NCBI GenBank assembly: GCA_021817145.1
Contig: JAKAVV010000001.1
Span: 1 to 64,000 of the forward strand
Origin: a bacterium
Lineage (GTDB): Bacteria > Vulcanimicrobiota > JABDET01
DNA length: 64,000 nt
Direction of reading: 5' to 3'
Part shown: piece after piece, positions 1 through 64,000 of the stretch
How the letters are laid out: each line of letters begins with the position of its first letter
How positions within the stretch are numbered: position 1 is the first letter of the stretch
The notes under the pieces: model-generated
Told to the model about the DNA's origin: nothing
The model's input: only the letters and a program-made list of their open reading frames with translations
Databases searched by the model: none
Made by a program: the position numbers and the translations under genes

Positions 1-791
1 GTTAAAGAAACTTGAGTCATGGCTTTTTGAACAGCCATTTGGGCGGCTTTGATTTCAGGATGGGTTTGAGCTTGAGAGAAAAGAGTGTTTAAAGAAAAAT
101 GGAAAGGGGGAAGCTTTAAGTTTCCTGTGACTGCGAGTGGATGATTGGGGGGATAGGCTAAAAGGGCATTCAGAGTGGATTGGGCTTTTTGGAGAAGAGC
201 TTGACTCTGGATATAGGTTTGAATACTGGAAGCTTTCTGGATTTGAGCATTGATGAGATCGGTTTTTGGAACCTCCCCTGCCTGATACTCTTTTTTAACC
301 AGGTGGTAGAGGCGGTTTGCCAGGTTTAGATTTTCTTTGGAGGCTTTTAATTTTTTCTGTGAGGCAAGGAGAGAGTAGAATGAGTTTTTTAAGGATTGGA
401 TGAAAGAGAGTTCTGTGAGGTGATAAGTTTGTCTGGTGATCTGGTATCCCTGGAGTCCGAGTTTGCCGGATAAAGGGATACTTCCAATAGGTCCCAGAGA
501 TTCTGAGATGCCAATGTTCAGATCTTGAGGGAGTCCATTTTGCGTGAAATTTTCATTATTTCCATTGGAATAGCTTCCTGTGAAAAAGATTCCAGGGATT
601 GATTTAAGAGACTGCCAGCGGTAAAAAGCGGATCTTTTTTCTGCTTTAAAGGCTTTTAATCCTGGATTTGCGGAAATTCCTCTTTTCAAAACCTGGGAAA
701 GAGTTAAAAAAGAATCAGCAGAGCAGACTTTTACTCCAGAAAACAGGAGAAGCAGGATAACAGTCATTTTGATTTTATTATTACTATTCAT
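1..791 (-). CDS. TolC-family outer membrane efflux protein, partial
   Basis: The reverse strand is open from an ATG at 791 to the window edge, so only about 263 N-terminal residues are visible. The protein begins with a signal peptide (MNSNNKIKMTVILLLLFSG, then a VCSA cleavage-like site). It continues with amphipathic helices of the kind seen in TolC-type channels (LTLSQVLKRGISANPGLKAF at the N-terminus; later ASKENLNLANRLYHLVKKEY and the turn GEVPKTDLINAQ). Family members form the trimeric outer membrane exit duct of tripartite exporters. It faces the blaI/M56 pair across about 105 bp, which makes it a plausible target of that regulator. The C-terminus lies outside the window. The family call is good; the substrate is unknown. 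Confidence 0.8.
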   Translation of the reverse strand, partial: MNSNNKIKMTVILLLLFSGVKVCSADSFLTLSQVLKRGISANPGLKAFKAEKRSAFYRWQSLKSIPGIFFTGSYSNGNNENFTQNGLPQDLNIGISESLGPIGSIPLSGKLGLQGYQITRQTYHLTELSFIQSLKNSFYSLLASQKKLKASKENLNLANRLYHLVKKEYQAGEVPKTDLINAQIQKASSIQTYIQSQALLQKAQSTLNALLAYPPNHPLAVTGNLKLPPFHFSLNTLFSQAQTHPEIKAAQMAVQKAMTQVSL

Positions 792-866
792 TGTAGTATT
801 TTTACTTGTAGTATTACTGCTGCTAAAAAAAAATTCCTGCAGAGAAAAAAAATTACTGCAAGGAAT
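782..866. promoter_or_regulatory. dyad symmetries between tolC and blaI; candidate BlaI operators
   Basis: Three dyads sit in the divergent intergenic region. TACTA/TAGTA arms lie at 782-798, covering the tolC start. TACT-TGT-AGTA lies at 803-813. The imperfect pair ATTCCTGCAG (833-842) and CTGCAAGGAAT (856-866) lies closer to blaI. The sequence TTGTAGTATT occurs twice (791 and 807). BlaI/MecI/CopY repressors bind dyads with TACA/TGTA cores, so the TGTAGTA repeats fit, but binding is inferred. Confidence 0.4.
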
Positions 867-896
867 AGAAATCATTCGGACAGAAATAATAAAATT

Positions 897-1319
897 ATGT
901 TTGAAGCCGTTCGAATAAAAGAAAAGGGAATAAAGAAAGTCCTCGGGCATTTGGAAGCCGAGATTATGGAGATCGTGTGGAAAAATAAAAAGGCAACAGT
1001 TAAAGAAATGCACAGGGAGCTGTCCTTGAAAAAGGAACTGGCTTATACAACCATTATGACAGTAGCTGACAGGTTGTATAAAAAAGGGTTTTTAAAAAGA
1101 ACGCGATCTTCAGCCAGTTATGTCTATGAACCTGTTTTTTCGCGAGAGCAATTTCAGAACTCTTTTATTGGGAAGATTTTAAAACATCTTTTTGCGGATT
1201 TTAAAGAGCCTGCTATCTCTTTTTTTGTCAAACGTATGGAAGACTCCCCTGAAGACGCGGAAAAATTGATGGATCTGATGGAAAAGATTAAAAAGATGAA
1301 AAAAGGGGGTAGGACGTGA
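897..1319 (+). CDS. BlaI/MecI/CopY-family transcriptional repressor
   Basis: This 140-aa protein has the winged-helix domain of the BlaI family over residues 15-75 (LGHLEAEIMEIVWKNKKATV, then LAYTTIMTVADRLYKKGFLK, which are the recognition helix and wing). An alpha-helical C-terminus follows and probably dimerises. The length is normal for the family. Family members repress beta-lactamase, copper or efflux genes and are inactivated by proteolysis by a partner M56 metalloprotease. The partner follows directly and overlaps by a GTGA. No convincing Shine-Dalgarno precedes the ATG, and the upstream dyads may be its own operators. The regulated system is unknown, but the divergent TolC-type gene is the obvious candidate. 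Confidence 0.88.
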   Translation: MFEAVRIKEKGIKKVLGHLEAEIMEIVWKNKKATVKEMHRELSLKKELAYTTIMTVADRLYKKGFLKRTRSSASYVYEPVFSREQFQNSFIGKILKHLFADFKEPAISFFVKRMEDSPEDAEKLMDLMEKIKKMKKGGRT

Positions 1320-2269
1320 AAATAATTGCAGCATGGACTTTTTTGTTTTTCGCCTCGGCTGTCTTTTTATCGCTTTGTTCATGGATTTTTGTTAGCGCTT
1401 TTCAAAAAGGATTTAAAAAAAAGCTCTCTGAAAGAGATTTTTTTTTCGCCTTAAATTGGCCTGTTTTTGTTTCTTTTATGATTTCTATCTTATCGGCTGG
1501 TTATTTGTGCCGAGGAAGTTTTTCCGATCTTTTTTTATATTTAGGACTGCTGCTGACAAGTTATTTTATTTTTGCGGTAGTGAAAACAGCTTATTATTAT
1601 TATCAGGCTAAAATATTAGAAGGGAAGATTTTGAAAACCGCATTTTTGCCTTCTGCTAAACTTCAAGAAGTTCTAATGAGAGCCCGTATTCTCTACGGCA
1701 AAGAATTTTATTTCTGCGAATCAGAGGAAATTGAGCCGATCTGCGCGGTTTTCGGTTTTACGAAGACATGGGGAGTGATTTCGAAAGCGCTTGTTGAAAA
1801 GCTTTCTCAAAATGAATTAGAGGCTGTTGTATGGCATGAAGTCTGCCATATCATGAAAAAAGACAATATTAAAAAGCTTTTCTCTTTTTTTTCTTTTCAG
1901 CTGCTTAAATTTTTTCCCTGGAACCGTTCTCTTTTTGAACAGTGGGAAGAAGTATCAGAACTCTCTTGCGATCAATTTGCGATGACTCGAACTTTTGACC
2001 CCATTTATCTAGCTTCTGCCATTACCTCTGCCGCGCTTTTTGAAAACAGTGCTGTCCCTTTGTTAGCTTCTGCTTTCAGCAGAAAGAAATCTCAAGCTGT
2101 TAGAAGAGTAGAGGCAGTTCTCGAAAAGTTGGAGAATCCAAAATCTTTCCAATCATCCTCTCTTTTTTCTTGGATTTTAACTTTAACAGCAGGAACCTGT
2201 TTTTCCTTTGTTCTTGAATTTCATCTTATTCCTGTTTTTCTTTGTTTTTTAGATGGCTGCAGAATATAG
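1316..2269 (+). CDS. BlaR1/MecR1-like M56 membrane metallopeptidase
   Basis: A GTG start at 1316 overlaps the blaI stop. The 317-aa protein has hydrophobic segments near residues 5-30, 45-65 and 70-95, then a cytoplasmic domain with the zinc protease motif HEVCH (in VVWHEVCHIMKKDN, about residue 180) and the downstream ELSCDQFA segment typical of M56 peptidases. A last membrane segment lies near residues 283-310. The penicillin-binding sensor domain of BlaR1 is absent, so the input signal is something else, perhaps membrane or envelope stress. By analogy it would cleave or trigger loss of the adjacent BlaI-type repressor. The family call is firm; the signal is unknown. Confidence 0.85.
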   Translation: MKIIAAWTFLFFASAVFLSLCSWIFVSAFQKGFKKKLSERDFFFALNWPVFVSFMISILSAGYLCRGSFSDLFLYLGLLLTSYFIFAVVKTAYYYYQAKILEGKILKTAFLPSAKLQEVLMRARILYGKEFYFCESEEIEPICAVFGFTKTWGVISKALVEKLSQNELEAVVWHEVCHIMKKDNIKKLFSFFSFQLLKFFPWNRSLFEQWEEVSELSCDQFAMTRTFDPIYLASAITSAALFENSAVPLLASAFSRKKSQAVRRVEAVLEKLENPKSFQSSSLFSWILTLTAGTCFSFVLEFHLIPVFLCFLDGCRI

Positions 2270-2345
2270 GAACTTCTCTTCCAATCTTAAAAGATGAATC
2301 AACAGGAAGCCCTTTTTAAATCGGGAATTATGATCCCTGTCAAAA

Positions 2346-3254
2346 ATGAAAAAAATACTGCTGTTTGCCGATGATAGAAAAGAAAAAGCGAAAGAGACTG
2401 CTCTTTCTCTTCAAGATTGGCTTTCAAAGAAAAAAATAAAAGCTGCCCTTAGATCTTCTTTAACCCCTTTGAATTCTGAAGAATTGAGAGATACAGATTT
2501 GATCGTAAGTTTTGGGGGGGATGGAACGATTTTGCGGTTAGCTCATTCAGCTTCCCCTTTTGGAATCCCCATTTTCCCGATTGATTTAGGAGGGCTTGGA
2601 TTTTTGGCAACGTCCCAGCCGGATCAGGCTAAAAAAGCTCTTGAAGAAATTTTAAAAGGGAATTTTAAAGTTGAAAAACGCATGATGCTGGAAACAACAG
2701 TCAAAAAAATAGGTGGCAGCAAGAATCATAGTCGCAGCAAAACATTTCATGCTTTAAATGAGGTTGTTCTCCATAAAGGAGGGGCTGAGAGGCTGCTGCA
2801 TCTTAAGATGTTAATTTCTGGGGAAGAGATTACCGGGTATTCGGCTGATGGATTAATTGTTTCAACATCCACGGGTTCTACCGCTTATTCTCTTTCAGCC
2901 GGCGGCCCTATTGTTAGTCCAAAATTAGATGTATTTGTCGTAACCGCGATTTGTCCTCATGCTCTTTCAGCCCGCCCGATCGTTTTTTCCGCTGATGAAA
3001 TTATTCAGCTCGTTCCTATCCGAAAAGATAGAGAATTTTTTTTAACGTTCGATGGGTATAAAACCATATCCGGGAAAAATCAAGAGATAACCATTGAAAA
3101 GAGCCAGTATTTCTGCGGCCTGATTTTTATGCACCAGGATTTTTATCATAATTTAAAAACAAAACTGCAGTGGGCGGGTGAATATAAAAGGCTTGAACTT
3201 GGGGCAAGCTCTGATCGTGCGGAGATCCAGGGGGATAGATGGAATGATTCTTGA
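2346..3254 (+). CDS. nadK: NAD kinase
   Basis: The 302-aa protein matches ATP-NAD kinase, which phosphorylates NAD to NADP in the cytoplasm. The family signature GGDGTILRLAH occurs near residue 58. The NAD-binding TGSTAYSLSAGGPIVSP segment and the ALNEVVLH (NE/D) motif are present. Length is normal. The start is ATG at 2346 without a strong Shine-Dalgarno. The 3' end overlaps the start of recN by 11 bp. The nadK-recN order recurs in many bacteria, which supports both calls. Confidence 0.95.
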   Translation: MKKILLFADDRKEKAKETALSLQDWLSKKKIKAALRSSLTPLNSEELRDTDLIVSFGGDGTILRLAHSASPFGIPIFPIDLGGLGFLATSQPDQAKKALEEILKGNFKVEKRMMLETTVKKIGGSKNHSRSKTFHALNEVVLHKGGAERLLHLKMLISGEEITGYSADGLIVSTSTGSTAYSLSAGGPIVSPKLDVFVVTAICPHALSARPIVFSADEIIQLVPIRKDREFFLTFDGYKTISGKNQEITIEKSQYFCGLIFMHQDFYHNLKTKLQWAGEYKRLELGASSDRAEIQGDRWNDS

Positions 3255-4872
3255 GCTTGAAATCAAGCATTTTCCGATTTTAGAAAATGTGAATGTCAAG
3301 TTTGGTCCAGGGCTTAATCTATTTACGGGTGAAACAGGAGCAGGGAAAAGTCTTGTGATTGATGCCCTTGAGTTTTTGATGGGTCATTCAGCGGTCCAGG
3401 GCGGGGAAGTTCAGGGGATTTTTAAGCCTTCTCAAGAATTGAAACAATTCCTTTCACAAGAAGGATTTGAGATTGAGGATGAGCTTTATATCAGCCGAGA
3501 ATCCAGGGCAGGAGGGAAAACTGTTTCTCGGATTAATGGAGTTTTCGTTCCTGTTCAAAAGATTAAAGAGATCTCCCCTTATCTTGTTGAGATTCATGGA
3601 CAGCATGGTTACCATTCTTTATTTGATTTGAAAACCCATCTTTTTCTTTTGGATCAATTTGGAGGGGATGAACTTTTAGCGGTTCGGCAGTCTTTTTCAG
3701 ATCTGTATAAATCCTGGAGATCGGCTGAGAAGGAGCTGCAGAGATTGACAGAATTGGGGAGAACCCGTGAAAGAGAACTGGATCTCTGCCAGTATGAAGT
3801 TAAAGAGATTGAAGCCGCGAGATTAGCCAATGGGGAAGAAGAAAATTTAAGAGAAGAAAAGGACAGGTTAACTCAGTCTGCTCGCCTGCAAGAAATTTTG
3901 AAAGAGGTGATGGAATATGCGGATCGATTCCCCTTTCAAAAAATTTTGTCTTCACTAGAAAAACTTTCGGCTTTCGAGAAGAAGCTGTCCGGATGGACCT
4001 CTAAATTTCAAGAATGGGATTATGAATGGATTGAGTTTAAAGAGGTTTTAAATTCTTGCAAAACTTCTTTTCTGCCGGATCCAGCAAGATTGGATCAAAT
4101 TGTTGAGAGACTTGATTTAATCCACCGGTTAAAGAAAAAATACGGGAACAGCATTCCCGAAATTTTGCTTTATTTTGAGAAAAGGAAAAAAGAGCTGGCT
4201 GGTCTGGAACAGATGGATAAGGATCTGGAAAAAGCGGAAGAATCGCTTAAACGGTTAGAAAAAGAACTGACAAAAACAGGAGAGTCTTTGTCTGAGAAAA
4301 GAAGAACAGCAGCAGAGAAACTTGGAAAGGAGATTTTAAAGGAATTTAAACTTTTAGCTCTTCCGCAGGCAGAATTTCAAATTAACCTTGAGCCTTTGGA
4401 GTTGTGGAGTTCAACTGGAAAAGAGAAAGCGGAATTTTTTGTCAGTTTAAATCCTGGACATCCTGTTCTGCCCCTTTCAAAAATAGCCTCAGGTGGAGAG
4501 TTGTCAAGAATTATGCTGGCGTTGAGAACACTTCTGGCATTAAATTATTCGCAGACTTTTGTTTTTGATGAAATTGATGCTGGACTTGGGGGAGAAACGG
4601 CTTTTTATGTGGCAGACAGACTGAAACTGTTAGGGATGAAGCATCAAGTTTTATGTGTGACCCATCTGCATCAAGTCGCTTCTAGAGCCGATTTCCATTT
4701 TTTTGTTGAGAAAAAGATTGTGAACGGGAAAACACAGGCTTTTGTCTTTTTTCTTAAGGAAGAAGAAAGAATTAATGAATTGGCGCGGATGATGGGTGGT
4801 GACAGAAAAACTGAAGCTCTGCTGCAGCATGCTCGCGAGCTTTTGAGAACTTCTCGAGCTAGAAAGGGATGA
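3244..4872 (+). CDS. recN: DNA repair protein RecN
   Basis: This SMC-like ATPase works in double-strand break repair. Walker A is GETGAGKS near residue 30 and Walker B is FVFDEIDAGLGGET near residue 440. The ABC signature region is SGGELSRIMLALR, and a long coiled coil lies between about 150 and 370. I start it at the ATG at 3244 (MILELEIKHF), because a GGGGG run lies about 8 bp upstream and the family begins right at this strand. An ATG further upstream (3178) lies deep inside nadK. The result is 542 aa, normal for RecN. Its 3' end overlaps the convergent cysC end by 14 bp. Confidence 0.95.
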   Translation: MILELEIKHFPILENVNVKFGPGLNLFTGETGAGKSLVIDALEFLMGHSAVQGGEVQGIFKPSQELKQFLSQEGFEIEDELYISRESRAGGKTVSRINGVFVPVQKIKEISPYLVEIHGQHGYHSLFDLKTHLFLLDQFGGDELLAVRQSFSDLYKSWRSAEKELQRLTELGRTRERELDLCQYEVKEIEAARLANGEEENLREEKDRLTQSARLQEILKEVMEYADRFPFQKILSSLEKLSAFEKKLSGWTSKFQEWDYEWIEFKEVLNSCKTSFLPDPARLDQIVERLDLIHRLKKKYGNSIPEILLYFEKRKKELAGLEQMDKDLEKAEESLKRLEKELTKTGESLSEKRRTAAEKLGKEILKEFKLLALPQAEFQINLEPLELWSSTGKEKAEFFVSLNPGHPVLPLSKIASGGELSRIMLALRTLLALNYSQTFVFDEIDAGLGGETAFYVADRLKLLGMKHQVLCVTHLHQVASRADFHFFVEKKIVNGKTQAFVFFLKEEERINELARMMGGDRKTEALLQHARELLRTSRARKG

Positions 4873-5425
4873 GATTCAAAACTTTTTCTGCGCATTCTTC
4901 AGGGTTTAGAAGAATCGTATTCAGCTCAAGATCAGGGTGAGCTGGAGGTTCATACGGATCATCAACCCCGGTAAACTGTCGAATTTCCCCCCTCCTGGCT
5001 TTAGCATACATTCCTTTGACATCTCTTTTTTCGCAGATTTCAAGAGGAGTGTTGACATAAATGAGAATGAATTTTTCGGGACCGATCATTTTCTCTGCTT
5101 CTTCCCTTATTTTCTCATAAGGGCTGACAGCTGAACAAATCGCAATTCCATGATGTTTGACGATCTCCGCGGCGACAAACGCAATCCTCAAAACATTCAC
5201 AGCGCGATCTTCTTTTGAAAAACCAAGCCCTTTTGAAAGATGAGTTCTCACCACGTCGCCATCTAATAGGGTAGTGATTCTCCCTTTTTCCATGAGTTTT
5301 TTGTTCAACAATTTAGCAATTGTGGTTTTACCAGAACAGGGTAATCCAGTAAACCAGAGGCATAAACCGGTTCGGCTGCCGCTTGAGTTGGTTTGCATGT
5401 ATTCAGGCTGCATGGAGAGTAACAA
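4859..5425 (-). CDS. cysC: adenylylsulfate (APS) kinase
   Basis: The 188-aa protein has the P-loop GLPCSGKTT near residue 32. It also has the APS kinase signatures LLDGDVVRTHLSKGLGFS and DVKGMYAKARRGEI, and the FTGVDDPYEPP loop. It phosphorylates APS to PAPS, the sulfuryl donor for sulfotransferases or assimilation. It is a single-domain form with no ATP sulfurylase next to it; the only sat sequence in the window is a truncated stump at 56.3 kb. It stands alone beside a nucleotide-sugar SDR, a pairing compatible with sulfated glycan synthesis, though that is inference. Several start codons are possible (5425, 5413, 5398). Confidence 0.93.
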   Translation of the reverse strand: MLLSMQPEYMQTNSSGSRTGLCLWFTGLPCSGKTTIAKLLNKKLMEKGRITTLLDGDVVRTHLSKGLGFSKEDRAVNVLRIAFVAAEIVKHHGIAICSAVSPYEKIREEAEKMIGPEKFILIYVNTPLEICEKRDVKGMYAKARRGEIRQFTGVDDPYEPPAHPDLELNTILLNPEECAEKVLNLIPF

Positions 5426-5533
5426 TTATTTTTGATTTTTCTTATTTTCCGATAAAACTCCTCTAGAGCTGCTGGCTGAAAAATAAAAACAGATGACCAG
5501 GAAAATAAAAGTTAAGATAGAAAAACCAGCAGT

Positions 5534-6514
5534 ATGAATGTTTTAATTACAGGAATAAGCGGTTTTGTCGGCAGTTATTTAGCTGAATATTTAATTGAAA
5601 AGTTCCCTGATGCTGCGATTTATGGAACCATTCGCTGGAGAAGCCGCACGGAAAATTTGACCCAGGTCAATGGGAAAGTTAAACTCATTGAATGTGATTT
5701 AAAAGATTTTTCTAGTGTTAAATCCGCTCTTGAACAGTCAAATCCTGAGTACATTTTCCATCTTGCAGCTCAGTCTTATGTTGTTACCAGTTTTCATGCC
5801 CCTCAGGATACTTTAATAACCAATGTGACGAGTGAGTTAAATATTTTTGAAGCTTGCAGATCATTGAAAATTTCCCCTGTTATCCAGATTGCGGGTTCAA
5901 GTGAAGAATATGGATTAGTTTATGAGAATGAACTGCCGATTAAAGAAGAAAACCCGCTGAGGCCTTTAAGCCCTTATGCTGTTAGCAAAGTAGGACAGGA
6001 CATGCTGGGTTACCAGTATTATCAAAGTTATAAGCTTCCAATTGTTCGAACAAGGGCATTTAATCATTCTGGACCCAGAAGAGGACATGTGTTTGTTGAA
6101 TCAAATTTCTCGAAACAAGTGGTTGAAATGGAAAAAGGGATTATTCCTCCTGTTTTAAAAGTGGGAAATCTTTCTGCGGTTCGGGATTATACCGATGTTC
6201 GGGATATTGTAAAAGCTTACTGGCTGGCTGTAGAAAAAGGGGAACCTGGAGAAGTTTACAATATTTGCACAGGAAAAGGGTATCCGATTTCTGCTATTGT
6301 TGAGATGTTGAAAAGTTTATCGAATGTAAAGATAACTGTAGAGCCGGATCCATCCCGAATGAGACCTTCTGATGTTCCTGTTTTAATTGGGGACTCTTCA
6401 AAATTTAAGAAGAAAACAGGCTGGAATCCTGAAATTCCTTTTGAAAAGACTTTATCCGATATCCTTCATTATTGGAGAGAAAGAGTTCCAGAAAAAGCTT
6501 CTACTGCCACTTAA
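5534..6514 (+). CDS. NAD(P)-dependent nucleotide-sugar epimerase/dehydratase (GDP-mannose 4,6-dehydratase / RMD-like)
   Basis: This 326-aa extended SDR starts with the Rossmann motif GISGFVGSYLAEYL. It carries the catalytic SS-E-Y and YxxxK motifs (AGSSEEYG, SPYAVSKVGQ) and the nucleotide-sugar loops RAFNHSGPRRG and SAVRDYTDVRDIV. The ending RMRPSDVPVLIGDSSKF is characteristic of the GDP-mannose dehydratase / GDP-4-keto-6-deoxymannose reductase branch. The product would be a GDP-deoxyhexose for surface glycans. Which of the two reactions it performs cannot be settled by eye. It is transcribed divergently from cysC; a TAAGAT-like -10 lies upstream and no clear Shine-Dalgarno is visible. Confidence 0.8.
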   Translation: MNVLITGISGFVGSYLAEYLIEKFPDAAIYGTIRWRSRTENLTQVNGKVKLIECDLKDFSSVKSALEQSNPEYIFHLAAQSYVVTSFHAPQDTLITNVTSELNIFEACRSLKISPVIQIAGSSEEYGLVYENELPIKEENPLRPLSPYAVSKVGQDMLGYQYYQSYKLPIVRTRAFNHSGPRRGHVFVESNFSKQVVEMEKGIIPPVLKVGNLSAVRDYTDVRDIVKAYWLAVEKGEPGEVYNICTGKGYPISAIVEMLKSLSNVKITVEPDPSRMRPSDVPVLIGDSSKFKKKTGWNPEIPFEKTLSDILHYWRERVPEKASTAT

Positions 6515-6523
6515 ATCCAGCTT

Positions 6524-6559
6524 GTCACTGTGAAGCAGGTCAATTGAAAAGCCAGTGAC
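6524..6559 (+). promoter_or_regulatory. inverted repeat in the infC leader
   Basis: GTCACTG at 6524-6530 is perfectly complementary to CAGTGAC at 6553-6559. AGCAGGT is repeated inside and after the stem (6534 and 6564). The element lies 80-115 nt upstream of infC. IF3-L35-L20 operons are commonly autoregulated by L20 binding to the leader mRNA, so this could be such an element. No match to a specific family was tested. Confidence 0.35.
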
Positions 6560-6638
6560 TGCCAGCAGGTGTGGAGGGGTTTTCTGAAAAGGAATTTTTA
6601 AGTAATTTTAGAAAAGAGAGTAAAAACGGAGGTGAACA

Positions 6639-7187
6639 ATTAGTAAAGGTTATCGAATAAACGAAGAAGTTTTAACAAAAGAAGTTAGATTGATCGATTC
6701 GGAGAACGCGCAGTTAGGGGTTGTGGCAACAGTAGAAGCATTGAGGTTGGCGAGAGAAAAAGATTTGGATTTAGTGGAGATTTCACCGAATGGAAATCCT
6801 CCTGTCTGCAAGATTATGGATTTTGGGAAGTTTAAATACGCCCAAAGCAAAAAAGATAGGGAAAGTCATAAAAAGAGAAAAACGCAGCATTTAAAAGAAG
6901 TGAAGTTGAAACCGAAAATCGATCCCCATGATTTTCAAACAAAAAGCAAGCTGGTTGAGCGAATGGTTGCTGAAGGGGATAAAGTAAAAGTCATGGTGGT
7001 GTTTAGAGGAAGAGAAATCATGTATGCTGAACATGCGCAGAAACTTCTGGATAAGCTTGCCCAGGGGGTATCAGAGCAAGCGTTTATAGAAAAGCCAGCT
7101 AAATTGGAAGGAAGGTCCTTAATTATGATCCTTTCTCCAAAAGGGAAAACACCAGCGGTCTCGAAAGAAGGAGATGCAAATGCCTAA
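6639..7187 (+). CDS. infC: translation initiation factor IF-3
   Basis: IF-3 binds the 30S subunit and checks start-codon pairing. I start it at ATT (6639-6641), preceded by GGAGGTG at 6629-6635. The reading is then ISKGYRINEEVLTKEVRLI, the conserved IF-3 N-terminus. An ATG at 6690 would remove that N-terminus. ATT starts are a known feature of infC and underlie autoregulation, since IF-3 discriminates against non-canonical starts. The C-terminal domain (PKIDPHDFQTKSK, VKVMVVFRGREIMYAEHAQ) is complete. Total 182 aa. It overlaps rpmI by 8 bp. Confidence 0.95.
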   Translation: MSKGYRINEEVLTKEVRLIDSENAQLGVVATVEALRLAREKDLDLVEISPNGNPPVCKIMDFGKFKYAQSKKDRESHKKRKTQHLKEVKLKPKIDPHDFQTKSKLVERMVAEGDKVKVMVVFRGREIMYAEHAQKLLDKLAQGVSEQAFIEKPAKLEGRSLIMILSPKGKTPAVSKEGDANA

Positions 7188-7389
7188 AATGAAAACAAAA
7201 CGCTCTGCCTCAAAAAGAGTGCGGACAACAGGTTCAGGAAAACTGCTCAGACAGAGCCAGTTCAGCGGATGTCATCATATTTTGGAGAAAAAATCTCCCA
7301 AAAGAAAACGAAAATTTAGAAAATTAATAGAGGTTAGTTCAGGGGATAGAAAAAGATTGATTAAACTTATCCCATCTTTAGGAGCGTAA
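7180..7389 (+). CDS. rpmI: 50S ribosomal protein L35
   Basis: The 69-aa basic protein begins MPKMKTKRSASKRVRTTGSG, the L35 signature, and ends in the usual basic tail. ATG at 7180 is chosen over the ATG at 7174 because L35 starts MPK and the GAAGGAG at 7168-7174 is well spaced for it. It overlaps the end of infC and lies just upstream of rplT, the conserved infC-rpmI-rplT operon. Confidence 0.95.
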   Translation: MPKMKTKRSASKRVRTTGSGKLLRQSQFSGCHHILEKKSPKRKRKFRKLIEVSSGDRKRLIKLIPSLGA

Positions 7390-7393
7390 AACA

Positions 7394-7747
7394 ATGGCAA
7401 GGATTAAAAGAGGGGTCATAAAATTAAAAAAACGAAGAAAACTCTTCAAGCTCACCAAAGGTTACAGGGGGGCTAGAAGCAGACGAATTAAAACCGCTCA
7501 AGAAGCTCTTTTACACTCTCTTCAGTATGCGTTTGAACACCGCAGACAGAAAAAGAGAGATTTTAGAAGGCTGTGGAACGTGAGAATCAATGCCGCCTGC
7601 AGAAATTTTGGGCTTTCTTACAGCCGTTTTGTTTCAGGATTGAAAAAACAAGGACTAATCTTGAATCGGAAAGTTTTGTCCGAGTTAGCTGTGCAAGATG
7701 AGCTTGTGTTTAAAGAATTGATTGAACTTGCCCGAACCGCTTCATAA
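7394..7747 (+). CDS. rplT: 50S ribosomal protein L20
   Basis: The 117-aa basic protein begins MARIKRGV and contains the L20 pattern (TKGYRGARSRRIKTAQEAL, FRRLWNVRINAACR). The length is exactly that of the family. L20 is an early assembly protein of the 50S subunit and often represses its own operon by binding the leader. It starts 4 bp after rpmI. Confidence 0.96.
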   Translation: MARIKRGVIKLKKRRKLFKLTKGYRGARSRRIKTAQEALLHSLQYAFEHRRQKKRDFRRLWNVRINAACRNFGLSYSRFVSGLKKQGLILNRKVLSELAVQDELVFKELIELARTAS

Positions 7748-8573
7748 AAGCCAAACAAGGCGAGCAGCAGAAATTTACAAAAATCTCATCACCAGCAGAC
7801 ACAACCCTTTAATTAAAGAATTAAAGGCGCTGAAAAAGGCTCTGCCTGATCCATCCAATAGAGTGATCCTGGAAGGGTTTCGTTTAATTGAAGAAGGGTT
7901 AAAATCTAATCTTTCTTTTGATTTTCTGTTTCTGGTTCCAGGGTTGTTTGATTCACTGAAAGAGTCCTCTTTTTTTAATGAAATTTCTAGGAAAGTTAAA
8001 ATTTTTCAGGTGACTCCTCAGGTCATGGAATCACTGAGTCTTGAAGAAACCCCTCCAGGGATTTTAGCGGTTGCCAGGGCCCTTTTAAAAACAGTTCAGT
8101 TATCAGGGGATTTTTTTCTTGCTCTCTGCGGAATTCAAGATCCAGGGAATGCGGGGTCCATTTTGAGATCAGCGGAAGGGGCTGGTTTTTCAGTCTGGTT
8201 TTCTGAAGAAACAGTTCATCCTTTCCATCCTAAAGTTGTGAAATCCAGCATGGGATCGGTTTTTCGAGTAGAATGCGAAAAAGGGGAACTAATCCCTTTC
8301 CTTAAGAGGTTGAAAGAAAAAGGGGTCTCCTTAATTGGAACTGATGTTTCAAAAGGGGTCATTTATAAAAATTGGGACTGGAAGCCGCCTTTTTGTCTTC
8401 TTCTGGGATCAGAAGCAAAAGGACTCCCGGATTCAATTAACCCGCTCCTGGATGGAATCGTGCATATCCCTTTGAAAGGGAAAGTTGAATCATTGAACGT
8501 GGCTGCAGCAGGAGGGATTCTTTTGTTTGAGTCTAGATGGAAAAGTCAATCTGAGTCAAAGGGCGCAGTATGA
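7722..8573 (+). CDS. TrmH/SpoU-family RNA 2'-O-methyltransferase
   Basis: The protein belongs to the SPOUT RNA methyltransferases that use S-adenosylmethionine. The three C-terminal family motifs are present: IQDPGNAGSILRSAEGAGF, LLLGSEAKGLPDSI and IPLKGKVESLNVAAAGGILL, which form the trefoil knot. The N-terminal ITSRHNPLIKELKAL segment is the typical SpoU substrate-binding start. The TTG at 7722 overlaps rplT by 26 bp; a start slightly further in is possible. A gene of this type after rplT is common. The target nucleotide (23S rRNA or tRNA) is not known. Confidence 0.88.
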   Translation: MNLPEPLHKSQTRRAAEIYKNLITSRHNPLIKELKALKKALPDPSNRVILEGFRLIEEGLKSNLSFDFLFLVPGLFDSLKESSFFNEISRKVKIFQVTPQVMESLSLEETPPGILAVARALLKTVQLSGDFFLALCGIQDPGNAGSILRSAEGAGFSVWFSEETVHPFHPKVVKSSMGSVFRVECEKGELIPFLKRLKEKGVSLIGTDVSKGVIYKNWDWKPPFCLLLGSEAKGLPDSINPLLDGIVHIPLKGKVESLNVAAAGGILLFESRWKSQSESKGAV

Positions 8574-8617
8574 CACGGATTGCCAATAGATTCCACTGAA
8601 CACAATGTGACACGGAT
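8571..8617. repeat. short direct repeat TGACACGGAT
   Basis: TGACACGGAT occurs at 8571-8580, over the trmH stop codon, and again at 8608-8617, spaced 37 bp start to start. It lies between trmH and the secreted-protein gene. Function is unknown; a regulator site is possible. Confidence 0.5.
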
Positions 8618-8667
8618 CACCGACAAATTCCTTTGTGAAGAGTAAAATAAGATTAGAGGTGAGGAAA

Positions 8668-9429
8668 ATGATGAAGAAAGAATGGATGTTTTTGTTCGCT
8701 GCGCTTTTGTTCTCTACTTCCGTTAGTTTTGCGGCATCAGGTTTGAGCAAGATGAAGCTGCGGGTTTATGTGAATCAGTCCCGTTTTTACGGCAGGTATT
8801 TCATAAAAAATCACAGAATTTATGTAAAAGCTGATTCCTTCAAAAATATTCTTTATCTTCCTTCGAACTACTTTTTCCCTAAAAGAATAGAAGTTATGTT
8901 CCATGGGAATTCTTATGTTAATCTCCAGGCTTATGCCCGACAAAATCGAGATACTGTTTTAACAAATTGGAGCACAGGAATCGTTAATCTTTTTACGGTT
9001 CCGCTGTCTCAGGTTTCTCAGCCCTCTGTTTATCAGTCTGCCCCAGCTTATCAAACTGCTGCCCCTGTTTACCAAACTGTTCCAGTCTATCAGACTACTG
9101 TCCCTGTTTCTGAAGCCTATACTCCAGGACCAACCATTGTGGTTCCTCCTTCTTCTTATTCCGACAGGAGCTGGTGTTTAATTCATATTTGTTCCCCAAT
9201 TACCCATCGTCCAGAAGCCGTTCTTCCTCCTCCTGCTTTAACTCTTGAACCTTTGGTTGGAAATCCATGGTACAATTACCCTTCTTATGCTCCTGATCCT
9301 TATTACAGTTCATATAATCCGTCCATGTACAGCAATTATTATAATGGGTACGGTGGTTATTACAATGGTTATCCAGGGACTGGCTATCCAGTTGGGGGAT
9401 ATCCGGCTGGTGGACCAATCTATCCCTAA
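8668..9429 (+). CDS. secreted Tyr/Pro/Gly-rich low-complexity protein
   Basis: A GAGGTGAGG Shine-Dalgarno supports the ATG at 8668 (253 aa). A clear signal peptide (MMKKEWMFLFAALLFSTSVSFAA) is followed by about 90 ordinary residues (KMKLRVYVNQSRFYGRYFIK). Next come repeats of the type PVYQT/APAYQT around residues 110-150, then a Tyr/Asn/Gly/Pro-rich tail (YYNGYGGYYNGYPGTGYP). I do not recognise a family. The composition suggests an exported, possibly surface or matrix-forming protein. A good terminator follows at 9461. Confidence 0.6.
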   Translation: MMKKEWMFLFAALLFSTSVSFAASGLSKMKLRVYVNQSRFYGRYFIKNHRIYVKADSFKNILYLPSNYFFPKRIEVMFHGNSYVNLQAYARQNRDTVLTNWSTGIVNLFTVPLSQVSQPSVYQSAPAYQTAAPVYQTVPVYQTTVPVSEAYTPGPTIVVPPSSYSDRSWCLIHICSPITHRPEAVLPPPALTLEPLVGNPWYNYPSYAPDPYYSSYNPSMYSNYYNGYGGYYNGYPGTGYPVGGYPAGGPIYP

Positions 9430-9460
9430 CCCAATCTATCTGTAACGTAGAAGTTTTCTG

Positions 9461-9500
9461 TCAGCTCCCCCTGCCCGCAGTCAGGAGGAGCTGATCTTTT
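9461..9500 (+). terminator. Rho-independent terminator
   Basis: TCAGCTCCCCCTG (9461-9473) and CAGGAGGAGCTGA (9482-9494) pair with one mismatch around a short loop. TCTTTT follows at 9495-9500. It ends the transcript of the secreted protein. Confidence 0.75.
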
Positions 9501-9519
9501 AATCCAGTAAAATACAGGA

Positions 9520-10710
9520 GTGGGGATTAAGTCTTTAAAGAAGATCGTTTATCTGGCTGCTTTTATCCGTTCAACTGCAATTGGATTTATTAGTATATTT
9601 TTAGGGTTTTACCTGGTGGAAAAAGGGATTTCCCCTTTCTGGTCAGGGATTTTGATTGCAGCGGGTTTATTGGGAAACGCTTTAGCCACATCCTTGATTA
9701 GTTTTCTTGGGGTTAGAATAGGCAGAAAAACTCTCCTGCTCTGTTTTTCTTTTATCAGCGCTTTAGGCGGAATTTTATTCCCTTTTGGGACTTCTTTTGT
9801 TTTTCTCTCTAGTATCGCTTTTTTAGGAATGTTGAATGGCATGGGTAAAGATCGAAGCGGAGTAAGGGCAATTGATCAAACCCTGCTGGCTGATGCGGTT
9901 CTGCCTGAAAACAGAACCATGACTTATGCTCATTACAATATGTTGATGGATTCAGGATTGATTCTTGGGGCTGGGCTTGCCGGGATTCCTGAGCTTTTGA
10001 CCTTTTATCATGGCTCTCTCAGCTTTGGGATCTATGGAGCTCTTTTTGCTTTCAGCGGAATTTTATACGGTTTTGCTTCTATTCCTGAAAGGGGAAAAAA
10101 AGAAAGAAAGAAACTAGAAGTCCGAGCTGAAACAAAGAGAAAAATTAGAAAACTCTCCATGATATTTTCCCTGGACAGTCTTGGAGGAGGGTTTTTAACA
10201 GTCAGCCTTGTGTCTTACTGGTTTTTCAGCCGTTTCCATCAGCCTGTTGAAACTGTTGCAGCTCTGTTTTTTGCCGCCCGAATTTTAAATTTGATTTCAA
10301 ATTATGGCGCTGTCTGGATCTCGAAAAAAATCGGATTGGTTAAGACCATGGTTTTTACCCATTTACCCGCCAGTATTTGTTTGATTTTAGCCGCTTTTTC
10401 TCCATATTTCTGGCTTGCTGCTCTTTTTTTCTTAATTCGAGAAACTTTTATTCAGATGGATGTCCCAACAAGAGAATCTTATACCATGGCAATTGTTGAA
10501 CCTCATGAAAGGACTTATGCATCTGGAATGACGAATGCTGTGAGAAATTTTGGATGGACCATTCCACCGATCCTGGCAGGGGAGGGGATGACCTTGTTCT
10601 TCCAAGGTTTTCCTCTTGTTGCCGGGAGTTCCTTAAAAATCATTTATGATCTTTTATTATACGTTCAGTTTCGTCATGTTAAACCCCCTGAAGAAGCAAG
10701 CAAGAAATGA
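9520..10710 (+). CDS. major facilitator superfamily transporter
   Basis: The 396-aa protein has about 12 hydrophobic segments in two halves separated by a basic cytoplasmic loop near residues 190-210 (ERGKKERKKLEVRAE). The GVRIGRKT loop between TM2 and TM3 matches the MFS GxxxDRxGRR motif. The second half carries the equivalent SKKIGLVKTM. Family members are proton-coupled transporters; no substrate can be read. The start is a GTG at 9520 with GGAG overlapping it, so the exact start is uncertain. Confidence 0.8.
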   Translation: MGIKSLKKIVYLAAFIRSTAIGFISIFLGFYLVEKGISPFWSGILIAAGLLGNALATSLISFLGVRIGRKTLLLCFSFISALGGILFPFGTSFVFLSSIAFLGMLNGMGKDRSGVRAIDQTLLADAVLPENRTMTYAHYNMLMDSGLILGAGLAGIPELLTFYHGSLSFGIYGALFAFSGILYGFASIPERGKKERKKLEVRAETKRKIRKLSMIFSLDSLGGGFLTVSLVSYWFFSRFHQPVETVAALFFAARILNLISNYGAVWISKKIGLVKTMVFTHLPASICLILAAFSPYFWLAALFFLIRETFIQMDVPTRESYTMAIVEPHERTYASGMTNAVRNFGWTIPPILAGEGMTLFFQGFPLVAGSSLKIIYDLLLYVQFRHVKPPEEASKK

Positions 10711-10837
10711 CCTCCACTTTAGATAAAATAAGCTGTGGTTTGAAGATAAAACAAACTGCGGGTTGAATGATTCTGTAATCTTTGCAGCGATTTGACTGGA
10801 TGTTAACAACTTTTTTCTTTTCATTCTTTCTTGATTT

Positions 10838-10846
10838 TGGTATTCT
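10838..10846 (+). promoter_or_regulatory. extended -10 promoter element
   Basis: TGGTATTCT lies 36 bp upstream of the 102-aa ORF at 10882. It is the same TGGTATnnT form seen upstream of 11704 and 42001. No strong -35 is visible. Confidence 0.45.
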
Positions 10847-10881
10847 AAAAGTAGAAATTCAAAAAAGAGGAGGAGTTAAAA

Positions 10882-11190
10882 ATGAGTGATACAATGGTTA
10901 ACACAGCAGGAGCAGCTGGAGCTGCGGGAAAGGCATGCGCAGTGGTCTGCCCTGAAAGCGCCAATGTCAATATTAAACAGTTAAACGGGAATCAGAATCA
11001 ATCTAAAATCAATGTGGATGCAGGTTCCAGCCTGCCAACAGCCGATGTTTACATTGAACAGGGGAATTTTAACACGAATTCTTCTTCAGTCCAGGTGAAT
11101 ATGAGCAAAGCTCCAATTGGAAAATCAAATGTTACCATTTATACCCATGACATTCCGGATGAAACCGGGACCTATAATGTTGTGGTATAG
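10882..11190 (+). CDS. small Asn/Gln/Ser-rich protein with two curlin-like repeat segments
   Basis: The start is secure: AGAGGAGGAG precedes the ATG. The 102-aa product has an Ala/Gly-rich N-terminus and two Cys close together (KACAVVCPE). Two similar segments follow, NVNIKQLNGNQNQSKINV (about residues 28-45) and DVYIEQGNFNTNSSSVQV (about 56-73). The pattern of alternating hydrophobics with Q-x-GN-x-N-x-S-x-V resembles curlin repeats, which make beta-strands of amyloid fibres. No signal peptide is evident, and I know of no named family. The next gene is another short Asn-rich repeat protein. Confidence 0.55.
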   Translation: MSDTMVNTAGAAGAAGKACAVVCPESANVNIKQLNGNQNQSKINVDAGSSLPTADVYIEQGNFNTNSSSVQVNMSKAPIGKSNVTIYTHDIPDETGTYNVVV

Positions 11191-11239
11191 TGAAGATTAA
11201 ACAATAGATTATAATTTAAAATACGGCGGGGAATGGAAA

Positions 11240-11602
11240 ATGATAGGGCAAATTTTTAACAAGATTATTCATTCTGATAATGGAGTGGATCGTTCCAAGA
11301 ATACGATGAGCGTTAATCGCAGGGTCTGGAACGCGGACAATACCATTATCAATGAAAATAATGGAGTGAATGATTCCACAAACACGATTTACAGCCGTTC
11401 CATTTTTGCGACGAATAAAATTATCAATATTTACCAATATTCTGATCCTTATTATCCTCCTGTTTCCACAGGAGGCGGAAATGGTCCATGGACTCCTTAC
11501 CCTAATCCCTGGTCATGCACCAGTCCCTGGGTATGGTGCCCATGGAGTTTCTGTTTTTCCCCGTTTCTCTGGACATTAAATCCTTGTCTTCCTGTGTTTT
11601 AA
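11240..11602 (+). CDS. small Asn-rich tandem-repeat protein with Pro/Trp/Cys-rich tail
   Basis: The 120-aa product begins at the ATG at 11240 behind GGGGAATGG. The first 65 residues hold about two and a half copies of a 27-residue unit (NKIIHSDNGVDRSKNTMSVN, then NTIINENNGVNDSTNTIYSR, then NKIINIYQ). These read like beta-solenoid rungs. The tail is GGGNGPWTPYPNPW followed by hydrophobic CPWSFCFSPFLW. There is no recognisable signal peptide or family. It lies between a similar small protein and a PLD-like protein, all in the same direction. The function is unknown. Confidence 0.5.
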   Translation: MIGQIFNKIIHSDNGVDRSKNTMSVNRRVWNADNTIINENNGVNDSTNTIYSRSIFATNKIINIYQYSDPYYPPVSTGGGNGPWTPYPNPWSCTSPWVWCPWSFCFSPFLWTLNPCLPVF

Positions 11603-11651
11603 GAGTTAACAAATTGGCAGCAAAAACCTGATAGATTTTCTCTTATGGTTC

Positions 11652-11660
11652 TGGTATAAT
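11652..11660 (+). promoter_or_regulatory. extended -10 promoter element TGGTATAAT
   Basis: A perfect extended -10 (TGGTATAAT, with TATAAT at 11655-11660) lies 44 bp upstream of the PLD-like gene. No consensus -35 is seen at 17 bp, as expected when the extended -10 suffices. A GGAGAGGG ribosome site follows before the ATG at 11704. Confidence 0.6.
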
Positions 11661-11703
11661 CAGTTCAAGGGTAGGAAATAGTAAAAAAAGGAGAGGGTAA
11701 AGA

Positions 11704-13212
11704 ATGGATATTTCGAATTCTGGTTCGAATTCTGGCGCATCATCAAATTATAATCTTCCCAAAGTTCCAGTATCAGGGACAACGATTCAACCGTTAATGA
11801 ATGCGGATCAGATCTTCCCCGCTGAGCTGGCAGTGATCAATTCCACTCCTCCAGGCGGCAGCATTTATATGAGTCAATACACTCTCCCTTCTCCAACAGA
11901 TGGTCCTTCTATTGGAACCCCTGCTTCAAATGCCCAGAGATCCATTCTCCAGGCAATTGCCAATCAAGTAAAAAATCATGTTAAAGTTTATATTGTGGCT
12001 GATAATGAAGCCCAAAAAAATGGAGGGACCAGAAACCAGGAATCCATTCAGTGGTTAAAACAGCAGGGAGCTTATATTCTTCCTTATCCTGCCCAATATG
12101 TTACGATCAATCACACTAAATTTATCGCAAACAGCAAAGGGTATGCTGTTATCACAAGCGCTAATGAATCCCCACATATGGCTGATTCCCCGGATGACAA
12201 TACAGGATTTTTGTTTGCTGGAGCTGCTGCCCATAATGGAGTGGTTCAAGCTTTTGCGCCTCAATGGAATTTTTCAGCTCAGCAAGATCCAGCAGATTCC
12301 GCAAATTATCCTGCTTTGAACGTGAATCAGCAGCTGCTTCCAGACAGCAAAGTAACCTGGTTAAACACAGCTCCTGCTGCTGAAACAGGAACAGGACAGG
12401 ATCAGACTCAGATTAAGCAGGCTTATTTAAACTTGATTCAAAAAGCTGCTCATGCTCCTTTAAATCCTGATGGAACAAAACCTTATCTTTATTTAGAGCA
12501 GTGGGACCTGTCAGAATCCGATTTAACCAATGCTTTAATTTCGGCTAAACAAACCAATCCTAATCTGGATATTAAAATCGTCATGGATCCGGATCAATAT
12601 CTCTGGGGAACCCAGCACCCTCAGAAAAACGGACAGCCAAGTGATATTGTTTCCAGTTATAATGCTTTAACACAAGCTGGAATTCCAATTCGATTTGCGA
12701 ATCTAAACCCCCATCCACCTGGACCAGAAGGAAAATGGCCCCAGATTTTTCATGACAAATGGATTGAATTCAATGGTCAGGAAGTGATCAATGGGAGCGG
12801 AAACTTTTCTTGGGATTCTATGGATGGAAATGATGGGCACAAACACAACAGAGAAGTAGATGTGGATGTTGTGGATGCCAATGCAGCCCAGGCTTATACC
12901 CAGAAGTTTTTAAATGACTGGAACAATAACAGCTCTTCTGACCCTAATGTCGCTTCACAAGGGGGAAGTTCTCAGTCAGCAAATTCTCAGGCTTCTCAAT
13001 TTTCTTCGGCAAATCTGAATGATGGATACCTGCCTCGTTTTCGGACTTATCTCAATACAGTGAATCAGCTTTTCCCTTCAGAGACTGCGCCTGCCTCATC
13101 AAAAATCAGTTTTTCCCAGTTTCCCAGCGTCTGGTCTAAGTGGAATGCTCGCGATCTAAAATTCACGAATGATCCAGTTTTAAGTTCCAGCAGATTTAAG
13201 TTTCCATTTTAG
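11704..13212 (+). CDS. phospholipase D-like domain protein with altered HKD motifs
   Basis: The 502-aa protein has two PLD-type half-motifs. The first, HTKFIANSKGYAVITSAN, is near residue 136; the second, FHDKWIEFNGQEVINGSGNF, is near residue 350. The His and Lys of HxK are kept in both, but the Asp of HxKxxxxD is Ser in the first and Asn in the second. PLD-superfamily members cleave phosphodiesters of lipids or DNA. Without the Asp, activity may be weakened or changed. The Ser/Asn/Gln-rich N-terminus (SNSGSNSGASSNY) shows no signal peptide. A Ser/Gln-rich linker lies near residues 415-440. The start is supported by GGAGAGGG. Confidence 0.65.
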   Translation: MDISNSGSNSGASSNYNLPKVPVSGTTIQPLMNADQIFPAELAVINSTPPGGSIYMSQYTLPSPTDGPSIGTPASNAQRSILQAIANQVKNHVKVYIVADNEAQKNGGTRNQESIQWLKQQGAYILPYPAQYVTINHTKFIANSKGYAVITSANESPHMADSPDDNTGFLFAGAAAHNGVVQAFAPQWNFSAQQDPADSANYPALNVNQQLLPDSKVTWLNTAPAAETGTGQDQTQIKQAYLNLIQKAAHAPLNPDGTKPYLYLEQWDLSESDLTNALISAKQTNPNLDIKIVMDPDQYLWGTQHPQKNGQPSDIVSSYNALTQAGIPIRFANLNPHPPGPEGKWPQIFHDKWIEFNGQEVINGSGNFSWDSMDGNDGHKHNREVDVDVVDANAAQAYTQKFLNDWNNNSSSDPNVASQGGSSQSANSQASQFSSANLNDGYLPRFRTYLNTVNQLFPSETAPASSKISFSQFPSVWSKWNARDLKFTNDPVLSSSRFKFPF

Positions 13213-13282
13213 AACTGGAAGAGGCAGCATCGCTGTTTTTAGAAGGAGAATTTGGAATAGACAAGCAATAAATCTATAACTT

Positions 13283-13951
13283 ATGTTATTTTGCGACAAT
13301 TGTGGTTCGAAAAAGGAGGAAGGATCGAAATTCTGTTCAGAGTGTGGAAAGCCGTATTCTCAAACTCCTGCAGTCTCCTCTTCTATCAGCTCTTCTGGAG
13401 TTCAAGGGCATGGTTACTGGCAGACGTGGACTCTTGCTTCAACTGATCCTTCTGCTCTTTATCCACTGCTTGGAGATCCTGAGAAAAACGGAGAAGCAGT
13501 TAAGTTCTTCCTTTTGACTCAACTTATTTCAGCGTTGATTTTTGCGCTGCTGACAATGATAGGTCATTTGGGGATTGCTTTTGGCCCTTTAGGAGTCATT
13601 TCTATCCCTTTCATTTTTTTGGGTACTGCCATTTATATGGCATTTGCCTGGATCGGGCTTTATATTTCTGTCTGGCTGTTTAACCTCTTTCTTTCCCTTG
13701 TTGGCGGAGCTTCTCGCGGTTATTCCGCTACATTCCAGACAGTGGCTTATGCTTCTGCTCCAGGGATCATCCCTATTATTGGCGGTTTCTGGGGATTGAT
13801 TATGCTTGTTATTGGCGCCAGTCAAGCCCATAGAACAGAGATCTGGCGTCCGATTATCGCTGTTATTTTAGAAGTTGTGGCGATTACCTTCTTGATTATG
13901 TTCATTTTCGGAATGGCATGGCTGTTTTTTGTTATTGTTCATCATTTATAA
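13283..13951 (+). CDS. zinc-ribbon + Yip1-domain membrane protein
   Basis: The 222-aa protein starts with a double-Cys zinc ribbon (CDNCGSKKEEGSKFCSECG). A short Ser-rich linker follows, then a Yip1-type domain with about five hydrophobic segments (residues 70-220). Bacterial Yip1 proteins are poorly understood integral membrane proteins. The next gene also carries zinc ribbons, which suggests a pair. I see no good Shine-Dalgarno before the ATG at 13283. Confidence 0.7.
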   Translation: MLFCDNCGSKKEEGSKFCSECGKPYSQTPAVSSSISSSGVQGHGYWQTWTLASTDPSALYPLLGDPEKNGEAVKFFLLTQLISALIFALLTMIGHLGIAFGPLGVISIPFIFLGTAIYMAFAWIGLYISVWLFNLFLSLVGGASRGYSATFQTVAYASAPGIIPIIGGFWGLIMLVIGASQAHRTEIWRPIIAVILEVVAITFLIMFIFGMAWLFFVIVHHL

Positions 13952-14004
13952 ATCTTGACAATGAACCGTTTTGCAAAATTGAAGGATTAGGAGGGAGATT
14001 CAGA

Positions 14005-14550
14005 ATGAGTGATTTTTTAAATCGGATGAAAGGGGCAGTTGATAAAGGGGTAACAACAGCATCTGTTAAATTTAAGGAGTCTGTTGAAGTCGTAAAGCTC
14101 CGCACTAAATTGAAAAATTTTTCGAACGAAAAAAACGAACGCATTCTGGAATTAGGCAGTATTGTTTATACATTATTTAAACAGGGCACCTTAAAAGATC
14201 AAGGGGCTCGTATTGAAGAAAAATGCGGCGCCATTCAGGATTTAGATCGGAAAATTCAAGAAACTGAAAATGAAATGGAGCGGATACATAGAGAGTCAGA
14301 GGAATTTTTAGGCAGATCTCAGGGCGATTCATCAACTCTTATAAAGTGTGAATGCGGCGCTGTTCTTAAAAAAGAGGCGAAGTTCTGCGCTTTCTGCGGA
14401 AAAAATGTTTTAGAGCTGCGGGAACAAGTGGAGAAAGAAAAAGCCCTTTTTCAGACCTGCCCAAAATGCGGGGCAAAAGGGATTAACCTGGATGCAAAAT
14501 TTTGCCCTCAGTGCGGCAGCTCTTTTTCTGGCGTTTCTCAAACAGGATAA
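14005..14550 (+). CDS. coiled-coil protein with two zinc ribbons
   Basis: I start it at the ATG at 14005 (MSDFLNRMKGAVDKGV), which has GGAGGGAG upstream; an ATG at 13918 lies inside the previous gene. The 181-aa product has a helical, coiled-coil first half (residues 20-105) and two rubredoxin-like zinc ribbons. These are CECGAVLKKEAKFCAFCG near residue 120 and CPKCGAKGINLDAKFCPQCG near residue 155. The architecture is like small cytoplasmic zinc-ribbon adaptor proteins. The function is unknown; its partner is probably the zinc-ribbon/Yip1 protein upstream. Confidence 0.65.
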   Translation: MSDFLNRMKGAVDKGVTTASVKFKESVEVVKLRTKLKNFSNEKNERILELGSIVYTLFKQGTLKDQGARIEEKCGAIQDLDRKIQETENEMERIHRESEEFLGRSQGDSSTLIKCECGAVLKKEAKFCAFCGKNVLELREQVEKEKALFQTCPKCGAKGINLDAKFCPQCGSSFSGVSQTG

Positions 14551-14646
14551 AGATTTCGTCTTGTTTTAAAAGGAGTTTTCAAAAAAATCGGGAAAAACCT
14601 TAAGATAATATTAAGATAGAGTTCTTTTTTGAAAGGGTGATAGGAA

Positions 14647-14901
14647 ATGGCGCATAAAAAAGGAATGGGAAGTTCGAGGAATGGCAGAGATTCCAATGCA
14701 CAATATTTAGGGGTAAAAGTTTTTGGAAGTGAAAAGATAAAAGCGGGGTCTATTATTATGAGGCAGAGAGGGACCAAGTTTTACCCTGGGGATGGAGTTG
14801 GAATAGGAAGAGATCACACTCTTTTCGCTAAACGTGATGGGGTGGTTCAATTTGAACCTCATGCCAATAAAAAACTGGTTAATGTTGTAAAAACAGGGTA
14901 G
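14647..14901 (+). CDS. rpmA: 50S ribosomal protein L27
   Basis: The 84-aa protein begins [20 protein letters not shown], the L27 N-terminus that reaches the peptidyl-transferase centre. It continues with [19 protein letters not shown] and ends [25 protein letters not shown] precedes the ATG. The usual upstream partner rplU is absent from this window. Its last 51 bp are part of a 54-bp sequence repeated at 15532-15585 beyond a toxin-antitoxin pair. Confidence 0.96.
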
Positions 14902-14904
14902 CTT
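14851..14904. repeat. 54-bp direct repeat, copy 1 (rpmA 3' end)
   Basis: From TTTGAACCTCATGCC through the rpmA stop to TAGCTT. It is identical to 15532-15585 except for one base (GGG versus GGA just before the TAG). The two copies bracket the HicBA-like cassette. Confidence 0.97.
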
Positions 14905-14950
14905 GAAAACATATTAATTCCCATCTGGTAAAAGAACGAAGTGAAAGTCT

Positions 14951-15193
14951 TTAACTTTCATCAAGAGCTTTTACCCACTCCTCTTCAGAATGTCCTGACT
15001 GTCGAATCATGGATTTAAGAGTTTCCAATTTGAAAAATTTTGCCTTCGAAATAACAGTTACTCTAAAAACCTTGGATGGACTCTTTTTGACCCATTGGTG
15101 ATGGCTCCCCTTTGAACGATCTTCAGAGAATCCAAAAGATTGAAGGATTTGAATTACTTTTCGAGCATCTACAGCGCGAAGACGATTATGCAC
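14951..15193 (-). CDS. HicA-like mRNA interferase toxin
   Basis: The 80-aa protein has the HicA/YcfA fold pattern: VDARKVIQILQSFGF, then the catalytic KGSHHQW segment (His of GSHxxW/Y), a strand with FRVTVIS, and a C-terminal helix (KLETLKSMIRQSGHSEEEW). HicA toxins bind double-stranded RNA and cleave mRNA. It overlaps the upstream antitoxin by 8 bp, the normal coupling. Here the antitoxin comes first, opposite to the canonical hicAB order but common in this branch. The cassette sits between duplicated rpmA ends. Confidence 0.82.
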   Translation of the reverse strand: MHNRLRAVDARKVIQILQSFGFSEDRSKGSHHQWVKKSPSKVFRVTVISKAKFFKLETLKSMIRQSGHSEEEWVKALDES

Positions 15194-15446
15194 TAATAAG
15201 ATCTATCCTGGGTTTACTCCGAAAAGCTCTGTCCCAATATTCCTTGGGAGCAGGTCTAAATAAGGAGCTGTAGTCCCCTTCTTCAAATACAGATTCAACG
15301 TACATCTCTACTGCTTCTTTGAGATTTTTTAAAGCTTCTTTTTCGGTTCTGCCTTCAGTTACAATATCTAAGTCAAGGCAAATTGCTATATACCCACCTT
15401 CTTCAGCGGGTTCTACCAATGCATGGAAGAGAAATCGGTTTTTCAA
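15186..15446 (-). CDS. HicB-like antitoxin
   Basis: The 86-aa protein has the partial RNase-H-like fold of HicB: FHALVEPAEEGGYIAICLDL, then IVTEGRTEKEALKNLKEAVEMYVE. Its C-terminus (RSKPRIDLISA) carries no obvious DNA-binding domain. It would neutralise the downstream HicA-like toxin. No promoter is obvious in the 85 bp between it and the second rpmA-tail repeat. Confidence 0.8.
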   Translation of the reverse strand: MKNRFLFHALVEPAEEGGYIAICLDLDIVTEGRTEKEALKNLKEAVEMYVESVFEEGDYSSLFRPAPKEYWDRAFRSKPRIDLISA

Positions 15447-15531
15447 ATAATACCTCAGCAGTTTTAAAAAATTATCAAGATAATCCTCTTTAGGAGATTT
15501 TCTGGTTTTTATTCGATGTTCCTTCGAGCGC

Positions 15532-15585
15532 TTTGAACCTCATGCCAATAAAAAACTGGTTAATGTTGTAAAAACAGGATAGCTT
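15532..15585. repeat. 54-bp direct repeat, copy 2 (rpmA 3' end duplicate)
   Basis: A near-perfect copy of 14851-14904 (53/54 bases). It follows the HicBA-like cassette and directly abuts the 3' end of the ABC permease. It encodes the last 16 residues of L27 and a stop but no start. Confidence 0.97.
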
Positions 15586-15587
15586 TT

Positions 15588-16334
15588 TCAGGTCTCGTAT
15601 TTTAAAGAAAATAAAGCCCCTGTCAACATCACAATAAAAAAGGATAGTAAAAACAGAGAGCTCAATAAGTATGAGAACTGATGGATATGGAGCATGGCTC
15701 CTCTTAACAGATCAACCCCGTAAGTCAGCGGGTTTAGAATTGAAATAAGATACAGCCAGAATGGGATGCCATGCAGAGGAAAGATCGCTCCGCTTAAAAA
15801 ATATAAGGGCATAATAATAAAGTTCATGATCGCTCCAAATCCTTCAAAACTGGTCATTCGAGCAGCAAGAATGATCCCAAGACCAGTAAGGGACATGCTG
15901 ACTAGAAACATCACTAAAAGGCAGATTAAAACTTCTGAGAAGCTGATATGAACCCCTACCAGTGGAGCGAACAAAAGCACACATCCTCCTTGAATCATGG
16001 CAAGAGTGCTTCCACTTAAACTTTTTCCCAATACAATCCAGGTTCTAGGAATAGGAGCCACCATGATCTCTTTTAGGAAACCGAACTCTCTATCCCAAAT
16101 AATCGAAATTCCTGATCCAATTGAGGTGAAAATGAGAGTCATGGCAATCACCCCTGGAAAAACAAATTGAATATAATTAAATCCATGAATATTTTTAAAA
16201 GAAGGGCGCAGCCCCATCCCAAAAGCGAACAGCCATAAAGCAGGTCTGAAAAGAGCGGTTAAAAGCTGGCTTTTTTCTCGGAAAAAGCGTAAAACATCCC
16301 GATACCATATAATAAAAATCGGGGTTAAATTCAT
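15588..16334 (-). CDS. ABC-2 type transporter permease
   Basis: The 248-aa membrane protein has six hydrophobic segments and the ABC-2 signature around FVFPGVIAMTLIFTSIGSGI and LKEIMVAPIPRTWIVLGKS. It resembles DrrB/NodJ exporters. It is the membrane half of an exporter with the ATPase directly upstream. The substrate may be a lipid, drug or glycan. Its ATG lies 13 bp after the ATPase stop, within a 17-bp tandem duplication. It ends 3 bp from the rpmA-tail duplicate. Confidence 0.88.
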   Translation of the reverse strand: MNLTPIFIIWYRDVLRFFREKSQLLTALFRPALWLFAFGMGLRPSFKNIHGFNYIQFVFPGVIAMTLIFTSIGSGISIIWDREFGFLKEIMVAPIPRTWIVLGKSLSGSTLAMIQGGCVLLFAPLVGVHISFSEVLICLLVMFLVSMSLTGLGIILAARMTSFEGFGAIMNFIIMPLYFLSGAIFPLHGIPFWLYLISILNPLTYGVDLLRGAMLHIHQFSYLLSSLFLLSFFIVMLTGALFSLKYET

Positions 16335-16364
16335 TTTAATCGGCTCTTCATTTTAATCGGCTCC
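16331..16364. repeat. 17-bp tandem duplication at the ABC gene junction
   Basis: TCATTTTAATCGGCTCT (16331-16347) is followed directly by the same 17 bp ending in C (16348-16364). On the coding strand the unit carries the ATPase stop in one copy and the permease start in the other. An AAAATGA overlap therefore appears to have been duplicated, turning overlapping genes into separated ones. Confidence 0.9.
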
Positions 16365-17325
16365 TCATGATAACTCTGGCTCTGTCTTTCCATGACCCTT
16401 CTTCTTCTCGAATTTCCTTTCCTGTCAATTTGATAAAAACGTCCTCCAGAGTGGCTCTATGAAGAGTTAAGCTTTCCACTTCAACTGGGATTTCTCGCAG
16501 AAGTTTTGGAAGCCATTTTTCCGCTTCCTGCAGTTCTACTCTGATTTTATTTCCATCTAAAATAGGGTTTAATCCCATCTCTTTTTTTAAAAAAGTCTGC
16601 GCGATTTCATTGTTTTCGGTTTTTAAAATGACCATTTCTCCATGAACCTGGGATTTCAGTTTATTGGGAGTGTCTAGAGCCGCAATTCTGCCGTGGTCAA
16701 TAATCGCAATTCGATCGCAGTTTTCAGCTTCATCCAGATAATGAGTGGTTAAAAACAAAGAAACATTTCCATTTTTTTTTAAGGAACTCAAATAGGACCA
16801 GATATGAAGCCGTGTTTGAGGATCAAGCCCTAGGGTTGGTTCATCTAAAAAAAGAATTTTAGGGGTATGGAGAAGTCCTCTTGCTAATTCAAGACGGCGT
16901 TTCATTCCTCCTGAAAAGGTTTTGACATAAAGATTTTTTTTATCGCTTAATTCCACCAGTTCCAGCATTTTGTCGATCTGTTTTTCTAAGAATTCCTTTT
17001 TTAACCCATAAAGAAATCCGTGAAATTTTAAGTTTTCATAAGCGGTTAATCGGTCATCAAGAGTTGGTTCCTGGAAAATAATTCCGATTACTTTTCTAAC
17101 TTTCATCGGGTCTTTTAAAATATTGAATCCCCCTACAAAAGCTTCTCCGCTGGTTGGGCGCAAAAGAGTGCAGAGCATTTTGATGGTGGTTGTTTTACCT
17201 GCTCCATTAGGTCCTAAAAATCCAAAGATTTCCCCTTGATTAACAGAGAAATCAATCCCTTGAACTGCTTGAACATCTTTGTAGTTTTTAACCAGATTTT
17301 TTACAGTGATAGAAAGATCTTTCAA
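16348..17325 (-). CDS. ABC transporter ATP-binding protein (DrrA-like)
   Basis: The 325-aa protein contains Walker A (GPNGAGKTT, near residue 38), the Q-loop (IIFQEPTLDDRLT), the signature SGGMKRRLELARGLL, Walker B (ILFLDEPTLGLDP) and the H-loop (LTTHYLDEAE). The extended C-terminal region (about 220-310) is like DrrA/NodI. It powers export through the downstream permease. It starts 45 bp downstream of the hslU stop and may be in the same transcript. Confidence 0.92.
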   Translation of the reverse strand: MKDLSITVKNLVKNYKDVQAVQGIDFSVNQGEIFGFLGPNGAGKTTTIKMLCTLLRPTSGEAFVGGFNILKDPMKVRKVIGIIFQEPTLDDRLTAYENLKFHGFLYGLKKEFLEKQIDKMLELVELSDKKNLYVKTFSGGMKRRLELARGLLHTPKILFLDEPTLGLDPQTRLHIWSYLSSLKKNGNVSLFLTTHYLDEAENCDRIAIIDHGRIAALDTPNKLKSQVHGEMVILKTENNEIAQTFLKKEMGLNPILDGNKIRVELQEAEKWLPKLLREIPVEVESLTLHRATLEDVFIKLTGKEIREEEGSWKDRARVIMRSRLK

Positions 17326-17370
17326 AGAAGACTGCCTCTTTTCCCGAATAATCTTTCTCGTGGATAGGAG

Positions 17371-18774
17371 CTACAAAATGTATCGGGATAATTCCTGGTC
17401 TTTAACAACTTTCTCAAGTTTTCTTTTAACATAATCGGAATCAATAATAATCTTCAAACCTCGTTTTTCAGGAGCATCAAAACTCAACTCTTCTAGCAGT
17501 TTTTCCATAATGGTATGAAGCCTTCTAGCTCCAATATTTTCAGTCTGCTGGTTGACAAGAGCGGATAAACGGGAGATTTCAGCAATTGAATCAGTTTGAA
17601 ATTCTACTTCAACTCCTTCTGTGGCAAGGAGGGCTTTATACTGTCGGATCAAAGAAGATTGGGGTTCGGTTAAAATCCGGTTAAAATCCTCTTCACTTAA
17701 ACTCTGGAGCTCTACTCTGATGGGGAATCTTCCCTGCAGTTCAGGGATTAAGTCAGAGGGTTTTGAAGTATGAAAAGCTCCTGCTGCAATGAAAAGAATG
17801 TGGTCTGTTTTCACCGGACCATATTTTGTCATAACAGTTGTGCCTTCCACAATTGGTAAAATATCTCGCTGCACACCCTCGCGTGAAACATCAGGACCAT
17901 GACCTGTTTCTCTCCCCGCGATTTTATCCAGTTCATCAATAAAAACAATTCCATTCTGCTCGGCTTTATGAATGGCATCCCTTCGAATTTCGTCACTGTC
18001 AACCAATTTATGCGCTTCTTCAACTGCCATGATTTTTTTCGCTTCCGCAATAGTGAGTCTTCTTTTCTTTTTTTTCTTGGGAAGCATTCCTCCTAATAAA
18101 TCTTGAAAATTAATCCCCATTTCTTCCATTCCCGCTGGACTGAACACTTCAATAATATTGGGGGCGGCTTCTTCCATTTCAATTTCAATGATCTGCTGAT
18201 CCATCTCTCCTGCCGCGATCTGTTTTTTCAAAATCTCTTTCTGCTGTTCATAAGCTGGATCAGGAGGTTCATTCTCATTTTCAGTGGTTCCTATTTGGGC
18301 TGCACCTAAAAAGGTCATGAAAGGATTGGGGACAGCTGCTCCTTCTTTTTTAGATTTTGGATGCAGCAGAACAGCGATTCTTTCAATGGCTTGTTCCTGG
18401 GCTTTGCTTTCCACCTCTTTTATTTTTGCTGATTGATTCATTCGAATCGCTATTTCGATGAGATCTCGAACCATGCTTTCCACATCTCTCCCAACATACC
18501 CTACTTCCGTATATTTAGTGGCTTCTACTTTTAAAAATGGGGCATCTACCAGTTTTGCCAGTCTTCGAGCGATCTCTGTTTTGCCAACCCCTGTCGGTCC
18601 TATCATGAGAATATTCTTTGGTATGACTTCATCTTTTAAATCAAGGCTCAACTTTTCTCTTCTGTAACGATTGCGAATAGCAATAGCTACAGCTCGCTTT
18701 GCTTCAGCCTGACCGATAATATATTTATCTAACTCTTCAACGACCCTTTTTGGAGTTAATTCTTGCTTGTTCAT
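17371..18774 (-). CDS. hslU: ATP-dependent protease ATPase subunit HslU
   Basis: The 467-aa AAA+ unfoldase begins [17 protein letters not shown] and has Walker [14 protein letters not shown]. It carries the pore loop [14 protein letters not shown], an inserted I-domain (about 110-240), Walker [10 protein letters not shown] and the conserved C-terminal tail ending in RYIL that docks into HslV. HslU unfolds substrates for the HslV peptidase. hslV, usually directly upstream, is not in this window; the gene upstream is a histidine kinase whose end overlaps by 38 bp. hslV must be elsewhere or absent. Confidence 0.95.
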
Positions 18775-21700
18775 TTTCTCGCGGTTCTCCTTTTGGAAGG
18801 CTTACATGAAAAGTGGAGCCTTTTCCAATCTGGCTTTCAACCCAGATTTTTCCCCCTTGGGCTTCGATTAGTTTTTTGGAAATATAAAGCCCAAGACCTG
18901 TCCCTGAAACCAGGCGCGTGGCTTTTGAATCCACACGGTGATATCGTTCAAAGATCTTTTCCAGCTGATCTTTGGGGATTCCCATTCCCTGATCTTTTAT
19001 GCTTAAAATTATCTGTTCATTTTGGTCAGAACCAGAAATTTCGATGGTTCCACCGGTTGGAGAATATTTAATGGCATTGGAGATCAGGTTATTCAACACT
19101 TGTTCAACTTGATCTTGATCTCCATAAGCTTCAGGATACACTTCGGGAAAGTTTAAAACAAACTGATGATTCTGAGTGGATATTTTAAACATCTCGACCA
19201 CTTTTGAAGCCATTTCTTTTAAATTAAAAGAGTAAAGATGAATGCTCAAACGTCCTGACTCAATTCGAGATAAGTCTAAAAGGTTGTCTAGCAGCCTTGC
19301 GAATCGATCCATTTCACTATTAATCGCATTGAGAGAATCTTTTCTGATCTCAGGGCTCAATTTTTCTTCAAATCTCAACAAAGTGGCAGCATATCCTTTA
19401 ATCGCGGTTAAAGGGGTCCTTAAATCATGAGAAACAATGGAAAGGAAATCGTTTTTTGTTTGTTCCTGTTTCTTTTCCTCTGTGATATCATGCAGCAGAA
19501 TAACCCAACCTAAAGGTTTTCCATCGAAGCTTTTCACAAATGAATAAACAGATCTGAGGTGGATTTCATCCCCCTCCTCCTTTAATATAACCCCTTCGGT
19601 TTTAAATATCTCTTCAGTTTCGTTCTTTGGGGTTTCAGGCAGGATAATTTTGAAGGTGCCATTCATGTTTTGATGGGTTTCTTCGCAAGAAATTCCAATG
19701 ACTTCATCTGCTTCAAAACCTGTTAAATTCTCGGCAGCTTCATTCACCAGGAGAATTTTCCCCTCTGCATCTAAGATCACAACCCCATCCCCCATTTGAT
19801 TGACAATTGCCTCCATTTTGTTTTTTTCAAGGAGAGCTTCATTATAAAGTCTGGCGTTTTCAATAGCGACTGCCACGTGATTGGCTAAAAGTCGAATAAA
19901 GTCAAGCTCCCCTGTTTTATAAGAGTCGCTGGATTGTCTTCCAAGAACAAGAAGTCCGAAAACTCTTTCTTTCAATTGAAGCGGGACAAAAACAATTCCA
20001 CCTTTATTCATCCATGGGACAAGTTCTTCATCAAGTGTTTCTATAGCAGAAAAAGGCTTAACTCTTCCGTCTTTAAGGTTTTTTAGAACTTCTTTGTTAA
20101 GATGTAAAATTTCGCCTGGAGCAGCTTTAGGAAATCCGAAAGAGGCTGTTAAAGAGAATTCCCCTGATTCATTTAACAGGGCTAAAAGACAATATTCGTG
20201 ATTCAGAAGCTCTGCCGATACTTTAACTAGATGGGCAATTCTTTCTTTGAAATCCATAATCGAAGCGATTTCTGTAACAACCGCATTTAAATTTCTTAAT
20301 TCAAGGGAGTATTCATTGCTTTCTTTATATAATTTCGCATTTTCAAAGGCAAGAGCCAATTGGTTCGAAATATTCAGCAGCAGGTCTTGTTCGGATTCTC
20401 CAAGAGCATGAGGAATCGTGCTGGTAAGAGTTAAAATCCCCTGAACTTCTTTTTTAGAAACCAGAGGGAAACAGTAGAGTGAAGAAATTTCTTTTCCGAG
20501 CAGTTTTTTCAGATCCCTGTGTTCTTCAAGGTTATGGAATAAAATCGGCTTTTTATCCAGTAAACTTTGAAATCTCTCTTTTTCTTTTGACAGCAGCGGG
20601 ATCTGATATCTCTGCTGGGTCTCTGCGCTCAGTCCGCGGGCAGCGATTAATTTCACTTTTTTGTCTGATTCCCCTTCTATTTGATGAACAGCAATAGAAG
20701 AGATAGGAATGGTTAAGATTTCTTCAATTTTATCCAGAGAAGTTTTTAAGATCTCTTCCAGCTGCAGAGATTGAGAGAGAGAAAGACTGAATTCATATAA
20801 GAATTTCATTCGATTATTTTGCTTTTCTAAATCTTGATAAGCTTTTTCAAGCTTTTTCTTGCTCTTTTCCAGAAGATCGTTTTTTCTTTCCAATTCTCGG
20901 GATTGATCTTCAAGCTTTTTGTTTTGTTTTAATAAGATTTGATTTGATTTTCTTTCTCTTTCATGCAGAAGCGCGTTTTCGATGGCAAGGGCTGCCCGAG
21001 ATGCGATCAAAGTCAGGGTTTTAGTGTCGTCATCTGAGAAATCTCGTTTTTCCGAAATCATGCCTGCATTGACAATCCCCAGCTTCCTACCTTCCACCAT
21101 TAAAGGAACAGAAAGCAGGCTTTCTACTCTTTCTAATGGGTCAGGAGTAGGAAGCCATTTAGGATCACGGCTTTTATCATTGGTTTTGTAGGGTTTTCCT
21201 GTTTTCATGACCCATCCTGCTATCCCTTCTCCAACCCGCATTTTTCTTAAGCTGAAAGAACCAGGCCCTTTTGAAGTTTTCAAATATAACTCTTTTTTTT
21301 CTTCATCTAACAGGAAAATGGAAACCCTGTCCACTTTTAAAAGTTTAGCCACAATTTCAGTTGTCAACTCAAGAGCCTGGTCTAAATTAGAGGTTGAGCT
21401 TAGAACAGCGGATAATTCGTAAGCAGCCACTTCATAAAGAGTTGAGAGCTCTTGAATGCGGGCATTTGAAAGAGCGTTGTTTTGAATTCGTTCCACAGCC
21501 ATGGCGATCTGATTGGCAATCGTCATATAAAACTCGATTTTTTCTTCCTGGAAGGCATACAAATTTTTTGATTCTGCCAGGATCATTCCTATGGGTTGAT
21601 GGCCGACTAAAGGGATGCAGCAAACCGAGCCAGATTTTTTCTTGAGATATTTCCAGGCATCAGGGTTTGGGAGGTGATTTTCGACCAGAGGAATTCTCCC

Positions 21701-22435
21701 TTCTAAAGCCTGGCATCCTTTTAATTCCCCTTTCTCAGAAATGAGCTGACAGTAACTTTCTTTTTTCCCCTCTTGTAAAAGCCAGATTTGGACTCTGTCG
21801 CAGTGAAGGATTTCTTCTAATTCTTTAGTTAACTGGCCTAAAAAATGATTTAAATTTTCTTCTATGGAACTAGAATTTACAAGGGCTGTTATCCGCATAA
21901 TTGAAGACAGCTCATTTAACTTTTCTTGTGTTTGCGCATGTCCAAGGCAGTCCTCTAGAACAGGAGTTATCTCTAAAATCTTTTCCTGCGCTTCTTTTAC
22001 CTCGGATTCTGAAAAAGAGGTTAAGGAATACAGTCCTGAAAAAATAACCCCTATTAAAGATCGAGAATAGAGTATGGGAAAGCAAACAGCAGATTGGATT
22101 TTTGTTAGTTTAAAAGGAGGATGAAATCTCGGATCTTTCCCGATTCCGTTTAAAACCAGGGGAGCTTTTTCTCTTGCTGTCCATCCCACGATCCCTTCTC
22201 CAACCGGGATGCGAGCTGTTTTAATTTCATCAGGAACGCCGCGCAGAATTTTAGGCGTTAGAATTTCTCTCAAGGGATCATAAAGAAAAATAACGGTCAC
22301 ATCAGCGTTAAAAAGCTTTACGCTTAAGTCGGCAAAACGATTTAGAATTTCTTCAAGCGTAGGATGAGACAGCGGCATTTCCTTCCAATCCCCACGAATA
22401 TCCATTCTCAATATGTATTTTTTGAAGCGTGCCAA
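18737..22435 (-). CDS. multi-GAF/PAS sensor histidine kinase
   Basis: This very large (about 1232 aa) soluble sensor has five GAF-like domains at about 25-160, 185-320, 350-490, 560-690 and 715-855. A coiled coil lies near 490-555 and a PAS domain near 870-985 ([18 protein letters not shown]). HisKA is near 1000 with the phospho-accepting His in [11 protein letters not shown]. The HATPase_c end has an N box ([16 protein letters not shown]) and G boxes ([21 protein letters not shown]). No membrane segments are seen. No response regulator is adjacent. The TTG at 22435 has CAGGAG upstream but lies in miaB; ATGs at 22405 and 22381 are alternatives. It overlaps hslU by 38 bp. Confidence 0.88.
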
Positions 22436-23696
22436 TCATCTCCTGGCTCCCATCGAAAACCACGATTCGATTGGTTCTTGTTCTTCCTGTCAAACGGTTT
22501 GCATTCTTCTTTGAGAATCCTTCAACTAAAATTTCTTGAATCGTTCCAACTTGATCCTTATTTTTCTTTTCAACGATTTTGTTTGAGCAGGCAATTAAAC
22601 GATGCAGCCTTTCTTTTTTTTCAAGTTCAGGAATTTGGTTTTCAAAGGCTGCTGCGCGGGTTTTTTCCCGTGGAGAATAAGAGAACATGAAAGCCTGGTC
22701 AAATTGGATCTCCTGGTAAGCCTCTAATGTTTTTTGGAACTGTTCTTCTGTTTCTCCTGGAAATCCAACAATTAAATCGGTTGTGATACTGGCATGAGGA
22801 ATCAGAGCTCGAATCCGGTGAACCAACTTTTTATAATCGTTGTAAGTGTATCCTCTTCTCATTCTTTTTAGGACTTCATCATCCCCTGACTGCAGAGGGA
22901 GGTGGAAATGTTCACAGACTTTTTTGAGGCGGGCGATTGTATCAACCAGGTCTAAAGGGAAAAATTTTGGATGACTGGTTATGTATCGTATTCTTTCAAT
23001 CCCGTCTAACCCATCCAGGAGTTTTAATAATTCGTCAAAAGAGTGTTCTGGACCCAGATCAAAACCATAAGTATTAACATTTTGGCCTAGCAGGGTAATT
23101 TCTTTATATCCGGATTCTGCCAGATTTTGAACCTCTTTCATTAACGTTTTAGGGTGGCGGCTTCTCTGTTTCCCGCGTACAAAAGGGACAATGCAGAAAG
23201 CGCAAAATTGATCGCACCCATAACTGATCGGGACATAAGCTGAAATTTCATTTTCTCGTTTAACAGGAAGCTCTTCTTCTTCTCGAACTTTTCTTTCTGA
23301 GAGCTCAATAATCGGACCTTTTCCAGCAATGACTTCCTGGATTAAATAGGGAAGCCGTCCATGTTTGTAAGTTCCAAGAACCAGATCAATATAAGGAAAT
23401 CTCTTCAAAAAGTTAGCTCCATCTTTTTGAGATAAACATCCCACAACACCAATGATGAGTTCGGGATTTTTTCGCTTGTTTTCTTTCAGTTCTCCTAATC
23501 TTCCATAAACCTTTAAATCCGCGTTTTCTCTGACACAGCAGGTGTTAAAAAGGATAATCCCCGCTTCTTCGATACAAGAAGCTTTTGTAAAATTCATTTG
23601 TTCCAGAACAGCTTCCATGACTTCTGTGTCAGAGACGTTCATTTGGCAGCCGTAAGTTTGGATATAATAGCTCTGTTTTAGAGTTGGATTATTCAT
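22353..23696 (-). CDS. miaB: tRNA-2-methylthio-N6-dimethylallyladenosine synthase
   Basis: The 447-aa radical-SAM methylthiotransferase has an N-terminal MTTase domain with QTYGCQMNVSDTE and the second-cluster cysteines. The radical SAM motif is CDQFCAFC near residue 158, and a TRAM-like domain sits at the C-terminus (about 375-440). The opening TYGCQMN and overall pattern favour MiaB over MtaB or RimO. It adds the methylthio group to i6A37 of tRNAs. Its end overlaps the kinase start. It faces nusB across about 105 bp. Confidence 0.93.
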   Translation of the reverse strand: MNNPTLKQSYYIQTYGCQMNVSDTEVMEAVLEQMNFTKASCIEEAGIILFNTCCVRENADLKVYGRLGELKENKRKNPELIIGVVGCLSQKDGANFLKRFPYIDLVLGTYKHGRLPYLIQEVIAGKGPIIELSERKVREEEELPVKRENEISAYVPISYGCDQFCAFCIVPFVRGKQRSRHPKTLMKEVQNLAESGYKEITLLGQNVNTYGFDLGPEHSFDELLKLLDGLDGIERIRYITSHPKFFPLDLVDTIARLKKVCEHFHLPLQSGDDEVLKRMRRGYTYNDYKKLVHRIRALIPHASITTDLIVGFPGETEEQFQKTLEAYQEIQFDQAFMFSYSPREKTRAAAFENQIPELEKKERLHRLIACSNKIVEKKNKDQVGTIQEILVEGFSKKNANRLTGRTRTNRIVVFDGSQEMIGTLQKIHIENGYSWGLEGNAAVSSYA

Positions 23697-23802
23697 TGTT
23701 TCAGTTATGGAGGAAAATTCTCTTGTTTCAGTAAAATTCCCCCTGCTGCATTAGCCTTCTCTCTTCCAGGTATTTTTTTTCATTTAGAGAAATAACTAAA
23801 TT

Positions 23803-24213
23803 ATGGGAAGACATAAAGCAAGAGAAGCAGCATTAACTGAGCTGTATGCTTTTGAAGTTGGGGGAGAAGTGGATTTTGAATCTCTGGATTTACCCCCTCT
23901 TTCTCTGACTTATCAAAAGTTTTCAAAAGAGCTTACTGCAGCAGTTCAGAAGCATCTGGCTGAAATCGATTCTAAAATTTCTTCTCATGCCTTTGAATGG
24001 CCTCTTTATCGAATGCCTGTTTTAGATCGGATTATTCTCAGACTGGCTGTTGCTGAAATGCTGTATTTCCCTAGCATTCCTTATGAAGTGGCAATGGATG
24101 AAGCGATAGAACTGGCAAAAAAATATGGAGATGTAAATTCACCTTCTTTTATCAATGGAGTTCTAGCCGCGATTCACCGTGAATCCACTGAATCCTGTCA
24201 ATCCACTGAATGA
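23803..24213 (+). CDS. nusB: transcription antitermination protein NusB
   Basis: The 136-aa helical protein begins GRHKAREAALTELYAFE and ends with the NusB pattern LPVLDRIILRLAVAEML-like (MPVLDRIILRLAVAEM), then VAMDEAIELAKKYG and FINGVLAAI. With NusE it binds boxA RNA in rRNA antitermination. The stop overlaps the next gene's ATG (ATGA). Confidence 0.93.
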   Translation: MGRHKAREAALTELYAFEVGGEVDFESLDLPPLSLTYQKFSKELTAAVQKHLAEIDSKISSHAFEWPLYRMPVLDRIILRLAVAEMLYFPSIPYEVAMDEAIELAKKYGDVNSPSFINGVLAAIHRESTESCQSTE

Positions 24214-26159
24214 TGAGCCGTTTTCTCCGCTATCTTTTAACTGCTTTTATTATTTTTGGAGTATTGATCTTTGGGATTGGATTTGGGGTTTTAGCAGCTG
24301 CTTTTCATAATTTGCCCAACGTTTCTCTTCTGAATCACTACCACTCTTACCTGGCAACCGATATTTATGATTCAAAAGGAGGGCTGATTGGGGAAGTTTA
24401 TACTCAGGACCGTCAGCCTTTAACCTGGGATGAAGTTCCCGCAAATTTGAAACATGCTCTGGTTGCTACTGAGGATTCTCGATTTTATTACCACCATGGC
24501 ATTGATTTTGTGGGGATTGCCCGAGCAGCCCTTGTGGATCTCATTAAAATGAGACCTGTTGAAGGAGCATCTACTTTAACTCAGCAGCTGGTGCGGAACC
24601 TTTTTTTAACCCCTCAAGTTTCTCTCATACGTAAAATTAAAGAAGCTCTGCTTGCCATTGAAATCGAAAGACATTTTTCAAAAGATGAAATTTTGCTGAT
24701 GTATTTAAATCAGGTGTATTTTGGAGAAGGAGCTTATGGAGCTCAAGCAGCAGCTCAAACTTATTTTGGAAAGAACTGCAAAGATTTAGATTTAGCGCAG
24801 TGCGCTTTGATTGCCGGGCTTCCTCAAGCCCCTAGTCTTTATGATCCTTTAGTGAATTTCAAATATGGGAAAAGAAGACAAAAAGAGGTTCTTGGCAGGA
24901 TGGTTGCACAAGGATATATTACGCAGAAGCAGGCTTATCAAGCCTACCATGAATCCCTCAATATGGTTTCTCAGAAACAGGCTCAGGATACTTTAAAATA
25001 TCCTTATTTTACCACTTATGTCATCCACAAACTTCTCGAAAAATTTCCCGCCCGCCTGGTGTATCAAGGAGGGCTTCAGGTTTACACTACTCTGAATCCA
25101 AGAGAACAAAAAATTGCCCAGACCGATTTAAGAAAAGTGATTCAGTATGGGGAAAAAACAGGACTGCGGGTTTCCCAAGGGGCTCTTGTGGCTGTTCAGC
25201 CGCAAACAGGATATATTACAGCTATGGTTGGAGGGTATCGCTATGACAAACAGGATCAGTTTAATCGAGCCTGGCAGGCGCGCAGACAGCCTGGCTCCGC
25301 ATTTAAAATCTTTGATTACACAACAGCTCTTGACAATGGGTTTAAACCTGGCAGCATTATTTTAGATGAACCGATTTGTTACCCCGGCTCTGAACCAGGA
25401 AAACTCTGGTGCCCACAGGAATGGGATGGGAAATTTTGGGGACCAATTACTGTTGAACAAGGATATGCCTGGTCTAGAAATACAGCTACAGTTCGAATGG
25501 TTTCAACTTTTGGAATTCAAAAAGTAATTGGATTTGCTCATAAAATGGGGATCCGTGGGCATTTATCCCCTTATCTTCCAACTGCTCTTGGAGCTTCTTC
25601 TGTTTCCCCTTTAGATATGGCGGATGTGCTGGCAACTCTGGATAATCAAGGAATTCACGTGGATTTAACCTCTATTCGATACATTAAAGATCGAAACGGA
25701 AATATCATTTATAATCGCCGAAATCCTGTCCGAACAGCAGTTGTTCCTTTAAAAGTCGCGGATGGGATGATTTCCATTATGCAGGATCAAATGATTCAAG
25801 GAACAGGAACAGGACTTCAAATAGGGAGACCTGCTTGCGGAAAAACTGGAACTTCCAGCGATTTTAAAGATGCCTGGTTTGTCGGGTTTACTCCGCAGTT
25901 AGCCTGTGTTGTCTGGACAGGAAATGACAATGATTCTTCCATGGGGTATGGAGCCTGGGGGGATTTTCTGTCAGGGAAAATTTGGCATGATTTCATGGTT
26001 CAAGCTTTAAAAGGGAAACCAGTTGAATCTTTCCCTGTTCCTCCATACCCTTTAAACCAGGGAGCAGCAGCAGCTGCTAGCAGCAAATCGAATCCCTCGA
26101 AATTACCGAAGCAGAAAGCAGCGCCTCATTCATCCCTTCCTCAAACGCAAAAACAATGA
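24210..26159 (+). CDS. class A penicillin-binding protein (PBP1A-like)
   Basis: The 649-aa bifunctional peptidoglycan synthase has one N-terminal membrane anchor (residues 8-30). A glycosyltransferase-51 domain follows (EDSRFYYHHGIDFVGIARA, EGASTLTQQLVRNLF). The transpeptidase domain has the nucleophile in RQPGSAFKIFDY, the SRN motif, and KTG in PACGKTGTSSDFKDAWF. It polymerises and crosslinks glycan chains on the outer face of the inner membrane. The C-terminal tail is Ala/Ser/Pro-rich. It overlaps nusB and coaD by ATGA-type junctions. Confidence 0.93.
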   Translation: MMSRFLRYLLTAFIIFGVLIFGIGFGVLAAAFHNLPNVSLLNHYHSYLATDIYDSKGGLIGEVYTQDRQPLTWDEVPANLKHALVATEDSRFYYHHGIDFVGIARAALVDLIKMRPVEGASTLTQQLVRNLFLTPQVSLIRKIKEALLAIEIERHFSKDEILLMYLNQVYFGEGAYGAQAAAQTYFGKNCKDLDLAQCALIAGLPQAPSLYDPLVNFKYGKRRQKEVLGRMVAQGYITQKQAYQAYHESLNMVSQKQAQDTLKYPYFTTYVIHKLLEKFPARLVYQGGLQVYTTLNPREQKIAQTDLRKVIQYGEKTGLRVSQGALVAVQPQTGYITAMVGGYRYDKQDQFNRAWQARRQPGSAFKIFDYTTALDNGFKPGSIILDEPICYPGSEPGKLWCPQEWDGKFWGPITVEQGYAWSRNTATVRMVSTFGIQKVIGFAHKMGIRGHLSPYLPTALGASSVSPLDMADVLATLDNQGIHVDLTSIRYIKDRNGNIIYNRRNPVRTAVVPLKVADGMISIMQDQMIQGTGTGLQIGRPACGKTGTSSDFKDAWFVGFTPQLACVVWTGNDNDSSMGYGAWGDFLSGKIWHDFMVQALKGKPVESFPVPPYPLNQGAAAAASSKSNPSKLPKQKAAPHSSLPQTQKQ

Positions 26160-26641
26160 TGAGAATTGGCATTTATCCCGGCAGTTTTGATCCTGTGACG
26201 TATGGTCACTTGGATATTATTCACCGCGCTTCCAGGCTGGTGGATAAGCTGTATGTAGCGGTTTCTTCCAACCCTAATAAGCAGTCTTTTTTTGAAATTT
26301 CGGAGCGTATGACTCTGCTTCAGGAAGCTTTAAAAAAATCAAAAAATGTCATTCTTGACCATTTCAGCGGACTTTTAGTTTCTTATGCCAAAGAAAAAAA
26401 AGCTGCTGTCATATTTAAAGGACTGCGGGCTTTTTCTGATTTTGAATACGAGTTTCGAATGGCTCTGGCAAATCGAGAGCTGGAACCTGAAGTGGAAACT
26501 GTTTTTTTAATGACAAGCCATCAGTATGCTTATTTAAGTTCGAGTCTTGTAAAAGAAGTCATCACTCTTGGAGGAAGTTTAAAAGGAATGGTTCCTCCTT
26601 TTGTTGAGAAGAAGTTAAAGGAAAAAATTTCTATAAGATAG
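26156..26641 (+). CDS. coaD: phosphopantetheine adenylyltransferase
   Basis: The 161-aa nucleotidyltransferase begins IGIYPGSFDPVTYGHLDII, with the family GSFDPxTxGH site. It also contains VIFKGLRAFSDFEYEF and YLSSSLVKEVITLGG. It makes dephospho-CoA from 4'-phosphopantetheine, the penultimate step of CoA synthesis. Length is normal. Confidence 0.96.
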   Translation: MMRIGIYPGSFDPVTYGHLDIIHRASRLVDKLYVAVSSNPNKQSFFEISERMTLLQEALKKSKNVILDHFSGLLVSYAKEKKAAVIFKGLRAFSDFEYEFRMALANRELEPEVETVFLMTSHQYAYLSSSLVKEVITLGGSLKGMVPPFVEKKLKEKISIR

Positions 26642-26674
26642 AACCATGAATAAAACGATTATAGAAGGAAGCCA

Positions 26675-27283
26675 ATGAACACATTCAGGGTTCTGGATCA
26701 GCTTGAGCAGATTATTCGCAGCAATCTCCATATACCTTTAACAGGGCTTGTTTTTATGGATGGAGAAAAAGTTTTAGCCGCTCTTGAAAAAGTAAGAGCT
26801 TCCCTTCCTGAAGAGTTAAAACATGCCCAGTTTTTGACTCAAGAAAATCAAAGGATTCTTCGAGAGTCCCAGGAAAAAGCAGAGCTCCTTTTAAAAGAAG
26901 CGGAAGAAAAAGCTAAAAAAATCGCGCAGGAAGCTGATGAAAGAGGAAAAGCCATCCAAAAAGCAGCTGAAGAAAGGGCTGATGCCATGATTAAGCTGGC
27001 TGAAGAACAAGCAGCCAGGAAAATTTCCGAAAGCGAAATTGTGAAACTGGCTCATGAACAAGCTTCACACCTAATGCAGCAGGCTGAACGGGCTTCTCGT
27101 GAAACAAAAGATGCGGCAGATCAGTATGCCAGTCAAGTGCTGACAAAATTAGAGCAGGAACTTCAAAGATTGGTATCTGTGGTTAGAAAAGGGAAAGAGA
27201 AGCTGGAAGAGGATAAGCGCGAATCTTCACTTATTCCTGATAATCCTCAGGACCAATTAAAAGAGATTATTGTTAAGGATTGA
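26675..27283 (+). CDS. coiled-coil protein with AEE/KAKK helical repeats
   Basis: The 202-aa protein has a short N-terminal region (residues 1-45, FRVLDQLEQIIRSNLHIPLTG). A long charged helix follows, rich in Glu, Lys, Ala and Gln (AELLLKEAEEKAKKIAQEAD), to about residue 185. It looks like DivIVA-like or V/F-ATPase stalk-like coiled-coil proteins, without a decisive motif. GAAGGAAG precedes the ATG. It lies 34 bp after coaD and is probably the last gene of the nusB operon. The function is unknown. Confidence 0.6.
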   Translation: MNTFRVLDQLEQIIRSNLHIPLTGLVFMDGEKVLAALEKVRASLPEELKHAQFLTQENQRILRESQEKAELLLKEAEEKAKKIAQEADERGKAIQKAAEERADAMIKLAEEQAARKISESEIVKLAHEQASHLMQQAERASRETKDAADQYASQVLTKLEQELQRLVSVVRKGKEKLEEDKRESSLIPDNPQDQLKEIIVKD

Positions 27284-27391
27284 CCTTAATGCCAATCCTT
27301 CTCCCACCAACCTCGTTTAACAAGCCAGTTTTTTAAATCGTGATAATTTTCCCAATCGATGGTGTGGGCTGTATGGAGAGAGTCCACAATG

Positions 27392-28030
27392 TCATAGCTG
27401 CGTGATAAGCGATTGGATTGTGGAAAAAGCAGAATGAGAGAAATCCCAAACCTTGTTTTTTGCTGCTTTTCCGAGGTCTCGATCTGGCTCATCAAAGGTT
27501 GCCAAAAAAGCATGAATTTTGGCTTTCCCTTGTTTATGTGGCGCAGGGCCCGGGCGGGGGCTACCTGTGTATAAGGTGCTTACTGCATTGTCAATAAACT
27601 CATTGGTGGGAATTATAAGTGGATCATTCACTGAGGCCTTCAAAAGCAAGTCCTCTAGTGAACCTTTTTCGTCGGGGTTTGGCAAGATAGCAACTGCTAC
27701 TTTTACTTTATCTGGCACAAATTCGTACGGCCTATCTGGCACCAATAGCTCGCTCTTCTTCAGGGCTTCACACACTGATTGGAATGCTCTATTTGGATTA
27801 TCGTCTGCATCGCGAACTACAGCTATGCTTGTCACAATTCCAAATCCGGCGGATTTTGCGAGCACAGGAAGATCTCTCAGGATCAAAGTTTTCCCTCCTG
27901 CAGGAATAATCTGAATGTCTGTCAATTTAAGGTAAGAAAGCATAGCCTCAAAAAACTCTTTCTCATGGTTTCCTTCTACGATCAAAAGTTTGCTCTTTTC
28001 AATAACAATTTTCTTATCGTGGCTGCTCAT
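27392..28030 (-). CDS. DUF3226-type TOPRIM-like protein, partner of the AAA ATPase
   Basis: The 212-aa protein begins LLIVEGNHEKEFFEAMLSYL, with the conserved Glu. An acidic cluster follows in VVRDADDNPNRAFQ (about residue 73), together the E...DxD pattern of TOPRIM folds. The end has KVWDFSHSAFSTIQSLI. TOPRIM proteins of this type are nucleases or ribonucleases paired with AAA ATPases in OLD and PARIS-like defence systems. Its ATG overlaps the stop of the upstream ATPase (ATGA), so the two are tightly coupled. Metal-dependent nuclease activity is inferred. It faces the nusB-coaD operon end. Confidence 0.72.
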   Translation of the reverse strand: MSSHDKKIVIEKSKLLIVEGNHEKEFFEAMLSYLKLTDIQIIPAGGKTLILRDLPVLAKSAGFGIVTSIAVVRDADDNPNRAFQSVCEALKKSELLVPDRPYEFVPDKVKVAVAILPNPDEKGSLEDLLLKASVNDPLIIPTNEFIDNAVSTLYTGSPRPGPAPHKQGKAKIHAFLATFDEPDRDLGKAAKNKVWDFSHSAFSTIQSLITQL

Positions 28031-29166
28031 CGAACTTCGATATCTGTTTCGATTGCTGCGGAGATTTCTTCAGGAGAATAATAAACTGCGCGCGTATGCC
28101 CGTCGATCAAGTCAAAACGATAAATTCGCAGATCGTTCAGATTTTCAATATTTGTTAGCGCATTATGAGCTGACCGAATACATTCTTCGCTGTGGGTTGT
28201 AGCAAAGACTTGGATATCCAGCTTTCTGGCGGTTTGAGAGAGCATACTCCAAACTTTTGGCAGACTAGAATAATAGAGGCCGCTTTCAATTTCATCAACC
28301 AGAACAAGACCTCCCCGTGTGGTAGCCATGGACAGAGCGATTGATAAAATCCGAAGCATCCCATCTCCCATTAGTGCCAGCGGCATGAGGTGAGGATCTC
28401 CGATATCAGCATAAAACCCAATTCTTGGTTCTTTTTCGGTAGCCAAGAGGTGCAGGTTCTTAATTCTTGGATCCAGCGTCTGCAGCACACTTAATACTTC
28501 TCCAGTTCGCCGTTCAATCTCAAGTTTGCTGTATCGCAGAGCTTCTGACTGCGGATTATGGATGCCTCTAGATGGCAGGAAGGCTGCGGGCAATTTTTTG
28601 ATTGATTGAAGATCCGCGAAGCCTCCCTGGTTAGGAGCAAGGCTTATCACTGGCACATTTATCTTTTGTTTGGGATCTGTCGAATCCTTTAGATCGTAAA
28701 TGAAATTAAGACCACTGACCTGCTTGAGAGAGTCCGTATTCTCCACAACAGCAGGTAAAGAGGTTTGCAAGGTTGGCTCGTTGCCTGTGGGAGAAACAGG
28801 ATATCGGAAGCCGTTCTGCGCATCGCTGACGGTGATAGGGCTTATTCTCAAATTGTACTTCTCGTGCTTGGCTTCATGCCTCGCAAACCCTTCAGCTTCA
28901 ACCACAATTGCATTCTCACTTTCCCAGTTATAGAAGAACGAACTCCAGATCTCAGAAGAATTCGATCCAGAGGGGTAGCCACGCAAAGCGTTCAGCGCAG
29001 CAAGGAGATCTGGGATAGGCATAAGGGGAAACAAGAGAGATAGAGCTTCGAGAGCAGCGGTTTTCCCGGAATTGTTTTTGCCAACGAGAAGATTGATTCG
29101 ACCTAGCCCTTCCAGACTCACCGACTTGTGGCATCTGTAATTTTGGATGGCAACCTTCTCGATCAT
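28027..29166 (-). CDS. AAA_15/21-family ATPase (OLD/PARIS AriA-like)
   Basis: I start it at the ATG at 29166 (MIEKVAIQNYRCHKSV), the usual start of ABC/SMC-like defence ATPases; 379 aa. Walker A is LVGKNNSGKTAALEAL near residue 30. Walker B is LVLVDEIESGLYYS near 288. The signature-like GDGMLRILSIALSMA and the H-loop FATTHSEECI are present. Family members include OLD nucleases, AriA and RloA. The overlap with a DUF3226 TOPRIM gene makes a two-gene split OLD-like module. An upstream AAGGAG is 15 bp from this ATG, so the start is slightly uncertain. It begins 35 bp after the amidase gene ends. Confidence 0.78.
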   Translation of the reverse strand: MIEKVAIQNYRCHKSVSLEGLGRINLLVGKNNSGKTAALEALSLLFPLMPIPDLLAALNALRGYPSGSNSSEIWSSFFYNWESENAIVVEAEGFARHEAKHEKYNLRISPITVSDAQNGFRYPVSPTGNEPTLQTSLPAVVENTDSLKQVSGLNFIYDLKDSTDPKQKINVPVISLAPNQGGFADLQSIKKLPAAFLPSRGIHNPQSEALRYSKLEIERRTGEVLSVLQTLDPRIKNLHLLATEKEPRIGFYADIGDPHLMPLALMGDGMLRILSIALSMATTRGGLVLVDEIESGLYYSSLPKVWSMLSQTARKLDIQVFATTHSEECIRSAHNALTNIENLNDLRIYRFDLIDGHTRAVYYSPEEISAAIETDIEVR

Positions 29167-29201
29167 GATTAGGAATAGTTTCTCCTTGCCCTGAAGGCGC
29201 T

Positions 29202-30074
29202 TTAATGCGATATGCTGGCAATGGCTTCGTACATTTCCGGTCTTCGATCTCGAATAAACTGCCACTGCACTCTAACCTCTTCGATCAGATCTAAATCCAG
29301 ATCCGCGACAATCAATTCGTCTTTGTCACGGCTCCCTTCCGCTAATGTTTTCCCTCTGGGATCGCAGAAATAACTCTGCCCATAGAATTCTCCAATCTTC
29401 CAGGGTGTTTCATATCCAACTCGATTAATGGTTCCTACAAAATATCCATTGGCAACCGCGTGAGAAGCCTGCTCTAATTTCCACAGATATTCAGATAAGC
29501 CGGCAACTGTTGCCGATGGGATAAAAACCACTTCAGCTCCATTGAGTCCTAAGATTCTAGCCCCTTCAGGGAAATGGCGATCATAACAGATATAAACTCC
29601 AACTTTTGCGTAAGCTGTATCAAAAACAGGATACCCCAAATTTCCAGGTTTAAAATAATACTTTTCCCAGAATCCAGGAGGGCAGTGGGGAATATGAGTT
29701 TTTCTATATTTTCCAAGATATTTTCCATCCGCATTGATGACAGCAGCTGTATTGTAATAAACTCCTGTCATTTCTTCTTCGTAAACAGGAACCACGAGGA
29801 CCATCTGGTATTTTTTTGCCAGTTCAGCCATCTTTTCAGTGGTTGGTCCAGGAACTGGTTCAGCCATTTTATACCATTTAGGGTTCTGCTCAGCGCAGAA
29901 GTAAGGCCCATTAAAAAGTTCCTGATAGCAGAGGATCTGCGTGTTCTTTTTAGCAGCTTCTTCAGTTAATTTGATGTTTTTATCCATCATGTGTTTTTTG
30001 ATCTCTTCTAAAGAAGAATCCCCTGATTTTTCGCATTTCACTTGGATTAACCCGCACTTTACAAGCCTGGACAT
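29202..30074 (-). CDS. carbon-nitrogen hydrolase (N-carbamoylputrescine amidase / beta-ureidopropionase-like)
   Basis: The 290-aa nitrilase-superfamily protein carries the Glu-Lys-Cys triad: ILCYQELFNGPYFC (Glu near 50), YRKTHIPHCPPG (Lys near 125) and VGVYICYDRHFPEGAR (Cys near 160). The long loop FWEKYYFKPGN is typical of the N-carbamoylputrescine amidase / beta-alanine synthase branch. It would hydrolyse an N-carbamoyl amine, in polyamine or pyrimidine breakdown. GAAAGGGG lies before the ATG at 30074. Confidence 0.85.
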   Translation of the reverse strand: MSRLVKCGLIQVKCEKSGDSSLEEIKKHMMDKNIKLTEEAAKKNTQILCYQELFNGPYFCAEQNPKWYKMAEPVPGPTTEKMAELAKKYQMVLVVPVYEEEMTGVYYNTAAVINADGKYLGKYRKTHIPHCPPGFWEKYYFKPGNLGYPVFDTAYAKVGVYICYDRHFPEGARILGLNGAEVVFIPSATVAGLSEYLWKLEQASHAVANGYFVGTINRVGYETPWKIGEFYGQSYFCDPRGKTLAEGSRDKDELIVADLDLDLIEEVRVQWQFIRDRRPEMYEAIASISH

Positions 30075-30212
30075 TTTATTTCCCCTTTCTTTGGCAAAAT
30101 TTAATTATTTTTTAACTTTTCGTTTCTGTGTTCATGTTGACTATTCCTGTTAAAAATGTAAATCCATCCAAAGATTAGGGAATGACTGATCTAAAAATAA
30201 TCTTTCGGATGA

Positions 30213-30241
30213 TTGAAAAAAGGAAGATTCTAGGTTATACT
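30213..30241 (+). promoter_or_regulatory. sigma70-type promoter
   Basis: TTGAAA (30213-30218), a 17-bp spacer, and TATACT (30236-30241). This is one of the best consensus matches in the window. It is not followed by a coding gene but by a terminator 60-110 bp downstream. Confidence 0.7.
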
Positions 30242-30247
30242 AAAAGT

Positions 30248-30352
30248 GATAGGAACGGAAAATAAAGTTGTTGTCGGTTCTCTGAGCTGATAACAGGCAG
30301 CCTCGGCGGAAAAATAGCTTATATGCACTACAGCCGGGGCTGTTCTTTTTTT
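30248..30352 (+). ncRNA. candidate small RNA with its own promoter and terminator
   Basis: A strong promoter predicts a start near 30248, and an intrinsic terminator ends at about 30352, giving a transcript of about 105 nt. The interval contains no plausible reading frame with a ribosome site. Besides the terminator stem, GTTGTTGTC near 30267 can partly pair with GATAACAG near 30289. I checked by eye for SRP RNA, tmRNA and RNase P hallmarks and saw none. A short 6S-like RNA or a novel sRNA remains possible. The end could also be an attenuator for a longer transcript, but no gene follows for about 500 bp. Confidence 0.5.
30298..30352 (+). terminator. Rho-independent terminator
   Basis: CAGCCTCGGC (30298-30307) pairs with GCCGGGGCTG (30333-30342) with one G-U pair. 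TTCTTTTTTT follows (30343-30352). The loop of about 25 nt is long, but the stem is strong. Confidence 0.7.
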
Positions 30353-30880
30353 AATCCTTCGCTGTTTTCATTCCCCTCCACTGTTGTTACAACCAAGCAA
30401 TTATTTCCTCTGTTTCAGGAACATCGGAGAGGAAAACCTGCTCCCAACAAATTAAAACCAGAAGTTTATGAAACGATTTATGATTTACTGTTAGGATGTG
30501 AAAGAAGTATTTTGCGTAAAGTTCAGTCGACAGATTGAAAATGACCACACCATTCCCTCGGTCTTCACTGAATTACATGTTATTCCTGAAAATTCATGAA
30601 TGACATGTTATTCAGTTAAACACAGGGACCCAGGGGTTTCCCGAAGGAATTGACTGCTGCGCCATACAATACCCCAACCGTATTTTTCGGGCTAAATTAG
30701 GTAGATGAGGTGTGGAGAGAAAAAAGGGGAGATGAAATTTTTGCGTGGTAAAAAGAGGGAAATAATCGCGTGGGAATTACATGCGTGGGAATTCCATAGG
30801 AAACTTGCAGCGATTCTCGAAATAATGAAGAAACAAAAATATTATTCTTTGTGATAGAGCCTTAAGGAGGGATTGTTCAG
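30353..30880. other. gene-poor stretch with repeats and a possible transposase remnant
   Basis: No convincing gene is seen in these 528 bp. From about 30418 to 30538 one frame reads EHRRGKPAPNKLKPEVYETI, which resembles the GRPSN..L region of ISNCY-type transposases. The match is too short to be sure. Two quasi-palindromes lie at 30570-30613. GCGTGGGAATT occurs twice 15 bp apart (30768 and 30783). A good AAGGAGGGA ribosome site for the M1 peptidase closes the stretch. Confidence 0.4.
30570..30613. repeat. pair of 16-bp quasi-palindromes
   Basis: GAATTACATGTTATTC (30570-30585) and GAATGACATGTTATTC (30598-30613) differ at one base. Each is close to self-complementary around ACATGT. They are spaced 28 bp start to start. 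They could be a regulator site or an insertion remnant. Confidence 0.6.
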
Positions 30881-33535
30881 ATGAAACAAAGATTAAGATT
30901 TTTTACTTATTTAGCTGTTTTTCAGTTTATTCTAGCAGGGTTCGCTTACTCTTATGGTCAGCTCCCTAAGAATGTTAAACCCCTGCATTATTTTCTTTTT
31001 ATCCATCCCAATGTCAAAACAAAAGGGTTTGGCGGAAGAGAATACATTGATATAAAAGTATTGAAACCCACTCGAAAGATCGTGATGAACTCTTTAAATT
31101 TGAAAATCCTTTCAGCCGAAATTGTAAAGCCTGAATTGAAAGCAAAAACAGCAGCAAACCCGAAAACCGAACTTTTAACCTTAACCTTCCCTAAAACTCT
31201 TCAAAAAGGGGAGTATCAACTGGAACTGCTTTGGACAGGGAAAATGAGTTTAAAACCCAGAGGATTGTTTTTTGTCCCAAGCAAGTCTTGGCAGAAGACG
31301 ATTCTTTCCACTCAATTTGAATCTGTGGATGCCAGAAGAATGTTCCCTGATTGGGATGAACCTGCTTTTAAAGCCACTTTTCAATTATCTGTCGAGATTC
31401 CTAAAATTTTCACAGCTGTTTCCAATATGCCGATTAAGAGAACACAAGCCTTTAAAAATGGGGAAAAACTGGTTGTGTTTTATCCATCCCCTGTGATGTC
31501 CAGTTATCTGGTTGAATTAACTGCTGGGAAATTGGGTTATATTTCTGGGGAATCCGATGGGATTAAAATTCGAGTGATTGCTCCTTTAGGACTGCAGAAA
31601 AAAGGGGAATACGCTCTGCATCTTGCTGAAAAAGATCTGCATTATTATGACCGATATTACGGGTACAAATATCCTCTTCCAAAACTGGATTTAATCGCTG
31701 TTCCAGGGGGATTTGGTGGAGCTATGGAAAATTGGGGAGCTATTACTTTCAGCGAACCCCTTCTTTTGTGCAATCCAAAAACCGCTTCTCTCAGCCATAA
31801 AATTTCTATTTATGAGGTTGTCAGTCATGAAATGGCTCATCAATGGACAGGGGATCTGGTAACCATGAACTGGTGGAGCAATATCTGGTTAAACGAAGGA
31901 TTTGCTGATTGGATGATGGATAAGGTAACCGCACATTTTAATCCTGAATGGCACATTAATCTTTTAACCAATGATGAAAAAAATAATGCCATGGTGGCTG
32001 ATGCTTTTAAAACAATCAGACCAATTGAAAGAAAAATTCCAGTTGGGAGGATGGCTGATATTGCGTTCACTCCCATTGTTTATCGGAAAGCTGCAACCCT
32101 GGTTAAAATGCTGCAGCAGTATCTTGGACCTAAAACTTTCCAAAAAGGAATCCAGCATTATCTCCGCTCTTATCAGTACTCTAATGCCACTTCCCATGAT
32201 CTCTGGAAATCATTGGAATGGGCATCTGGCAAACCTGTTGGGAAGATTGCGGAAGGATGGATCCGTCAGCCCGGATTTCCGCAAGTTTTTGTTAAAAGTT
32301 CTTGCTCAAAAGGTAAGGAGGTAGTCACCTTAACTGAATCTCGATATTCCTTATTCCCAGGAACCAAAAATTACGAATGGAGAATTCCTGTTTATTTAAC
32401 CCTTGATTCTGCTCATCCTGTTACCCATAAATTCATCCTCTGGAAGAAAGAAAAGATAAAATTTGCAGAGGATACCTGCGGCATTCCTGTGGTTTTCGAT
32501 CACCAGGGGTATTATCGGATCCATTATGATCAGAATCTTTTTGCGAATATCATGAAAAATTTGTCCCGTCTTTCTATGGCGCAGAAAGTTAACTTCCTAA
32601 ATGACACCTGGGCATTTGTTGAAAATGGAGAGTATCCAGTTCGCAGTTATTTTGCTTTAATTCAAAAGTTTCAGCGCAGCGCAAATCTGGCAGTTTGGGG
32701 GCAAATGTTGGGAGGAAAAAGAAGGTTTGGATCTTTTGGGTTAATTGATAAATTGGAAAATAAAGCTGGGAAAAAGAGATTTAAACAGTTTGCTATCCAA
32801 TTTTTAATGCCGGTTTATCAAAAGGTAGGGTGGACAGCTAAACCCCATGAAAATTCGAATACAGCGATTTTAAGAAGAAAAGTGTTGATGACATTAGCGG
32901 GGTTCGGATATAAACCGGTGATCTCCAAAGGATTCTACTGGTTTCAAACTCTTCTAGCTTCCCCCAAAAAAGTTCCAGGGAACCTTCGTCCTGTGATTTT
33001 ATATATTGTTGGAAGATATGGAGGAGAAAAAGATTTCCAGGAACTGCTCCACCTGGCTTTAAAAGCAGAGACAATCCATGCAAAAAGAGAGTATTTAATG
33101 GCTCTGGCTTCAACAAGAAATCCCGCTCTTGCTAGAAAATTGATTAAAACAGTGGTTCATCTGTCACTCACTCATCAATTAGATCCTGTTGACTCTGGAT
33201 TTTCTATTCTTGGATTAGCGTTTAATGGACATGCCCAAATGGTATGGCATTTTACAAGGCGCCATATTCATTTTATTCAGGAAAGAATCCCCGCTTTTAT
33301 GATGTCTTTTTATTTACAAGGATTGATGAGCTCGTTTTTTGGCAGCAGAACGGCCAATGAAATCGCTCTTTATGCCAGAAAACATCTATCCCCTGTTTAT
33401 CAGCCTGTGATTTCAAAAGGGCTGGAATACAATGAACTTTATGAGAATCTTAAAGCCAAATTGATCCCTCAGGTTTATAAAGTTACTGTATTAAACTCCA
33501 GCTATATGGTCAAGAGGAGAGGGACAGAAAACTAA
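30881..33535 (+). CDS. M1-family metallo-aminopeptidase, secreted
   Basis: The 884-aa protein has a signal peptide (MKQRLRFFTYLAVFQFILAGFA). It has the exopeptidase motif GGAMENWGA near residue 283 and the zinc site HEMAHQWTG...NEGFADW near 316-340, followed by an ERAP/APN-like helical C-terminal half. Tyr of the catalytic site is probably in TPIVYRKAATLVKML. It removes N-terminal residues from peptides, here presumably in the periplasm or outside. AAGGAGGG precedes the ATG. The next gene follows after 27 bp. Confidence 0.92.
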   Translation: MKQRLRFFTYLAVFQFILAGFAYSYGQLPKNVKPLHYFLFIHPNVKTKGFGGREYIDIKVLKPTRKIVMNSLNLKILSAEIVKPELKAKTAANPKTELLTLTFPKTLQKGEYQLELLWTGKMSLKPRGLFFVPSKSWQKTILSTQFESVDARRMFPDWDEPAFKATFQLSVEIPKIFTAVSNMPIKRTQAFKNGEKLVVFYPSPVMSSYLVELTAGKLGYISGESDGIKIRVIAPLGLQKKGEYALHLAEKDLHYYDRYYGYKYPLPKLDLIAVPGGFGGAMENWGAITFSEPLLLCNPKTASLSHKISIYEVVSHEMAHQWTGDLVTMNWWSNIWLNEGFADWMMDKVTAHFNPEWHINLLTNDEKNNAMVADAFKTIRPIERKIPVGRMADIAFTPIVYRKAATLVKMLQQYLGPKTFQKGIQHYLRSYQYSNATSHDLWKSLEWASGKPVGKIAEGWIRQPGFPQVFVKSSCSKGKEVVTLTESRYSLFPGTKNYEWRIPVYLTLDSAHPVTHKFILWKKEKIKFAEDTCGIPVVFDHQGYYRIHYDQNLFANIMKNLSRLSMAQKVNFLNDTWAFVENGEYPVRSYFALIQKFQRSANLAVWGQMLGGKRRFGSFGLIDKLENKAGKKRFKQFAIQFLMPVYQKVGWTAKPHENSNTAILRRKVLMTLAGFGYKPVISKGFYWFQTLLASPKKVPGNLRPVILYIVGRYGGEKDFQELLHLALKAETIHAKREYLMALASTRNPALARKLIKTVVHLSLTHQLDPVDSGFSILGLAFNGHAQMVWHFTRRHIHFIQERIPAFMMSFYLQGLMSSFFGSRTANEIALYARKHLSPVYQPVISKGLEYNELYENLKAKLIPQVYKVTVLNSSYMVKRRGTEN

Positions 33536-33562
33536 AAGGCAGAGAAACAGGTAAGCTGCTTT

Positions 33563-34357
33563 ATGCAGGATAAAGTAAACACTCCTGCGCAAGCTCAATC
33601 AGGATTTACTTTGATCGAGCTTTTAATCGGTCTTGCTTTGTTTTCTTTGATTTTAACCATGCTGGCTGCTGGATTAGAGGTGTCTCATAAGACTCTTTCA
33701 CTTGCCGAGCAGCAGACAGCTCTGGATTTTCATTTGCAGAATGCCATGGATAATACATCGCGTATGATTCGACAAGCGACTGATGTTGCATATTACAATA
33801 ATCCTTCTTCTGCTTGCGGAGAGTCTTTAGACTGGAATGGAACTCCTGCTTCAGTTCCTAAAGGAGCTCCCCAGGGTTTGATTTTAACAGAAGCAGATGG
33901 AAGTTCTGTAGATCTTTTGTTTGGTTCCTATGATTCTGTTCACTGTCAGTCTGTCGCAAATGGAATTCTGTATGAGAATGGTTCACCTATTGCTGATGGA
34001 CTGCAATCCGTTCATTTTCAAATTAATGACAGTGGGGTTGTCAAAAATGTGGATATTACGATGACAGCAGAAGCAGAAAACAGCAGTGGAGCTTTTCTAT
34101 CCAGAACCCTTGTTTCATCTGTCAGTTTGAGAAATGTTCCACCTGGAACGGCAGGTTCTTCACCAAGTCTTACTTCGTCCAGTTCCAGCAGTAGTTCATC
34201 TTCTCTTCGCTGCATTACCGGACATTTCAGTGGGGTCTGCGGCTGGGGTGAGTGTTTTTACAAAGAATGTTATAATTCCAGCGGACAATATGTATCAGGT
34301 TATTTTGGCGGGGACTGCCATGGACCATGTAAAGTCCTTAACCCTTTTGAAAAGTAG
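33563..34357 (+). CDS. type IV pilin-like (pseudopilin) protein with Ser linker and Cys-rich tail
   Basis: The 264-aa protein begins with a short leader and the prepilin peptidase site SGFTLIELLIGLALFSL, with Glu at +5 and a hydrophobic helix. This is the class III signal of type IV pilins and T2SS pseudopilins, most like PilW/GspJ. The globular part runs to about residue 195. A run of 12 or more Ser follows at about 208-220. The last about 45 residues are a Cys/Gly-rich domain with six Cys (CITGHFSGVCGWGECFYKEC). I do not recognise that tail. No other pilus genes are near. Confidence 0.75.
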   Translation: MQDKVNTPAQAQSGFTLIELLIGLALFSLILTMLAAGLEVSHKTLSLAEQQTALDFHLQNAMDNTSRMIRQATDVAYYNNPSSACGESLDWNGTPASVPKGAPQGLILTEADGSSVDLLFGSYDSVHCQSVANGILYENGSPIADGLQSVHFQINDSGVVKNVDITMTAEAENSSGAFLSRTLVSSVSLRNVPPGTAGSSPSLTSSSSSSSSSSLRCITGHFSGVCGWGECFYKECYNSSGQYVSGYFGGDCHGPCKVLNPFEK

Positions 34358-34379
34358 GGGGGAACAGGAGCGGTATTCC

Positions 34380-35900
34380 TTAAAAAAGGAGATCGTACTC
34401 TCCAAATAATTCTCGAAGAAGATATGAGATTTCCCCTAATGTGACCGAGGATTTAACTGCAGTAATAAAGGAAGGGATTAAGTTTTTTCCTGAAAGGGCT
34501 GTTTTTTTAATTTCAGCCAAAGATTCTTTTACCTGGGTTTGACTGCGTTCGTTTTTTAATTTTGTAATCCGCTCTACTGCTTCTTTTTCAATCTCGGGAG
34601 AGATCCTTAAGATAGGAGGAGGATTATCCTCCTGAATTTGGAAAGCGTTTACTCCAACAATAATATCTTTTTTTTCTTCGCAGTTTTTCTGGTAGTGATA
34701 GGCGCTCTGCTGAATTTCCTGTTCAAAATAATGGGAGGAGAGACATTCTAATGCCCCTCCTCTTGATTCAATTTCTTTTAAAATATGATGAATTTTTTCT
34801 TCCATTTCTTTTGTGAGAGATTCAAGATAATAAGAACCTCCCAGGGGATCCGCTGTTTGGGTGATTCCTGTTTCATAAGCTAGAATTTGCTGGGTTCTTA
34901 ATGCCAGGCGAGCTGATTCTTCAGTTGGCAGAGCAATTGCCTCATCATAAGAGTTGGTATGCAGGGATTGGGTTCCTCCAAGAACTGCGGCAAGGGCTTG
35001 CAGAGCAACTCTGACCAGATTATTTAAAGGCTGCTGACTGGTTAGAGTCGCCCCTGATGTTTGAGTATGGAAACGAAGCAGCATGGCTTTTGGATTTTTG
35101 ACTTTGAATTTATCCTTCATAATATGAGCCCATACTTTTCTGGCAGCTCGAAATTTAGCGATTTCTTCCAGAAAATGATTATGGCAGGCAAAGAAAAAAG
35201 AGATTTTAGTTCCCAACTCTTCAAGAGAAATTCCTCGCTTTTGAGCTTCTGCTAAATAGGCGATCGCATTGGCAAAAGTGAAAGCTACCTCCTGTTCTGC
35301 TGTGCTTCCTGCCTCACGAATATGATACCCGCTGATTGAAATAGGGTTTATTTTAGGGGAGAATTTTAAGCAGTGTTCCATGATATCAATGGTCAGTTTT
35401 AGGGAAAAAGGGACAGGATAAATATAAGTTCCTCTGGCGATAAACTCTTTTAAAATATCATTTTGAAAAGTACCTGCTAATTTCTGCGGAGAAACCCCTT
35501 GTTTTTCTCCAAGGGCAGTGTAAAAGGCAAGCAAAATCCCGGCTGTTGCATTGATGGTCATAGAGGTGCTGACTTGATCTAAAGGGATTCCTTGGAATAA
35601 AAGCTCCATATCTTTCAAAGAGGAGATACTAACCCCTACTTTTCCCACTTCTCCAAGGGCTTTTGGATCATCAGGATCATACCCCATTTGTGTTGGGAGA
35701 TCAAAAGCTGTTGACAGACCAGTTTGTCCTGATTTCAATAAAAGACGGAATCTTTCATTCGTTTCTCTAGCGCTGCCATACCCCGCATACTGGCGCATGG
35801 TCCAGAGTTTTCTGCTGTACATTTCCGGATGGATCCCCCGTGTAAACGGAAATTCACCTGGATCCCCTAGATCATGATGATAATCAATTTTTTCTATTAT
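34380..35900 (-). CDS. methylmalonyl-CoA mutase large-subunit-like protein, apparent ATA start
   Basis: The catalytic barrel domain of B12-dependent acyl-CoA mutases is clear: YSRKLWTMRQYAGYGSA, TGLSTAFDLPTQMGYDPDD, the long central helices, and QSLHTNSYDEAIALPTE. The first in-frame ATG (35822) would drop the conserved DLGDPGEFPFTRGIHPE that lies just upstream in frame. No ATG, GTG or TTG exists in that frame between the last in-frame stop and there. An ATA at 35900 overlaps the previous gene's TAA, with AAAGGA 7 bp upstream; I propose it as the start (506 aa). The B12-binding subunit and MeaB are not in the window. A damaged start is the alternative. Confidence 0.78.
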   Translation of the reverse strand: MIEKIDYHHDLGDPGEFPFTRGIHPEMYSRKLWTMRQYAGYGSARETNERFRLLLKSGQTGLSTAFDLPTQMGYDPDDPKALGEVGKVGVSISSLKDMELLFQGIPLDQVSTSMTINATAGILLAFYTALGEKQGVSPQKLAGTFQNDILKEFIARGTYIYPVPFSLKLTIDIMEHCLKFSPKINPISISGYHIREAGSTAEQEVAFTFANAIAYLAEAQKRGISLEELGTKISFFFACHNHFLEEIAKFRAARKVWAHIMKDKFKVKNPKAMLLRFHTQTSGATLTSQQPLNNLVRVALQALAAVLGGTQSLHTNSYDEAIALPTEESARLALRTQQILAYETGITQTADPLGGSYYLESLTKEMEEKIHHILKEIESRGGALECLSSHYFEQEIQQSAYHYQKNCEEKKDIIVGVNAFQIQEDNPPPILRISPEIEKEAVERITKLKNERSQTQVKESLAEIKKTALSGKNLIPSFITAVKSSVTLGEISYLLRELFGEYDLLF

Positions 35901-38518
35901 AATAATTCCTTTAATTGGGCTTTCACTGCTTGGTGAATTAAGTGCAGATTGAATTTAAGATGAGCCAGGGTGAGAGAGTTCAATTTCGAGCTCTGTTTTG
36001 CCAGGTCTTGCTGAATTTCATTCTGGATATAACCTAATTGAAGATAAGCAAGATCTCGAGCATCTTGCAGAAGGGTCGTATGAAATTCACTGTGAGGTTG
36101 AATGGCAAGGCTGATCAGATGATTTAAGTAAGCATCCTGCAGGGATCTTCTGAATCCATTGATATTTTCTCCTGTCCTGACCTCGCTGAAAAAGGTGTAA
36201 GTCATCCAGGAAAACAGATGACTTAACGTTAAAATTTGATCTGGATTTTTTACCTCTTTCTGCATGGTTAAGATTCGATTTAAAACAACAGGGGAGAAAA
36301 ATTGGCGCAGAACCGCGTTCTGCATGACTGCGATTTTTCTCCGGATCGGATAATTATAGGGCTTTAAAAAATCATCAGGAGTTGAAAAATGATCATACCA
36401 TACTTCTGGAGCCAGCTTATTTAAAAAGTTCGGGGAAAATGAAAAGGCATGAGGAGAAAAAAGATAACGATTTAAAATATGCAGGGCAGTCACTTGAACC
36501 GCTTTTGAAACAGGGGTTAATGGCAGGGTTGAACCTGGATCCCCTTTATGGCTTTTGCTGTAATACTCCCCTCCAATAAATCGAGCCACATCTTGTGTGT
36601 AAAAAGCGTATCCTCCAAAAGTCATATCAAAAGCCACTCTTAAACGATGATAACTTTCCCCTTTTTGGGGCCATTTTTTGTTTATCTCTTTCCATAATCT
36701 GCGATAAAGGTGGAACCTGTAAACCGCGTATTTAAGAGGATTGCTGGATAGATCAAAGATTTCGCTTAAAGGGTCAATGGCATAAGGTCCATAAGTGTTT
36801 TCATCGGTTTCATAAACATGTCCTGGTTCTGCAGATTCAGACGCGATTTTTTCCAGCGCTTTTTTGTCCTGTTCAGGGGTTTTCCCTTTTAAAGGAGTGT
36901 ACCCGTATTGAATTGCCCAATAATCATAAACACCAATGGTTGGAGTGAAATAATTGACTTTCATTTTAGGGGAGGGAGGGATATTGGCGGGAAGGTAATC
37001 CATGACAGATGCAGATAACCCTTTTTTGCTCGTTATTTTGTAATTGAAAATATCTTTAAATGGAAGATAAGTGCTGGCATGAAAGTTGTGTCTGAGTCCA
37101 AGACAGTGCCCTGTTTCATGCATGATCACGGATTTTAGGTAAGAATCAATAAACCAGTTTGGCACTTTGAAATGAGAAGGATGAGGGGAGTTTAAAGCAA
37201 GAGAAATAGCCCCAAGCTCCCCCTGCTGTTCTTCCAGTTCAGAGAAAATGGATAAATCCCCTAAATCACTCCCATGAGAAAGAGAACGGACAAATTGATT
37301 TTGGAGATATTGTGTTAAATCCAGAGAAGGGCTGATTTCATTCACATAAAGTCGTTTAATATCTCTTATCATCTCCCCATCAATCACAACCTGGGCGCTG
37401 TAAATCTCTCCGGTTAAAGGGTTTACTTCAGAAGGTCCAAAGGATGAGAAATCAGAATGGCTGGAATCCATCCAATACACCATATTGTATCTGATATCCC
37501 CTGGTTTCCAGGTTGAATGATCGGGCTGGATCTTCACTTCAACAGCGTGTTTAATTCCGATTTTAGCAAAGGCTTTGTTCCATTCTAAAATGGCGGATTT
37601 AATGACATCTCTGTATTTTTTTGGAGTTGTGTTTTCAATCCAGAAAACAATCGGTTTTTTATGCAGGTTCCAGCGATTGATATAAAGGATAATGGGGGAA
37701 TTGACACGATGGCTTGAGAAATTTCGGATGGCTGTTAAAAAATACCCAATTCGATCATCGGCTAGTCTTGGAACATAGTGATCTTTTGGAAGCTGGGAGA
37801 TGCTGAAATGAACCCCAAGGGTTAAGGATCTCCAATTCGGGATGACCTGGAGATAATTTAAATTTTTTGGTTTGGAAGAAGTGACAAAAACATCGCTGGC
37901 TTGAATTTCGTCATTTAAAGGGAAAGCTTTTCCCCCTTGAATAAAACTTCTCGAAGAATCAAATCGGTAATGTCCATGGAGAGATTGATTGAGATCATGA
38001 GAAAGCCCTGCCATGCTCGATAAAAACGAAGGGTTAATCTGGATGAGAAGATCGTGATTTTTAGGGTTAATGGACACAATTTTTAAGCTGGCTAAAACCG
38101 AATCCGTGAAATCCTCTTGAACTGCTTTTGCTTGAGTTGTTTTTCGAGCAGCGGCAAAATAGGGGTTCTCTTCAATAAACTGAATTTTATGATGGATTCT
38201 TCGCCATTTAAAGATGAAGTTATTGATGGGAGAACCAGTAACCCAGCCTCCTGAGCCTAAACCGCGGGTTAAGCTTATCGTCAATAAAAAAGGGGAATTT
38301 AGCTGCTTCTTTGAGATTTCAAGGAGGAATTTTCCATGTTTTTTATACAGGGTAAAAAGCCCTTTTATTTTTTCAGCGTTTTTTGTAACCTTTTTAAAGG
38401 ATTTAAAGGGCCCTTTCTTTTTAGGGTGGGGCTTGTGGACCGGCTTCGCAAAACCGGGAAGAATTAAGAACGAAAAAAGAACAGAGTAAATGAAACTTTT
38501 TTTTAGAAGAGAGACCAT
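35897..38518 (-). CDS. secreted zinc metalloprotease (DUF5117/DUF4953 type)
   Basis: The start is the ATG at 38518 (MVSLLKKSFIYSVLF), 2 bp after the alaS stop, with AAAGGAG upstream. The signal peptide ends near GFAKPVHK. About residue 468 has HETGHCLGLRHNF, the extended metzincin zinc site HExxHxxGxxH. The N-terminal half has segments typical of the DUF5117 family (SKKQLNSPFLLTISLTRGLG; RWRRIHHKIQFIEENPYF). The family is best known from Bacteroidetes; its substrates are unknown. The length of 873 aa is typical. The stop overlaps the proposed start of the mutase gene. Confidence 0.85.
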   Translation of the reverse strand: MVSLLKKSFIYSVLFSFLILPGFAKPVHKPHPKKKGPFKSFKKVTKNAEKIKGLFTLYKKHGKFLLEISKKQLNSPFLLTISLTRGLGSGGWVTGSPINNFIFKWRRIHHKIQFIEENPYFAAARKTTQAKAVQEDFTDSVLASLKIVSINPKNHDLLIQINPSFLSSMAGLSHDLNQSLHGHYRFDSSRSFIQGGKAFPLNDEIQASDVFVTSSKPKNLNYLQVIPNWRSLTLGVHFSISQLPKDHYVPRLADDRIGYFLTAIRNFSSHRVNSPIILYINRWNLHKKPIVFWIENTTPKKYRDVIKSAILEWNKAFAKIGIKHAVEVKIQPDHSTWKPGDIRYNMVYWMDSSHSDFSSFGPSEVNPLTGEIYSAQVVIDGEMIRDIKRLYVNEISPSLDLTQYLQNQFVRSLSHGSDLGDLSIFSELEEQQGELGAISLALNSPHPSHFKVPNWFIDSYLKSVIMHETGHCLGLRHNFHASTYLPFKDIFNYKITSKKGLSASVMDYLPANIPPSPKMKVNYFTPTIGVYDYWAIQYGYTPLKGKTPEQDKKALEKIASESAEPGHVYETDENTYGPYAIDPLSEIFDLSSNPLKYAVYRFHLYRRLWKEINKKWPQKGESYHRLRVAFDMTFGGYAFYTQDVARFIGGEYYSKSHKGDPGSTLPLTPVSKAVQVTALHILNRYLFSPHAFSFSPNFLNKLAPEVWYDHFSTPDDFLKPYNYPIRRKIAVMQNAVLRQFFSPVVLNRILTMQKEVKNPDQILTLSHLFSWMTYTFFSEVRTGENINGFRRSLQDAYLNHLISLAIQPHSEFHTTLLQDARDLAYLQLGYIQNEIQQDLAKQSSKLNSLTLAHLKFNLHLIHQAVKAQLKELL

Positions 38519-38519
38519 T

Positions 38520-41318
38520 TTAAACTCCTTTCTGCTGGACAACACTCAATTTTTCTTGGACCATTTTTTTAGCTTCTTGAAAAGCGGTTTCTATTTTTTT
38601 TATTTCTTTCCCCCCTGCTTCCGCTAAATCCGCTTTTCCACCTCCACCTCCACCCAGCATTTTAGAGACAGGCTTGATTAATTCAAGGGCTGAAAACCCT
38701 TTTTGGATCAGATCAGGGGTTATTCCGCAGATCAGGCTGATTTTTTCCTTTTCAACAGAGGCTAATAAAATAATTCCGCTTTTTATCTGCTTTTTTAAGG
38801 TGTCAACCATTGCTCTAAGGGCTTCTTTCCCATCTGTTTCGACTTTTACGCTGATCCAGGTAATCCCAGCGATTGATTCCGCTTTTTCTTTTAAAGATAA
38901 AGCTTGTTGAGCTGCTCGCTCCTGCTGCAGCATTCGAATCTTTTTCTCATCCTCTTTTTTTTCTTGGAACAAGATGTCCATCTGCATTCCTAAATTTTCT
39001 GGAGCTGCATCATCAGCCTTTAAACTCTCAGAAGCTTTTTTGGCAAAGGTTCTTAATTCTTTGTAATATTGATAAGCCGATTCTCCTGCTCTTGCTTCAA
39101 TTCTTCTCATTCCTTTCGCAATGGAGGATTCTTTTAAAAGAACAAATAATCCGAGCTCTCCTGTTGATTCAGCATGAGTTCCACCGCACAATTCTCTGCT
39201 GAATTCGTTTACTAGAACAGCTCTCACTTTCTCTCCATATTTTTCCCCAAAAAATGCTAAAGCCCCTAACTCTTTTGCTTTTTCAGGTGTTGTGATTCGG
39301 GTTTCAATTTGGAAATTAGATTGAATTTTTTGATTGACTAAATGCTCAATTTTTTGAATCTCTTCAAAGGTGAGGGCATGGGGATGAGAAAAATCCAGAC
39401 GCAGATAAGTGTCGCAGACATAAGAACCTGCCTGCTGAACATGGGGTCCTAAAATTTCTCTAAGAGCTGCATGAAGAAGATGGGTGGCAGTGTGGTGTTT
39501 TCGGATCTGTTTGCGCCGATCTCTATTGACCTGGGCTTTTACTGTTTCTCCTTGTTTCAATCCCCCTTTTTTAATGAAGACAGTATGGAAGAAAATTCCC
39601 CCTTCATTTTTTTGAGTATCTAAAACCTCTGCCTCTCCTGTTTCCCATCTGAGGATTCCTGTGTCCCCAACCTGCCCTCCGCTTTCAGCATAAAAAGAGG
39701 TTTTGTCCAAAACCAAGATCCCTTTTTCTTCTTGGTTTAATATCTCAGTTTGCTCTTGTTTTTTGTTTTCAAGAAGTTTTTGAAGGAGCAGGATTTTTCC
39801 CTCTGCTTCAGTTTTTTCATATCCTAAAAACTCTGTGGGTCCAAGGATTGTGGCAGAAGCTGACAGTGAGTTTGATCCTTGATTCTCAAAAGCCGTATCC
39901 AGTAAATCCACAATCCCGTGTCTGGAAGCTCTGGACCGTTCTCTCTGTTTTTCCATCTCTTCCCGAAATCCCGCTTCATCCACCTTAAACCCATCATTTT
40001 CCAGCAGTTCTTTTGCCACTTCAAAAGGGAGCCCTTTTTCATCATGATATTTAAAAAGAATCTCTCCTGGAACAATCCTGATTCCATTTTGAAGCTTAAC
40101 AACCCCATCCTGAGATTGGACAGAGTTCCCTATTTCATGAAATAAGTCTAAACCAACTGTGTCAAGGAGTTTTTTATACTCTTCATATCCTTGTCTCACT
40201 GTTTTTATGATAATCTCTCTTTTTTCATCTAGTTCAGGGTAAAAAGAGGCATACGTGCCTATAATATGATCAACATAATCCGCTAAAGAGGTTTTTCCTG
40301 GGAAAAGGGTTCTAAAATGAAGAGATGCCCGTCTCAGAATTCTCTGCAGAACATACCCTCTCCCTTCATTTGAAGGGTAAACCCCATCTCCAATCGCAAA
40401 ACAAACAGCTCTGAGATGATCTGCCACAATACGGGCAGCATAATTTTTCTTTGGCTGGGAGGTGAGATTATCAGGATAATCAATCCCGAGAAGTCCTTTC
40501 ATAATCAGTTTAAACAAATCGGTTTCATAAGGGGAATCTTTATTTTGCAGCACCATGGTTAATCTTTCAAGCCCTGCCCCTGTATCAATATTTTTTTGGG
40601 GAAGTTCATGAAGGTTTCCTTTTTCATCTTTGTGATACATAGTAAAAACAAGGTTCCAAATTTCAATATACCGATCACAGGGTTCTCCTGATGGTTTTAT
40701 ATTCTCGCATCCAGGTTTGCACTCTGGTTTTCCGCAGCTTAACTTTTCTCCGCGGTCGAAGTAAATTTCAGTGTCAGGTCCACAGGTTCCGGTTTTTCCA
40801 ATGGGTCCCCACCAGTTGTCTTCTAATCTGTAGATTCTTTCTTCAGGAAGTTTTATCTTGTCTCTCCAGATACGATATGCTTCTTCATCTTTTGGATGAA
40901 TACTCACAAACAGTTTATCTTGTGGGAGACAATAAACATGAGTGAGGAGTTCCCAAGCCCATTCAATCGCTTCTTTTTTAAAATAATCCCCGAACGAGAA
41001 ATTTCCCAGCATTTCGAAGAAAGTGTGATGGCGAGTGGTTCTCCCGACTTTTTCAATATCATCTGCTCTTAAACATTTCTGACAGGTGGTGATTCTGGGA
41101 TAAACAGGTTTAGCAATTCCTGCAAATTCAGCTTTAAAAGGGGACATTCCAGCAGTCACCCAGAGAAGGGTTGGATCATTCGCTGGAATTAAAGGAAAGC
41201 TGGGAAGCCGTTTGTGGTCTTTATTCTCAAAAAATTCTAAAAACTTTTCTCTAACATTCCGACTATCCCACTGTTCAGGCATAAGAGGAGTTCCACTCCC
41301 TAAAGGCTGTGAATTCAT
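38520..41318 (-). CDS. alaS: alanyl-tRNA synthetase
   Basis: The 932-aa class II synthetase begins with VREKFLEFFENKDHKRLPSF and TLLWVTAGMSPFK (motif 1/2 region), and FFEMLGNFSFGDYFK follows. The editing domain has HHTATHLLHAAL and CGGTHAESTGELG (zinc site). The C-Ala domain ends with MLGGGGGGKADLAEAGG. It charges tRNA-Ala and hydrolyses mischarged Ser/Gly. The length is a little above average. Confidence 0.97.
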   Translation of the reverse strand: MNSQPLGSGTPLMPEQWDSRNVREKFLEFFENKDHKRLPSFPLIPANDPTLLWVTAGMSPFKAEFAGIAKPVYPRITTCQKCLRADDIEKVGRTTRHHTFFEMLGNFSFGDYFKKEAIEWAWELLTHVYCLPQDKLFVSIHPKDEEAYRIWRDKIKLPEERIYRLEDNWWGPIGKTGTCGPDTEIYFDRGEKLSCGKPECKPGCENIKPSGEPCDRYIEIWNLVFTMYHKDEKGNLHELPQKNIDTGAGLERLTMVLQNKDSPYETDLFKLIMKGLLGIDYPDNLTSQPKKNYAARIVADHLRAVCFAIGDGVYPSNEGRGYVLQRILRRASLHFRTLFPGKTSLADYVDHIIGTYASFYPELDEKREIIIKTVRQGYEEYKKLLDTVGLDLFHEIGNSVQSQDGVVKLQNGIRIVPGEILFKYHDEKGLPFEVAKELLENDGFKVDEAGFREEMEKQRERSRASRHGIVDLLDTAFENQGSNSLSASATILGPTEFLGYEKTEAEGKILLLQKLLENKKQEQTEILNQEEKGILVLDKTSFYAESGGQVGDTGILRWETGEAEVLDTQKNEGGIFFHTVFIKKGGLKQGETVKAQVNRDRRKQIRKHHTATHLLHAALREILGPHVQQAGSYVCDTYLRLDFSHPHALTFEEIQKIEHLVNQKIQSNFQIETRITTPEKAKELGALAFFGEKYGEKVRAVLVNEFSRELCGGTHAESTGELGLFVLLKESSIAKGMRRIEARAGESAYQYYKELRTFAKKASESLKADDAAPENLGMQMDILFQEKKEDEKKIRMLQQERAAQQALSLKEKAESIAGITWISVKVETDGKEALRAMVDTLKKQIKSGIILLASVEKEKISLICGITPDLIQKGFSALELIKPVSKMLGGGGGGKADLAEAGGKEIKKIETAFQEAKKMVQEKLSVVQQKGV

Positions 41319-41354
41319 GTATAACGACTGCTATTTTTTTCAAGCTGCTGTTTT

Positions 41355-41858
41355 CTACTGCTGTTTCTGTGAAGAATGTGAAGTTTGAGAAGCTTCGAAC
41401 TTCTGCACCATTTCATGCCATTTAGCAAGCTGTTCTGGAGTTAAAACTCCAAGAATCGTCCTTCCCAGTTTAATCCTTTGATAACGAATTTCTCCGCTGA
41501 TTTCAGCGCTTTTTTCAACCTGCAGCTTAATCTTTTTTAAACTGGCTTTTTTATTAAGAAGATCTTGGAGGTTTAATTCTGAAAGGCTGAGATCCGCGTT
41601 TAATTTAATCATATCTTTCTGAAACTCTTCAAAAGCCATTTTCATGGCTCCTAACTGAGTTTTTGTTAATCCCAGAGGTTTCGCATAATCCCAGATAAAC
41701 CCGAATTGGGGTTTAGAAGAAGGTGTGTTCGTGTTTGATGCTGCTGAAGGATGGGTTCCTGCAGCCCCCCTGGTTTGCGTTTGAGAAAAAACCGCAGAGA
41801 TGCTTAAAGAGCTGAAGAGAAAGAAAGCGGCGAATAACTTTAAAAAAAACCTTTTCAT
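41355..41858 (-). CDS. Spy/CpxP-like periplasmic LTXXQ protein
   Basis: The 167-aa protein has a signal peptide (MKRFFLKLFAAFFLFSSLSI) and an all-helical body with LGLTKTQLGAMKMAFEEF and ILGVLTPEQLAKWHEM, two LTxxQ-type motifs. Family members are periplasmic chaperones or regulators induced by envelope or metal stress. The N-terminal mature part is Ser/Thr/Asn-rich. It lies 36 bp upstream of alaS on the same strand. Its function here is inferred from the family. Confidence 0.75.
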   Translation of the reverse strand: MKRFFLKLFAAFFLFSSLSISAVFSQTQTRGAAGTHPSAASNTNTPSSKPQFGFIWDYAKPLGLTKTQLGAMKMAFEEFQKDMIKLNADLSLSELNLQDLLNKKASLKKIKLQVEKSAEISGEIRYQRIKLGRTILGVLTPEQLAKWHEMVQKFEASQTSHSSQKQQ

Positions 41859-41892
41859 GATTGAATGACCCTCCTCGATGTTTTTTTGATCT

Positions 41893-41922
41893 GTTTTCTT
41901 TCTTTTCTACGAAAAAGAAAAC
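41893..41922. promoter_or_regulatory. 9-bp inverted repeat between divergent genes
   Basis: GTTTTCTTT (41893-41901) is complementary to AAAGAAAAC (41914-41922). It lies between the spy-like gene (minus) and the deaminase (plus). It could be an operator or a hairpin; no regulator can be named. Confidence 0.4.
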
Positions 41923-41982
41923 ACCCCTTCAGAAAGTTCATAAATTGGCAATAAAGCCGCAGAAACATTCGGCATTAAAGTA

Positions 41983-41991
41983 TGGTATGAT
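41983..41991 (+). promoter_or_regulatory. extended -10 promoter at the deaminase start
   Basis: TGGTATGAT (TATGAT at 41986-41991) ends 9 bp before the ATG at 42001. The predicted transcript start is near 41998, so the mRNA would have almost no 5' leader. No ribosome site lies upstream of the ATG. Confidence 0.5.
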
Positions 41992-42000
41992 AAAATCAGA

Positions 42001-42639
42001 ATGATAAATACAGTTCAAGGTTTTAACCCAACCTATTATCATAAACAGCAGCAGTCTGCTCCTGCGGCAAAGACTCCTGAACAATCCCCTTCTTTAATGG
42101 AAATAAAACCCTGGATTCCAAAAATGAAAGAAGTGATTCACAAAAGCCGTTATGCTGCGCCCAATATGACAGACCAGGACTGGGTTCTATTAGCCTGTTC
42201 TGAAGCATTAAAATCGCCGGCAGGATGGGGCAGGGTAGGAGCTGTTCTGGTTAAAAACGGAAAGATGATGGGGAAAGGCGCATCTGTTGGCGGGTTGAGG
42301 ATTCATGCAGAAATGGATGCTTTAAAAAATGCGGGAACCCTTGGTCATCCTGAATTAAATAAAGATGTTACCGCTTATGTGACTCTTCAGCCTTGCAATT
42401 TTCGGGATTCTGGCGTTCCATTCAAATCTTGCTGTCATTATCTTGCTGAATCCGGCGTGAAAAAAGTTGTTTTTGCCGGCGTTGATCCAAGAGTTGGAGA
42501 AAAAGGGCTTGATTATTTAAGATCCCATGGAATTCAGGTGGAGCAGATCCAGGATCCCAAAATACAGGCTTTAGGGGAAAAGATTTTTAATTTACTGGAT
42601 ACCCCGATCCCTTCTTCCTGGAGAAAAGAGCTTTGTTGA
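42001..42639 (+). CDS. cytidine/deoxycytidylate deaminase-like (RibD-type) zinc enzyme
   Basis: The 212-aa protein has a deaminase zinc site: HAEMDALKNAG (His and catalytic Glu near residue 102), and TLQPCNFRD...CCHYLAESGVKKVVFAGVDP. The spacing between the first zinc Cys and the next Cys pair is about 11 residues, longer than in CDA (2) or RibD (about 8). The order and the trailing GVDPR resemble the RibD deaminase domain; no reductase domain follows. The first 45 residues are Gln/Pro-rich. The substrate is unknown (nucleotide, pterin or riboflavin precursor). Confidence 0.75.
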   Translation: MINTVQGFNPTYYHKQQQSAPAAKTPEQSPSLMEIKPWIPKMKEVIHKSRYAAPNMTDQDWVLLACSEALKSPAGWGRVGAVLVKNGKMMGKGASVGGLRIHAEMDALKNAGTLGHPELNKDVTAYVTLQPCNFRDSGVPFKSCCHYLAESGVKKVVFAGVDPRVGEKGLDYLRSHGIQVEQIQDPKIQALGEKIFNLLDTPIPSSWRKELC

Positions 42640-42674
42640 AGGAACTTATACGAACTTAAGGAAAAATTAAAGAT

Positions 42675-42854
42675 ATGCCCTCAACTGAAAAACAAGAAGA
42701 GACTCGCTACTGTCCTACATGTGGGAAAAAGACGATTCATCTGGTTACAAGAATTGTTCTCCCCATGCTTTCTGGAGAAGATTCCTCTGGAGGAGGAAAG
42801 GGAGATATTGTAAAAGTAGAGTGCAAAACTTGCGGAACTGTTGATAATCGTTAA
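42675..42854 (+). CDS. small zinc-ribbon protein
   Basis: This 59-aa frame starts at ATG 42675, 35 bp after the deaminase, with AAGGAAAA upstream. It has two CxxC knuckles (YCPTCGKK near residue 13, and VECKTCGTVDNR at the end) separated by a Ser/Gly loop (SGEDSSGGGKGD). It reads as a compact zinc ribbon of unknown role, probably co-transcribed with the deaminase. Confidence 0.6.
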   Translation: MPSTEKQEETRYCPTCGKKTIHLVTRIVLPMLSGEDSSGGGKGDIVKVECKTCGTVDNR

Positions 42855-42904
42855 TTTTTTAATCGAACCGCTCTTTCTTTGAATTATTTCGTTTCTTTTA
42901 CTTT

Positions 42905-43681
42905 TTACTGTACAGAAACCGTTAAAGAGCTTAAAGCAAAATTTTCGTAATCGCTGGTTGTTAATCCAGGTAAATCAATTGGATCTTCAAGATAATCATC
43001 GGGTTGATTATTAATAGTGTAAGGATTCGACACATTGACATTAAAATTGATTAAAGGAGGAATTGTTGGAAGAGTCGCTCCTATTTCACTGATCACTGGT
43101 GGAATGCAGAGAGATTGTGGGTTCAAACAAGTAACCAGTGAACTTGAAGCAGGGACAATATAAGTAAAAACATTTAAATTAAACTGGTCTGCATTTTGCA
43201 GATAGTGATCTGGTAGGGTTAAAGCAATGGTGAAACTGTTTCCATTGGATGATATGCTTCCAGGTGTAATGGCTTGAGGACCTGTCCACTGCTGAGGCTG
43301 CTGGGAGGTTGGAGAAGCGATTCTATCATTTCGAATCCAGCCCCCATTATCCAGTTCAAAATAATCGGTCCAGGTGTCAGGATTGGTTGTGACAAGAGTA
43401 TCGCTGCCAATTAAACTGCTGTTCAAATCATTGACAGCAATTCGATATACTCCCAGATATTGGGTTCCATTCTCAGAAAAAGAGGTGGTAATGGCTCCTT
43501 GGACAGTGACTTGAAATCTGAGGGTTTTTACCGTAGGAACAATCACTGGGGGAGGCCCTGTCGCGCACCCCGAAAAAATAAAGGGGATAAGGACAGAAAA
43601 AAGAAAAGGGGATAAAAGCCATGAAATGGCTCCTTTTATCTTGTTTATCCGGCTTTCTGCTGATTTTGTCATTTCCGCCAT
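42905..43681 (-). CDS. putative lipoprotein
   Basis: The 258-aa protein has a hydrophobic N-terminus and a lipobox-like IFSGCATG (Cys near residue 39). About 220 mostly beta-rich residues follow (KTLRFQVTVQGAITTSFSEN, WTDYFELDNGGWIRND, LTVSVQ end). I do not recognise a domain. The reading up to the lipobox is long for a signal peptide, and its ATGs (43681, 43672) lie 50-60 bp inside the divergent lnt gene. A non-ATG start nearer the lipobox is possible. It is, fittingly, next to lnt, the enzyme that completes lipoprotein acylation. Confidence 0.6.
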   Translation of the reverse strand: MAEMTKSAESRINKIKGAISWLLSPFLFSVLIPFIFSGCATGPPPVIVPTVKTLRFQVTVQGAITTSFSENGTQYLGVYRIAVNDLNSSLIGSDTLVTTNPDTWTDYFELDNGGWIRNDRIASPTSQQPQQWTGPQAITPGSISSNGNSFTIALTLPDHYLQNADQFNLNVFTYIVPASSSLVTCLNPQSLCIPPVISEIGATLPTIPPLINFNVNVSNPYTINNQPDDYLEDPIDLPGLTTSDYENFALSSLTVSVQ

Positions 43682-45075
43682 TTAATTTCTTTCCTTTAGC
43701 CTGGTTCGCTTTTGTTCCTTTGTTTTTTTCTGTCCAGAGTCAAACCCGATCCAAAGTAGTATTCTCAGTTATTGTTTGTTTTCTTCTTTTTTATCTTGAG
43801 TTTGTCCGCTGGATCACGATTTTTGCCTGGTATGGCTGGATTTTTGCGGCTTTTTATCTGGTTCTGCTGACCGCTCTTTGGGCATGGTTTGTTTCTCCTT
43901 TATTAAAAAACTCTAAATTTTCCTGGGTTAGACTTCTTGCTTTGAGCTTTTCTTATGCTTGTTTAGAGGTTGTCTTTGGGATAGGGACTCTGGCATTTCC
44001 ATGGGGGGATCTGGGGTATTCCCAGTGGAAGTTTCTGCCTGTTGTTCAAATAACCAGTTTAGTTGGTGTTACAGGCTTAAGTTTTTTAATTTTTTCCTGC
44101 AGTCAGCTTTTATTTTGGGGGATCAGGAACAAGAAACTTTATCTTCTTTTTTCAGGATGTTTATGCTTTATTATCCCCTTTGTTTTTGGGACAGCCCGCC
44201 TTCAAGAAAAACCGCAGCGCAGAACGATTTCAACAGCTTTAATTCAGACCAATGATCCGGAGAGTTTAAAATGGAGTCAAAAAGCTTTTCAAAGTTCTCT
44301 TGTTGAGTTAAATCAGCTTATTTTAAAGGCGGGTAAAGAGCATCCTGACTTAATCATTTTACCTGAAACCGCTGTTACCGGTTATTTGAATCGAGATCCG
44401 GTTCTCCAGGGACTTGTGAGAAAATGGGCTCTGAAAACTAAAACTTATCTAGTTGTTGGAACGTTACTGGATAAAAAGGGATCTCCAGAAAATTCCCTTG
44501 TTTTAGTCAATCCTAATGGGTTTTGGAGACAGAAATATGTGAAAGTCAGATTGGTTCCTTTTGGGGAATATGTTCCCCAGTTTTTTAATCCTTTTAAAAA
44601 ATATATTCCTGTTTTAAGAGGGCTTGTTAATTTTAGGGCAGGGAAAAAATTCAAAGTCTTTCATTTCCCAGAAGGTAAATTTGGAACGATGATCTGTTTT
44701 GAATCCTCTTTTGGATGGATTTCCAGAAAATTAACGGATAGGGGAGGGGAGTTTCTGATTGTATCCAGCAATGATGCTTGGTTTGAAGGGACGCCTGCGC
44801 AGCAGATGCATGCTTCCATGGCCATTTTTCGAGCGGTTGAAAACAAAAGAAGTTTTCTTCAGGTTGGGAATACAGGTATATCCTGCGCCATTAATCCTTA
44901 TGGGAAAATTATCGTCTGGCAGAAACCTGAAACAAGAGCAGTTGTCATGGCAAAAATACCGCTTGAAACAGGATTAACGGTTTATGATAAGATAGGGGGA
45001 TTTCTCCCTTATTTTTGGATTTTTGGATTTCTTGTTTTGATTGGATTAACAGTTATTCAGGATCGCAAGGTTTAA
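43621..45075 (+). CDS. lnt: apolipoprotein N-acyltransferase
   Basis: The 484-aa protein has six N-terminal membrane segments (residues 1-190), starting LLLSCLSGFLLILSFPPFNF, a typical Lnt opening. A periplasmic nitrilase-like domain follows with the Glu-Lys-Cys triad: LPETAVTG (near 248), VKVRLVPFGEYVP (near 310) and GTMICFESSFGW (near 360). A final membrane segment closes the protein. It adds the third acyl chain to lipoproteins, a feature of diderm bacteria. GGGGAT precedes the ATG. It is followed by an LptC-like gene. Confidence 0.92.
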   Translation: MKWLLLSCLSGFLLILSFPPFNFFPLAWFAFVPLFFSVQSQTRSKVVFSVIVCFLLFYLEFVRWITIFAWYGWIFAAFYLVLLTALWAWFVSPLLKNSKFSWVRLLALSFSYACLEVVFGIGTLAFPWGDLGYSQWKFLPVVQITSLVGVTGLSFLIFSCSQLLFWGIRNKKLYLLFSGCLCFIIPFVFGTARLQEKPQRRTISTALIQTNDPESLKWSQKAFQSSLVELNQLILKAGKEHPDLIILPETAVTGYLNRDPVLQGLVRKWALKTKTYLVVGTLLDKKGSPENSLVLVNPNGFWRQKYVKVRLVPFGEYVPQFFNPFKKYIPVLRGLVNFRAGKKFKVFHFPEGKFGTMICFESSFGWISRKLTDRGGEFLIVSSNDAWFEGTPAQQMHASMAIFRAVENKRSFLQVGNTGISCAINPYGKIIVWQKPETRAVVMAKIPLETGLTVYDKIGGFLPYFWIFGFLVLIGLTVIQDRKV

Positions 45076-45100
45076 CCTAAAACCGGACGAATATCTGTTT

Positions 45101-45718
45101 ATGTTCAGCAAAATAAGCCCTGCCTTTAAATTAATCTCAGGAGTTTTGGTTTTGGTGGGGTTGTGCTTATTCGTTCAGCGCGATTTTCATACCAGCAGAA
45201 AGATTTTCAGGGATTCCCCCTGGTCCCCAAAACTGGTTTTAAAACATGCCGCAGTTGTTGGATGGAACCATTCGCATCGTGTTTGGGAGTTTAAAAGCCA
45301 TGAATTATGGGTGGATCATCAAGGAAAGTATTTAACTTACAAAGGAAAAGGAATCGGAATACTCTTTTATAAGAATCACCCTTTTTTAACCATTCATGCC
45401 CCCCAGTTGATCTTCAATTTGATCACAAAATCGGTTCATGCCTCAGGAGGGGTTTTTTTAAAGGCTGACCCTTCCACTTTTCTTTCTGCCTCTCAATTGT
45501 ACTGGAACCAGAATTCGCAGCAGCTTTATGTGCCTGGCAGAGTTTTTGTTAAAACCGCTTGTGGAGAGCTGGAAGCCCGTCATCTGGTTCTTATGGCTCA
45601 TGATGGGAAAGTAACGGTTTTAAGCGTGAGAATGCGCATTCATTCCAATTTGTTTTTTAGAAAAGGAGAAAACTTTGTCCTCAATGGCTCTGGCTGCCGC
45701 AGTCTTTTGAATGACTAA
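45101..45718 (+). CDS. LptC-like lipopolysaccharide transport protein
   Basis: The 205-aa protein has one N-terminal membrane anchor (residues 8-25, FKLISGVLVLVGLCLFV). A repetitive beta-strand domain follows (VWEFKSHELWVDHQGKYLTY, LIFNLITKSVHASGGVFLKA, ELEARHLVLMAHDGKV), the pattern of LptA/LptC OstA-fold bridges carrying LPS across the periplasm. No lptA or lptB is seen. It lies 25 bp after lnt and is probably in the same operon. Confidence 0.7.
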   Translation: MFSKISPAFKLISGVLVLVGLCLFVQRDFHTSRKIFRDSPWSPKLVLKHAAVVGWNHSHRVWEFKSHELWVDHQGKYLTYKGKGIGILFYKNHPFLTIHAPQLIFNLITKSVHASGGVFLKADPSTFLSASQLYWNQNSQQLYVPGRVFVKTACGELEARHLVLMAHDGKVTVLSVRMRIHSNLFFRKGENFVLNGSGCRSLLND

Positions 45719-45845
45719 ATTTTAAATACTTCCACTAAACTCAAGGAAAACCCAGGAAGAACTGCTGACTCTAGCACCTGCTCGTGTGTGTAAGAAAATT
45801 TAGGTTGAGGGTTTAATTCCACTTGTAAATTTTGGAATTCAATAT

Positions 45846-45920
45846 TGGAGCGGGAGATGGGATTCGAACCCACGACAACCTGCTTGGGAAGCAGGGACTC
45901 TACCACTGAGCTACTCCCGC
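45846..45920 (-). tRNA. tRNA-Gly (CCC anticodon), CCA encoded
   Basis: The acceptor stem GCGGGAG pairs with CTCCCGC. The D arm is GTAGCTCAGTGGTAGAG and the T arm GTGGGTTCGAATCCCAT. The anticodon stem-loop is CCTGC-TTCCCAA-GCAGG, giving anticodon CCC. The discriminator base is T, and CCA is encoded at 45846-45848. The tRNA body is 72 nt plus CCA. Its first base is also the last base of the stop codon of the upstream same-strand ORF. Confidence 0.95.
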
Positions 45921-47110
45921 TAGATGTTATTTATTCCTTGAAAGTTTGTTCCATGAAAAGTCGGAAAATCAGGGGGGGGATTTTTTGTAAGCCGCGCATC
46001 GTAATATTTCATTAAATCATACCCGTCTTTTGCCAGACCTGTTCTCTCATTGAACGTTCCCATAATGGCTGGATATTCTCCTATATAATTTCCCCACCAG
46101 TACAGTTCTCCCTTTCTTGCCATATTTCTATCTCTGCTGGGAAGCACAAACAGCATTTTTGAGAGGATTGTGGCATATAAAAATAAAATATTGGGGGCTT
46201 GATTGGTAATGAAGATTTGGGGAGCGATAAGAGCTAATGTGTCTTTTCCCTGGGGCTGGCTTCCTGCAGGAGTGTCCCAATACTTTAAATTGCCAGAAAT
46301 ATAGATATTTTTTTCAGCTGCAAGGGTCCATCTTCCTCTTGTAACTCCACTGATTCCACCCTGGTTTTTCGAGCCGATTCCTCCTTCAATATAAATCGCT
46401 CCATCAGGAATTCCATGAAATATTTCAATTTTTTTTGAAGGGTATTTCAAAAAAGTTTCATTTTTTTTGAAAGAGATCTGCACCAGAGCTTTCTGCTTTT
46501 TTCTGCCGATCAGAACAAGTCTAAATTCATGAGAAGAAGGAGCTGAAAAGATCAGTGTTTTTAAGCTTTTGGCGACAACAATTCCTCCTGTTAACTTTCT
46601 GTTTTTAAGGTGTGGGAGAATAACAAAAGAATGAGAAATGGTTTGAGGGTAGGTTCCAAAAGCTACTTTCCGAACTTTTTCCTCAGGATGAGCAGGGTAG
46701 GGGATAGGTTTTACTCCAAGTTTCAAGGAATTTTGAAAAATCATTTTAAACTTCTTTTTGTCAACCATTCCGAGTTTATTGAAGGGTCCATATCCTTTAT
46801 AATAAAGAACCTTGGGAGCAGAGCTGAATACTGGTCCCTGGAAAAAAGGTTGGGGATAATATGAAAAATAATGTGGAGGAAGATAAATTTTAAGCGGGCT
46901 GTCAATAAAAAAGGGTCCCTGGTAAACAGAGTCCGGATCAGCCCAAATTTGCCCTTTAATATGCATGGGAAGTTCGAATTTTTCAATAAAATAAGCAAAT
47001 TGAGCAAAAGATCTTGCTGGGGGAGATTTTTTTTGGGAGGAAGCAAATAAATTTGACGGAAACAACAAGAAGGAAAGAAACATTAAAAAAAGAGCGAATT
47101 TCTTAATCAT
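45920..47110 (-). CDS. exported protein, DUF4900-like
   Basis: The 396-aa protein has a signal peptide (MIKKFALFLMFLSFLLFPSNLFA) and a body of Lys/Phe/Tyr-rich beta-strands. The C-terminal part (GAIYIEGGIGSKNQGGIS, EKNIYISGNLKYW, LALIAPQIFITNQ, YYDARLTKNPPPDFP) resembles DUF4900/PilX-type proteins found near type IV pilus genes. The family assignment is tentative. Its TAG stop shares its final G with position 1 of tRNA-Gly, so the mRNA must run into the tRNA. Its start is 27 bp from the divergent kinase gene. Confidence 0.6.
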   Translation of the reverse strand: MIKKFALFLMFLSFLLFPSNLFASSQKKSPPARSFAQFAYFIEKFELPMHIKGQIWADPDSVYQGPFFIDSPLKIYLPPHYFSYYPQPFFQGPVFSSAPKVLYYKGYGPFNKLGMVDKKKFKMIFQNSLKLGVKPIPYPAHPEEKVRKVAFGTYPQTISHSFVILPHLKNRKLTGGIVVAKSLKTLIFSAPSSHEFRLVLIGRKKQKALVQISFKKNETFLKYPSKKIEIFHGIPDGAIYIEGGIGSKNQGGISGVTRGRWTLAAEKNIYISGNLKYWDTPAGSQPQGKDTLALIAPQIFITNQAPNILFLYATILSKMLFVLPSRDRNMARKGELYWWGNYIGEYPAIMGTFNERTGLAKDGYDLMKYYDARLTKNPPPDFPTFHGTNFQGINNI

Positions 47111-47137
47111 AACAATGGAACTTTCTGAGAAAACTTT

Positions 47138-50100
47138 ATGAATCCTGTTTTTATTGGCCGCTATAAAATTTTAGAAGAGGTAGGCAGAGGAGGAATGGGG
47201 ATTGTCTATAAGGCTGAAGATCCAAGCCTTGAGCGGATGGTCGCCATTAAAATTCTCCCTCCCAAGCTCCTTAAAAATAAAGAAGCGCTTCGGAGGTTTT
47301 TAAGAGAAGCAAAAGTGGCGGCTAAGCTGGAGCATCCTCATATTCTTCCCATTTATGATATTGGGGAGGATGGGGAGATTTATTATATGGTCATGGAGTA
47401 TTTAGAAGGGGAGACTTTGAGAGAGTGGCTTGAATCTCGCCAAGAAATTTACCTTGAGATAGCTCTGCGCTTGTTTAAACAGGCAGCAGAGGGGCTGCAG
47501 TATGCCCATCAGAAAAAAGTCGTTCATCGAGATGTAAAACCGGAAAATATCATGGTTCTCCACAATGGAATCGTAAAAGTCATGGATTTCGGAATCGCGG
47601 TTATGGAGGACAGGCATTCTGTTACTCAGCCAGGGGCTGTGATGGGAACAATAGCCTATTTATCCCCTGAGCAGGCTGAAGGGAAACAAGCGGATGCGCG
47701 TTCAGATATTTATTCACTTGGAATTGTTTTGTTTGAACTGCTGACAGGCTATCTTCCTTTTGATGCTCGAACCCCTTCAGAAATGCTGTCTCATCATCTT
47801 TCAACACCTCCACCCCCTCCTTCAAAATTGAATCCTTCGGTTTCTAAGGTTTTAGATTTTCTGGTTTTAAAAGCCCTGGCTAAAAACCGAGAGGAGAGGT
47901 ATCAAACCGTTACTGATTTACTGAGTGATTTAGAAAAGGGGATGATCACTCCATCTCCTGAGCTTGTTGATAAAACGGCTGTTTTGCAGGAACTAAAAAA
48001 TTTACTGTCAAAAGATCAGAAAAAACAAGACAGCCTTTCTCAAGATTCGTTTGTGAAGTTCCATCCTGTTGTGGATCGCCTCCAGAAACAGCAAGATTTG
48101 CTCTCTACACAAAATTCGTCTTTGGCTGAAGCAGGGGATGAAATGATTTCTCAAAAAGAGAAAGCCCAAATTCCCTGCCCCAGATGCGGAGCTTTAGGGG
48201 ATTCTTTTCAGAAGTACTGTTTGGAGTGCGGTTCTCTTCTTGCCTCTTCTTTTGTTTCTGCTGTTTCTTCTTCTGATGCTGTTGATCGAGGGATCGCTCT
48301 TTATCAGCAGAGATCCTACGTAAAAGCTTTAAGCGCGTTTCAGGAAATCTTAAAAATGGATCCCGAAAGCGCAGAGGCTCATTATTATTCGGGATTGTGC
48401 TTTTTCAATTTAGAACGTTACTCAGAAGCCCGCTCTTCTTTCTTTAAAACGTTAAAGATGGAGCCTGATCATGGGCATGCTTGGGAGAGTCTTGGAGACA
48501 CTGAACAGAAGTTAAGTCATGACCTGGATGCTCTGGATGCCTATAAAAAGGCCGCTCCTTTAATTGCTGCGATCGGAGTGTGGCAAAAATTAGAAAAACT
48601 TCAAGAAAAGCTTGGAGATTTTGAGTCTGCTGCTCAATCCCTGCAGCAAGCTCTTGAGCTGGATCCAAGAAATTTTTCTCTTCTTCGATCTCTGGCTCGC
48701 GTTTGGATTAGCTTGTCTCAGTGGGAGGAAGCTCAGAGAGTTCTTAAAAAAGTTTTAGAACTAAATCCTAATGATTCTGAATCTTTAACCCTTATGGGGG
48801 AGATTTATGAAAAAACGAGCCGTTACTCTCAAGCTCTTAGATCTTACGAGAAAGCGTTTGAAATTGATCCTGAAAACTCATCTGCTCTAGGTCATTTAGG
48901 AGAGTTAAATTTTAAGCAGGACAACAGAGAAGAAGCCCTTGCTCACTTTCAAAAAGCGGTGAAAGTCAATCCCGATAATCCGGATATCCATACAAAACTG
49001 GCTGAAGTTTATCTGCAGGAAAATCAGGAAGATCTGGCTTTTGACCATTTAAAAAAAGCGGCCAGTTTAAATCCTAATGATTCAGTTGTTTTGAAAGATT
49101 TAGGAAAATTGTATCTGAAACGGAATCATTTAGATCAAGCGCTTTTGCACTTTGAACGGGTCGTTTTTTTAAATCCATCGGATTCAGAGGCTCATGCCAG
49201 CCTTGCTCAGATCCATTTCTGGAAAGAAGAGTCCGGGCTTGCGGTTCAGGAATATAAGACTGCTCTTCAGTTCGATCCTTACAACCCGGAACTTCATGAA
49301 TCTCTTGGCTTGGTTTATTACATGGAAGAGAATCTGGAGAATGCCATTGAGGAAATGCTGAGAGCGATTTCGTATGATCCCAATAATACGGATTATCGTA
49401 AAGCCCTTGGAGTCATGTATGAGACAAAAGGGAAGCTGGATCTAGCTCGAAAAGAGTATCAAAAAGTGGTGGAATTGAAACCTGAAGATGCTCTTGCCCA
49501 AGGACTTTTAGGTAGAGTTTACGCTGAGCAGAACTTACTGAATTTAGCGATTTATCAATATCAGAAATCTCTTGAATTAGAACCTAGAACACAGCTTATT
49601 CACAACCTTTTAGGAAAAGCGTTTTTAAAACTTGGGAAACTAGATGAAGCGATTGCATCTTTCCAAAAAGCGATAGACTCTGCAGCCCAGTCCCCCAGTG
49701 GAAGGGGGAAGCAGATTATCGGGAAAAATTATTATTATTTAGGGAGAGCTTTTTTAGAAAAGTCTAGTTTAAAAGAGGCAGAAGCCGCTCTTGAAAAAGC
49801 GTCTGAATATTACCCTGAATTGGCAGATACCCATCATCTCCTGGGTAAAATTAAGGCTGCTCAGGGATTGCAGTCTGAAGCAAAGCGCTGCCTGGAGCGC
49901 GCTGCCTCTCTAGCAAAAAAAGAACAAACTGAAATATTTGCCGATTTAGCGGAAATATTATTGGAATCAGGGGATCAGGGAGGGGCTATTCAAGCCATTC
50001 TTAAAGCCATTCATTCAGCCCCTCAGCAGGCAAAATATCATGCGTTTTTAGGGGATCTATTTTTTACAAAAGGGGAGATGGAATCCGCTTTGTCATCTTA

Positions 50101-50386
50101 TCAGTCTGCATTAAAGTGGGCTAAACAAAAAAAAGATTTTTATCACTGGAAATTAGGTAATGTGCTGCAGCATGAAAAACAATATGAACAAGCAGCAGAA
50201 CATTATAAAGCAGCCAGTGATCTAACCCCTGAAAATTGGCACTACAGCCGGGATCTGGCTAAAGTTTATGAATTATTGGGTAGAAAGGCAGAAGCTTTGG
50301 AACAATTGAAAAAAGCGAAGCAGAATCAGTCCGATCTTGAGATATTGAATTTCATCCAGCGCGAAATCGAACGTCTTCAATCTTAA
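47138..50386 (+). CDS. Ser/Thr protein kinase with zinc ribbon and ~20 TPR repeats
   Basis: The 1082-aa protein has a Hanks-type kinase domain at residues 5-270: GRGGMGIVYKA loop, VAIKILPP (catalytic Lys), HRDVKPENIM, VMDFGIAV, then PEQAEGKQADARSDIYSLG. A zinc ribbon follows near 347-367 (CPRCGALGDSFQKYCLECG). From about 385 to the end come some 20 tandem TPR units (ALSAFQEILKMDPESAEAHY and so on). No membrane segment is seen, so it is cytoplasmic. Such proteins act as signalling scaffolds; the targets are unknown. The stop is directly followed by priA. Confidence 0.92.
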   Translation: MNPVFIGRYKILEEVGRGGMGIVYKAEDPSLERMVAIKILPPKLLKNKEALRRFLREAKVAAKLEHPHILPIYDIGEDGEIYYMVMEYLEGETLREWLESRQEIYLEIALRLFKQAAEGLQYAHQKKVVHRDVKPENIMVLHNGIVKVMDFGIAVMEDRHSVTQPGAVMGTIAYLSPEQAEGKQADARSDIYSLGIVLFELLTGYLPFDARTPSEMLSHHLSTPPPPPSKLNPSVSKVLDFLVLKALAKNREERYQTVTDLLSDLEKGMITPSPELVDKTAVLQELKNLLSKDQKKQDSLSQDSFVKFHPVVDRLQKQQDLLSTQNSSLAEAGDEMISQKEKAQIPCPRCGALGDSFQKYCLECGSLLASSFVSAVSSSDAVDRGIALYQQRSYVKALSAFQEILKMDPESAEAHYYSGLCFFNLERYSEARSSFFKTLKMEPDHGHAWESLGDTEQKLSHDLDALDAYKKAAPLIAAIGVWQKLEKLQEKLGDFESAAQSLQQALELDPRNFSLLRSLARVWISLSQWEEAQRVLKKVLELNPNDSESLTLMGEIYEKTSRYSQALRSYEKAFEIDPENSSALGHLGELNFKQDNREEALAHFQKAVKVNPDNPDIHTKLAEVYLQENQEDLAFDHLKKAASLNPNDSVVLKDLGKLYLKRNHLDQALLHFERVVFLNPSDSEAHASLAQIHFWKEESGLAVQEYKTALQFDPYNPELHESLGLVYYMEENLENAIEEMLRAISYDPNNTDYRKALGVMYETKGKLDLARKEYQKVVELKPEDALAQGLLGRVYAEQNLLNLAIYQYQKSLELEPRTQLIHNLLGKAFLKLGKLDEAIASFQKAIDSAAQSPSGRGKQIIGKNYYYLGRAFLEKSSLKEAEAALEKASEYYPELADTHHLLGKIKAAQGLQSEAKRCLERAASLAKKEQTEIFADLAEILLESGDQGGAIQAILKAIHSAPQQAKYHAFLGDLFFTKGEMESALSSYQSALKWAKQKKDFYHWKLGNVLQHEKQYEQAAEHYKAASDLTPENWHYSRDLAKVYELLGRKAEALEQLKKAKQNQSDLEILNFIQREIERLQS

Positions 50387-52393
50387 ATGCCTGTTTTCGT
50401 TGAAGTTTTAATGCCTTTAGGGAATATCGAAAACAATTTGATTTTTACGTATCAGGTCCCTCCTGAATTAGAGGGAGAGATTTCAGTTGGAGATCCAGTG
50501 CTTGTACCTTTTCGAAAAGCGCAGGCATCCGGGTATGTTTTGGGTTTTTGCCCGGATCCTGGAATTCCGACTAAATTTATTTTGAAGAAAAATTCGGGAT
50601 GGATCTCTCTTTCAGAAGAGATTATTGGCATGTCCAAATGGATTGCTAAACAGTATCTTTCTTCTCAATGGAGCGCTTTAAAAGGGTTTGTTTTTTCTCT
50701 GGACAGAAAGGCAGTTATGGAGCAATCTCCAGCAGGAGGATCCTCTGATAAAATATTATTATCTGACAGGGATAGGGTTTGCTTGACTTCTGAACAAGCA
50801 GAAGCTGCCCATCAAGTTTGCGGCGCTGTCAGCAAAAACCTTTTTCGCGGTTTTCTTCTGCATGGAATTACAGGAAGCGGGAAAACAGAAGTTTATTTAA
50901 GCTGTGTTGAAAAAAGCATTGCAGAAGGGAAACAGGCGATTGTTTTAGTTCCTGAGATTCCTCTTTCCTTTCAAATTGCTCAAAAATTTCAAGAAAAATT
51001 TGGATCTTTAGTGGCTGTTCTGCATTCGAATTTAACAGAAAAAGAGATACGAATCGAAAAAAATTTGATTTTTTCAGGGGTAAAAAAAGTGGTGGTTGGA
51101 CCAAGGATGGCTTTGTTTTCTCCAGTTAAAGATTTAGGTTTGCTGGTGATGGATGAAGAGCATGACAACTCCTATAAACAGGATCAGAACCCCCGTTATC
51201 GTTCATTTCGAATCGCTCAAAAGTTAGCCATGCAGGCAAACGCTCCTCTTCTGCTTGGCAGCGCCACCCCTTCACTTGAAGCATATTATTTGACTCAAAC
51301 TGGAGATTTTTCTCTTTTAACCTTGAAATCCAGATATCGTGAAAGACCGCTTCCAGAAATTCAAGTGGTTGATTTGCGGGAAAAAAATATTAAACAGCAG
51401 TTTCCCTTTAGTTTAAAATTGTTAGAGGCATTGGATCAAACTTTAAAAGCGGGGAATCAAGCGATCCTTTTTTTAAATCGCCGAGGATTTTCCCCTTTTG
51501 TCTTGTGCAGGGAGTGCGGATACACTTTTGAATGTCCTTCCTGCAGCATCAGCTTGACTTTCCATATCGAAAGAGCTCTGCTGACCTGTCATTACTGTAA
51601 TTATCGGATTCAGTCCCCTCCTACCTGTCCAAAATGCGAAAGTTATAATTTAACTTACCGTGGATTTGGAACCCAGAGACTTGAAGAAGAAATAAAAAAG
51701 CGCTTTCCTCGCGCTCAAATTTTAAGATTGGATCGAGACACCGCTTCGAAAAAAGGGGAGATTAAAAGAATCATCAGCGCTTTTTCAAAAAAAGAGGCTC
51801 AAATATTAATTGGAACCCAGTTGGTGGCAAAAGGATTTGATTTCCCGGATGTCAGCCTTGTGGGGATTCTTTATGCTGATCAAATGTTCCATTTCCCCGA
51901 TTTCCGCGCGGGTGAAAAAACATTCCAGCTGCTGACACAAGTGGCTGGTAGAGCCGGAAGAGGGAATGTAAAAGGAACGGTTATTTTGCAAACTTTTGAT
52001 CCTGAACATCCCGTGATTCAAGCGGTCAGCAAACAGGATTATCAAGCATTTTATCAGGAAGAATTAGAGACAAGGAGAAGATCCGGATATCCTCCCTTTG
52101 TTCATCTTGCCCACTTCCTTTTAGAAGGGGAAGATGAAAACAGAACAGGGAGATCTGCAGAGGCATTAAAAGATTTTTTAATCGCTGAATCTTCCAGTGA
52201 GTTTGTTTTTTTGGGTCCATCCCCTGCTCCAATTGAGAAAATAAAGGATCGGCACCGCTGGCATTTTCTGGTTAAATCGGAGCGATTTGAAGATTTAATC
52301 CCGATCGGAGAAAAAGCGTATTTTTGGCATGCAAGGGAAAAACTCAGGAAAATCAGATTGATTGTGGATATGGACCCTGTGCATTTGCTGTAA
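50387..52393 (+). CDS. priA: primosomal protein N' (replication restart helicase)
   Basis: The 668-aa protein has the PriA N-terminal DNA-binding domain (VEVLMPLGNIENNLIFTYQV). Its helicase motifs are GITGSGKTEVYLSCVEKSI and MDEEHDNSYKQ (DEEH), LLGSATPSLEAY, and VAGRAGRGNVKGTV. The inserted zinc domain has eight Cys (CRECGYTFECPSC, CHYCNY, CPKCES). It reloads the replisome at stalled forks. It is somewhat short for the family. It begins on the base after the kinase stop. Confidence 0.95.
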   Translation: MPVFVEVLMPLGNIENNLIFTYQVPPELEGEISVGDPVLVPFRKAQASGYVLGFCPDPGIPTKFILKKNSGWISLSEEIIGMSKWIAKQYLSSQWSALKGFVFSLDRKAVMEQSPAGGSSDKILLSDRDRVCLTSEQAEAAHQVCGAVSKNLFRGFLLHGITGSGKTEVYLSCVEKSIAEGKQAIVLVPEIPLSFQIAQKFQEKFGSLVAVLHSNLTEKEIRIEKNLIFSGVKKVVVGPRMALFSPVKDLGLLVMDEEHDNSYKQDQNPRYRSFRIAQKLAMQANAPLLLGSATPSLEAYYLTQTGDFSLLTLKSRYRERPLPEIQVVDLREKNIKQQFPFSLKLLEALDQTLKAGNQAILFLNRRGFSPFVLCRECGYTFECPSCSISLTFHIERALLTCHYCNYRIQSPPTCPKCESYNLTYRGFGTQRLEEEIKKRFPRAQILRLDRDTASKKGEIKRIISAFSKKEAQILIGTQLVAKGFDFPDVSLVGILYADQMFHFPDFRAGEKTFQLLTQVAGRAGRGNVKGTVILQTFDPEHPVIQAVSKQDYQAFYQEELETRRRSGYPPFVHLAHFLLEGEDENRTGRSAEALKDFLIAESSSEFVFLGPSPAPIEKIKDRHRWHFLVKSERFEDLIPIGEKAYFWHAREKLRKIRLIVDMDPVHLL

Positions 52394-52577
52394 GGAAATC
52401 AATCCCTAGAGATCTCCTCCTCTGTGATACTTATTTCATGAAATCGGCGTTTGAAGCAGGGCGCTCTGCAACTTAAGGAAGTTGCTTCGCGAGACACTCG
52501 CGGATTATCTTGCATTGTGAAGGAATCCGATCAGCTGGGGTTAAATTTTTGATTATAGACGGAAAGGATGGTATGGT

Positions 52578-52898
52578 GTGGGCAAAGCAAAAGATGAGAT
52601 AAAGAAGGAAGATTGCTTCGAAATTTTTAGGGCAAATGCTGGCCGCATCGGCCTGCTCGGAAGCTGCGCACAGGATGTGGCGATCTTTTATTCAAAGGTT
52701 AAACAATTATATCATAAAAAGAAAGACGGGAAAGTTCTGGCTGCTGTTATTGACTCGGTCCTAGAAAAGGGCGAAAAGTTGAAACCATCATTAGAGAAGT
52801 TAAACAATCGCTGTTATATTGGATGGCTTTTCTGCCGGATAAAGAGGGAATGGGGATTCAAGTGGTGCTGTCAGGGAAGAAATTTAAAGATGGAGTGA
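52578..52898 (+). CDS. hypothetical protein, probably a fragment
   Basis: A 106-aa frame from GTG at 52578. The central part (IFRANAGRIGLLGSCAQDVA, then IFYSKVKQLYHKKKDGKVLA) reads like a conserved but unnamed membrane-associated family. The last 30 residues (RIKREWGFKWCCQGRNLK) look like out-of-frame sequence, so a frameshift is likely. It opens the accessory island just after priA. The preceding 184 bp hold no gene; CGCGAG-ACA-CTCGCG at 52488-52502 is a small perfect hairpin there. Confidence 0.35.
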   Translation: MGKAKDEIKKEDCFEIFRANAGRIGLLGSCAQDVAIFYSKVKQLYHKKKDGKVLAAVIDSVLEKGEKLKPSLEKLNNRCYIGWLFCRIKREWGFKWCCQGRNLKME

Positions 52899-53033
52899 TA
52901 GAGAAAGAAAAGATGGAAGAAAGAGAGGTGAAAAAAGCGGCATGATTTTCATCAGGGGGGCAAAAGAAATCTTCACACTTTTTGACAAGAACTCTTCCGC
53001 TTATCGACATTGTTTCGCCATGTGAGGTGTGCG

Positions 53034-53222
53034 ATGAGGAAACATAAGAACCAAGAAGAGCCATGGGAAACTCCTTCCCTGGAGTGGATTCACCGGGTTC
53101 GTTCTGAGCATCAAGCAGAGCGGTTGAACCATCCTATGCAACCGCTTCTTCCAAAAGAGGCTGAGAAACTCGCGAAGAAATATGGTTTGAAGCTAGCTCG
53201 GCGTTCCACAGCGAAACGGTAA
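53034..53222 (+). CDS. small basic hypothetical protein
   Basis: I start at the ATG at 53034, with GAGGTGTG just upstream, giving 62 aa (MRKHKNQEEPWETPSLEWIH ... LLPKEAEKLAKKYGLKLARR). The composition is helical and charged with no known domain. Proteins of this kind often sit in accessory islands. It lies upstream of the DUF499 stump, so it may be a leftover of the same locus. Confidence 0.45.
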   Translation: MRKHKNQEEPWETPSLEWIHRVRSEHQAERLNHPMQPLLPKEAEKLAKKYGLKLARRSTAKR

Positions 53223-53371
53223 CTCCCAATTGATTTCAAGTGAAAAAGGCAATCATGAGTGGAATACGCATCCTGGAATACGATTTCGGGGATTATGTTT
53301 TTTGAGCTCGGTCTCCCCGATTCTTAAAAATTAAAAATAAAGCTGAAAAAAATTGACAAAGGAGATACAAG

Positions 53372-53542
53372 ATGCTGGAACCATGGTATAAAGTGATGAC
53401 ATTACGGAAAGAAGTTCGTGAAGGGCGCTCGTTCGATTCGGATGAGTTTGCAGTTAGATGTAGACCTGCAGCAAGAATTGACCCCCTAACTGCACCTAAA
53501 ACTGCCCCCCTTTTTTTTATTAAATTTTCTTTTCATTTTTAA
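53372..53542 (+). pseudogene. N-terminal stump of a DUF499-family ATPase
   Basis: AAAGGAG and an ATG at 53372 start a frame reading MLEPWYKVMTLRKEVREGRS FDSDEFAV. This is the conserved opening of DUF499 ATPases, large proteins found with DUF1156 methyltransferases in phage-defence and restriction-like loci. Similarity ends after about 28 codons (53455). The following sequence (GACCCCCTAACTGCACC...) looks like an insertion-sequence end, and the frame closes at 53542. The remaining roughly 900-1000 residues are missing. The start signals are intact; the gene is not. Confidence 0.6.
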
Positions 53543-53949
53543 GATTACTTTTTAGGTTCATTTTTGACCCTCCTTTTTTTATTTTATGGACCTTTTATAA
53601 AAAGAAAAGAAAGGATTTTTTAATCTTCTAAAATCACCTCCTAAATTTTTCTGTTTCTTTTCGATCAATAATGGCGGTGGCAACACTGTACTGGTTAGGT
53701 GTGGGCAGAGCACCTCCTGCGTAAGGTGAGGGGTATCAATTTTGAAAAAATGTAAAAGAAGGATAAAATGCGGACTGGTGTTTCTTCACTGAAATCCCTT
53801 CTTCTCTTCTGCCAAGAGTCCACTACACTGCCCCTGTTGTCACCTTTTCTCTGGATTATTTTATCTTCCCTAACTATTTAAAATACCGCAGAACCAAGCA
53901 TCTCAGCCGTGGGCGTGCATGGAGAAAAGAGCCGAAGATTCATTTTACT
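53543..53949. other. gene-poor stretch with unplaced coding-like remnant
   Basis: AT-rich sequence with T-runs up to about 53660, then no convincing gene. From about 53820 one frame is open into the IS630 fragment. It reads VTFSLDYFIFPNYLKYRRTK and HFTLFVIVNFPKHAPLAVWN, which does not belong to IS630 transposases and which I cannot assign. It is probably a fragment of another transposase or gene fused to the IS630 remnant. Confidence 0.35.
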
Positions 53950-54014
53950 TTGTTCGTAATTGTCAATTTTCCCAAACATGCCCCCCTTGCTGTATGGAAT
54001 GTGCGTGTAAGGCA

Positions 54015-54607
54015 GAAAGAGGGTATCCGGGATTATGAGGGGCTTAAGGATTTTCTTGGGCCCAAGGACAGGATTTGTTTTGTAGATGGGATGCATCCTT
54101 ACCATAATGCGATGCCCGCGCGCGGATGGATTGAGAAGGGGAGTAACAAAGAGATTCCAACGAATACGGGGCGGGAACGAATGAATCTCAATGGAGTGTT
54201 ATGTTTGAACACGCCAGATGGGCCTGAGATTATTGTTCGAGAAGAGGAACGAATCAATGGGCCAGCGATGGTTGAATTATTGAAAGAGATTGAGGGAAAA
54301 AATCCTGAGGCGGAGCGGATTGTGTTGATTTTAGATAATGCGCCGTATAATCGGTCCAAGAGAGTGAAAGAATACCTTGAAACATCGAAGGTTGAGGTGT
54401 GGTATTTGCCACCTTATTCACCAAATTTAAATTTGATTGAGCGATTATGGAAATTTTTGACAGCAAAGTGATGCGGGGGTATTATTACAAAAAATTTGCA
54501 GTGTTCCAGGCAGCGGTGCGGGGGTTCTTTGCTAAAGCAGCCACGCTGTATCGTGATGAATTGAAACGCTTACTCACAGAAAAATTTCAACTGGTTAACA
54601 GCAGCTA
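54015..54607 (+). pseudogene. IS630-family transposase remnant, N-terminus missing, frameshifted
   Basis: The DDE domain is recognisable: ICFVDGMHPYHNAMPARGWI with the first Asp, LILDNAPYN with the second, and YLPPYSPNLNLIERLWKF with the final Glu. The two N-terminal helix-turn-helix domains are absent; IS630 similarity begins near RQKEGIRDYEG. At 54454-54458 a run of five T should be six. With one T restored, the frame continues VMRGYYYKKFAVFQAAVRGF to the TAA at 54605-54607. It cannot encode an active enzyme unless slippage rescues the frame. Confidence 0.75.
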
Positions 54608-54628
54608 AATTTCGCAAACCATTTTTAG

Positions 54629-54859
54629 TTGAGTATAGAAGGCTCAAACCAACCCGTAACCTCTCCCTGGTTGCCGGATGGTCACGGCAATCTGGGGAGC
54701 GTATTTCGATTCGTGGAAGGAGCTTTTTTCCTTCCAGACAAAAAACAAACCATGATGTGGCCTTCTGTGGGCCTGACAACGGATACGATCAACGGCACGG
54801 AAGTAACCCGTCAACTTGGCGTTTACCAGTTAAGGCATCGCCTTGTCCTGAAAGAATAA
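54629..54859 (+). pseudogene. C-terminal fragment of an unidentified protein
   Basis: A GC-richer frame reading WLPDGHGNLGSVFRFVEGAF and MMWPSVGLTTDTINGTEVTR up to a TAA at 54857-54859. The first residues (54629 on) derive from the IS630 side, and no ribosome site is seen. It looks like the tail of a gene cut by the IS630 insertion. I do not recognise the family. It is convergent with the ketoisomerase pseudogene and of similar base composition. Confidence 0.4.
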
Positions 54860-54890
54860 ATTCAAGGTGAAAAGTCCAAGCAGCCGCTCT

Positions 54891-55351
54891 TTATTTTATT
54901 GGCGCAACCCGCTTTTTAAACTGCTCGTAATCTCGGATGTAATTGGATTCCCGATAATAATTGCTTGCAAAAACAAGAAGCACGGCATCGGAATCCATGT
55001 GTATCTCCCGCCAGATCGGATCCCGCAGTAAAGGCCGAAGTCCGGGCTGTTCAGCAAAAAACTTGAGCGCGAGAAGTCGTCGTCAATCAGGATTCTACAG
55101 CACCCATTAATGCAAACAAGAAGCTGCTCAAGGTTTTTGTGAGCATGTTTGCCCCGCACCATGTCCGGGGCAGTCCCATAAAGATAATAAACCCGCTTGA
55201 TTTCAAAAGGGATTTGCTTTAAGGCCTCAATGGCCACAAGGGATCCCCGCTCATCCCCATGAGTTTGAAAAGACTGTATGGAACAAAGCTGGATGACCTG
55301 CTTTAAACCTATCCTACTTTGCACTTTTGATGCAACGGTTGATTTGTGCAT
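54891..55351 (-). pseudogene. FdtA/WxcM-type dTDP-sugar 3,4-ketoisomerase, frameshifted
   Basis: The start at 55351 (MHKSTVASK) has AGGAGG just upstream. The cupin reads GDERGSLVAIEALKQIPFEI, KRVYYLYGTAP, VRGKHAHKNLEQLLVCING and CRILIDDDF, as in 3-oxo sugar isomerases (FdtA/QdtA). Near 55029-55032 (a T-run on the coding strand) one base is missing. In the next frame the family ending DPIWREIHMDSDAVLLVFAS NYYRESNYIRDYEQFKK follows, to a TAA at 54891. The unrepaired frame ends at 54896 with nonsense sequence. The intact enzyme would make 3-keto-6-deoxy sugars for surface polysaccharide. Confidence 0.78.
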
Positions 55352-55453
55352 GATTTCATCCCTCCTTATCGCCATTTTGTGGGAAATTTTAAGCAAAACG
55401 CAACTCCGGATTTAATCCCGCAAACCTAATAGCCGATAAATCAGGGTAGGGAC

Positions 55454-56595
<1,142 letters not shown>

Positions 56596-56626
56596 TAGAA
56601 AGAGCAGGACGGAGAAGGAGAAAAAA

Positions 56627-57078
56627 ATGGATCTTCAAATGTGTGAACAAAGTGAGCTTTTAAATTCTACAACGTCAATCAATGGGAAAAAGATCTCGCT
56701 GGATCCAGAAGTATCGGAGAAGCCAATTCGTCGAAAATATTCTACAGAGTATAAACTTCGCATCCTTCAAGAAGCGGACAAATGTCCTCCAGGAGAGATG
56801 GGGGCTTTGTTAAGAAGAGAAGGATTGTATTCCTCTCATGTTATTCGATGGCGGAGGCAGAACAATAATGGGCAGTTAACCGGTCACCCTTCCAAACAGC
56901 AGGAGCAGAAAAAAGAACAGACGGAACGATTGGTTCGGCAGGTGCGCGAATTAAAGCGGGAAAAAGAGCGGTTAGCTCATCAATTGAACCAGGCTGAAAC
57001 CATTATTCAAGTCCAAAAAAACTCTCCGAGATGCTGGAGGGAGAGCTGCCAACCCTTCCCTCTGCAGAGAACCGTTAA
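56627..57078 (+). pseudogene. IS3 OrfA transposase, frameshifted near its end
   Basis: The N-terminal helix-turn-helix (RRKYSTEYKLRILQEADKCP, then ALLRREGLYSSHVIRWRRQ) and the leucine-zipper-like tail (LVRQVRELKREKERLAHQLN) are typical of IS3 OrfA. At 57015-57021 there is a run of seven A. An eighth would restore the reading KKLSEMLEGELPTLPSAENR to the TAA at 57076-57078. As it stands the frame runs on to 57229. The TAATG overlap with orfB is preserved. GGAGAAGGAG lies before the ATG. Confidence 0.75.
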
Positions 57079-57394
57079 TGAAAAGCGAGGTAGAATTGGC
57101 AGATTCGGTGGAAAAAGTGAAAGCTTGTCACGCTTTAGCTATTTCCAGAGCTTCCCTTTATCGGTATCTGTTTCCAAAGCCCAAACGGGTCAGGACTCCT
57201 TGGAAACCTCCTCGAAGTTTGTCTTTTGAAGAAAAACAGAAGATTTTGGAAGCGCTCCATGAGTCTCGATTTACGGATCAATCCCCAGCAGAAGTTTACG
57301 CCAGTCTGCTGGATGAAGGGGTTTATCTTGGTTCCATTTCGACGATGTATCGGATTTTGAGAAGCCAGCAGGAAGCTCGGGAGCGGCGGAATCA
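57078..57394 (+). pseudogene. IS3 OrfB transposase, N-terminal part only
   Basis: Starting at 57078 the frame reads MKSEVELADSVEKVKACHAL AISRASLYRYL and FTDQSPAEVYASLLDEGVYL, then ISTMYRILRSQQEARERRN, the helical HTH_21-like region before the catalytic core. The DDE rve domain is lost at the junction near 57395. The reading frame itself continues to 57536 through unrelated sequence, which is not part of the protein. Confidence 0.75.
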
Positions 57395-57750
57395 ACTCTT
57401 TCCAGTCATATTGAGTCTGCTGACCCGGGTCTGTTGCCACGCGCGTTGTTATCCGTTTAGTTTTCTTCTGTTCCTGTTTCACCTGGCGAATATACCTCCA
57501 AATATTATCCACACAGCCAGAATAACCCATTTTTAGAAGCTCTCGATAAATGCGTGTTCCAATGTATTTTTTCTCCACCATTTCCTGAACGGCCTCAAGA
57601 TACGGATCGATTTTTTTTGGAACCTTTAGCTTATGAAACTTGAGAGGTTCCGAACTTCGAATATATTTCTCCTTTCATTCCTCCTTTCATAAGGAGGAAA
57701 TTCGCTGTTAAAGGGGGGTCAAATTTAAATGCTGGTCAGGGGTCAAATTT
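57395..57750 (-). mobile_element. IS21-family fragment with part of istA and repeat end
   Basis: On the minus strand from about 57655 to 57395 the translation is SSEPLKFHKLKVPKKIDPYL, EAVQEMVEKKYIGTRIYREL and RYIRQVKQEQKKTKRITTRV, then GQQTQYDWKEL. This is the IstA region between its helix-turn-helix and catalytic core. Both ends of the gene are missing. Beyond it, GGGGTCAAATTT occurs twice (57715-57726 and 57739-57750), like the subterminal repeats of IS21 elements. TTCCTCCTT-TCAT-AAGGAGGAA (57678-57699) forms a 9-bp hairpin between the istA fragment and the repeats. Confidence 0.72.
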
Positions 57751-57751
57751 G

Positions 57752-57862
57752 ATGATAGCCTACAATCCTGAGAAGCTGTTAGCGGTTCGCAGAGAGAAGT
57801 TGAAGAGAGCGAGAGAAAGGAGGAAGGAACAGAACCAAAAGTTAGAGAGGAAAGCAGCATAA
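57752..57862 (+). CDS. short Arg/Lys/Glu-rich peptide
   Basis: A 36-aa frame (IAYNPEKLLAVRREKLKRAR ... ERRKEQNQKLERKAA) directly after the IS21 repeat end. The composition is helical and charged. It may be a real microprotein or the tail of a lost gene. No clear ribosome site is visible. Confidence 0.3.
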   Translation: MIAYNPEKLLAVRREKLKRARERRKEQNQKLERKAA

Positions 57863-57938
57863 AAAAAGGAAAAATCATACAATGGAAAAATCATCAAAAA
57901 GTCCAACTTTTACTGAAGCAGTACAAAGGAGAGTCAAG

Positions 57939-58361
57939 ATGAGATTTGAGGGGAAACTTCACAAGCCACAGGGAAAGAAAAACAAATGCTGGAGTGTCGA
58001 GATTCCGATTCTGCACATCCACACCCAGGGCAAATCCCGAAAGGACGCTTTTGATATGGCTAAGGACGCAGTCGAAAGCCTGGTGAATAAAAAAGGATTC
58101 CGCGTTCAGGTTTACCCGGGCGAGGAAAACACGTTTTCGATCGGGACAAAAGATTCCAAAACGCTGATTTCGTTCATGCTGAAACGCCAGCGCAAATTCC
58201 GTGATCTCACGATTCGCGAAGTGGCTTCGCGCCTGCATTCCAAATCCCCCAATGCTTATGTGCAGTATGAGCAGGGGAAAATAAGCCCCTCCCTTGATAA
58301 GTTAATCGAACTTCTCAAGGCGTTGGATCCCGATTTTGAGCCGATCCTGAAGGCGAGCTAA
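57939..58361 (+). CDS. HicB-like antitoxin fused to an XRE-type helix-turn-helix
   Basis: I start at the ATG at 57939 (MRFEGKLHKPQGK) because AAAGGAGAG precedes it; an ATG at 57882 is also open. The 140-aa protein has a HicB-type fold (CWSVEIPILHIHTQGKSRKD, DMAKDAVESLV) followed by an HTH (LTIREVASRLHSKSPNAYVQ YEQGKISPSLDKLIELLKAL). This is the architecture of DNA-binding HicB antitoxins. No hicA gene is next to it, so it is an orphan in the present sequence. Confidence 0.7.
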   Translation: MRFEGKLHKPQGKKNKCWSVEIPILHIHTQGKSRKDAFDMAKDAVESLVNKKGFRVQVYPGEENTFSIGTKDSKTLISFMLKRQRKFRDLTIREVASRLHSKSPNAYVQYEQGKISPSLDKLIELLKALDPDFEPILKAS

Positions 58362-58401
58362 CGCGCACTGATGAGTTTTTTGGGAACGGGTAAATGACAT
58401 C

Positions 58402-58415
58402 AAATTCGCTGGAAC
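58402..58415. repeat. 14-bp direct repeat, left copy
   Basis: AAATTCGCTGGAAC, identical to 59260-59273. It lies just before the small acidic ORF and BrnTA genes, and its partner lies just after brnA. Confidence 0.85.
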
Positions 58416-58431
58416 CTAGCATATCACCGAA

Positions 58432-58596
58432 ATGGAGATGTGGGATGAGGAATATTTCACCTGGGAAGGTGATGATGAAGGCGACGAGCGTTCCAGCAGT
58501 GGTTGGATTTGGTTGAAAGATAAGGCAACTATTGAAGGAAGGATCAAGTTTCATCTTGGCGACAGCTCGAATTTTCTGGCAAGAAGGGCGAAGTAA
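58432..58596 (+). CDS. small acidic hypothetical protein
   Basis: A 54-aa frame, MEMWDEEYFTWEGDDEGDER ... GWIWLKDKATIEGRIKFHLG ... FLARRAK. The acidic N-terminus and ordered C-terminus look like a real protein, and codon use is reasonable. No family is recognised and the ribosome site is weak. It sits within the repeat-flanked cassette upstream of brnT. Confidence 0.4.
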   Translation: MEMWDEEYFTWEGDDEGDERSSSGWIWLKDKATIEGRIKFHLGDSSNFLARRAK

Positions 58597-58734
58597 GTGG
58601 GGCTTGATAGTAAGGAGGAAAATCTAACGGGAATGATTGATATGTGTAAAGGGAGACCAACGGGGCTGCGGGAAGAGCGGCCTGTGTATGGGAGCCCTCT
58701 GTAATACTGCAGCTTCTTGATCGTAGTTTTGTGA

Positions 58735-59254
<520 letters not shown>

Positions 59255-59259
59255 ACATG

Positions 59260-59273
59260 AAATTCGCTGGAAC
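59260..59273. repeat. 14-bp direct repeat, right copy
   Basis: AAATTCGCTGGAAC, identical to 58402-58415, 858 bp away. The following 170 bp up to the diguanylate-cyclase-like gene contain no gene. A GGGTCAAATT at 59354 echoes the IS21 end repeat. Confidence 0.85.
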
Positions 59274-59445
59274 TAATTGCTGTCATATTGATTATAAAAT
59301 TTGTATTTTGTTCATCCGCGCGAAAAAACTGAAAACAATAGGCATGGATCCATGGGTCAAATTGGATTAAGAGAAATGTGAATTTATCATATTCCTCAAG
59401 AATGGTTGAAGGGTCCCCGATAAACATCCTCCTATTTTTCCCTTC

Positions 59446-61221
59446 TTACCCTCCCATACAGGTTTTATTCCCCCCCTGGGCAGTCGCCTGTTCCAATCCT
59501 TTTTCGCATTTAGCCATAAGATCTGATTTGTACTGGGCATCTTTAGGATAAACAGAAACCCCAATGCTGACGGTTAAGTGGAGTTTTTGTTTTATTTCTT
59601 CTCCAAAAGCGCGCATTTGCATGGCTAATCTGATTCTGTCCGCGATCAGAATCGCATTATTCTTTTCTGCCTGGAGGAGAATAATAGCAAATTTCCCTTC
59701 CCCGATTCGGGCTAGAACATCCACATCTCTCAGGTATCCTTTTAAAAATCCCCCTGCTTCAGTTAAAATCCCTTTGATTTCGGCTTCGCTTAAAGATTTT
59801 TGTTTTTCTTTCCACTGATCGAGCTCTAAGAAGATTAGAGCTAATGGAAGACTGTAGCGGTAAGCCCTTTTAATCTCTTCAGAAAGTCTTTCTTCAAAAT
59901 AGACTTTGTTGTATAACCCTGTCATTGAGTCGTTGATTCCTTGTGAAATCGCGTCATGGTACTGTTTTGCTTTAGCAATGGCATTTTGTATGTGCGGAAT
60001 GAATTTTAAAAGCACATTGACATCCTGCCAGGAATAAGCTTTTGGTTCTGCCTGTCCCAGATAGATAATCCCTAATAATGTTCCGTCTTTTTTTAACAAA
60101 GGAGCAATGACTGCTGATTTCTCATTCGAAATCAAGGTTGTTAATTCATGTCCATCCGTTGTTAAAAGGGATCCGTTTTCAATAATGGCTGGTTCTTTTT
60201 CCTGGGCGACCCATCCGACGACTCCTTCGCCATAAGAAACACTGTAATTTCTGAAATAATCTGAATGAATACTGGCTGCAACTTCAGCATATATTTTTTG
60301 CTGTCCTTCTTGATCTTCAGCCAGAAAAATGACAGAGGTTTGAGAAGGGATCGCTTTTTCAATGGTTTCCACGGCGCTGACAAGAGTTTCTTCCAGCACT
60401 AAACTTTTATGCATTTCACCTGATGTTTCCAGCAGAAACATCAAATTTTCTCTCTCTTTCCGCGTGTTTTCGAGTTCTTGAGTGAGATCATTTAACCGCG
60501 ACAGCGCGGCTTCACTCTGTTCCTGCAAATCGCTAATCATGGTTTGAGAGTCTTCTCTTTCCTGATTAAGAGAAGTCTGGGATTGGATGCGGAGCCCTTC
60601 AACTTCTTTTTTAGCGTCAAACAGTTCTCTAAAAAGTCTTTCGATTTCAGCTTCCGCCTTTTTTATGCTGCTTTTCCATTTTTTTTCTTCTTCTGCTCGC
60701 TTATCTTCAATTTCATGAGCTTCTTGTTCTTGGGATTGAGTTAAAAAGGAAAGAATCAGGATAATGACCCCTAGAACTGTCTGGAGAATAATGAGGTGAA
60801 AAGAGAGTTCTCTTGCTGTTTCTGATTTTGAAGGAAAATTCATTAAAATCGGAATCAGAAAAATAAGAATTCCTGTCAATTCTAGAATACTCACTATGCT
60901 GCCGACAGAGACAGAAAGATAAAATCCTTCCACAATAGGAAAGAATACTGCTAGAAGAAAAAAAGGAGCCTTAAAGATTTTTATCAATAAAATTCCGACA
61001 ATGAGATCCAGTCCAATAATAAGGTATCCTAATCCTGTTTTAAGTTTCGCTTGAAATAGGGATAGGATTAATTCAAAAGACAGAAGAGAAATTGTAAAGA
61101 GTCCTGAAAAAGCGATATTGAGCGTGGGAAGAGTTAAGAGCAAAAATCCAGCAGCAAGAGCCCCAAATCTTAATGCCAAAAAAAAGATCAGAAAATAAGG
61201 GGCTCTTTCTTTTGATTTCAT
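59446..61221 (-). CDS. membrane GAF + degenerate GGDEF protein
   Basis: The 591-aa protein has about five to six N-terminal membrane segments (residues 10-160). A coiled coil follows (about 165-265), then a GAF domain (270-420, SYGEGVVGWVAQEKEPAIIE) and a GGDEF-type domain (430-585, DSMTGLYNKVYFEERLSEEI, TVSIGVSVYP). The active-site motif is GEGKF in place of GGDEF (VLARIGEGKFAIILLQ), so c-di-GMP synthesis is unlikely. It may bind GTP or act as a signalling scaffold. It is divergent from dprA. Confidence 0.85.
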   Translation of the reverse strand: MKSKERAPYFLIFFLALRFGALAAGFLLLTLPTLNIAFSGLFTISLLSFELILSLFQAKLKTGLGYLIIGLDLIVGILLIKIFKAPFFLLAVFFPIVEGFYLSVSVGSIVSILELTGILIFLIPILMNFPSKSETARELSFHLIILQTVLGVIILILSFLTQSQEQEAHEIEDKRAEEEKKWKSSIKKAEAEIERLFRELFDAKKEVEGLRIQSQTSLNQEREDSQTMISDLQEQSEAALSRLNDLTQELENTRKERENLMFLLETSGEMHKSLVLEETLVSAVETIEKAIPSQTSVIFLAEDQEGQQKIYAEVAASIHSDYFRNYSVSYGEGVVGWVAQEKEPAIIENGSLLTTDGHELTTLISNEKSAVIAPLLKKDGTLLGIIYLGQAEPKAYSWQDVNVLLKFIPHIQNAIAKAKQYHDAISQGINDSMTGLYNKVYFEERLSEEIKRAYRYSLPLALIFLELDQWKEKQKSLSEAEIKGILTEAGGFLKGYLRDVDVLARIGEGKFAIILLQAEKNNAILIADRIRLAMQMRAFGEEIKQKLHLTVSIGVSVYPKDAQYKSDLMAKCEKGLEQATAQGGNKTCMGG

Positions 61222-61261
61222 CTTTTTTTAGTTCGATAACTATTTTGACTTTCATTTTTTG

Positions 61262-61290
61262 TTGACATTTGCCTTTAAACCTGTTATTCT
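61262..61290 (+). promoter_or_regulatory. sigma70 promoter of dprA
   Basis: A perfect TTGACA (61262-61267), 17-bp spacer, and TATTCT (61285-61290). The predicted transcript start is near 61296-61298, only 3-5 nt before the ATG at 61301, so the mRNA should be leaderless or nearly so. Confidence 0.75.
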
Positions 61291-61300
61291 ATTCGACAGA

Positions 61301-62404
61301 ATGGAAGAAAAAGCTTACTTTTTATCCTTGAGTTATTTCGGTTTTCTCCCTCGCGCTTTTTTGAGGCTTTTGGAGATTTTTAAAACGCCGGATGAAATTT
61401 GGAATTCTCCTTTTGAATCTTTTGCGAAAGAGTCGGGACTAACGCCAGAAAAGGTGAAGAAGTTTTTCCTTTTTAAAGAGAAGTTTAATGCGCAAGATTC
61501 CTGGAATAAATTTAAAAGATCGGGGATTGGTTTGATTACAATTCGGGATTCGGAATACCCGGAACTCTTGAAAGAGATCTCTGATCCTCCCCCTGTCCTG
61601 TTCTATCAGGGGAATCTAAACAGTTTAAAGCGTCCTTGTTTTGCTGTGATTGGTTCAAGGAAAGCAAGTCCTTACGGAAAACTTCAAGCGTCTAAATTGT
61701 CTGAAACTCTTGCTGCCCTCGGGCTGACAGTTGTGAGTGGACTGGCTCGAGGCATTGATCAAGCGGTTCACGAAGGAAGTTTAAAATCAGGAGAAACAAC
61801 TGCTGTTTTAGGAAGCGGGGTGGATCGGATTTATCCTCCTGAAAATGAGAATTTGGCTGTCAGGATAAAAAAACACGGGGTGATTTTAAGCGAGTTCCCC
61901 CCTGGAACTCCTCCTGATCCCTGGCATTTTCCTCAAAGGAATCGGATTATCAGCGGGCTGTCAATAGGAGTTTTGGTGGTTGAAGCAGAGGAGAAAAGCG
62001 GAGCCTTGATCACTGCCAGGTTTGCTCTTGAACAGGGAAGAGGGGTGTTCGCTCTTCCCGGCATCCCTGGGAATCCTTTATCAAAAGGAACAAATGGTTT
62101 AATTCAAGCGGGAGGAAAGCTTGTGCAGGAAATAAAGGATATCCTTGAAGAATTTCCTTCTGAAGTGAGTTCTCTGCTGAATTTAGAAGCAGTAGAAAAA
62201 TCTTTAAAAGAGGGGGAGAAATTGCCTGAAGAAAACGTGGCAAGAGAAATTTTGAGATTGTTGAGTCCAAAAGAGGGAGTTTGCATTGAGGATCTGGTTT
62301 GCCGCATGAGTCTTCCTGTTTCAAAACTTTCATCTGCTCTCGTGTTTCTGGAAATGAAAGGATACGTTTCCAGGCTTCCAGGGAATTTTTACGTGAAATT
62401 ATGA
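61301..62404 (+). CDS. dprA: DNA-processing protein DprA (Smf)
   Basis: I choose the ATG at 61301 (MEEKAYFLSLSYFGFLPRAF). An upstream TTG at 61259 would lie before the promoter. The 367-aa protein has an N-terminal SAM/HhH-like region and the DprA Rossmann domain: CFAVIGSRKASPYGK, VVSGLARGIDQAVHEGSL, TTAVLGSGVDRIYPPEN, FPQRNRIISGLSIGVLVVEA and GRGVFALPGIPGN. A winged-helix end follows. DprA loads RecA on incoming single-stranded DNA in transformation. The stop overlaps topA (ATGA). Confidence 0.94.
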   Translation: MEEKAYFLSLSYFGFLPRAFLRLLEIFKTPDEIWNSPFESFAKESGLTPEKVKKFFLFKEKFNAQDSWNKFKRSGIGLITIRDSEYPELLKEISDPPPVLFYQGNLNSLKRPCFAVIGSRKASPYGKLQASKLSETLAALGLTVVSGLARGIDQAVHEGSLKSGETTAVLGSGVDRIYPPENENLAVRIKKHGVILSEFPPGTPPDPWHFPQRNRIISGLSIGVLVVEAEEKSGALITARFALEQGRGVFALPGIPGNPLSKGTNGLIQAGGKLVQEIKDILEEFPSEVSSLLNLEAVEKSLKEGEKLPEENVAREILRLLSPKEGVCIEDLVCRMSLPVSKLSSALVFLEMKGYVSRLPGNFYVKL

Positions 62405-64000
62405 GCTCTTTGATCATTGTAGAATCTCCAGCAAAAGCGCGGACAATTAAGAAGTTCCTTTCAAAAGGATACGAAGTAAAAGCTTCTATGGGACATATTC
62501 GAGATCTTCCCAAAAGCCAGTTAGGGGTAGATGTTGGAAATCATTTTACTCCCAAGTATATTGTGATTAAAGGGAAAAACAAAATTATTAAAGAGTTGAA
62601 AGCTGCGGCTAAAGATTCAAAGCAGATTTTCCTGGCAACAGATCCTGATCGAGAAGGGGAAGCGATTGCATGGCATTTAAGCGAGATTTTAGGAATTGAA
62701 AAAGACGCGAAACGAATTGAACTGCGCGAAATTACGAAAACAGCTCTCCAGAATGCTTTAAAGCAAGCGAAGCGCCTGGATCAAGATAAAGTTAATGCTC
62801 AGCAGGCAAGAAGAGTTTTAGATCGTCTGGTAGGATATAAATTAAGTCCTTTGCTCTGGAGTAAGATAAAACGAGGGTTAAGCGCTGGAAGAGTTCAATC
62901 TGTAGCTGTTAAGCTGATCTGCGAAAGAGAAAAAGAGGTTCAAGCTTTTGTTCCTGAGGAGTACTGGACTCTGGGAGCCCATCTTTTTAAAAAGGAAGGG
63001 GATTCTTCTATTTTTTCCGCCCTTTTGTCAAAGATCAAGGGTGAAAAGGCTGTTCTTCCTGATGAAACAAGAACCCAGGAAGTGGTTCAAGCCTTGACAG
63101 GAAAACCGTTTGTAGTTTCTGCGATTCTTGAGAAAGAGCAGAGAAGAAATCCTCCTCCTCCTTTTATTACCAGTACTCTGCAGCAAGATGCCAGCCGAAA
63201 GTTAGGGTTTAAAGTTTCTAGGACTATGAGTATTGCTCAACAGTTGTATGAAGGACTTGATATTGGAGAAGAAGGAACAGTTGGATTGATTACTTATATG
63301 AGAACTGACTCTACTCGAGTCGCAGAATACGCTCAAAAAGAAGCCCAAGAGTTTATTCTTCAAAAATTTTCAGAAGAGTACTGGTTAGGGAAGATTTTTA
63401 AGATAAGGGAAGGGGCTCAAGATGCTCATGAGGCAATTCGCACAACCAGCGTTTTTAGAACCCCTGAGAAATTGAAACCTTATTTAAATCGAGATCAATA
63501 TCGTTTGTATCGTTTAATATGGGAAAGATTTTTAGCCAGTCAGATGAGCCCTGCTCTTTTTGACGTTAAAACAATTGAAATTAAATCTGGCGAGTATGAA
63601 TTTAAAGCCACTGGAAGCACATTGAAGTTTCCTGGATTTTTAGCTGTTTATCAGGAAGCGAATGAGGCGACCCGCCGTTTGCGAGCGAGCAGCGCGGATC
63701 CTCAGGAGCCTTATCAGGAAGCAGCTGATGTCGAGTCTTCAGAGGATCAAGACAAAGCGAGTCTCCCTGAATTGAAAGAAAATGAGCTCTTAAACCTGGA
63801 AAAACTTGAACCTAAACAGCATTTTACTCAGCCCCCTCCTCGTTATACAGAAGCAAGCCTTGTCAAAACACTTGAGGAAAATGGAATTGGAAGGCCTTCT
63901 ACTTATGCTCCTATTATTGAAACGATTTTGCAGAGGAGATATGTTGCCATTGAGAACAAGCACTTTCTTCCGACACAGTTAGGATTTATCGTGACAGAGA
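62401..64000 (+). CDS. topA: DNA topoisomerase I, partial
   Basis: The frame is open to the window edge (533 residues seen). TOPRIM has IIVESPAKARTIKKFL at the start and LATDPDREGEAIAWHL, with the acidic triplet at residues 81-87. The active-site Tyr is residue 299 in GLITYMRTDSTR. RYTEASLVKTLEENGIGRPST follows near the end. It relaxes negative supercoils. The C-terminal zinc-finger region lies outside. It is translationally coupled to dprA; the dprA-topA order is common. Confidence 0.95.
   Translation, partial: MSSLIIVESPAKARTIKKFLSKGYEVKASMGHIRDLPKSQLGVDVGNHFTPKYIVIKGKNKIIKELKAAAKDSKQIFLATDPDREGEAIAWHLSEILGIEKDAKRIELREITKTALQNALKQAKRLDQDKVNAQQARRVLDRLVGYKLSPLLWSKIKRGLSAGRVQSVAVKLICEREKEVQAFVPEEYWTLGAHLFKKEGDSSIFSALLSKIKGEKAVLPDETRTQEVVQALTGKPFVVSAILEKEQRRNPPPPFITSTLQQDASRKLGFKVSRTMSIAQQLYEGLDIGEEGTVGLITYMRTDSTRVAEYAQKEAQEFILQKFSEEYWLGKIFKIREGAQDAHEAIRTTSVFRTPEKLKPYLNRDQYRLYRLIWERFLASQMSPALFDVKTIEIKSGEYEFKATGSTLKFPGFLAVYQEANEATRRLRASSADPQEPYQEAADVESSEDQDKASLPELKENELLNLEKLEPKQHFTQPPPRYTEASLVKTLEENGIGRPSTYAPIIETILQRRYVAIENKHFLPTQLGFIVTE

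Follow-up and report, generated by a model that had tools for sequence, protein, structure and literature searches.

The window, the whole 64,000-nt stretch of DNA that was analysed, carries two adjacent minus-strand genes, one encoding an ABC-type ATPase and the other, directly downstream, a DUF3226 protein (Table 1). The pair lies between a coaD/coiled-coil ORF, which ends at 27283, and a TIGR03381-like CN_hydrolase gene (29202-30074). This placement had been given in a preliminary description of the locus, together with the coordinates, the ATGA overlap and the Walker A, Walker B (LVLVDEIESGL) and H-loop (TTHSEE) motifs of the ATPase, all of which we confirmed in the sequence. Judging from the sequence, the overlap likely couples translation of the two genes, and at most related loci they are likewise separated by small overlaps or gaps of a few nucleotides. 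A 75-aa ORF with no Pfam match (27286-27513, minus strand, terminus ...IDWENYHDLKNWLVKRGWWEKDWH) overlaps the 3' end of the DUF3226 gene out of frame and could be the leftover of another gene.

A Pfam scan identified the ATPase as AAA_15/AAA_21, although the protein belongs to the ABC/RecF/Rad50 class and "AAA" is merely Pfam's name for it. The small protein matched PF11536 (DUF3226) at 2e-31 and also, weakly and under the family cut-off, PF20469 OLD-like_TOPRIM (9.7e-4).

Table 1. Features of the ATPase-DUF3226 locus, in window coordinates.
Feature	Position	Strand	Observation or proposed role
ABC-type ATPase, 379 aa (PDC-M38A / AAA_15-AAA_21 / AbiLi-like)	28027..29166	-	proposed sensor and inhibitor
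DUF3226 protein, 212 aa (PDC-M38B)	27392..28030	-	predicted two-metal Toprim nuclease effector
ATGA stop/start overlap, ATPase TGA on DUF3226 ATG	28027..28030	-	sequence
E19 of DUF3226, metal A ligand (= BpOLD E400)	27974..27976	-	E in 75/75 homologues
E23 of DUF3226 (= BpOLD E404), four residues past E19		-	D/E in 75/75 homologues
D74-A-D76 of DUF3226, DxD motif (= BpOLD D455/D457)	27803..27811	-	76/76 and 73/76
E126 of DUF3226, metal B ligand (= BpOLD E508)	27653..27655	-	76/76
K169 of DUF3226, candidate catalytic lysine (= BpOLD K562)	27524..27526	-	73/73
Walker A GKNNSGKT, ATPase residues 29-36	29059..29082	-	73/73 conserved, partly by construction (GKNNSGK served as retrieval pattern)
Walker B and catalytic Glu, ATPase residues 287-292, D291-E292	28291..28308	-	D and E 73/73
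H-loop TTHS, ATPase H325	28189..28203	-	H 73/73
E377-V378-R379 tail, last residues of ATPase	28030..28038	-	candidate partner-specific dock/latch
Segment absent from sister species, 1,918 bp	27284..29201	.	empty site in G001

Alignment of 76 DUF3226 homologues revealed the full OLD-type Toprim two-metal residue set in near-invariant form. The Glu and DxD pattern noted earlier in the small protein corresponds to E19 and D74-A-D76, and the distance from the Glu to the DxD is 55 residues in DUF3226 and in BpOLD alike. In BpOLD, E400, E404, D455, D457 and E508 are the metal A/B ligands and K562 is the catalytic lysine, and the set is needed for activity (PMC6755086). The DUF3226 residues, which we matched to both reference proteins by motif order and spacing without superposition, also correspond in order to E374, D378, D460, D462, E515 and K562 of the retron-Eco2 Toprim. 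Mutants of these residues lose defence, and RNase activity is strongly reduced in those of E374 or D378 (PMC12405507).

The AlphaFold2 model of DUF3226 was confident (pLDDT 94.3). When it was compared with the PDB using Foldseek, the top match was the BpOLD Toprim (6nk8; E 3.5e-4), which alone fell below 1e-3 and had a modest TM-score of about 0.45; retron-Eco2, AriB of PARIS and TsOLD followed in that order. A profile search of the PDB retrieved PH0156 (2p62; 2e-4), a solved protein of the DUF3226 kind. The same search returned TAL-effector matches, which we rejected as repeat artefacts with per-domain scores of 1-4 bits. On the strength of residues and model, DUF3226 is a predicted two-metal Toprim nuclease. 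By analogy, its target is somewhat more likely to be RNA, perhaps tRNA, than DNA, since the closest two characterised free or effector Toprims, AriB and retron-Eco2, are RNases. We also weighed a variant, differing by target, of the explanation preferred below, namely that DUF3226 is a DNA-cleaving OLD nuclease, split from its ATPase by happenstance, that hits phage DNA and is not a host-directed RNA toxin. Its active-site set equals that of BpOLD, a DNA nuclease and the best Foldseek match; however, the pair has no GajB-like helicase partner and the same residue set works as an RNase in Eco2, and we think this variant rather doubtful.

The ATPase has a degenerate ABC signature (GDG). Its AlphaFold2 model (pLDDT 88.8) matched Rad50 most closely in Foldseek, along with PtuA, TsOLD and GajA. 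All 73 aligned ATPases share a C-terminal Glu-hydrophobic-Arg, with E and R invariant and at most two residues after. This tail occurred in 0 of 30 comparison ATPases from the same phylum; nearly all of these have other effectors as partners, mostly DUF4276, and they include two RloB, one DUF4435 and two AbiLi-model matches. Of 387 neighbouring ORFs, 1 ended in such a tail. The tail, well ordered even in the monomer model, may serve DUF3226 as a docking site or latch, although shared ancestry of the ATPase clade would alone be sufficient to explain its invariance. The genome that contains the window also harbours two more split modules of an ATPase with DUF4276, a Toprim-like effector (G000:C10:38635-39195 and 54017-54658; L120 and L101), and the ATPase C-termini of these are of a different type.

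Using an alignment of the window ATPase and a paralogue from contig C19 of the same genome, we searched 85,000 prokaryotic genomes and analysed the best 80 of 246 relatives, which came from about 16 phyla and included one archaeon. The ATPase served as the probe because no part of the DUF3226 alignment was sufficiently conserved for such a search. Selection relied on the Walker A and SEIWxSxF motifs and on ATPase similarity, and took account of neither the partner nor the C-terminus; the 80 loci represent the ATPase clade nearest the window rather than every DUF3226 locus. A DUF3226 ORF lay directly downstream of the ATPase at 75 of the 80, and each of these 75 matched PF11536. Shortened DUF3226 genes were present at two further loci, one at a contig end (L045) and one decayed (L069). 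DUF3226 was missing from L074 and L089, where the ATPases are disrupted, and from L023. No fused ATPase-DUF3226 ORF occurred at any of the 80 loci. The pairing is obligate, and its origin by chance is far too unlikely given full-length homologous pairs in about 16 phyla. The ATPase tree clusters by phylum, but on supported branches the archaeon and Geobacter fall inside Pseudomonadota, and gut Bacteroidota enclose Endomicrobium and Fibrimonadales. Such cross-phylum nesting is in keeping with horizontal transfer. In some lineages (Microcystis, Pseudanabaena) the pair has been vertically retained at one place.

Comparison with G001, a sister species of the same genus, revealed a clean empty site, in which just 3 bp separate the coiled-coil ORF from the CN_hydrolase gene; relative to G001, the pair lies within an extra segment. 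We found no flanking repeats or transposase at 27284..29201 as a means of insertion. DUF3226 was present in 2 of the 148 genomes sampled from the phylum. The C19 copy in the window's own genome (L014, 7872-9050) lies beside atpA; its ATPase is 54% identical and has an internal deletion, and an IS-like insert interrupts its DUF3226 at about codon 25. Several other loci have also decayed, including one on an Acinetobacter plasmid (L138). The pair occurred on 141 plasmid records, mostly Klebsiella ColE1-type plasmids of 4.1-4.2 kb, on which it accounts for most of the coding sequence, with just rop and an HTH gene besides. A 4.7-kb relative of these plasmids, from E. coli isolates, carries it too; small hospital plasmids are among the carriers. 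The 4.1-4.2 kb Klebsiella plasmids, which are widespread and of the pKpn114 type (L003, L005, L137), may owe their persistence to the pair, their principal cargo. On a Plesiomonas plasmid the pair adjoins phage tail genes. None of 50,697 phage records gave a DUF3226 match, and scans of viral contigs yielded no confirmed relative, which at their low sensitivity is weak evidence of absence. The empty site, the 2 of 148 genomes, the IS-cut second copy and the plasmid carriage together establish the pair as accessory and sporadic. The preliminary description had named two findings that would count against it, a small protein without a Toprim fold or acidic site and universal conservation of the pair; we found both the fold and the acidic site, and the pair occurs sporadically, not universally.

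Carriage on small plasmids raises the question of addiction, in which the ATPase would be an antitoxin and DUF3226 a toxin, the pair would spread by stabilising plasmids and itself, and phage defence would be incidental. The share of coding content that the pair occupies on the Klebsiella ColE1 plasmids and the overlap of the genes both fit such a role, and AAA/TOPRIM_OLD pairs do act as toxin-antitoxin systems in E. coli (PMC10440598). However, the ATPase is elaborate and fully conserved, which suggests a sensor over a simple antitoxin, and chromosomal copies are common. We therefore regard addiction as an unlikely explanation.

The preliminary description had looked to defence islands for corroboration, but any association is weak at best. 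In a descriptive survey without a matched control set, the immediate neighbours of the 80 loci (135 ORFs) were mostly housekeeping genes. The few defence neighbours comprised PglZ at 3 loci and single ZorD/DpdE-like and methyltransferase matches. One truncated related ATPase (G004:C241, L015) lies beside DUF499 and genes that we ourselves read from their sequences as DarT/DarG-like, and its surroundings are likely a defence island. In a pattern that we picked out post hoc, the pair sits next to purH and purD, or between them, in Competibacteraceae, in a betaproteobacterium and in Methylotenera, whose ATPases belong to separate clades of the tree; in Methylomonas it adjoins purB (pur-gene loci L043, L055, L057, L079, L097; L070, L085). 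These sites possibly represent an insertion hotspot or a tie to purine synthesis. The housekeeping neighbours also include gyrA.

Solo occurrence among genes such as purH-purD, purB and gyrA, together with an ATPase model nearest to Rad50, would suit a host genome-maintenance pair of a Rad50-like ATPase and a nickase, as proposed for archaeal Cran1 (PMC12796447). The pair is nonetheless sporadic: the sister species lacks it, as do 146 of the 148 sampled genomes of the phylum. Its decayed copies are frequent, and some copies are plasmid-borne. A maintenance role seems to us improbable.

The preliminary description had called the module undescribed; both parts were in fact already catalogued in PADLOC-DB 2.0.0 (2023). 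The ATPase matched PDC-M38A (PDLC04611) over residues 1-379 with an E of 1e-56, and the DUF3226 protein matched PDC-M38B (PDLC04624) over residues 1-204 with an E of 5.2e-16; 73 of the 76 DUF3226 homologues matched a PDC-M38B model. PDCs were found via guilt-by-embedding, and most await experimental validation (PMC12988326). Our literature search found no paper naming DUF3226 or PDC-M38 and no functional, activity or phage study. The pair is real and well formed, a split-OLD-type candidate that was already on record. This analysis adds the identification of the DUF3226 active site, the invariant C-terminus of the ATPase, the empty site in the sister species and the predominance of housekeeping genes nearby.

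Starting from what was computed (the pair, its coupling, the folds, the active-site set and the accessory distribution), we infer by analogy an inhibition of DUF3226 by the ATPase, a trigger, a target and a role in defence. The pair is probably a two-gene immunity module that resembles a split OLD system in the manner of PARIS, with an ATPase as sensor and a Toprim nuclease as effector. In the resting state, the dimerised ABC ATPase would keep the DUF3226 Toprim nuclease inactive. An infection-linked trigger would shift the ATPase to another nucleotide or assembly state; DUF3226, thus activated or released, would cut nucleic acid by two-metal catalysis using E19, E23, D74, D76 and E126 with K169. 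Phage growth would be halted at the cell's expense, following the logic of abortive infection or of a toxin-antitoxin system. In PARIS, detection of a phage protein by AriA frees AriB to cut tRNA (PMC12409363), and in E. coli AAA/TOPRIM_OLD pairs the AAA protein neutralises the TOPRIM_OLD toxin (PMC10440598); the proposal that the ATPase restrains the nuclease is drawn from these analogies.

A defence role is favoured by the PDC-M38A/B and AbiLi matches, the pairing at 75 of 80 loci, the near-invariant active site and the Foldseek order, as well as by the accessory behaviour, the cross-phylum nesting and the phage-tail neighbours in Plesiomonas. Against it stand the housekeeping neighbours, the lack of DUF3226 matches among the 50,697 phage records, the vertical retention in Microcystis and Pseudanabaena and the modest Foldseek TM-scores (0.45). 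Fused OLD homologues can, moreover, have roles in the host, as proposed for Cran1 (PMC12796447). More tentatively, and with appreciable doubt on our part, DUF3226 pairs might form a distinct split-OLD class in which the ATPase tail docks or latches its own partner specifically and so marks cognate pairs, and which enters housekeeping operons as a lone cassette (purH-purD more than once) and not defence islands.

These results offer a mechanistic reading for the catalogued candidate PDC-M38 and for DUF3226, and the six DUF3226 residues and three-residue ATPase tail are directly mutable. Because the pair resides on natural small plasmids of E. coli and Klebsiella, a test in E. coli should be easy. 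The neighbourhoods suggest that such modules can escape guilt-by-association searches keyed to defence islands.

Among known systems, PDC-M38 shows no structural difference from the window pair, both genes matching its A/B models over nearly their full length; it is a candidate-stage system that spans several effector models, with DUF3226 corresponding to PDLC04623/04624. In PARIS, a class 4 OLD system, the ABC ATPase and the Toprim nuclease are likewise encoded by separate, successive genes in that order; AriB ranks third among the Foldseek matches of DUF3226, and AriA profiles match the ATPase (7e-26), as do the GajA profiles of PADLOC. The window effector, however, is PF11536 and not PF14491/DUF4435, with no AriB profile match. 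AriB, which carries DUF4435, is larger than the DUF3226 protein, at about 300 aa. AbiL of Lactococcus also consists of two genes, for an ATPase and an OLD-type Toprim, and confers abortive infection; its AbiLi model (PDLC02336) matches our ATPase end to end (8.7e-50, PADLOC). AbiLii is described as RloB-type (PMC10440598), whereas the window DUF3226 protein has no RloB (Pfam) or AbiLii (PADLOC) match, although weak matches to the AbiLii model occur in 10 of the 76 homologues. OLD classes 1/2 (TsOLD, BpOLD, GajA) and retron-Eco2 have the Toprim site E-x3-[DE], DxD, E, K in common with DUF3226, and the ABC ATPase is common to OLD and the window pair. OLD and GajA are single fused polypeptides, in contrast to the two genes without helicase seen here, and in retron-Eco2 the Toprim is fused to a reverse transcriptase, which the pair lacks. 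Nor is the locus Gabija, since the genes are separate and we found no downstream UvrD-like GajB helicase in the flanks. What the window does contain is an ABC ATPase with Walker A/B, H-loop and OLD/GajA/Rad50 fold matches, next to a separate Toprim gene with the E, DxD and second-metal residues, as in a split OLD (class 4-like) system. The fold, the complete active site and the obligate pairing all support the earlier view, in which DUF3226 is the Toprim effector of an OLD-like pair split into two genes.
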